From assembly GCA_023807065.1 (NCBI GenBank), contig JAJJLU010000547.1:1-32454 (forward strand): a DNA stretch of 32,454 nucleotides, given 5' to 3'. The position numbers and the translations under genes are program-made. The DNA comes from Isotricha intestinalis (taxonomy: Eukaryota; Ciliophora; Litostomatea; Vestibuliferida; Isotrichidae). Positions 1-32,454 of this stretch are shown one piece after another. The stretch's first letter is position 1. The number at the start of each line of letters is the position of its first letter. The notes under the pieces are model-generated. The model was given only the letters and a program-made list of their open reading frames with translations. It was not told the origin of the DNA and did no database searches.

Positions 1-383
1 TATTATTTGCTGGAAATATTTTTTTTTTAATTTTTTATTTTTTTAATATTATTTCTTTTATATTTTTCAATGAATAATATAAAAACTTTATTTAAATTTT
101 CTGTTTTTTAATTTAATTTACCAATTTCATTTTTAATTCATTAATTTTTATTTTATTCTTCGAATATAATTTAATCAACTCTTAAAATCTAATCTATATT
201 AATTTTCAATAATAAATAATATTTAAAATCTAAATAATAATCAATAATTTATATTATATAAATTTAATATTTATTATTTAAATAGTTTTTAGAATTTCTT
301 TTTTTCAAAAAACATTTAAAATTATCTTTTAGAAAAATTAAAAAAAAAAAAGAATTAAAACACTAAAATATATTTGAAATTTT
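1..383. other. AT-rich intergenic DNA, no gene seen
   Basis: Left edge of the window. It consists of A/T homopolymer runs with scattered stops in all frames. I see no coding region, no RNA gene and no telomere-type repeat, so this edge does not look like a chromosome end. It lies downstream of the minus-strand gene that ends at 384 and probably holds its 3' untranslated region. Confidence 0.6.
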
Positions 384-1688
384 TTATAAAGGATTATTAA
401 TTTTAGGTAAATAATATTTTTCTTTTGGAGGAGGAGAATACCTATTAAAGTCTTTATCACAAATCCATTTTTTTTTATTTTCTTGATATTCAATATATTG
501 TTCATTTCTAAAAGGTTCAATTAAAGGAAAACTTTGAGTTAAACCAATATCAGAATAAGCAAAATAATGTTTATTATCTAATAAATATTTTTCTCTTAAC
601 TTTCCAAAATAATTATGATAAAAATTCTTCTTTAATCCAGAATTAAATAATATTGGTTCAGTATAAACTTTTTCATATTCAGGCATACAAAATTTATCCA
701 TTTTTTTTATTTTTCCATTTTTTATATCTTCTTCTAATTTTAAAATATGATCTTTATTATTTTTAATTGTTTGTGATATTGAAGGTTTAACTAAATTATT
801 AATTTTTTCTTCAAAATCAATATTACGTGTATCTAATTTAGGTCTTAATTTAATTTTATTCTTTTTTTCTTCTTCATTTTCTTTTAAATTTAACTTTATT
901 GTTGCTTCTCTACTTCTTTCATTATTTAATGTTAAACTTTTAACAGTTGATTTTTCCATTAATTCATCAATATTTAATCTTTTTTTTCTTTTTTTTATTT
1001 TTTTAACTCCTGTCATATCTTCTTCTGTTATAACATCAGCATATTTTCTTTCTAAATTTATTAAAGAATCAGCTTCAGAAAATAAATTTTGTTCTGTAAT
1101 ATCTTTTAAAGTATCACATTTTAAAATAGAACCTAAATTTAAAAAAGCATCATAAATATCTTTATATTTATTAGCTTTAGTATATATATTATAAGTTGTT
1201 AAAATATGATCTAATGTATCTCTTAACTTTATGAATTTTAATTGTAAATCAAATTTAGAATATATTCTTTTATTAAATAAAATATTTGAATCAGCAAAAA
1301 TTTTTATTTCATTATTATTCATTTGATTCTTAGGAAGAGCATTTCTAACTTTTTGAATTCCTTTTCCACTTAATCCTTCAATAATAGTTATTCTTCTTTC
1401 TTGATCTAAAATTTGTACTCCACTAATATAATCAATTTCATTATTATCTCTTTCTTCTTCTGTTAAAGCCTTTGTGTATATTTCTTTCACTGATTTTAAA
1501 TCAAAAGCAGTTTGATTTATTTCTTCAAAAAGACTATGAAGAGTTTCCATTGCTTTACTATCTGAATATGTTGTTATATAAATGAAACGTTCTAAATTTT
1601 TTTCTTTTTCAGGCTCTGGTTCTTTCTCATTCTCTTCTGTTCCTTCTTCTGGTTTTTTTGTTGAATTTTTATCATCTTTTGGTTTCAT
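384..1688 (-). CDS. Hypothetical protein, possibly ciliary (weak CFAP92/DUF4550-like resemblance)
   Basis: The reading frame encodes 434 residues. The first about 30 residues are acidic and Lys/Pro/Glu-rich low complexity. A globular region follows (about 32-220) that opens with FIYITTYSDSKAME and contains RRITIIEGLSG around residue 100. A basic linker (KKIKKRKKR, about 228-236) leads to a Tyr/Phe-rich C-terminal part (about 335-434) ending in a PPPKEKYYLPK segment. No membrane segment or signal peptide is visible. The overall pattern, with an ITxxEGL-type motif and an aromatic C-terminus, reminds me of the poorly characterised flagellar family CFAP92/DUF4550, but I cannot confirm this by eye. 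The start at 1688 is the first Met and lies 95 bp from the divergent gene at 1784, so the two probably share a promoter region. Coding status is secure; function is not. Confidence 0.75.
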   Translation of the reverse strand: MKPKDDKNSTKKPEEGTEENEKEPEPEKEKNLERFIYITTYSDSKAMETLHSLFEEINQTAFDLKSVKEIYTKALTEEERDNNEIDYISGVQILDQERRITIIEGLSGKGIQKVRNALPKNQMNNNEIKIFADSNILFNKRIYSKFDLQLKFIKLRDTLDHILTTYNIYTKANKYKDIYDAFLNLGSILKCDTLKDITEQNLFSEADSLINLERKYADVITEEDMTGVKKIKKRKKRLNIDELMEKSTVKSLTLNNERSREATIKLNLKENEEEKKNKIKLRPKLDTRNIDFEEKINNLVKPSISQTIKNNKDHILKLEEDIKNGKIKKMDKFCMPEYEKVYTEPILFNSGLKKNFYHNYFGKLREKYLLDNKHYFAYSDIGLTQSFPLIEPFRNEQYIEYQENKKKWICDKDFNRYSPPPKEKYYLPKINNPL

Positions 1689-1783
1689 TTTTTAATTTTT
1701 ATTTTTTATTTTATTATTTATTTCAAATATACAAACCAAAAATAACATTACTTAAAAAAATAATAAAAAATAATTTAAAAAAA

Positions 1784-3814
1784 ATGACAAGTCAAGATTT
1801 AAATCACATCCTTCAATCACATTTTAAAATTTCAGTAAACCCTTCATCTAACTTTCCTTATTCCTCAACACATCAAGAAACAATCGCTCTCTTCCGTCAT
1901 CAAGAGCTTCCTCAAGATTATCAATATATAGATCCTCGTTTATCACCAAATGAAAAATATTTATCTGTGATTGGAAAAGGAACAATGGATGATTTTGTTT
2001 TAATTTACGACACTGATGATTTAAATGAATATAAGTATAAATATAAAGAAGGAAAAATATTCGGTGTTGATTTCGCTCCTGATTCAAGAAGTTTTGTTAT
2101 TATATATAAAAATCAACCTCCTATTCATTATAATATTTCATCTGGGAAAAGAATTATTTCTTTTAAATCTCATAATAAAGAAAGTTTTATTCCTATTTCT
2201 TCTACTTTTTCTGCTAAATGTAGATTTTATGGTTTAGCTTATGATTTCGGGTTTTGCATTTGGGATGCTTTAGATGGAAATTTGATTAAATGTTTAAATG
2301 AAGAAAGTGATAATAAAATTATTAGAGAAAATTTACTTATTTCTATTAATAAGAAATGTAATGTTAAAATTATTAATTTCCAAAATGATCAAACTATTAA
2401 AAATTTTAATATTTATAATATTAATTATAATGATATTTTAGCTATTATGCTTTCTCCTGATTTAGAATATATTTTTATTGGATTAAAAGCAGCAATTGTT
2501 AAAATGGAAATTGAAACAGGAAAATTTGAAAATGTTATTACTTTTAAAAGTGAAGTTTCAAGTATTAAATTAAATGAAAAATGCGAATTGGCAGTATCAA
2601 CTAATTATAAAAATATAGATTTTTGGAATTTAAAAAATAAAAAAAATATCGGTTCAATATTAAAAGACCCTTTCAATTCATATACATTTAATTTCTCTAA
2701 AGAAAAATTAGTAATTGCAAATGATATAAGTATAAGTATATTAAATTATAATGATGGAGAAACAGAGAAATTCATATGGTTAAATTTAAATCCTGAAAAA
2801 TTTAATTATTTTTCATTTTCTCCTGATTTTAAAGTATTATTAGCATATATAGATGAAGACAATGCAATATTATACAATTGTGAAAATGGAGAAATAATTA
2901 GGAAATTTCAAAATAATGAAAAAAAATATCCTTTAATATGTGAAATGGTTCCTTCATCAAGTGACTTTGGAGTTTTTGCTATTAAATCAGATAAAAATAT
3001 AGTTAAAATCTATAATTATATTAATGGAGTTGAATTAATGAATTTAAGTGGTTTTAACACTTATTCTTTTTCTTTTTCAGAAAAAGGAGATTTATTAAGT
3101 TGTGGTTGTTTAAAAGGAGAAGAAATAACTCGAGTTTGGAATTTATTAAAAAATGAATTTTATTCTTATTCCTATAATGGGAAAAATAATAATATAAATA
3201 CTTTAGTTAATATTACTAAAAGTGAAAGACCGAAAATAATTTGTGTTTCCGAAAAGCAAAATCCTATAATTTTCGATTTAATAAGTCAAGAATTATTATT
3301 CGAATGTGATTGTCCTTTTATATATGAAAAAGTAGAAAAAATATCTAGTTCAAATAATAATAATTTTTTCATTGTTAAAGGAATGGATTCTTCAGGAAAA
3401 AGTCAATGTGTTGTTTTTTCTCTTGAAGATGGTAAATTAATTACTCAGTTTAATAATTGTAATTGTATTCATATTGGAAATGGAAATTTAATTCTTTCAA
3501 AAAGCCAAAATAAAAATAATGGGAATTTAATTATTTCTGATTTAAGTGATTTTGATGATATTAAGGAAATTAATTGTGAAATTAATGCTGAAATTTCTAA
3601 TTTTTTACAAGATAAAAAAACTATTGTTTCTCCTTTTGGTTCTGAAGAAAAAAGTAAATTTATTTTAACTGATGTTAATAATGGAGAAATTATTGGAAAT
3701 GTGGAATATGAAAAAATTAAAGGAAATCATGCTGAAGTTGATTTAAGTGCTAATGTTGATGATAATACTTTAATTTTTACTTATATTGAATTGGTTGATA
3801 GAAATTTAAAGTAG
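1784..3814 (+). CDS. Beta-propeller (WD40-like) repeat protein
   Basis: This is a 676-residue protein starting MTSQDLNHIL. An in-frame Met lies upstream at 1658, but the 42 residues it would add are Phe/Leu/Tyr/Lys noise from AT-rich DNA and overlap the divergent gene, so 1784, which sits in an AAAAAATG context, is preferred. Degenerate WD40-type blades recur, each with a turn such as SPDLEYIFIG, FSPDFKVLLAY or FSEKGDLLSCG followed by a hydrophobic strand and a WN or IWD dipeptide. Two seven-bladed propellers would fit the length. No membrane segment is seen. Such proteins are scaffolds; the partner cannot be told from sequence. The first about 150 bases use many C-ending codons (CTC, TTC, CAC), while the rest uses almost only A- and T-ending codons. 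The gene ends in TAG and converges on the gene at 3919-4623. Confidence 0.8.
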   Translation: MTSQDLNHILQSHFKISVNPSSNFPYSSTHQETIALFRHQELPQDYQYIDPRLSPNEKYLSVIGKGTMDDFVLIYDTDDLNEYKYKYKEGKIFGVDFAPDSRSFVIIYKNQPPIHYNISSGKRIISFKSHNKESFIPISSTFSAKCRFYGLAYDFGFCIWDALDGNLIKCLNEESDNKIIRENLLISINKKCNVKIINFQNDQTIKNFNIYNINYNDILAIMLSPDLEYIFIGLKAAIVKMEIETGKFENVITFKSEVSSIKLNEKCELAVSTNYKNIDFWNLKNKKNIGSILKDPFNSYTFNFSKEKLVIANDISISILNYNDGETEKFIWLNLNPEKFNYFSFSPDFKVLLAYIDEDNAILYNCENGEIIRKFQNNEKKYPLICEMVPSSSDFGVFAIKSDKNIVKIYNYINGVELMNLSGFNTYSFSFSEKGDLLSCGCLKGEEITRVWNLLKNEFYSYSYNGKNNNINTLVNITKSERPKIICVSEKQNPIIFDLISQELLFECDCPFIYEKVEKISSSNNNNFFIVKGMDSSGKSQCVVFSLEDGKLITQFNNCNCIHIGNGNLILSKSQNKNNGNLIISDLSDFDDIKEINCEINAEISNFLQDKKTIVSPFGSEEKSKFILTDVNNGEIIGNVEYEKIKGNHAEVDLSANVDDNTLIFTYIELVDRNLK

Positions 3815-3918
3815 GGTTTTATTTTTTTCTTTTTTTTTTTTTTATTCTTTTTTTTTTTTGATTTTTGATTTTTTTAATTTTTTTTTTTTATTTAAAAAAA
3901 TTAATTATTTTAACGTTA
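3815..3918. other. T-rich convergent intergenic spacer
   Basis: This 104 bp spacer lies between two convergent genes and is mostly uninterrupted T runs on the plus strand. It probably holds overlapping 3' ends for both genes. No hairpin typical of a bacterial terminator is present. Confidence 0.4.
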
Positions 3919-4623
3919 TTAATATATAAAATATAAATTATTTAAACAGAAATATTTTTGTTTAGTCACATTCCATTTTATTTCTAATAAAGAATCCATA
4001 TTATATGAATTTGATTGAGAAAAATTACAAAATCTTATTTTATTATCATAAATTAAAATATCATCATTTTGTTTTTTTTTAGAAACATTAATTTCTTTAA
4101 AAGAATATAAATGAACAATTTCTTTTTTTATTTTATATAAAGAAAAATTAATAGTATAAGGAATTTTATCATTTTCATTTTGTTCTATTTCAATACATTT
4201 TAAATTATTTAAATCATTTATTTTATACATTAATTTCTCAGAAAAGCATTTTCTTTCGTTTATTTCAATTTGAGAATTTTTTAAAAATTTTTTTATAGGA
4301 TTTTCAATTGTAATGTTTTTATTATTTATTTTGAAATTTATTGATAGTTCATTAGGGAAAATAAAAGGAAAACATTGAGTTAAATTCATATATGTATTTA
4401 TTGGATAGCATTTATTTTCTTTTTTATTATTATTTATTTTTTTACTTTGAGTGAAATTTGATTTTTTTTCTTTTGAATTTTTTCTTTTTGATTTTGAAGA
4501 AAAATAAAAGAGAATTAAAAGAATAAAAAGAAATAAAATTAAATTCCTAAAAGAAAGAATTTTATTTCTTTTTTTCTTAAAAACTAAAGAATTACTAAAA
4601 TAAATGAAATTATAATTTTTCAT
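3919..4623 (-). CDS. Single-pass type II membrane protein, unknown function
   Basis: The frame encodes 234 residues. A short basic N-terminus (KKKRNK, about 16-21) is followed by one strongly hydrophobic helix (about 25-42, rich in Leu, Ile and Phe), then a Lys/Ser/Asn-rich stalk (about 43-70) and a presumed luminal domain of about 160 residues. That domain has at least six cysteines and several N-x-S/T sequons (for example NLT, NIT, NVS, NFS, NVT). The positive-inside arrangement predicts a cytosolic N-terminus and a luminal or extracellular C-terminus, and the sequons suggest glycosylation in the secretory pathway. I recognise no family. It ends convergently with the gene at 1784-3814, and its start is about 150 bp from the 3' end of VPS13. 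Paired cysteines and sequons argue that this is a real gene and not an AT-rich artefact. Confidence 0.65.
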   Translation of the reverse strand: MKNYNFIYFSNSLVFKKKRNKILSFRNLILFLFILLILFYFSSKSKRKNSKEKKSNFTQSKKINNNKKENKCYPINTYMNLTQCFPFIFPNELSINFKINNKNITIENPIKKFLKNSQIEINERKCFSEKLMYKINDLNNLKCIEIEQNENDKIPYTINFSLYKIKKEIVHLYSFKEINVSKKKQNDDILIYDNKIRFCNFSQSNSYNMDSLLEIKWNVTKQKYFCLNNLYFIY

Positions 4624-4771
4624 TTAATTTTAAAATTAAATTTAAAAAAATATAAAAAGCCTTTTATATTAAAAAAAAAAATAATAAACTTATAAAATAC
4701 AATTTTAATTAAACAAATAATTCAGTTGAAATTTTAAATAAAAAAAATAAACTTTTATTAAAAAACGAAAA

Positions 4772-7700
4772 CTACATTTTTACAGAAGTCCTTAAAGATT
4801 TTTCAGTATTCATTCTTTCAGTATCAACCTTTTCTCTAATTTGTTGTCTGAACAAATCATAAAGTTTAGAAACTACTTTTTGTTCATAAAACTTAAAGCT
4901 TTTTTTACCACTTCCTTTACTTTCAAAATATAAATTAAAATAGTCTTTTTCTTTCATAACATTTACTTTCTCAACATCATCAACTTTTAATTCAAAAACG
5001 CTTTTAAATTTCTCATCAATTATAATAAAAATTTTATCAGTCATAATAACAGTATTATAATTATTATTATCTTCTTTTTTAATATCAGCGAAAAATAAAA
5101 TTTTATTAGTATCATATATTCTTAAAATATCTTCTAATAAATTTTGAACTTCAGCTAAATTTTCTTTATAAACTTTAATAGTTTCATTTTCTGTTATTAC
5201 TCTAGGATGTCTAAATCTAACTTCTTCAGGAACTTTCCCAATGAAATATTTAATAGAATCATTTTTCATTTCAAATATTATAGCAGAACTTTGAATGTTT
5301 TTATTATTATTATTATTATTATTATTAGAATTTTTTAATTTTTTATAAAAGCTTTGAACACCATCAATAACAACATCTTTATAAGGATTAAGGAAAATAC
5401 CATTTAAACAAGGACTTTCACTTTTTAATTCAAGTGGATTTCCTTTAGTAATATATTTATTTCTATTTCTTTCAATTTGCTTTTTAATTTCTCCTATATT
5501 ACTATCATTTTGCATATTTAATAAAGTTCCTGTTGCAGTTGTTAAATATTCTTTTCCTTCATTATATAAATCATTTATTAAACTATGAATTCCTAAATTT
5601 AATCTTTTACCGAAATAACCTGGTCCAAGCATAAAACCTTTTCTTGTTTCATTGACTAATTCAATAAATCCTGTTCCTACTGAATCTAATAATTTAATTG
5701 GATTTGTTATTAAATTTTTAAATCCTAAATTCTGATAAAATTGATTTATTGTTTGTGTTTGATAATGCTTTATTAATAATGCATATAATTTTGATAATCC
5801 TATAAAAGCATTTTCATATATCATTTCACGGAATTTTATTTGACCATTTTCAAATTTTATTTCATCGGAATTTTCATCGTTTTCTTTTTCTAATTTCCTT
5901 AAGAAAATAGGAATATTAAATTTTTCAGAATCTGATATATTAAAATTGATATTTATTTCAAATTTTATTGCTGAGAAAAATATATAATTAAAAAGTAACA
6001 TTCCTGAATCTATTTTTTCTAAATTTACTCCTCCCATTAAAAAGTTATCTTCTGGAATATTAATTTCTGTTGTTAATAAATTTGATTGTCTTTCCATTAA
6101 ATTTCTTTGTTCTATATGTAATATTGTTAATATTGAATAATATTCTTTTAGAGTTTGAATTATTTTTTCTAAAGAATTTTGAGATAAGTTAATCACAAAT
6201 TCTTGTAAAATAAAATCAATTTGAGGAAATTTTTCTACTTTTTCATCAGTTTTTAAATTATTTGTTTTTTGTCTACATATTAAAACTTGTAAGAAAGGAT
6301 AATAATCTTTATCTTCTTTAAATAATTTTTCTTCATTATAAGGTAAAATTTGATTTTTAGGAACAAAAATAACTTTTTTATCCCAATCATTTAAGCAATA
6401 ATCAATTTGAGCATTTTTAATAAAAAATTGAATAGTTTCATTATTTTCTGATATAGCATCTTTTTTATCAATTGCATTAGAGTATTTTAAATCAATACCA
6501 TAAATTGATAAATATGCAATTTCTTGTGGTTTACTGTTTATTATACTTATTCCAATTCCTTTTAAAGACACTTTAATTTTTGTTATTTTTGGTACTTTTT
6601 TATTTAAAAATATCTTTCTTACTACACTTATATCTTTTGAAGGAATATCTATTTCAATTTTAAATAATCTCGTAAATCCATTATTACTTGTTGAAACTGA
6701 AGTTTTAATAATTTTCTCTTCATTTTTATCTTTAAATTGAACTTCTTTTTTATCAAATCTTGCAAAAGAAAATAAAATATCGGTTTTAAATAAATGACAT
6801 TTAACTTCTGAATTTTCTTCTTTTCTAACAAAAGGAACTGTTTTAAAAGGTAATATAGTAACTAATTCAGTTCTTGATAAACTTAAATCAACTGAAGTAT
6901 TAGTATTATTACATATTTCAAAAAGAGGATATTTTGGTTTTGAAAAAGTAATATAAATTAAAGCAGAATCAATTGTTGTTATACTTACTCTAATAATCAT
7001 ATAAAATTTAGTATTATCATATGAAAAACAAGAACGATCAAAATATTCATCATCTTTAGATATTTCTATTTTAACATCTATTTCACTTATATTTTCTATA
7101 TTAATATCTTCAGACCAATTCCCATTTATTCCAATCATATATTTATTAGTTTTTCTAGCAAAAATTAAAGGATGTTCAGTTTCATCATCAATAGAAAAAG
7201 AATAAGTTCCATCTTCATCAAAATAAGGTTTTACTTTTATAGGAAAACCAATTTTATTAATGAACATATATCTAGGTTCAAATGTAATAATAGAACTATT
7301 TGGAAATAAATTACTAGATCCTATTGTCATTGCAATTTCAGGTTTATCAATATTTTGATCTTCTGATACAATTTCAAATTCTTTTTTTTGAGGTTCAAAA
7401 TCAACTAAACCACCTAAGCCAATAGAATTAATTTTAAAAGGTTTACTTATTCTATTTTTACATTTTAATGTCATTGAATCTCTATCAGATGAAAGTAAAG
7501 ATACTTTATTTTTAGGTAAATTATATGAAATGTTTAAAGTAGTTTCAGAAGGAATTAAAAATAAGTTTAACATTGTTTTATTAATGACAATATAATCAAT
7601 GTAAAAAATAAAGCATTTTGATTTAATTAAACTTCTTTCAGGAGCGACTTTAAATATATCATTAAAATGTAAATATTTTTGAGTTTCATCAATTTCTCTT

Positions 7701-10700
7701 AAACTAATATTAAATTGTTCTTCAGGAGGAATATCCTTTTCAAACATAGTATTTTGAACAACTGATTTTCTAATATATTCTCCATCATCTTTAATAACAG
7801 AAATAGTTTCTTTACCTTCGAAAATATTAAATAAATAAGATTCATAAGTCATATTCGGAGGCATTCTAATAAGAATTTTCATTAAACTTTGAGTGTCATT
7901 TGGAGGAAAAGCATATATTGCATTATCATCTCCGAATTTAATTTCATTTTCAAATCTTTGTTCAGAAGTGAAATTTATATAATAAAAAGGGAAAAAAGAA
8001 GGAATTTGACTTTCGATTTTAACTGGTGAAGTTATGAAAACGTTAAAAACAAAATCTTCTACGTTTTTATCTAAAGGATTCTTTTGTTCTGCATCTTCAT
8101 CAATTGGTTCCAATGCAAATGAGTCTATACATATATATTTACCTTGGGAATTTTTTTGATTTTTATCTATTAACTTTAATACTCTTTTATCTACATCAAT
8201 TGATGTGTTTATATTTTTATCTTTAGAAAAACTCTTTTGAGAATTTATTGATTTTCGACTTAAAAATGCAAATAATTCTGTTTTTGCATTTAATATATTA
8301 TTAAATATAGGAAATGTCTCATCTTGATATTTAAAATTAACATTATCATAATTTGCTGCCCATTCTAAAGGAAGGAATATCTTTTTATTTTTTATTAAAT
8401 CTCTTTCTTCTTCTTCATAACATAATTTTAATCCTTCTATATTTGTTTTATTTTCAACCATAAAAATCGAAGAGAAAGTTACATATTTAATTAAATTTTT
8501 ACTATTAACACTAACATTAATACAATAATTAGGTAAATTATCATCTTTAGGAGTTAATATAATATTAGAGCTTTTATTTTTGGAAAAATCAAAATAGTAT
8601 ATTTCATTATAATTTTGAATAGTAAAATTAATTTCTTCATAACCTATTTTTTGATTTAATAACTCTGGATTTTTTCCTACGACTAAATCTAATTGAACTT
8701 GACTGTATTTTTGTTCTTCTCCATCGCTTAAAGAAAAACTATTTGTATTATCATCAAAATTTTGACTAAATATTATATCTACTCTTTCTCCACATCTATT
8801 TCTAAAGACAAGAGCAACATTAGAAACTTCTTCTCTTTTTTTTATTGTTGAAACTAATGTCATTGCATTAACATTATTTTCATTTTTTAATATATTTAAA
8901 GCCTTATTTAAAACATATAATCCTTTAGGAGTTATATTTATATTTAACATTGAATCACTTATAATTTCATATTTTAATCTTGTTTCTTTTGAAACTTTTG
9001 TTTTTCTATATAAAATATGATAAGGTTCAATTAAAGGTTCATAACCATTTAAAGAAGAATTAAAGTAAAAAACAGAAAATTTAGTTTCTAATAATTCAAA
9101 AATAAACATTGTATTTTTATTATATTGATTAAATGGAATTTCTTTTTCTCCTATCATTTCTATTATACAATTTCCCATATTTTTTCCATCTGAAGGATTT
9201 GAATTATGTATACTATTTAATTTTATATCATCAAAGTTTATTGTAAATAAAGTTATTTTTTTCCCTTCTTCACTTTCATCATAAAGTAAAATTTGCAATT
9301 TTTGGAAATCAACATCTAAATTAAAATTAATATTAAATTCAGTAATATTATACATTTGTTGACTTAAAACATCTCTTTTATATTTTTCTATTTTTTCTCT
9401 TAATTGTCTTTTACTTTTTAAATATTCTGTAACTGCTTGTTTTCTTTCGAAAGAATCTAAAATTGTTTCTTTTCTTGAATTTTTAGTTTTCATATTTCTT
9501 AATCCAGTTCTTCCACTTTTTAAATCAACAAAATCTTTATAAATAATATTAAATAATTTAATATGAGAACATAAAAAATTTATTTTGACAGGTTCAATAA
9601 TAATATAAGATTGAATTATTGAATTTTTAGAACTTACAACTAAATTATCATCACTTCTTGCTGAAATACGAAAGTTTTTAATAACATCATATTTTATTAT
9701 TTCATCATTTAAAAATTCATTTATTTCTAATGTTACATTTGATAAAAGAAAACTTACATAAATATTTCTATTTAAATAATTAAAATATGTTATTTTATCT
9801 GTTGATTTATTAAATTCTAATTCTATTTGAGAATCTGTTTTCATTCTTAAAGAAATTGTTGAATTTAAATTAAAAGAAGTACAATTTGGTTCTTTTGGTT
9901 GAACTGGAATTTTAAGAGAAATATTTGAAATTTCTAATAATATACTTGATTTAAAATCAAATATTTTTTTATATATATCATTACGATCTGTTTTAACTGT
10001 TACTGATTCTTCTTGATTTTTAGATATTGTTTCTTTTGATTGGTCTTCAATTGCATTATTTTTATCTGTTTTTTTTTTAACATTATGTTTAACTTTTCTA
10101 AAATATTTTGGATTTATTCCTTTTTCTAATTTACCAGCATTTCTTTGTTGTTGAATTAATTGAAAAGATTCTAAGTCTCTATGTAAACTATTACCTTCAC
10201 TTTTATAATTTGCTATTCTAAATTCTTGTAATTTTTCAAAGAAATAATACACTCTGTATATTGTACTTATATTTGGTATTGCTTCTATATTTCCTATTTT
10301 TATTTTTAGCTTTTTTTTATTTTTAGATAAGTCAAAATTATATATTAAATATAAACATCCATTTAAATTTTCTTCTTCTTTTTTATTTAATTTTATTTTA
10401 TTTTCTTCTTTTTCATTTTCTTCAATTTCTAAATTTTTATCTTCTTCTTCTTCTTCTTCATGAATGCTTTTATCATTAGATAAAGTAGAATAAGATATAG
10501 ATTTAAAAACACATCTATAATCTTTAGATAAGTAAAAAGTTTCTCCTTTATTTGATTTAATATGATCATAATCAAATAAATTAATATTATCAATATTTAT
10601 TAAAACTTTTATATTATTTTGATGATCTTCATAAGAATGAAAATTAATACCTGTAATAACTAAAGATAAGAAATCTTTAGTTAAATAAGAATCAATATCA

Positions 10701-13501
10701 GCTCCTTTAACATAACTTTGTTCATATTCACTCATAACTTTAAGTAAATTAATATTAATTTCTTTTAAAGAAAAAATAATATTATATTTCATCCCAATCA
10801 TTTCATTTTCATCTATTACTTTACTTCTTTTTTTATCTACAAATTTTTGACTTTCATTTGGAGTTTCAATTGGACTTAATAAATCATATAAATTTAAAAA
10901 GGAAATTGAATTATCATTTATTCCAAAAACTGAATAAATATTATCTATTCCATCTAAAGCACTTTGAGAATATAAAAACATTGTTTTTAAATGCTTATCT
11001 GAAATATTTAAAGTTAATACATCTAAATTAATATTTACTTTATTTTGATCTTCATTTATATTTTGCTTAGCTAAAGAATCTAAATGAATATCAATATTAA
11101 ATTTATCTAAAATAGTTTCAAATATATTTTCTTTTCCAATTTCGAAATTATATCTTTCAGAATAGAAAATATTCATTTCTTTTAATTTAATAATATAATT
11201 CTTATACAAAACATCTTTTTTTTCCATTGAAGATTCAGTAGGTTCTAAAGTGTTTATTTCGAATTTTCCAGGATAAACAAAAATACAAGAATCAATTCTT
11301 CCCGATTCACTTATTCTAACAGGAAGAACAAATAAAGGACTAATAATGTTAATATCAAAATAATAATTTTTAAATTCATAAAACGAAGGATCTAATTCCA
11401 TTATTTTTGATAAATTTATATAATATTTTCTATTTCTTTTTGATAATGAATTAAATAATGGTTTTATTTTTAATAAAGAAGGTTTTAATTCACTTTCCAT
11501 TTTAAGTAATATTTTACTCCAATAATCAAAGTTTAATATCATGAAAAGTTGCTTTGTTGATTCTATTTTTAATTTATGTTGAGTTAAATTTGAAATTGGA
11601 TTAAATTCATATTCTAAAGAAAATATATTATCACCATCAGAACAAAATTCATTTGTTGCATATAATATTTTTTTAACTCTTCCACTTTGAGGAACATATA
11701 ATATTATAACATCTGATAATTGAATTTCTAATTTTTGTTCTATTTTCTTTTGAATTACTTTAATAAATAAATTATTTAATGTTATGTTAAAATATTCAAC
11801 TTTTATTTCTTTCTCATTGTTTAAATTTGTGTTTATTATATTATTATTTGTATTCTTTTCATCAATTGTTCCTTCATAAACTATAATATTTAATAAAGTT
11901 AATCTTATTTCAAAATAATATATTTCTATATTATTAGGTATATTTTCTAAATTTTCTTTTATTTCTTTTTCTAATTTAATATCATTTATTTCATCAGAAT
12001 TAAAAGACTTTAATGATTTAGTTCTTTGTAATTTTAATCCATCAAGTTTTTTTTGATTTTCTTCTAAAAATTCTTGGAAAAATCTTTCTCCTAAGTCTTT
12101 AAATAAAAAATTTATTTTTTCTAATTGAGGAATTTTAGTCAATGCTAAAATTCTAACTTTCATAATATCTTTATAAGAAGCATTTTCATCTAAAGGAATA
12201 ATACTTTTAGGATATTCACATTTATCATTTTGTTCAATATATTTTTGAATAAAATAATTAGAATATTCATTTATATAAGTTTCTTTATCTGAAGTTGATA
12301 AAATTTTCATAAAAGATTCATTAATATCATTTAATTGATTTAAATTACTTACATAAGAACTTTGAATCATTTCTAAAATAATTTGTATTTGTTCTAAAGT
12401 TAAATTAGCTTTAATTTGTTCTAAATTGAATAATATTTTAAGAAAGTTTTTTTTATTTTTGATATAATTAATATCATAAATAAAAGAAAAGAATAAATTA
12501 ATATCTTCGAAAATATAATTATGTCTTTTATTTTCTAAATCTTTATTTTCAAAAACTAAACATTCATCTTCGCAAAATTCATTAAAAGGAACTAATTTAT
12601 TATTAAATAAAATAGCTCCTTCATTTTTTAATCTTTTATTTTTTAATCTACTAATACCTTGTTTAAATAATAATCCAACAGCTTTTTCATCTTTTTTTTC
12701 TTTAACTTTCTTTTGATTTTTAGTTAAAAGAGAACTTATAAAACTAAATTTTTCCATTTTTTCACTATCTTTATTTTCTTCTTTTTTGTCATCTTCTTTT
12801 TCTAAAATTTCAACTTTAAACTTATCTAAATATAAATAACCAGAAATAAAATTAATTTTTTTAGAACAGAATTTCATATCATTTGAATTTGTTTCAATTT
12901 CTTCAATATTAACATTTGAATCTGAATCATTATTAAAGTTTCTTGGGTTAGAAAATTCAAATTTTTTTAAGGAAAAACCTAATCTATAATAAATTGTTTT
13001 ATCATTTGTTTTAAAAGGATATTCACAGAATATTACAATATTTTCAATATTTAATTGAATGTTATTAAATAATAATTCTGAAAAAGGAGTTTTTATTTCT
13101 TCTTTTTTATCTTTATTCATTTGATACATTTGACCTAAGAATTGTTCTATTATATTTAATTTTTCTTGTTTTAATTTTTGAGATTGCTTTTTTTCATTTT
13201 CTAAGATTTTATTTGATTCATCGTTTAAAATAAAATGAAGATATAATTTATTTATTGATATTTTTATAGGATTTAAATAAAAATTCGGAAATGATGTTTT
13301 TACTTCAAGTGTATCTATAAAGCTTTTTTTTAATTCTAAACAAGAACAGTTTAAATCTTTTAAAATGTTTTCATTTAAGGATATTTGGTTTAAAGTAAAA
13401 GAACCTGAAAGTAAATTTGCTTTTGTTTCTTCTTTATTAAAGTTTGATATTAATTTATTTAGATATTTTTCTACTATTATATTCACTATGGCTGATGACA
13501 T
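4772..13501 (-). CDS. VPS13: VPS13-family bridge-like lipid transfer protein
   Basis: The frame encodes 2909 residues, close to the usual length of about 3000 or more for VPS13. The N-terminus (1 to about 115) is a chorein domain: an amphipathic first helix (IVNIIVEKYLNKLISNF) followed by a SGSFTLNQISLNENIL-type strand pattern. The long middle is repeating beta structure expected to build the lipid-conducting groove. Near 1557-2180 is the VAB/SHR-BD region, opening with VALVFRNRCGERVDIIF and continuing with VENKTNIEGL and VINKTMLNLFL blocks that each carry the conserved Asn. About 2594-2660 holds the C-terminal ATG2-C-like segment (NPIKLLDSVGTGFIELV, then KGFMLGPGYFGKRL). The last about 100 residues (about 2790-2890) look like the VPS13 PH-like domain. 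An Asn run interrupts the region near 2710. VPS13 proteins move phospholipids between organelles at contact sites. Which paralogue group this belongs to is unclear. The frame is uninterrupted. Confidence 0.92.
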   Translation of the reverse strand: MSSAIVNIIVEKYLNKLISNFNKEETKANLLSGSFTLNQISLNENILKDLNCSCLELKKSFIDTLEVKTSFPNFYLNPIKISINKLYLHFILNDESNKILENEKKQSQKLKQEKLNIIEQFLGQMYQMNKDKKEEIKTPFSELLFNNIQLNIENIVIFCEYPFKTNDKTIYYRLGFSLKKFEFSNPRNFNNDSDSNVNIEEIETNSNDMKFCSKKINFISGYLYLDKFKVEILEKEDDKKEENKDSEKMEKFSFISSLLTKNQKKVKEKKDEKAVGLLFKQGISRLKNKRLKNEGAILFNNKLVPFNEFCEDECLVFENKDLENKRHNYIFEDINLFFSFIYDINYIKNKKNFLKILFNLEQIKANLTLEQIQIILEMIQSSYVSNLNQLNDINESFMKILSTSDKETYINEYSNYFIQKYIEQNDKCEYPKSIIPLDENASYKDIMKVRILALTKIPQLEKINFLFKDLGERFFQEFLEENQKKLDGLKLQRTKSLKSFNSDEINDIKLEKEIKENLENIPNNIEIYYFEIRLTLLNIIVYEGTIDEKNTNNNIINTNLNNEKEIKVEYFNITLNNLFIKVIQKKIEQKLEIQLSDVIILYVPQSGRVKKILYATNEFCSDGDNIFSLEYEFNPISNLTQHKLKIESTKQLFMILNFDYWSKILLKMESELKPSLLKIKPLFNSLSKRNRKYYINLSKIMELDPSFYEFKNYYFDINIISPLFVLPVRISESGRIDSCIFVYPGKFEINTLEPTESSMEKKDVLYKNYIIKLKEMNIFYSERYNFEIGKENIFETILDKFNIDIHLDSLAKQNINEDQNKVNINLDVLTLNISDKHLKTMFLYSQSALDGIDNIYSVFGINDNSISFLNLYDLLSPIETPNESQKFVDKKRSKVIDENEMIGMKYNIIFSLKEININLLKVMSEYEQSYVKGADIDSYLTKDFLSLVITGINFHSYEDHQNNIKVLINIDNINLFDYDHIKSNKGETFYLSKDYRCVFKSISYSTLSNDKSIHEEEEEEDKNLEIEENEKEENKIKLNKKEEENLNGCLYLIYNFDLSKNKKKLKIKIGNIEAIPNISTIYRVYYFFEKLQEFRIANYKSEGNSLHRDLESFQLIQQQRNAGKLEKGINPKYFRKVKHNVKKKTDKNNAIEDQSKETISKNQEESVTVKTDRNDIYKKIFDFKSSILLEISNISLKIPVQPKEPNCTSFNLNSTISLRMKTDSQIELEFNKSTDKITYFNYLNRNIYVSFLLSNVTLEINEFLNDEIIKYDVIKNFRISARSDDNLVVSSKNSIIQSYIIIEPVKINFLCSHIKLFNIIYKDFVDLKSGRTGLRNMKTKNSRKETILDSFERKQAVTEYLKSKRQLREKIEKYKRDVLSQQMYNITEFNINFNLDVDFQKLQILLYDESEEGKKITLFTINFDDIKLNSIHNSNPSDGKNMGNCIIEMIGEKEIPFNQYNKNTMFIFELLETKFSVFYFNSSLNGYEPLIEPYHILYRKTKVSKETRLKYEIISDSMLNINITPKGLYVLNKALNILKNENNVNAMTLVSTIKKREEVSNVALVFRNRCGERVDIIFSQNFDDNTNSFSLSDGEEQKYSQVQLDLVVGKNPELLNQKIGYEEINFTIQNYNEIYYFDFSKNKSSNIILTPKDDNLPNYCINVSVNSKNLIKYVTFSSIFMVENKTNIEGLKLCYEEEERDLIKNKKIFLPLEWAANYDNVNFKYQDETFPIFNNILNAKTELFAFLSRKSINSQKSFSKDKNINTSIDVDKRVLKLIDKNQKNSQGKYICIDSFALEPIDEDAEQKNPLDKNVEDFVFNVFITSPVKIESQIPSFFPFYYINFTSEQRFENEIKFGDDNAIYAFPPNDTQSLMKILIRMPPNMTYESYLFNIFEGKETISVIKDDGEYIRKSVVQNTMFEKDIPPEEQFNISLREIDETQKYLHFNDIFKVAPERSLIKSKCFIFYIDYIVINKTMLNLFLIPSETTLNISYNLPKNKVSLLSSDRDSMTLKCKNRISKPFKINSIGLGGLVDFEPQKKEFEIVSEDQNIDKPEIAMTIGSSNLFPNSSIITFEPRYMFINKIGFPIKVKPYFDEDGTYSFSIDDETEHPLIFARKTNKYMIGINGNWSEDINIENISEIDVKIEISKDDEYFDRSCFSYDNTKFYMIIRVSITTIDSALIYITFSKPKYPLFEICNNTNTSVDLSLSRTELVTILPFKTVPFVRKEENSEVKCHLFKTDILFSFARFDKKEVQFKDKNEEKIIKTSVSTSNNGFTRLFKIEIDIPSKDISVVRKIFLNKKVPKITKIKVSLKGIGISIINSKPQEIAYLSIYGIDLKYSNAIDKKDAISENNETIQFFIKNAQIDYCLNDWDKKVIFVPKNQILPYNEEKLFKEDKDYYPFLQVLICRQKTNNLKTDEKVEKFPQIDFILQEFVINLSQNSLEKIIQTLKEYYSILTILHIEQRNLMERQSNLLTTEINIPEDNFLMGGVNLEKIDSGMLLFNYIFFSAIKFEININFNISDSEKFNIPIFLRKLEKENDENSDEIKFENGQIKFREMIYENAFIGLSKLYALLIKHYQTQTINQFYQNLGFKNLITNPIKLLDSVGTGFIELVNETRKGFMLGPGYFGKRLNLGIHSLINDLYNEGKEYLTTATGTLLNMQNDSNIGEIKKQIERNRNKYITKGNPLELKSESPCLNGIFLNPYKDVVIDGVQSFYKKLKNSNNNNNNNNKNIQSSAIIFEMKNDSIKYFIGKVPEEVRFRHPRVITENETIKVYKENLAEVQNLLEDILRIYDTNKILFFADIKKEDNNNYNTVIMTDKIFIIIDEKFKSVFELKVDDVEKVNVMKEKDYFNLYFESKGSGKKSFKFYEQKVVSKLYDLFRQQIREKVDTERMNTEKSLRTSVKM

Positions 13502-14234
13502 TTTTATATAAATTTTTTTTATTGGTTTATTATGTTTATATTATTTTTTTTATTTTTTTTTATTTTTTTATAAATTAATATAATTGTAATTGGAATATTT
13601 ATGTTTAATGATTGAATAAAGAAAGTTAAGATTTTAAGTTTATTAATTTATATTTATATTTGAGAAATTATATATAATAGGTTTTTTCTTTTTATATAAA
13701 TTGGATAATAATTAAAATAAGGATTAACTTCATATATTCTTTTTTATTTATTTGTTTGAAAAATAATAATATGATAAGTAAGAAAAGAAATATTATTTTG
13801 AAAAGATTTTTTTGAAAAATATGAAAATTTATGGATTAGTGTTTAATAAATTAATATTATTTTTAAAAAAAAGTTTTATTATCTTTAACCTTTAATTTTT
13901 TCTAAAAAAAGAGAAAAAAAATTATTTACATGATTACCAATATCAAAACAAGATAAATCAAAAGGAAAACTTTTTACAAATTTTTAGTCAAATTTTCATT
14001 CTTATTTTTTCTAAATTTTAACCTAACAAATAAACATTATAATTTAATCGACAAAATCCAAAACAAATTTTTATCTCTTTCTCATATAATTTATATATTA
14101 AAACCTAATTCAAAAATAAAAAAAATAATTTAAGAAAAAAAAAAAAATTAAAAATCCTCAAATAAAAAAAAATAAAAAATTATAAAATTAAAATATAACC
14201 CCAACCAAAAGAATCCAAATTAAAAACTAAAAAA
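13502..14234. promoter_or_regulatory. 733 bp divergent intergenic region between VPS13 and CCDC40
   Basis: This is the longest gene-free stretch in the left half, lying between two divergently transcribed genes, so it should hold both promoters. It is made of A/T runs, and no ORF of notable length, tRNA or repeat is visible. A short C-rich patch (CCCCAACC, 14199-14206) lies about 30 bases before the CCDC40 start and is the only C-run here. No TATA or initiator element can be called reliably in DNA this AT-rich. Confidence 0.4.
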
Positions 14235-16865
14235 ATGGAACAAGAGAACGAGAATATCCAAAACAACGAAGCAGCAAACGAGAACGACGACGACAACGAC
14301 TACTATGAGCATTTACCAGCGGATCATCCTCATCTTCGTCGTTTCCAACTTTCCTTAGAAGACCAATTAAAAACTGAAGAAGAGAAACTTCGTCTTTTAT
14401 TTAAAGAAAAAAATGAAGATTCTAAAAAATTAAAAAAAGAAAGAGAAGAAATTGGAATTTCCCTTTATTCTCTTCAACAACAATTTGCAAATGTAGAAAA
14501 TAATTTTAATGAACAATACTCAAAGTGTAAAGCCTTAGAAGAACAACAAAAACAAGAATCTGATCGTTTGACTGAAGAAGTGAAAATGTATAATGATAAA
14601 TTTCAAAGTGTGAAAGAACAAGAAAAAATGGTTTTGCAATCAAGTGAAGATTTAAATCAATTAAATTCTATGTTAAAATATGTTGAAACTTATAATTTAC
14701 AAGTTCAAAGTGAAATTAAAGTTACTAAGACAACTGCTAATAAAGTAGAAGAAAATATTGTTAATCAAGAAAGAAAAAAGAAAGAACAAGATTTTTATAT
14801 TGATATGTTAGAAACAAGAATTAAAAATTTAACTGAGAAAAAATTATTGTTTGAAGCTCAATTAAAAAGCCAAGAAAATGAAACTAAAGAAGCAAGAATT
14901 AATTTAGCTGAAGCTGATGAAGAAATTCAACATATTATTGAAAAAAAAAGAGATTTAGTTAAAGATTTAGATAAAGCTGTTTTTAATTTAAGATTAAAAG
15001 ATAATGCTAAAAATACTGTTATTAAGAATATTGAAGAACAAGAAGAAGAAAAATTAAAATTATATTCTCAAATATCAAGATATAATATTTTAATTAAAAA
15101 TGGAAATGTAAGAAACAATGAATTAGAAGATACTTTAAAACAAACTCAAAGAAAATTAGAAATTGTTGAAAATAATATTAAAGAATTATCTGAGAAACAT
15201 CAAAAATTAGATGAAAAGAAACACTTTATTGAAACTTCAATTGATAAAACAAAAGCAGAGTTAGATGATTTACAAAAAATTCAACAGAGTTTAGATTTCG
15301 AATTAGATTTAATTAATAAAAATAAAGTAAAGTTATTAAACGAAGCTAGAGCACTTCAAGATAAAAATTTAATAGTGTTATCTAATAAAGAAACACATGA
15401 AAAACAAGGAGATAATTTAGAAAAAGCAAATCAGAATATAAATAAAGAAATGTTTGATTTATTAGTTGAAAAAGATTCAAAAGCAAATGAAATAATCAGA
15501 GTTCAAATAGATAAAATTAATGTTGAATCACAGAATATAAAATTACATAATAAATTAGAATTAATGAATTCAGAAATGACAAAATTAGAGGAAGATTATA
15601 ATAAGAAAAATAATAGAATAAAAGCAAATCATAAAGCTTTAGAAAAAAAACAATTAGAAATGGATCAATTAAATAAAATTTATGGTGAATTAATGAAGAA
15701 TAAGAAAGGAGAAGATCAAGGTGAATTTGAAGTAGCAATTGATAAATTACAAACAAAGATAAAAAATTTAAGAAAAGATATTAGAAATAAAGAATATGAA
15801 TGGTTAAATAAAAAACAAGAATTAGTTAAAAAAGAAAATCAATTAAATAACATTTCTGAAGAATGTGTTGATAAAAGAAGTAAGAGAATGATATTAGACA
15901 GAAAGAAATTAAGACTAAATGAAAATTACTCAATGCATGAAAAAGAAATAAAAGAAATAGAATTTTCCTTAAAACAACTTCGTGAATATGAAATGATGAA
16001 GTTTGGTAAATTATTAGGAAAAAATATGGATTCAAATCAAGCATTAGAACATCAAATATTTGATGTTGAAATTCAATTTAAAGAAAAATTAACTCAAATG
16101 GAAAATGAAAGTGTAAAATTAGAAATGGAAATCGAAGTTTTAAGAGAAGAAAAATCAGATACTTTAGCACAAATAATTGAAACTGAAAGACAAATTCATT
16201 TATGGGAAAGAAAGATAGAATTACAAGAACAAATGCAAAGAATAATTAAACCTGAAAGTGGTTTAAAGGAAATAGATGAAATGAAATCTTATATTCATAG
16301 ACAAAAGTTATTATATAAGAAATTATTAGCTGAACAAGAAGATGTTATTAAAAATATGGAAAGAAGTGTTCAAAGAAGAGATTTTATTAAAGTAAGATAT
16401 CCTATTGATGAATTTGGAACTGGTGATGTAAAAAATAAAGTTAATAAAACTAAAGAAATTAATGATTTACAAGAACAAATAAATCATATTAATAGAAGGA
16501 AAAAGGAGTATTCTAATAAAATTAATTCTACTAAAAATGCTGTTGAAGATATTAATAATAATATTAATCAATTAGAAGATGAAAGTTTTAATATTCAAAC
16601 AAATGCTTTTGGATTAAGGAATGAATACTTTAAAGAAAAAATTAATACTAATAATTTGTTTTGTAAAACTAAACAGTTTCAAGAAGGATCGAAAATGATT
16701 GAAGATTTTTCTAATAATAAATTTAAACCAAAAAGAAGAGATAATGTTCAAAAGGAAATTGAAAAATATCAAAATGAAAATGAACAATTAATTGAAACTT
16801 TAAGGAATTTTAAAGATACTCATAGTGAAATGGGAGTTATTATTGAAGAAGTTATGAAAATTTAA
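14235..16865 (+). CDS. CCDC40: CCDC40 (FAP172), axonemal ruler coiled-coil protein
   Basis: The frame encodes 876 residues. After an acidic Asn/Glu/Asp-rich leader (1 to about 24) comes the family signature HLPADHPHLRRFQLSLEDQL (about 25-45), then EREEIGISLYSLQQQFANVE (about 70-90), which matches the CCDC40 block with a conserved Leu-Tyr-x-x-Gln-Gln. The remainder is almost continuous coiled coil to residue 876. In characterised organisms CCDC40 pairs with CCDC39 to form the 96-nm ruler along axonemal doublets that sets the spacing of radial spokes and inner dynein arms; its loss causes immotile cilia. Its presence implies that this organism builds motile cilia or flagella. The start at 14235 has the A-rich context seen at other genes here. 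The first about 110 bases are strikingly GC-richer (AAC, GAC, GAG codons) than the rest. Length is somewhat shorter than vertebrate CCDC40 but the frame is complete. Confidence 0.9.
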   Translation: MEQENENIQNNEAANENDDDNDYYEHLPADHPHLRRFQLSLEDQLKTEEEKLRLLFKEKNEDSKKLKKEREEIGISLYSLQQQFANVENNFNEQYSKCKALEEQQKQESDRLTEEVKMYNDKFQSVKEQEKMVLQSSEDLNQLNSMLKYVETYNLQVQSEIKVTKTTANKVEENIVNQERKKKEQDFYIDMLETRIKNLTEKKLLFEAQLKSQENETKEARINLAEADEEIQHIIEKKRDLVKDLDKAVFNLRLKDNAKNTVIKNIEEQEEEKLKLYSQISRYNILIKNGNVRNNELEDTLKQTQRKLEIVENNIKELSEKHQKLDEKKHFIETSIDKTKAELDDLQKIQQSLDFELDLINKNKVKLLNEARALQDKNLIVLSNKETHEKQGDNLEKANQNINKEMFDLLVEKDSKANEIIRVQIDKINVESQNIKLHNKLELMNSEMTKLEEDYNKKNNRIKANHKALEKKQLEMDQLNKIYGELMKNKKGEDQGEFEVAIDKLQTKIKNLRKDIRNKEYEWLNKKQELVKKENQLNNISEECVDKRSKRMILDRKKLRLNENYSMHEKEIKEIEFSLKQLREYEMMKFGKLLGKNMDSNQALEHQIFDVEIQFKEKLTQMENESVKLEMEIEVLREEKSDTLAQIIETERQIHLWERKIELQEQMQRIIKPESGLKEIDEMKSYIHRQKLLYKKLLAEQEDVIKNMERSVQRRDFIKVRYPIDEFGTGDVKNKVNKTKEINDLQEQINHINRRKKEYSNKINSTKNAVEDINNNINQLEDESFNIQTNAFGLRNEYFKEKINTNNLFCKTKQFQEGSKMIEDFSNNKFKPKRRDNVQKEIEKYQNENEQLIETLRNFKDTHSEMGVIIEEVMKI

Positions 16866-16969
16866 TTTTTAAATTATTTTTTTAAAAATAAAATTTTAAA
16901 CTATTTATATAGAAGGAAAAATATTTTCTTTTTTTTTTATTTTTTTTAATTTAGTTATTTATTAATTAA

Positions 16970-19051
16970 ATGAAAAATAATAATAACGGAGAATTACAGA
17001 AAATAATTTCTTTAGGAAGTTCATTAAATATTGAATTTATTTTGTCTTTAACAGAAAAAGAATATTCACATTATAATATAAATTACAATAATATAAACTC
17101 TTTATTAGATTTAAAAACATATTTAGAATGTTATAATATAAATAATTTTTATTCTCCTAAAAAAAAAGATATGAATATATTAAATTTAATATTAATTAAT
17201 TCAGAAGATTCTCTTTTTAATTCTCTTTTATTTATTAATAGAGCAAATAAAATAAAAAGTTTTATTGAATTGTTAATTCCTTTTTCTCCTAAATTTTCAG
17301 AAGAATTAAATTTTATGAAAGACAGTTTAAAATATATTTTAGAAAATAATTTCATTTTTATTGAAGATTTTAATTTATTAGATATTAAACCTAATTTAAA
17401 TTTTTCTATTAAATTAATAGATGATGATCATAATGTTTTAAATAAAAAAACTTTTTTAATAACTAATGATAATAATTATAAAGAAAACAATATTAGAAAT
17501 AATAAAGAAGAAGAATTTGATTTATTTAAAGGATTAAACTTTGAATATGATGGAACAATATTTTATACTAATTTATCAGATTTATTTAACTGTAAAAAAA
17601 ATTCGAATAATGAGATTGAAAACTTTATTAAAAATATTATTAAATTTTATCCTTCTATGAAATTATGTATTAATTATTCTAATTTTATAAATAATTATAT
17701 TACCATCTCAGAAGAAATTTTAAATATAATAAATGAAATAATTAGTTTAACTGATATTTTTATTTTCGATGAAAAAGAATTAGAAGAATATTTTTCAATG
17801 AGAAAAATAAAAGAAGAATCAGAAAAAAAAGCAAATAAAAAAAAAATTAAATTAATTAAATCCCATAGTCAATTAAATATAAGTAAAAATAATAAAAGTG
17901 AAAATTTAACACCTGAAGATTTATTTATTCGAAAAATAAAAATAAAAAAAAAACAAAAGAATAAAATAGGGATTTTCTTTAATGAAATGAAAACAATAAC
18001 AATTATTCAACAAGATAGCTTATCAAAATTAGTTTTATATCATATGCAATATGAAATAAATTATTTAAAGCCTAATTTATCAGATGAAGAATTTAATGAA
18101 TATAATAAAATAATAAATTTAAATTTTGATAAAATCAAAAGCATATTTTTAGGAGGTTATTTATCAAGATTATTTAATAATAAAAGCTATAATACTTGTT
18201 TTGTTGCTGGTAATGAAAGTATTAAAAAAATAATATTCTTTTTAAAAAATAAAATAGATTTTCCTTATAATTTAAAATATTATGAAATTAAAGTTAAAAA
18301 ACCAATTTATGAAAAAAACAAAGAAGAAATTAAAAAAGAAAATAATTTTTGCTTAGATTGTACTAATATAGAAAATTGTAAAAAAAAAGAATATAATCCT
18401 TTAATTGATTATTATTGTTCTTCTTTTTTAAATAATATTAATAATAGAAAATATTTAATTAAACGAGGTTTTATTAATAAAGAAGGTTTTATTTTAAGTG
18501 ATCCTGATAAAGATAAATATAGTTATAATATAAGAAGAAATAGATTAATTAAAAATTATGATAATGAACAAAAAAGATTATTAGGAATTAAAAGTAATAA
18601 TGAAATCATTAAGAATCAAATTAAAAATTTAATTTTAAATAATCCTATTGAAAAAAATGATAATATTGATAATTTAATGCAATTAAGTAAAGTTTATAAT
18701 TTTGAATTACAAAATAAAAAAAAAATACCTAGTTTAAATATTAAAAAAATTTATAATAATGGAATTTTAAAGAGAAGTTATTATAAAGATCATTTTTTTA
18801 AAAGTAATAATCATTTATTAAGTACTTCTAATAAATTTCATAAATCTTTCTCAAATAAAAATATTTTTTCTTCAGAAAAAACTTTTATTGAATCTAAAGA
18901 TAAAGAAAATAAAAAAAAAAATATGAAATTAAATATTAATTTAAGTATTAGTAATTTTAAAAAAACTTATCAAAATAAACAATATATGAGTCCAAGTAAT
19001 TTCAGAGAAATTTTATCAAAATTTGAACAAAAACTTTCTTCTATTCCATAA
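16970..19051 (+). CDS. Hypothetical protein, 693 residues
   Basis: The protein is rich in Asn, Lys and Ile. Residues from about 1 to 290 look globular, with alternating hydrophobic segments such as ILNLILINSEDSLFNSLLFI. A Lys-rich linker follows (about 285-325). A second globular part (about 330-440) contains IGIFFNEMKTITIIQQ and IFLGGYLSRLFNNKSYNTCF. Cysteines cluster as CLDCTNIENC (about 463-472), a possible metal-binding or disulfide knuckle. The last about 200 residues are basic and low in complexity. The order 'FIFDEKELEEYF', then 'IGIFF', then 'GGYLSRL' faintly resembles PfkB-type sugar kinases, but the catalytic GAGD motif is absent, so at most it would be a dead relative. The gene follows CCDC40 by 105 bp on the same strand. 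The frame is long and intact, so it is a real gene of unknown function. Confidence 0.7.
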   Translation: MKNNNNGELQKIISLGSSLNIEFILSLTEKEYSHYNINYNNINSLLDLKTYLECYNINNFYSPKKKDMNILNLILINSEDSLFNSLLFINRANKIKSFIELLIPFSPKFSEELNFMKDSLKYILENNFIFIEDFNLLDIKPNLNFSIKLIDDDHNVLNKKTFLITNDNNYKENNIRNNKEEEFDLFKGLNFEYDGTIFYTNLSDLFNCKKNSNNEIENFIKNIIKFYPSMKLCINYSNFINNYITISEEILNIINEIISLTDIFIFDEKELEEYFSMRKIKEESEKKANKKKIKLIKSHSQLNISKNNKSENLTPEDLFIRKIKIKKKQKNKIGIFFNEMKTITIIQQDSLSKLVLYHMQYEINYLKPNLSDEEFNEYNKIINLNFDKIKSIFLGGYLSRLFNNKSYNTCFVAGNESIKKIIFFLKNKIDFPYNLKYYEIKVKKPIYEKNKEEIKKENNFCLDCTNIENCKKKEYNPLIDYYCSSFLNNINNRKYLIKRGFINKEGFILSDPDKDKYSYNIRRNRLIKNYDNEQKRLLGIKSNNEIIKNQIKNLILNNPIEKNDNIDNLMQLSKVYNFELQNKKKIPSLNIKKIYNNGILKRSYYKDHFFKSNNHLLSTSNKFHKSFSNKNIFSSEKTFIESKDKENKKKNMKLNINLSISNFKKTYQNKQYMSPSNFREILSKFEQKLSSIP

Positions 19052-19144
19052 TTTTTTTTATATATATATAATATAATATAATTATCTTTAAATTAAAAAA
19101 AAATAAATTTTTTTTTTATATATTATTTAAATAATATATTATTT

Positions 19145-19525
19145 ATGAAATCAAAAAGGGAAAAAAAAGATAAAATATTTCTTAATAATTTTCAAGATAT
19201 TCCAAAAAAGAATTCAAGTAAAAATTCAAATGAAAAAGTAAAATTTTCATGTATTAAAAATAAAGATAATATAAATTCGAAAATAAATAATATAAAAGAT
19301 GAAGAGAAAGCAAAATTAGAAAATAATAAAATTAATTCATCAACTCCTTCTTTAAAATTTCAAATTAAAAAAGATATTAAATTAGTTTATGATCCTACAG
19401 TAAATTATTATCAAGAATATTGGAAAATGTTTTATGATAATGAATATTTATTAGCTCAAATAAAAGAAAATGCTTATGAAATAAATTCAATGAAAGCTCA
19501 TATTGAAGAAATTTCAAAAAATTAA
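19145..19525 (+). CDS. Small hypothetical basic protein
   Basis: This 126-residue frame lies 93 bp after the preceding plus-strand gene. The first about 75 residues are Lys/Asn/Ser-rich and probably disordered. The C-terminal about 50 residues are better ordered: KLVYDPTVNYYQEYWKMFYD followed by a helix with a heptad-like pattern (EYLLAQIKENAYEINSMKAH). The composition contrast between the two parts and the aromatic-rich conserved-looking block favour a real gene. I do not recognise the family. It might be a continuation of the upstream gene in an alternative transcript, but no GT-AG junction that would join them is obvious. Confidence 0.5.
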   Translation: MKSKREKKDKIFLNNFQDIPKKNSSKNSNEKVKFSCIKNKDNINSKINNIKDEEKAKLENNKINSSTPSLKFQIKKDIKLVYDPTVNYYQEYWKMFYDNEYLLAQIKENAYEINSMKAHIEEISKN

Positions 19526-19678
19526 ACAAAGAATTACCTTTATAATTAATTTCTTTTATTAATTAGAATTTATTTTAATATTAAAATAATTAAAGCTTAT
19601 ATAATTGATAAAAATAAAATAAAATTTAATTTAATTGATATTAATATATTTTTTATATTAAATTAAATATTATTAACA

Positions 19679-20284
19679 ATGTCATCAGAAGTTAAAGTAA
19701 ATACAATTGAATCAAGTTATACTTTACAAGTTGAAGAAAGTAATGAGCCTTCAGCTTTTTCTTATGGAGGAAATTTTTTAGGAGATAATTGTGAGAAATT
19801 TGGTAAACATGGAAGATATTTTGGAGACAAAGGAGAAGTTACAAAAGATATGGAATGTAAATGTCAAAAATGTGAAAAGACTTTTAAAGTAAAGACTGTT
19901 GGTTTCTTAGGTTGTTCTTATAAAATTTCAGGATTAGATTTATTTGGAAATCAATTTGAAGAAGAAGGATTAAGTTCTAAGAATGAATTTAAATGTTTTA
20001 ATGTTTCAGAAGCTAAATGTGAATCCGTTGTTATTTATGCTAATATTAAAATGAGAGATATTAGATTTCCTGAAGAACAAGAATTTTGTATTCAAACTAT
20101 TTGGACTGCTAAACAATTTATTGATTTTTATCAAGAAAAAATAGGAAATTATACTCCTTTAATGCTTATGATTAATGAAAGAACTGTTTTGTTTAATGAA
20201 AGAATTTGTGATGTTATTGAACAAAATAAAATTTATAATGTAGAATTTTCATGTGTTCCTATTTCTTATATTGAAGAGAATTAA
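19679..20284 (+). CDS. Cysteine-rich protein with ubiquitin-like C-terminus
   Basis: The frame encodes 201 residues. Residues 60-79 hold C-x-C-x2-C (C60, C62, C65) followed by C79, and C106, C114, C137 and C177 follow, which suggests a zinc-binding fold or disulfide-linked module. The C-terminal about 60 residues (about 136-191) run as strand, helix (TAKQFIDFYQEKIG), strand (LMLMINERTVLF), short helix (ERICDVIEQ) and strand (YNVEF). This is the order of the second half of a ubiquitin fold, with INERTVLFNERICDVI in the place of the ubiquitin IFAGKQLEDGRTLSDY segment. No terminal Gly-Gly is present, so it would be a ubiquitin-like domain and not a modifier. No signal peptide or membrane helix is present. 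Function is unknown; the domain reading is by pattern only. Confidence 0.65.
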   Translation: MSSEVKVNTIESSYTLQVEESNEPSAFSYGGNFLGDNCEKFGKHGRYFGDKGEVTKDMECKCQKCEKTFKVKTVGFLGCSYKISGLDLFGNQFEEEGLSSKNEFKCFNVSEAKCESVVIYANIKMRDIRFPEEQEFCIQTIWTAKQFIDFYQEKIGNYTPLMLMINERTVLFNERICDVIEQNKIYNVEFSCVPISYIEEN

Positions 20285-20304
20285 ATTTTTTTTTTTTTAT
20301 TTAT

Positions 20305-20535
20305 GTTTTTTTTGTTATATGAATTTTAAATGTTTTTTTATTTAATTCAAATATATTTATTATTGAATTGAGTAGAATAATTTAATAAATGAAATAATTT
20401 AATAAAATGAGAATATTTAAAAAGTTAATCTAATAATAAATGAAAATCATAAATTTTATATGAATAAATGTTTTTAAATATATATTTGAAGATTGATTTA
20501 TTTTCTTTTCTGATATGATAATTTTATTTTTATTT
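20305..20535 (+). repeat. Upstream repeat U1 (before secreted gene A)
   Basis: About 230 bp upstream of secreted gene A, matching the stretch at 21491-21763 in the same orientation. Both begin TTTTTGTTATATGAATTTTAA, share TTCAAATATATTTATTATT and a GAGTAGA...AATAATTTAATAAAAT block, and end with GATTGATTT..CTTTTCTGATAT. Likeness by eye is high apart from indels. It is probably the promoter and 5' flank of a duplicated gene unit. Confidence 0.7.
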
Positions 20536-20580
20536 TTATTTTTATTTAATGTCTATTATTATTTAAAAAAAAATAAAAAG

Positions 20581-20991
20581 ATGAAAACCTTAACTTTAAT
20601 CTTATTATCATTTATCTCTTTTATTTTTGCAAAACAAATATTTGTAAAAACAGGAACAGGATTAATAGGAAATACATTTCAATGGAAATTACCAGGGATG
20701 AGAGAAGGATCTTTATTTATGGCTGCATGTGTAATCGGAGGTCTTGGAAGTGATAAAGAAATGTTTAGTGCTAGAAAATGGGCTGTTAGTAAAGGATATA
20801 TAAGAGGAAATGATACTTATGTTAATATGAGTGGAATGGAATTAGCTAAAAAAATTGCTCAAAATTATGGAACCCAGTTTCATGGAAATTGGGATATTAA
20901 AGAAGGATGTAATAAAAATTTTTGGGTTGTTGATGATAAAAAAAGAGAAGTTTATAATTCTAATGGACTTGGATATACTGGATGTAAGTAA
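20581..20991 (+). CDS. Secreted protein A, paralogue of the gene at 24176; putative active-site residues lost
   Basis: The frame encodes 136 residues. The start at 20581 gives a classic signal peptide (MKTLTLILLSFISFIFA, cleavage likely before KQ at 18-19). An in-frame Met 22 codons upstream (20515) adds only AT-rich noise and is rejected. The mature domain of about 119 residues begins KQIFVKTGTGL, contains FMAACVIGGLGS (about 46-57), a conserved central block (about 64-95) and ends NGLGYTGCK. It is about 80% identical to the protein at 24176. The most notable differences fall on two residues that look catalytic in that paralogue: Cys44 is Ser here, and the His of GHFWVID is replaced, within a one-residue insertion, by Asn (NKNFWVVD). 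I do not know the family. Its layout could suit a small secreted cysteine hydrolase, in which case this copy would be inactive. It is flanked by repeats U1 and D1. Confidence 0.85.
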   Translation: MKTLTLILLSFISFIFAKQIFVKTGTGLIGNTFQWKLPGMREGSLFMAACVIGGLGSDKEMFSARKWAVSKGYIRGNDTYVNMSGMELAKKIAQNYGTQFHGNWDIKEGCNKNFWVVDDKKREVYNSNGLGYTGCK

Positions 20992-21488
20992 TTTTTATTA
21001 GTTTTTTGTTTTTATTTGGATTTTTAAAATTAAATAATATTTTTAATCATTTAATACTTAGCAAATTTAAAATTAGTAATAAGAGGAGTTGATAATTCCA
21101 ATTTTTTTTCCAATATAATCTTATAAATAAATAATTTCCTTTATAAAAATATGTTTTTATTGTAACTAATAATTTCCTCATTTTATCTCAATTTTCATAA
21201 ATTCTTCTAATTTTAAAATATATGGATTTATTTAATTATCTATAATTCACTTTAATGACATGTTTATTTAATATAACTTAAAGAATACTCAATATATATT
21301 AAATAAATATTAGAAAATGCGAAATTCTCAAAATCAAAATAATTGAATGTCTAAATTAAAAATTATTTAAATCATTACATTCTGATAATAAATTATACTT
21401 TTGATTCTTATTAATAAAGTAAATATATCTAAAATTAAAAAAGATTTATAATTAACATGTTTTTTATTTCTATATTAGTAATAATTAA
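20992..21488. repeat. Downstream repeat D1 (3' flank of secreted gene A)
   Basis: About 490 bp after gene A closely match 24584-25154 after gene B, with one extra about 75 bp stretch in the latter. Shared landmarks include AGTAATAAGAGGAGTTGATA, CTCAATTTTCATAAATTCTT, AACTTAAAGAATACTCAATA and AAGTAAATATATCTAAAATT. Similarity is about as high as in the adjoining coding sequence. On the minus strand it holds a reading-frame remnant ending at 21051 (STPLIT then FKFAKY and a stop) that is frameshifted relative to the copy at 24707-24853 by a 10-base deletion. No other gene is seen up to 21987 apart from repeat U2 and the palindrome. Confidence 0.75.
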
Positions 21489-21490
21489 TG

Positions 21491-21763
21491 CTTTTTGTTA
21501 TATGAATTTTAAATGTTTTTTTATTAAATTCAAATATATTTATTATTAAATAGAGTAGATAATGAAATAATTTAATAAAATAAGAATATTAATAAATGAA
21601 AATCAAATATTTCTATAATAAAACAATGAAATCATTAATTTTTTTATTTTCATTTTTTTTACGAATTATCATTAAAATTTTTTATATGAATAAATATTTA
21701 TAAATATATATTTCAAGATTGATTTCTTATCTTTTCTGATATTTTTATTTTTATTTAAATGTG
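21491..21763 (+). repeat. Upstream repeat U2, orphaned from its gene
   Basis: Second copy of the repeat that precedes secreted gene A. It directly follows D1, giving the order U1, gene A, D1, U2. A third gene would be expected right after it, but instead a telomere-like palindrome (21788) and the 2 kb segment with the flavin oxidoreductase follow. It has about 60 bp absent from U1, including a short ORF (ATG at 21626, MKSLIFLFSFF) that resembles the signal peptides of genes A and B and could be a remnant or coincidence. Confidence 0.65.
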
Positions 21764-21787
21764 AATTAATTTGAATTTTTTCTTGAA

Positions 21788-21811
21788 ATTGGGAATTGGG
21801 CCCAATCCCCA
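21788..21811. repeat. Inverted telomere-like palindrome 1
   Basis: Left arm GGGAATTGGG meets right arm CCCAATCCCC with no spacer. The reverse complement of the right arm is GGGGATTGGG, differing from the left arm at one base, and ATTGGGCCCAAT at the centre is a perfect 12 bp palindrome. The arms match the GGGGATT repeat at the right end of the window, arranged so that both G-rich strands point into the junction, as in a telomere-to-telomere fusion. Runs of four G or C are otherwise very rare in this window. Confidence 0.8.
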
Positions 21812-21987
21812 TTTATATTTAACTTAAATATTGAAATTTAAATAAAAAAAAATCGATAGTGTATTTTAATTAAAATAAAAAAATATTAAATAAAAAATTT
21901 AAATTATTGTTTACTCTAAATATTTATTTTCTTTTCAAAAGATTTTTTAATATTAAAATATTCTAATATACCAATTAAATGATTAAT

Positions 21988-23052
21988 TTAAGCCAAATTT
22001 TTTTTTGGTTTTTTTCTATTGAAGATACAAACTTCATTAGAAAAGTCTGTATATCCTTCAGGATAGCATTTCATACAACTTATACATCTCGATTTTCTAT
22101 CATCACAATTTTTCCATCTTATTATTATATCAGGTTCACTTAATATAGCTCTACAAATACCAATATATTGAATATTACTATTGTTCAATGCATCATTAAT
22201 AACATTTAAATCTTTACCGCCACCAGTAATTATTATAGGTATTTTTAATATATCGGCCAATTTTTTTCCTATATCAAAATAAACAAGTTTATTTTCTTTA
22301 TTTACTTTCCATTTCATTCCAGTTATATCTATCATATCAATTCCAGCTTCTTCTGCCATTTTACATGCAGTTATAAATCCTTCAGGAGTAATACCATTTG
22401 GGTTATTATCTTCACTATTAATTTTTAATATTAATATATATTCATTTCCAATTTTTTTTCTTATTTTTTGTATAATTTCAACAATAAATCTTGCTCTATT
22501 TTCATCTGAGCCTCCATATTCATCTGTTCTATGATTAAACATTGGAGATAAAAATTGACTTAAAGTACCATGATGATTTGCTCCTATTTCAACACCATCA
22601 AATCCTGCTGCTTTGACTCTTACTATGGTATCTGCAAATAAATCTGTAAGATGATGGATTTCATCTGGAGATATATTTAAATCTTTCATAAGTGAAACTT
22701 GAGCAATAAGATTAACTCCATTTTTATGTACAACTTCAGTTAATTTCTTAAATTCTTCTATATATTCATCTTTTTCCAAGGTTGGTACTGGTAAAGTTTC
22801 AACTGGTTCTATTAATATACCTCCTGTAATTATAGTTCCTATTTCTAATTTTGATAACTCTTCATATTTTTTTAATCCTTTCTCTGTTATTTTACCATTT
22901 TCAAATAAATCACAATCGGCTATTGCACCTTTGAAAACTCGGTTTTTTAATTTCATATATTTATATTGAGTTTCATCAAATAAATCTTTTTTTTCTTTAG
23001 TGTTTATTTGGGATAAACATATTATCAATGATAATAAATAAGTTTTGAACAT
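21988..23052 (-). CDS. Old Yellow Enzyme-family NADH:flavin oxidoreductase with N-terminal signal-like extension
   Basis: The frame encodes 354 residues and covers a single FMN-binding TIM barrel. The family start pattern LFDE...MKLKNRVF is at 24-40. The core motif FDGVEIGANHHGTLSQFLSP is at 151-170, then NHRTDEYGGSDENRARF (173-189), a substrate or FMN Lys near LILKINSED, and the phosphate-binding loop IIITGGG. Residues C323, C326, C329 and C342 resemble the 4Fe-4S cysteine set of the dienoyl-CoA reductase/BaiCD branch, but the NAD(P)H-binding domains of those longer enzymes are absent. The usual EIH is EIG here, so one of the paired active-site polar residues is missing. The first about 18 residues (MFKTYLLSLIICLSQINT) form a hydrophobic signal-like extension not normal in this cytosolic family. 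Such enzymes reduce activated C=C bonds or xenobiotics. It resembles bacterial anaerobe homologues, and transfer is plausible. It lies alone between two telomere-like palindromes. Confidence 0.88.
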   Translation of the reverse strand: MFKTYLLSLIICLSQINTKEKKDLFDETQYKYMKLKNRVFKGAIADCDLFENGKITEKGLKKYEELSKLEIGTIITGGILIEPVETLPVPTLEKDEYIEEFKKLTEVVHKNGVNLIAQVSLMKDLNISPDEIHHLTDLFADTIVRVKAAGFDGVEIGANHHGTLSQFLSPMFNHRTDEYGGSDENRARFIVEIIQKIRKKIGNEYILILKINSEDNNPNGITPEGFITACKMAEEAGIDMIDITGMKWKVNKENKLVYFDIGKKLADILKIPIIITGGGKDLNVINDALNNSNIQYIGICRAILSEPDIIIRWKNCDDRKSRCISCMKCYPEGYTDFSNEVCIFNRKKPKKNLA

Positions 23053-23779
23053 ATTTTTTTTTTTTGAAATATTAAAAAATCTTTTGGTTATTATAATTTT
23101 TTTTTATTAAAATAAAAAATTAATTTAATTAATTAAGGGTAGTTTTATCTACAAAAAAACTTATTTTTTTTATATTAAGTGTATAACTGGTTTAATTACC
23201 AAAAAAATGATAATGTTGTGACAATAATAATTAAATATTGCGAATATTTTTTTTTGAATACTGAGAATGATTCAATTATTTGTTTTAATATAATTGAAAG
23301 TAAAGCAAATATTATTAATGTTTTTTTTCCATAATTTTTAAAATTGTTTATGGTTATCATTAAAAAGTAAAAGAATAAATATAATAAAAATATATCGATA
23401 ATTGTAAAATAATAATGTATATTCTTAAAATAACTTTTTGTTTTCAAAAAACAGTAAATAAACTAGTTTAGAAAAATTTTAATCCAATTATTTTCTTTTC
23501 CTATTGTTCTTAATTGCTTTCTTGTTTTTTATTATTTACTATATAATAGTTTCTACTTTTGAAGTATTTATTATAAATTTGTATTTTTTGGATAAATTGA
23601 TATTTATGTTTTGTTAATTTTTTGAGAATAAAATCTATAATATTAAAAATCATTATTTTTCAAAAGAACAATAATACAATTAAATATAAAATTATTTTTT
23701 TTTTATTTTTTTGTATAATTATAAATATCAATAAATGTTTTTGAATTGTTTTTTTCTAAATTTTACTTAAAAAAAATTA
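23053..23779. other. Gene-poor stretch upstream of the flavin oxidoreductase
   Basis: AT-rich DNA between the oxidoreductase start and palindrome 2. Apart from a doubtful 83-codon hydrophobic ORF at 23196-23447 I see nothing coding, no RNA gene and no internal repeat. It should contain the oxidoreductase promoter. Confidence 0.4.
23196..23447 (-). CDS. Doubtful small hydrophobic ORF
   Basis: An 83-codon frame in the same orientation as, and upstream of, the flavin oxidoreductase. It would encode two to three hydrophobic helices with a few Lys and Asn (for example FLLYLFFYFLMITI). AT-rich noncoding DNA readily yields Phe/Leu/Ile/Lys-rich frames of this length, so it may be chance. It is listed because it is the only other frame of note within the palindrome-bounded 2 kb segment. 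Confidence 0.2.
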   Translation of the reverse strand: MKTKSYFKNIHYYFTIIDIFLLYLFFYFLMITINNFKNYGKKTLIIFALLSIILKQIIESFSVFKKKYSQYLIIIVTTLSFFW

Positions 23780-23805
23780 ATTGGGGATTGGGCCTAATCC
23801 CCAAT
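23780..23805. repeat. Inverted telomere-like palindrome 2
   Basis: Left arm ATTGGGGATTGGG abuts right arm CCTAATCCCCAAT. The reverse complement of the right arm is ATTGGGGATTAGG, identical to the left arm except at one base. Each arm therefore holds nearly two units of the GGGGATT repeat seen at the right edge of the window, in inverted orientation and head to head. It bounds, with the palindrome at 21788-21811, a 2 kb segment carrying the flavin oxidoreductase gene. Confidence 0.85.
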
Positions 23806-24175
23806 CATTTATATCTTTCAATATTATTTCAATTTTTATTAGTATCATTATTATTGTTGTTAGTCTTATTAATATTATTTATATCATTTATATTTGAATT
23901 ATCTGAATTTGAGTTATTTGAACTAATTGATGAAATTGAAGAATCGAAACTTTCATTTTTTGATTTTTGACTGTTTAAAAAAGAATTTGCCATTAATGTT
24001 TTTGAAGAAGAAAAACTCTTCATATTTTTTGATGAGGATTCATTATTTGGATTTGTTACATTGTTAATTGTTTTTTCTTTTGTTGTTAAATTTATTCTTT
24101 TTTTTTTTAGAATATTTAAATCAAAAAATATAAGTAATATAAATCAAAATTATTAAAAAAAAAAACAAAAAAAAA
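23806..24175. other. Region between palindrome 2 and secreted gene B
   Basis: It holds a Ser/Asn-rich minus-strand frame (23829-24023) and the 5' flank of gene B. Repeat U, which precedes gene A, is not found here, so gene B has a different upstream sequence from gene A even though their coding regions and 3' flanks match. Confidence 0.5.
23829..24023 (-). CDS. Doubtful Ser/Asn-rich ORF
   Basis: A 64-codon frame of almost only Ser, Asn, Asp, Lys and Ile (SSISSNNSNSDNSNIND). The same frame stays open about 37 further codons upstream without a Met, reaching a stop beyond 24120, and includes a short hydrophobic stretch (FILLIFF). It could be the tail of a broken gene, a low-complexity exon or chance. 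It overlaps the 5' flank of gene B, which argues against a complete gene. Confidence 0.25.
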   Translation of the reverse strand: MKSFSSSKTLMANSFLNSQKSKNESFDSSISSISSNNSNSDNSNINDINNINKTNNNNNDTNKN

Positions 24176-24583
24176 ATGAAATCCTTAACTTTAATCTTAT
24201 TAACATTTCTCTCTTTTATTTCTGCAAAACAAGTATTTGTAAAAACAGGAACAGGATTAAAAGGAGTATCTTTACAATGGAAATTACCAGGGATGAAAGA
24301 AGGATGTTTATTTATGGCTGCATGTGCAATAGGAGGTCTTGGAAGTGATAAAGAAATGCTTAGTGCTAGAAAATGGGCTGTTAGTAAAGGATATATAAGA
24401 GGAAGGGATACTTATGTTAATATGAGTGGAATGGAATTAGCTAAAAAAATTGCTAACAATTATAAAACTAAGTTTCATGGAAATTGGGATATTAAAAAAG
24501 GATGTGGTCATTTTTGGGTTATTGATAATAAAAAAAAAGAAGTTTTTAATGCTAGTGGACTTGGATATACTGGATGTAAGTAA
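24176..24583 (+). CDS. Secreted protein B, putative cysteine-dependent hydrolase-like
   Basis: The frame encodes 135 residues with a signal peptide (MKSLTLILLTFLSFISA, mature from about K18). The mature part carries EGCLFMAACAIGGLGS (42-57), the block SARKWAVSKGYIRG (63-76), DTYVNMSGMELAKKIA (78-93), FHGNWDIKKGC (100-110) and GHFWVIDN (111-118), ending GLGYTGCK. Cys44 before a hydrophobic helix, followed about 65 residues later by His112 and Asp117 at the start of strand-like sequence, is the order used by small papain-like and NlpC/P60-type hydrolases. Both Cys44 and His112 are replaced in the paralogue at 20581, which supports their functional coupling. C50, C110 and C134 are kept in both and could form disulfides. 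The family is not recognised; a digestive or antibacterial role in a bacteria-eating protist is only a guess. Downstream lies repeat D2. Confidence 0.85.
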   Translation: MKSLTLILLTFLSFISAKQVFVKTGTGLKGVSLQWKLPGMKEGCLFMAACAIGGLGSDKEMLSARKWAVSKGYIRGRDTYVNMSGMELAKKIANNYKTKFHGNWDIKKGCGHFWVIDNKKKEVFNASGLGYTGCK

Positions 24584-25154
24584 ATTTTATTATTAGTTTT
24601 TATTTATTTTTTGAAATTGGATTTTTAAAATTATATTTTTTTTATTATGAAGATATCATATATAATAATAGATAAATTATAATTAAATTGAGAATAATAT
24701 TTTTAATCATTTAATATACTTAGCAAATTTAAAAGTAGTAATAAGAGGAGTTGATATTTCCAATTTTTTTTCCAATAAAATCTTATAAATAAATTCAGTT
24801 AAATAATTTCCTTTATAAAAATATGTTTTTATTGTATCTACAAATTTCCTCATTTCAACTCAATTTTCATAAATTCTTCTAATTTTAAAATATATAGATT
24901 TATTTAATTATCTATAATTCAGTTTAATGACATGTTAATTTAATATAACTTAAAGAATACTCAATATATATTAAATAATGAGCAGAATTAGAAATTCTAA
25001 AAATCAAAATGATTGAATTTCTAAATTAAAAATTATTTGAATCATTTCATTAGAATAATAAAATATACTTTTAATTTTTATCAATAAAGTAAATATATCT
25101 AAAATTAAAAAAGATTTATAATTATCATGTTTTTTTTCTATATTAGTAATAATT
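24584..25154. repeat. Downstream repeat D2 (3' flank of secreted gene B)
   Basis: About 570 bp matching D1 (20992-21488) with point differences and an extra about 75 bp near 24625-24700. It carries the longer of the two minus-strand frame remnants (24707-24853). Between its end and the Rab gene at 25416 there is only AT-rich DNA. Confidence 0.75.
24707..24853 (-). pseudogene. Reading-frame remnant inside repeat D2
   Basis: A 48-codon minus-strand frame starting MRKFVDTIKTYFYKG, followed by YLTEFIYKILLEKKLE and then STPLITTFKFAKYIK before TGA. Its composition (Thr, Pro, Glu, Ala, Gly in a helix-like pattern) looks more like protein than the AT-rich background. Upstream on the same strand another frame carries KLEEFMKIELK, as if one frameshift separated them. 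In D1 the matching stretch reads STPLITNFKFAKY but is broken by a 10-base deletion. I interpret this as the decayed 3' end of a gene duplicated along with the secreted-protein genes. The family is unknown. Confidence 0.35.
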
Positions 25155-25415
25155 ATTTTATTTACTTTTTCATATTTCATTTAATATACCTTTAATTACT
25201 TTCAAATTATTCAATGATAAAAAAATTAAAAAATAATATATATTGACAATTTTAAGCTTTTTCAATTTTAAAAGGATATGAACTTCAATAACATAATAAG
25301 CTTCATTAATCCATTTAAAAAAACCAAAAAATATCTTAATTTATAAAGAATTTATTTTATCATAACCTAAATATTAATTAGTTAAAAAATTTAAAAAAAT
25401 AAAAACATAAAAATA

Positions 25416-26084
25416 ATGTCATTAAAAGAATATAAATGTAAATTAGTATTATTAGGTGAATCAGGAATAGGTAAAACATGTATAATAAATAATGTATTTG
25501 GAAGAGAATTTCAAGAAGAAACACTAACAACTACAACAATGGGAGGATATGAAACAACAGAAGTAATAATAGGTGAAAGAAAAATAAAAGTAGCAATTTG
25601 GGATACAAATGGTCAAGAAAGATTTAGAGCTGTAGCAAAAAGTTTTTATAGAAATGCAGATATAGTAGTTTTTGTATATGATATAACTAAGCAAAATAGT
25701 TTTGATTCTATTCAATCTTATTGGTATAAAGAAGTTATGCAATATTCAAAAGATTTAAAAGGTATTTTTTAATATTATTTAATGTTAGTTATTGGGATTT
25801 TAGGAAATAAAAGTGATTTAATTGATAAAGAAGAAGTTGATGAAAGCGAAGCAAGAGAATATGCTAAAAGTATTAATGCTGTTTATGGAAGAACTTCTGC
25901 TTTTAGTGGAAGTGGAATTAAAGATACTTTTAAAGAAATTATTAAAAAATTTGCTGAATATGTTGAAAAAAATAATATTACTGATGATATTCATTTAAAT
26001 TCTGTTGTTATTAAGAAATCAGATATTCAGGATAATAATAAAAAAAAGAACTGTATTTCAAAATTAAAGGATTTTTGCGGATGA
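25416..26084 (+). CDS. Rab-family small GTPase, two exons
   Basis: Joining 25416-25761 and 25789-26084 across a 27-nt intron gives 213 residues, normal for Rab. Unspliced, the frame would stop within the intron (TAA) and separate the GTP-binding motifs. G1 is GESGIGKT (14-21), G3 is WDTNGQERF (62-70, with Asn where Rabs usually have Ala, and the catalytic Gln kept), G4 is GNKSD (120-124) and G5 is TSAFSGSG. The Rab-typical IWDT and YDIT segments are present. The C-terminus is KLKDFCG, with one Cys next to last and another 11 residues from the end, so lipidation would rely on a single or non-tandem cysteine pattern instead of the usual CC or CxC. It would act in vesicle traffic; the subfamily cannot be assigned. 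The 5' half uses A-ending codons, while the 3' part, from just before the intron, uses T-ending ones. Confidence 0.9.
25762..25788 (+). other. 27-nt spliceosomal intron in the Rab gene
   Basis: It starts GTATTTTTTAATATT and ends AATGTTAG, obeying the GT-AG rule, and contains an in-frame TAA. Removing it restores the frame exactly: exon 1 ends with G of a Val codon and exon 2 continues TT ATT GGG, giving KDLK-VIGILGNKSD, the expected Rab strand before NKxD. Confidence 0.9.
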
Positions 26085-26300
26085 TAGAAAGTTTATCTTA
26101 TATTATATCTTTTTAAACTTTTTATCTTCATTTTCATTTTTCTTTTAATTTTTTCTTATTCTCTTCTAATTTTTTCATTAAAATTTTCTAAATTTTTTAC
26201 AATTATTTTGTTGTTTATTCTAATATTTATATTGTTAAATTATTTAAAAAAATTGTATTATTTATATTTTTATAAATATATACATTAATAAATTAGATTT
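26085..26300. other. Convergent intergenic spacer
   Basis: A 216 bp spacer between the Rab gene and the minus-strand WD40 gene. It is AT-rich with several pyrimidine runs, and no gene is visible. It should hold both 3' ends. Confidence 0.35.
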
Positions 26301-27215
26301 TTAAAAAGACCAAACTTTAATTAAACCTCCAGCACCATAAGAAATAATTAAACAATCATTTAATGCTATAATTCCAAAAATAGAACTTTCATGAGCATCT
26401 TCAATATATTGAACACATTGAAAATTATCTTTTCTAAAAACTTTTATATAATTATAAGCACAAATTAAGAAATATTCTATATCTTCCATGATAAAAATAC
26501 CATAACACCAAAAATCTTTTTTAAATTTTCTAACTATTTTTTTTTCATTAATTGAAATAATTTTCATAAACATTCTTAAACTTCCAATAATAATTTTATC
26601 ATTATTAATTCTTTCAATAGCATTAGTTTTATGACAACAAACATCTTTTAAATAACATATAAAATTATAATTATTTAAATTCCATAAAAAAGTTCCATCA
26701 ACACCAGAAGTGATTAATATATTTTTATCTTCAATTAATAAAAAAGATTTAATTGAATTTGAATGATTTAAAGAAGTAATTAATTGATATTCTTTATTTT
26801 TTTTTTCTTCCCAAATTCTAACTGTTTTATCTTCTGAACATGATATTAATTTATTATTTGAATAATATATTACTTTATATATATCTCTATTATGTGCATT
26901 ATTTATAATTTGATTTAATATGTAGTTTTTTTCATTAAATATTTCTTGGTTTATCCAAGTCTTTATTGTTTTATCTTTTGAACATGTTACAAAATTATTT
27001 TCATCTTTAATATTTGAATAATATATTATATCTTCATGTGCTTTTTCAATTGTTTGAATTATATTAAAGTTAATATCATATATTTTAATTGATTTATTAT
27101 CTGATACTGAAATTATATTTTTGGAAGGAAATATTGATATATGATATATAATATTACATTTTTCATGAATTGTTTTTATTCTTTTTAATTGGAAGTTATT
27201 ACATTGAGTATTCAT
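26301..27215 (-). CDS. WD40-repeat protein, single seven-bladed propeller
   Basis: The frame encodes 304 residues, the size of one WD40 propeller with little else. Recognisable blades include SVSDNKSIKIYDI, VTCSKDKTIKTWI, ISCSEDKTVRIWEE, ITSGVDGTFLWNL, IIGSLRMFMKIISI and ISYGAGGLIKVWSF. Typical GH-equivalent positions are AHED, AHNRDI, NHSNSI and AHESSI. The last blade ends at the stop codon, so the ring is closed by the N-terminal strand. No other domain is present. It probably serves as a protein-protein scaffold, with unknown partners. The start is 92 bp from the divergent DUF4419 gene, so the two likely share a promoter region. Confidence 0.88.
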   Translation of the reverse strand: MNTQCNNFQLKRIKTIHEKCNIIYHISIFPSKNIISVSDNKSIKIYDINFNIIQTIEKAHEDIIYYSNIKDENNFVTCSKDKTIKTWINQEIFNEKNYILNQIINNAHNRDIYKVIYYSNNKLISCSEDKTVRIWEEKKNKEYQLITSLNHSNSIKSFLLIEDKNILITSGVDGTFLWNLNNYNFICYLKDVCCHKTNAIERINNDKIIIGSLRMFMKIISINEKKIVRKFKKDFWCYGIFIMEDIEYFLICAYNYIKVFRKDNFQCVQYIEDAHESSIFGIIALNDCLIISYGAGGLIKVWSF

Positions 27216-27307
27216 TATTTTTTTTTAATGTAATATATAAATTAGGGATTCAATTATTCTTTAAATTTAATTTTTGAAAAAAGAAAAAAAAAATAAAATA
27301 ATAAAAA

Positions 27308-28552
27308 ATGGGTAATTGTGAAGGTATAAGAAAAAGAGGAAAAAGATTAGACAATTCAAATAAAACAACCCCAACTTCAAATATAAGAATTATATCTCAA
27401 TCAACTCCCAATGGCGAAATATTAAAAAAAGAAACTCAAAAAGAAACAAAAACATATGAAACAATAAACAAAGAAAATTCCATTGAAAACAAATTAACTG
27501 AAGAAAAATATAATAAAAATGAAGAAACTACAAAAGAAGAAAAATCAAAAGTAATAGAAGAAAATATTAAAAATGAAGAAAAAACATTGAAAATTATTTT
27601 AAATACTAAATTACCTTCTCCAATAAAATGGTCTCAATGTAAAATAGATAATTTTGACAATCATAAAGTTTTATTAGGTTATTTAAATGCATATTTCGAT
27701 CATTGTCCTATTTTATTAAATCCTAATATTATTTGGCAATTAATATTAAATTCTTTTAGTGAATATATTAATAAATATCATGAAGATTTAAGAGAAAAAT
27801 TAGTTAACTTTTCAGGAAAAAGAAAAATAATAACTCATCAACTTGCTAAAAATTTTTCTGAAATAAAAGAAGAAGAAATAATAGAATATATATGTATTAA
27901 ATTATCAGAAAATATTAAAGATGATATGATAAATATTATGACTCCTAATTTTTCAACTTCTACTAAAAAAACAATCATTGCTGGTAAAGTTTCTATTTTA
28001 TCTACTTTTAGACAATATTTTAATTATAAAAGAGAAATTATTACCTGTGGAATTCCTTATATTAATTTAGAAGGTAGTTTAGAAGATTGGGAAAAAATTC
28101 TTGACAAGTTAAAATGTTTATCAAAGTATAATTTCAATACTTCAAAAATGGAAAAAGACATTGAAGAAATAATAAATAGTAAAAAAGGAAATATTAATAA
28201 AGATTTTTGGAGGAATATTATAATGGAAACAGAAAATGAAAATGAAAAAACTATTTATTGTTCTAATTTAAAAGAAAAAAGTAAAAGTATTTATGGTTGG
28301 ATTTGTGATTTTTATCCTTATATGGAAACTAATATTGGAAAAGATTCTTTTGATTTACCTTCTGAAATTACTAAATCTCCTTTATTATTATCTTTTGAGA
28401 AATTAAACGAAATTAATGTTATTTTAGAAGCTGGGATTATGGATTTAAAACAACATTCTGATACTTTATGTGTTGAACCTATTATTGATTATAAATTAAA
28501 GAGATTATATAATAAAAATGATGAAAGAAGTGATATTGATATTGATATTTAA
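27308..28552 (+). CDS. DUF4419 protein with N-terminal acylation motif
   Basis: The frame encodes 414 residues. The N-terminus MGNCEGIRKRGKR fits dual lipidation: Gly2 for myristate, Cys4 for palmitate, then a basic patch, which would place it on a membrane. Residues 10-95 are a Lys/Glu/Thr-rich disordered linker. From about 108 to 400 the DUF4419 pattern is clear: DHCPILLNPNIIWQLIL (131-147), FSEYINKYHEDLREKLV (150-166), FSGKRKI, NFSTSTKKTIIAGKVSI (214-230), FRQYFNYKREIITCGIPY (234-251), INLEGSLEDWEKILDKL (252-268) and WRNII followed by YGWICDFYPY. These match the family's order of conserved blocks. DUF4419 occurs in bacteria, fungi and protists and has no established function. The membrane-anchor fusion is inferred from the N-terminus only. 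The first about 250 bases use A- and C-ending codons and the rest use T-ending ones. Confidence 0.85.
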   Translation: MGNCEGIRKRGKRLDNSNKTTPTSNIRIISQSTPNGEILKKETQKETKTYETINKENSIENKLTEEKYNKNEETTKEEKSKVIEENIKNEEKTLKIILNTKLPSPIKWSQCKIDNFDNHKVLLGYLNAYFDHCPILLNPNIIWQLILNSFSEYINKYHEDLREKLVNFSGKRKIITHQLAKNFSEIKEEEIIEYICIKLSENIKDDMINIMTPNFSTSTKKTIIAGKVSILSTFRQYFNYKREIITCGIPYINLEGSLEDWEKILDKLKCLSKYNFNTSKMEKDIEEIINSKKGNINKDFWRNIIMETENENEKTIYCSNLKEKSKSIYGWICDFYPYMETNIGKDSFDLPSEITKSPLLLSFEKLNEINVILEAGIMDLKQHSDTLCVEPIIDYKLKRLYNKNDERSDIDIDI

Positions 28553-28788
28553 AAACCAGTTTTTTTAATGTAATATCTTTTTTAATATTAATAATTTAAA
28601 AAAAAATAATAAAATGAGTAATTAGTAAATTGATGACTTTAAACTTTTAAATTAAAAAAAATCAAAAATAAAATATAAATAATAAACTTAATATTTAAAA
28701 AAACACATAAATCATTCCTAATCAAAAAAAACTAAATAATTAAATAAATTTTAAAATAAACATCTGATTTAATATTATTTAACAAAAA

Positions 28789-31175
28789 ATGTCTAAAAAT
28801 TTCTTTTCATTTCAAAACACAATACCACTTCCAAATTCTTTTCAAAATTCTTTATCAAACAATAAAATTAAATCACCATATGAAACAAACATATTTAATC
28901 ATTATTCTACATTACAAAATAATTACAATCCAATAAATAATATAATGATAAGTGAATCTCCAGCTTCAATAGAATTAGAACCAAAGAAAAAAGAAATAGA
29001 TCTTATAATAAAGTAAAATAATAATATTATATTTTTTTTTAATTTTATAGAGTTAAATCGTCAGATCAAGAAGATCATGATGAACCAATGACAATAACTA
29101 TAATTTCTTCAGGAATAAAACAACAAAAAGTTCAAATTCAAATTACAAGTCCTCATGATCCTTTAATTTTATATATGCTTGATATTACTGAAGTTGAATT
29201 TCATCAAATTAAAAAAGAACAAAGCTTATTAATTGACTTTCAAAATTTTCCTTCTTTCCTTAATCAAATGTTAGATTTATGTAATGAAGATGAATTAAAA
29301 AAATACACTTGTATTTTACATAAAACTAGTATTTACGAAGCTTTACTTGTTATTCAGGAAAGAACTGATTTTAGAGAGTTAAATCATTTAATTTTAAGAG
29401 TTAATCAAGCTAATGATACTATCGTTAAAAAATTTTTAGGTGCTTTGTCTTTGGAGTTTAAAAGTAAATATGAAGATACTTTAAATAATTTTAATAATCT
29501 TTCTGTTAATGTTGATGATTTAAATAAAGAAAATGCAGATTTAAAAGAATTAATACTGAAAAATATGCAAGAACAAAAAAATTTGGAAGATAATTTATTA
29601 AATGAGAAAAATAATGAAATTAATCAAATTAAAGAAAATTTATTTCAAGAATCAAAAAATAAAATTGAAGAAATGGAAAAGGAGAAAAATTTAAAAATTA
29701 ATGATTTAGAAAATAAAATATCTTCTCTTCAAAAATCAATAGAAGAAATAACAAAAGAAAAACAAGAATTAGAAGATAATAAAATGAAATTAGAATTAAA
29801 TTACAAAGACTTAGAAGGTAAAAATGCAATATCAAACACAGAGATAAATGTATATAAAGAAGATATATTAAAATTAAGAGAAGATAATTCTAATTTAAAT
29901 CAAAAAAGTTTTAAACAAGAAAAAGAAATAACTGAATTAACTTTTAAATTACAAAACGCAGAAAAGCAATTAGAAGAAAAAAATAAAGGAGGAGAAAATT
30001 TAAATCAATTAGTAGATACATTATCAAAACAAAGAGAATCAAATGAAGATAATATAAAAAGTTTAAAAGCAGCAAATTTAAAATTAGAAGATAAATTACA
30101 AACAAGTATAAATGAAATAAATAAAGGAAATGAAATTATTCAAAAATTACAAGAAGAAATTAAAAGTATTAAATCTAAATATAAATCTGCTAAACAAGCT
30201 TTAAGTTCTCAAGAACAATTAACTCATGAAAAAGAAATGCAAATTGAAGATCAGTTAAGATTAATTGATGATGCTAAAAGAGAAAGTGATTTGAAAGATA
30301 AAGAAATTTCCGCTTTAAAAAATCAATTAAGTGGTTATTCTATTAAAATAAGTGAAAATGAAAAATTAATTGAAGATAATAAACAAATGATTATGTATTT
30401 AAATAAAACAAAAAATGATAATATGAATAATCCTTTTAGAAGTAGATTTATGAATAATAATAATAATGGTAATTTTATGGGTAATGATTTAAAAGGAAAT
30501 AACATAAATCAATTTAATCCATTAAATACAAATAATTCTAACTTCAATACTCAAAACAATAACTTCAATCCTAATAATAATAATAATATTACTTCAAGTA
30601 ACTTTAACACAAATAACAACTTTAACACATTAAACAACTATAATCCAAATAATAATTTAAACAAAAATACTTTTAATAACACTGAGAATAACTTTAATCC
30701 AAACAATAATAACTTTAATACAAATAATATTTATTCAAATAATTATTCAAACACAGGAAATTACTTTAATACTGGAATGATAAGAAACATGGGAACAAAT
30801 ATGGGACAATATGATACAACAGGGATGAATAATATGGGAATGTTTGGAACAGGAGATCAATTTTCAAATTCTCAAATGGAAAATATGGGAAATTCATCTA
30901 CATTAAATAACAGTGGTATGTTTATTATGCCTGAAACTAATTTTACTAATTTTAAAGCTGGTATTACTAATAATAAATATAATTATATGAATTCTACTAA
31001 TTCAACCAGTGGAAATTTACTTAATCATAAATATGGAATGATGGCTTCTTCTTTAAATAATAATAGTAATGATAATAACTCAGATTATGGTAAAAGTAGA
31101 GGAACTTATAATATTGAAGAAGAATTTCCAAGACAAATGATTAAACCTATGAATGTTGTTGGTAAAAATAATTAG
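28789..31175 (+). CDS. SAS6: SAS-6, centriole cartwheel protein, two exons
   Basis: Joining 28789-29012 and 29051-31175 gives 782 residues. An Asn/Ser-rich leader (1 to about 62) precedes the head domain (about 63-205): EIDLIIKVKS spanning the splice site, HDPLILYMLDITEVEF (110-125), LLIDFQNFPSFL (134-145) and ERTDFRELNHLIL (178-190). Phe182 in ERTDF aligns with the Phe of human ETNPF that drives head-to-head oligomerisation. A coiled coil spans about 217-529 and ends with the conserved LIEDNKQMIMYLNK (514-527). The tail (530-782) is Asn/Phe/Gly/Met-rich low complexity with repeating NNFN and GMxNMG motifs. SAS-6 dimers stack into the nine-fold cartwheel of basal bodies. Without the splice the PISA strand would be lost, since exon 1 runs into TAA. 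The long Asn-rich tail is specific to this lineage as far as I can tell. Confidence 0.9.
29013..29050 (+). other. 38-nt spliceosomal intron in SAS-6
   Basis: It begins GTAAAATAATAATATT and ends TTTTATAG, with a T-run before the AG, and contains an in-frame TAA. Splicing joins AA to A (Lys75) and continues GTT AAA TCG in frame with the SAS-6 head domain, where the first Met codon of exon 2 is at 29088. Confidence 0.88.
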
Positions 31176-31247
31176 GCTTTAAGTTTTAGATAATTTTTTT
31201 TTAATTTTTGATTTTTTTTTAATAAGAAAATATTTAATTTTTTTAAT

Positions 31248-31736
31248 TTAAGCAGGATAAACCATATTTTCTTCTTTAATTTGATATAAAACTTCATCTA
31301 AAAATTTCTTACTTTCATATTTTGCAATAGTTAAATTATGATCTAAATAATTTCCACAAGAAAATTCATCAGCGCCAGGAACGACTCCTTCATATTTGAG
31401 TATAAATTCAAATAAATCAATAACCATTTTAACAACATCTTTAGGTTCTAATTTTCCTTTAAGAAGAAGATAATATCCTGTTCTACAACCCATTGGACCA
31501 AAATATACTGTCTCCTTTTTGTAAGTCTCATGATTACGAAGGAAAGTTGCTCCAAGATGTTCTATTGCATGACATTCAGCTGTGTTCAATACTGGCTCAC
31601 GATTTGGTAACTTCATTCTTATGTCAAAAGTTGTTACTATTACTTCTCCTGTTTTGTTGTCGTAATCACGACGTGAAAGGTATATTCCACGGAGGAGACG
31701 TTTATGGTCTACTTTGAAACTTTCGATTTTTTCCAT
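31248..31736 (-). CDS. luxS: LuxS, S-ribosylhomocysteine lyase
   Basis: The frame encodes 162 residues, the normal length of bacterial LuxS. The start at 31736 (MEKIESFKVDH) matches the family N-terminus; an in-frame Met 35 codons upstream adds AT-rich noise and is rejected. The metal site is HAIEH (56-60) plus Cys127 in SCGNY. The catalytic Cys84 lies in GPMGCRTGYY and the base Glu59 in HAIEH. His11 and Arg40 (FDIR) are also kept, so the enzyme should be active. LuxS splits S-ribosylhomocysteine into homocysteine and DPD, precursor of AI-2, in the activated methyl cycle. The sequence (NTAECHAIEHLGATFLRNHE) is close in type to LuxS of gut Bacteroidetes/Firmicutes as I remember them. LuxS is a bacterial family, so transfer is likely. 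There is no signal peptide and no intron. The 5' half is clearly GC-richer (CGT, GAC, CTC codons) than neighbouring genes. It converges on SAS-6 with a 72 bp gap and lies about 690 bp from the telomere repeat. Confidence 0.95.
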   Translation of the reverse strand: MEKIESFKVDHKRLLRGIYLSRRDYDNKTGEVIVTTFDIRMKLPNREPVLNTAECHAIEHLGATFLRNHETYKKETVYFGPMGCRTGYYLLLKGKLEPKDVVKMVIDLFEFILKYEGVVPGADEFSCGNYLDHNLTIAKYESKKFLDEVLYQIKEENMVYPA

Positions 31737-32119
31737 TTTTTTAAAATGGTTTTTTTTTTTTTTTTGTTTTAAATATTTATTAATAATAATATAAAACTTA
31801 TATATAAAAATAAATAAATATTTTATCATAAAATGATTCATTTATCCTTTAATATCAAAAAAGAAATTTTATTTTGTAACATTATAATGATGATATATTG
31901 TCTTTGATTTAGGAATAAATAGAGATAAATATAAAAAAAGTAAAAAAATTTGAAGTCTTGAGAGAAAATGGATATTAATAGATTTAACAAATGGAAAATT
32001 AAATTTAGTTTTAGAAAAATTAAAAAATAAAATTAATATTCAAACTGAAATGAAGATGTTGATTTTATAAGAATAAATAATCTAGTAAAATAGTTAATAA
32101 AAATTTAATTTCAAAATAT
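31737..32119. other. Subtelomeric intergenic DNA
   Basis: It contains the LuxS 5' flank and AT-rich DNA. A plus-strand frame around 31960-32068 (WILIDLTNGKLNLVLEKLKN) looks faintly protein-like but has no start, is closed by stops on both sides and spans under 40 codons, so I do not call it a gene. Nothing else is visible. Confidence 0.4.
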
Positions 32120-32299
32120 TTATTTATTTAGACATAATCCATATTTATCATTTTTTAAATATTCTTCTAATCTTACTTCTCCTTTATGATTATTTTCACA
32201 ATTATATTTTATAAAATATTCATTGTTTCTTTCTATTAATTCAATTAAAGGTGTTTTATTACAATTAAAACATCTTTTAATATTTAAAAGAAGAAACAT
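32120..32299 (-). CDS. Small subtelomeric CxxC ORF
   Basis: A 59-residue frame starting MFLLLNIKRCFNCNKTP. It holds C-x2-C (CFNC, residues 10-13), then LIELIERNNEYFIKYNC with a third Cys, NNHKGEV, RLEEYLKND and a final GLC. The C-x2-C...C arrangement followed by a helix-like EEYLK segment looks like a small zinc-knuckle unit, of the kind that starts larger proteins in some AT-rich protists. It could be complete, a first exon, or a gene cut off near the chromosome end. It lies about 130 bp from the telomere-type array. Confidence 0.4.
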   Translation of the reverse strand: MFLLLNIKRCFNCNKTPLIELIERNNEYFIKYNCENNHKGEVRLEEYLKNDKYGLCLNK

Positions 32300-32425
32300 T
32301 TTGATTGTTATTATTTTTTATTTTTTCCATTTTAACTTTTAAATATAATTCATCTCTTAGTTAAACTATTTTTATTTTTTTCAAATATAAATATTTTAGA
32401 AGAATAAATATTTAACAATTAACAT

Positions 32426-32454
32426 GGGGATTGGGGATTGGGGATTGGGGATTG
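32426..32454 (+). repeat. Terminal (GGGGATT)n array, probable telomere
   Basis: Four perfect GGGGATT units (32426-32453) and the first base of a fifth run to the last base of the window. G-rich strand, 7-base unit and outward 5'-to-3' orientation are what a right-hand telomere shows. It resembles the G4T2/G4T4 telomeres of ciliates with an added A. The two internal palindromes are built from the same unit. Confidence 0.8.

Follow-up and report, generated by a model that had tools for sequence, protein, structure and literature searches.

A complete luxS gene lies on a eukaryotic chromosome, among eukaryotic genes and between an intron-containing neighbour and a telomere, in an assembly that in all likelihood represents a trichostome gut ciliate's macronuclear genome. 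We consider it probable that this luxS came from gut Bacillota and that a bacterial nucleosidase–LuxS route, yielding DPD/AI-2, replaces S-adenosylhomocysteine hydrolase (SAHH) in this ciliate. To our knowledge, SAHH is near-universal in eukaryotes. The enzyme and this type of transfer are already known; the setting, replacement of a core eukaryotic step, looks new. What the present analysis adds to a sequence-only reading of the same DNA is the missing SAHH and a matching nucleosidase.

A luxS gene between SAS-6 and a ciliate telomere

The window, the whole stretch of 32,454 nucleotides analysed, is an entire contig (C347) of a 57.3-Mb assembly of 2,153 contigs. By ORF check, the luxS frame runs without internal stop from an ATG at 31736 to a TAA ending at 31248 (Table 1). 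Its product matches the Pfam LuxS profile (PF02664) over profile positions 1–153 of 154 with 189.9 bits (E = 3e-56; cut-off 27), and NCBIfam NF002604 with 203.1 bits (cut-off 158). An in-frame ATG upstream (31841) would lengthen the protein by 35 low-complexity residues; the homologues displayed begin at the position equivalent to 31736. A script found Ser6, His11, Arg40, His56, Glu59, His60, Cys84 and Cys127 in place, of which we take HxxEH and Cys127 to be the metal ligands and Cys84 and Glu59 to be catalytic, with roles presumed also for Ser6, His11 and Arg40. A profile search of the assembly contigs returned the window gene as the single LuxS match.

Table 1 Features of the luxS end of the window
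Feature	Position	Strand	Remarks
SAS-6 exon 1	28789..29012	+
SAS-6 intron	29013..29050	+	38 nt, GT-AG
SAS-6 exon 2	29051..31175	+	eukaryotic neighbour of luxS at 72 bp
Spacer, SAS-6 stop to luxS stop	31176..31247		72 bp; GC 8.3%
luxS	31248..31736	-	162 aa, intronless, catalytic residues all present
Subtelomeric stretch upstream of luxS	31737..32424		GC 13.5%; short ORFs (50, 59, 39 aa) besides in-frame luxS extension
Telomere repeat (TGGGGAT)n, contig end	32425..32454	+

The neighbouring gene is SAS-6 (PF16531, E = 3.7e-23); within the stretch tested, no GT-AG interval other than its intron yields one 782-aa frame. At such profile scores a random match is ruled out for both LuxS and SAS-6. The sequence-only reading had described a complete LuxS that keeps HAIEH (56–60), Cys84, Cys127, His11 and Arg40 and sits 72 bp from an intron-containing SAS-6 gene, and both the gene and its neighbour proved to be as it said. 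WD40-repeat proteins are also among the window neighbours, and no recognisable bacterial gene flanks luxS among the window ORFs, their Pfam matches and the subtelomeric ORFs.

On the other side of luxS, 688 bp upstream of its start, the contig terminates in (TGGGGAT)n, which has been published as the telomere motif of trichostome gut ciliates; the repeat is absent from the left end of the contig. Across the assembly, a telomere 21-mer gave 816 forward and 920 reverse matches (reversed control, 0 and 0), and the 100 matches listed lie either at coordinates 2–76 on the minus strand or at high coordinates on the plus strand. Among six other contig ends inspected, two carry the telomere (the starts of C276 and C584) and four do not (the C276 end, both C1154 ends and the C540 start). 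A search with a 45-base pattern allowing up to 3 mismatches, in which close relatives could be collapsed, located one 18S site; it holds a 1,642-nt eukaryotic SSU (RF01960, 1601.5 bits), followed by 5.8S and LSU. Contamination had been judged unlikely from the letters of the window, and because the contig ends in the trichostome telomere motif, the eukaryotic location is backed more strongly than that earlier reader could know.

The window also has a subtelomeric 59-aa ORF upstream of luxS (32120–32299, minus strand); it contains a CxxC motif and may be one exon of a truncated gene. Two similar small proteins (20515–20991 and 24176–24583), 3.2 kb apart and with signal-like starts by eye, have no Pfam match, and the second has no PHROG match either. 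An FMN oxidoreductase (21988–23052; PF00724, E = 1.7e-41), also with a signal-like start, is possibly another transferred gene.

Relatives and ancestry of luxS

Nearly all scored candidates (7,993 of 8,000, from a set of at least 8,000) match as LuxS relatives. Among the best 120 of these 7,993, P0001 is 93% identical to the window protein, P0002–P0005 are 76–78% identical and the others at most 74%; P0001 is the closest LuxS sequence of any kind among the matches listed. P0003 appears by eye to be an assembly chimera, P0001-like in its first part and P0012-like in its second. In genome contigs the LuxS pattern occurred in at least 597 stretches, 579 of which encode relatives; in the best 80 of the 579, the closest named bacterium is a goat-rumen Clostridia MAG (L008) at 71% identity. 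There, luxS lies near ORFs that we read as RimP and NusA.

Two trees were built. The first, with 88 of the 202 sequences collected (P0025–P0120 and 18 loci left out), paired window LuxS with P0001 (100/99) and joined P0002, P0004 and P0005 to the pair (100/95), this five-row clade falling inside a 33-row group of gut/rumen Bacillota and unnamed proteins (93/96). The second, with 94 rows and rooted on a Fusobacterium, excludes P0061–P0120, P0003 as a probable chimera, and the loci from L042 on, among which are the six longest rows. It recovered the same five-row clade (100/97), with P0024 adjoining (97/82), within 68 rows (98/99); branching order between the clade and the 68-row level is weak.

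Because luxS nests in gut/rumen Bacillota, with a named bacterium at 71% at best and the nearest sequence at 93%, the sequence comparisons support its acquisition by horizontal transfer, from a donor that would be placed within gut/rumen Bacillota and no more finely. Transfer from a gut bacterium had been the inference of the sequence-only reading, and both LuxS trees back it. The pattern that reading set against a ciliate gene, near-identity within one bacterial species together with flanking bacterial DNA, was not seen: the nearest named bacterium in the best 80 loci stands at 71%, and luxS has no recognisable bacterial neighbour. From their place in the tree and their short contigs, we infer that P0001, P0002, P0004 and P0005 are likewise ciliate genes.

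In composition, luxS has 31.5% GC, 17.2% third-position GC and a codon score of 0.137, compared with 15–30%, 6–13% and 0.42–0.63 across 12 other ORFs measured in the window. One oddity is its arginine codons, CGT in six of eight cases; those of its neighbours are AGA in 170 of 196. Forty luxS-sized windows of neighbouring genes have a lowest codon score of 0.134, a 5th percentile of 0.352 and a median of 0.544, and 0.132 was obtained for one of the genome's own MetK copies. Since this MetK copy and the lowest neighbour window score equally low, the codon score gives no transfer date, and a recent transfer read from it was dropped.

A viral vehicle for luxS was also rejected. Viral contigs gave nine pattern stretches, and a single one codes for a relative, which shares 48% identity and falls far from the ciliate clade; with P0002 as query none of seven does, and luxS has no PHROG match. 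On a 74-kb IMG/VR viral contig (L092:3395–5474), an ORF read as metK (3395–4735) lies close to a luxS (5001–5474) whose product is 48% identical to window LuxS, giving a virus with two methyl-cycle genes.

Methyl-cycle genes and candidate nucleosidases

Profile search of this one assembly returned no candidates for either SAHH domain (PF05221, PF00670). Among 14 control genomes, 9 matched PF05221 and 12 matched PF00670. The same tool found four MetK matches. Two of these (L088 and L091) have one TAA inside, which may mark an intron, a pseudogene or a reassigned stop. CBS has one full-length match at 487 bits, below the cut-off of 510, a value reached by none of the 14 control genomes. The CGL family has one full-length match (475 bits) and three weak ones; the full-length protein falls under all 25 NCBIfam cut-offs shown, at which cystathionine and methionine lyase are not separable. 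For methionine synthase, the profile search of the assembly gave no candidates with PF02574 (MetH/BHMT) or PF01717 (MetE).

The assembly has four PF01048 matches, two DeoD-type (L004 and L007) and two MTAN-like (L005 and L006). The DeoD-type pair (L004:1450–2190, and L007:2–274 at a contig edge) are purine nucleoside phosphorylases in a ciliate genome, and L004 scores above the curated cut-offs for both NF004489 and TIGR00107.

L006 lies on C276, whose start carries the ciliate telomere, and adjoins a gene encoding a sperm-tail PG-rich repeat; luxS is on C347. The protein aligns with the MTAN structures 4pr3 (66.8 bits) and 6po4. Its Glu35, Glu161 and Asp184, whose catalytic roles we take from Escherichia coli MTAN, are invariant in 37 of 37 aligned sequences (L006 and 36 relatives selected from the best 120 listed). 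Of the Pfs-type nucleosidase that the sequence-only reading named as the maker of the LuxS substrate, two MTAN-like candidates were thus found, but neither reaches a curated cut-off: L006 scores 72.5 against 129, 67.3 against 152.2 and 47.5 against 73.8 on the NCBIfam MTAN profiles, and L005 scores 70.7 against 73.8 and 102.6 against 169. We file L006 as MTAN-like only, and SAH is a putative substrate for either protein. L005 resembles the MTA/SAH nucleosidase 5b7g, both having Asn in place of the catalytic Asp, and was set back as a supplier of S-ribosylhomocysteine (SRH) because of this replacement.

Among the relatives of L006 listed, one identical cluster (24 sequences on 18 contigs) is followed by a group at 58–90% identity; by label, Rickettsiales stand at 53%, and Alphaproteobacteria and Lactobacillaceae at 52% each. 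This mirrors the pattern of LuxS relatives. A tree of 78 rows placed L006 in a 14-row clade (100/99), which sits beside Rickettsiales-labelled rows on a weak joining branch (89/47). Viral contigs commonly carry nucleosidases related to L006: of 254 pattern stretches there, 210 code for such a protein, and the best 80 of the 210 (L110–L189) are 34–45% identical to L006.

A proposed nucleosidase–LuxS route in place of SAHH

In the pathway we propose, a trichostome (gut or rumen) ciliate would have taken luxS from gut Bacillota and would retain it in its macronuclear genome. SAM-dependent methylation would yield SAH, from which L006, apparently also of bacterial origin, would strip adenine to leave SRH; LuxS, if active, would then split SRH into homocysteine and DPD, the AI-2 precursor. 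These two steps would substitute for the SAHH of ordinary eukaryotes. With no methionine synthase found in the assembly, homocysteine would pass on to cysteine by way of CBS and the CGL-type enzyme. The conversion of DPD to AI-2 is a cyclisation that needs no further enzyme; AI-2 would arise here by chemistry alone, would leak out of the cell and may reach bacteria. If so, the ciliate would be a clear case of horizontal transfer replacing a core step in a eukaryote, and each SAM-dependent methylation would, wherever its product is recycled, also yield DPD. More tentatively, the exchange of SAHH may be lineage-wide, may have drawn on two separate donors and may make these ciliates a large source of gut AI-2, with P0001, P0002, P0004, P0005 and the nucleosidase relatives at 58–90% all belonging to other ciliates.

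The same genes could be read with luxS acquired and active, and SAHH present but missed by the assembly, LuxS then only clearing SRH that a side activity forms from SAH or that is taken up from prey bacteria. The loss of SAHH, which for the species as a whole would be an extrapolation, rests on one assembly in which its absence could be a gap, and the nucleosidase candidates, with scores below the cut-offs, are putative MTANs. Many bacteria of the kind that rumen ciliates eat carry LuxS and so make SRH. One survey (PMC7035670), in the text available, describes AI-2 genes as common in the rumen. We nevertheless regard this account as unlikely: the tool that returned MetK, CBS and a CGL-family gene gave no candidates for either SAHH domain.

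A transferred luxS in decay, or one serving some other function without AI-2 production, is very improbable given that its frame is open and its catalytic residues are all kept, and that the HxxEH, PMGCRTG and SCGNY motifs, read in the alignment, are retained in P0001, P0002, P0004 and P0005. Slightly less credible still, and rejected on the telomere, the flanks and the nearest relatives, is a bacterial luxS fragment fused to a ciliate contig by chimeric assembly or contamination: luxS is close to a contig end and its codon usage is at the low edge for the genome, but the MetK copy has an equal codon score, both flanks have 8–14% GC and lack a recognisable bacterial neighbour, bacterial sequences are at most 71% identical (best 80 of 579 loci), and a join at 31176–31247 would still leave luxS on a ciliate chromosome end because the telomere lies beyond it.

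The replacement of SAHH by a nucleosidase and LuxS, our preferred reading, has partial counterparts in known systems. LuxS of gut/rumen Bacillota (PF02664/NF002604) has the family, length and catalytic residues of the ciliate protein, which the trees nest there, whereas the ciliate gene is on a macronuclear chromosome, has no recognisable bacterial neighbours and is 71% identical at best (best 80 of 579). Bacteria recycle SAH by Pfs (MTAN) and LuxS, and the ciliate genome has candidates for both steps while SAHH was not found; unlike the bacterial pair, the ciliate genes are on separate contigs (C347 and C276) and have different bacterial relatives, and the nucleosidase is below the curated cut-offs. 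In Helicobacter pylori, the available text of PMC2923134 describes a LuxS–MccA–MccB reverse transsulphuration, in which homocysteine from LuxS goes to cysteine via CBS- and CGL-type enzymes; the ciliate, a eukaryote, resembles it by gene inventory alone.

Bacteria-to-rumen-ciliate transfer with donors and recipients of the same kind has been described (PMC1413528), in a main text with no occurrence of LuxS, homocystein, S-ribosyl, autoinducer, nucleosidase or cystathionine. The string eukaryot is absent from the available text of a LuxS survey (PMC5029033), as is LuxS from the main text of the Balantidium paper, and none of the titles listed in the literature searches deals with LuxS in ciliates or any other protists. 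As far as their available texts go, a rumen AI-2 survey (PMC7035670) and an AI-2 review (PMC10838665) look at bacteria where they treat AI-2 in the rumen; the word ciliate is absent from both, and protozoa occurs three times and twice, respectively. One account, in the part available, puts the protozoan share of rumen biomass at up to 50% (PMC7200989). If a ciliate is a source of AI-2, rumen AI-2 measurements would have to be read differently, and the idea is testable by existing bioassays. A eukaryote that produces a compound read by AI-2 receptors is already on record in yeast, where, by the available text of PMC8092285, the AI-2 mimic made by Cff1p is MHF and Cff1p is not LuxS; the ciliate product, in contrast, would be DPD from LuxS.
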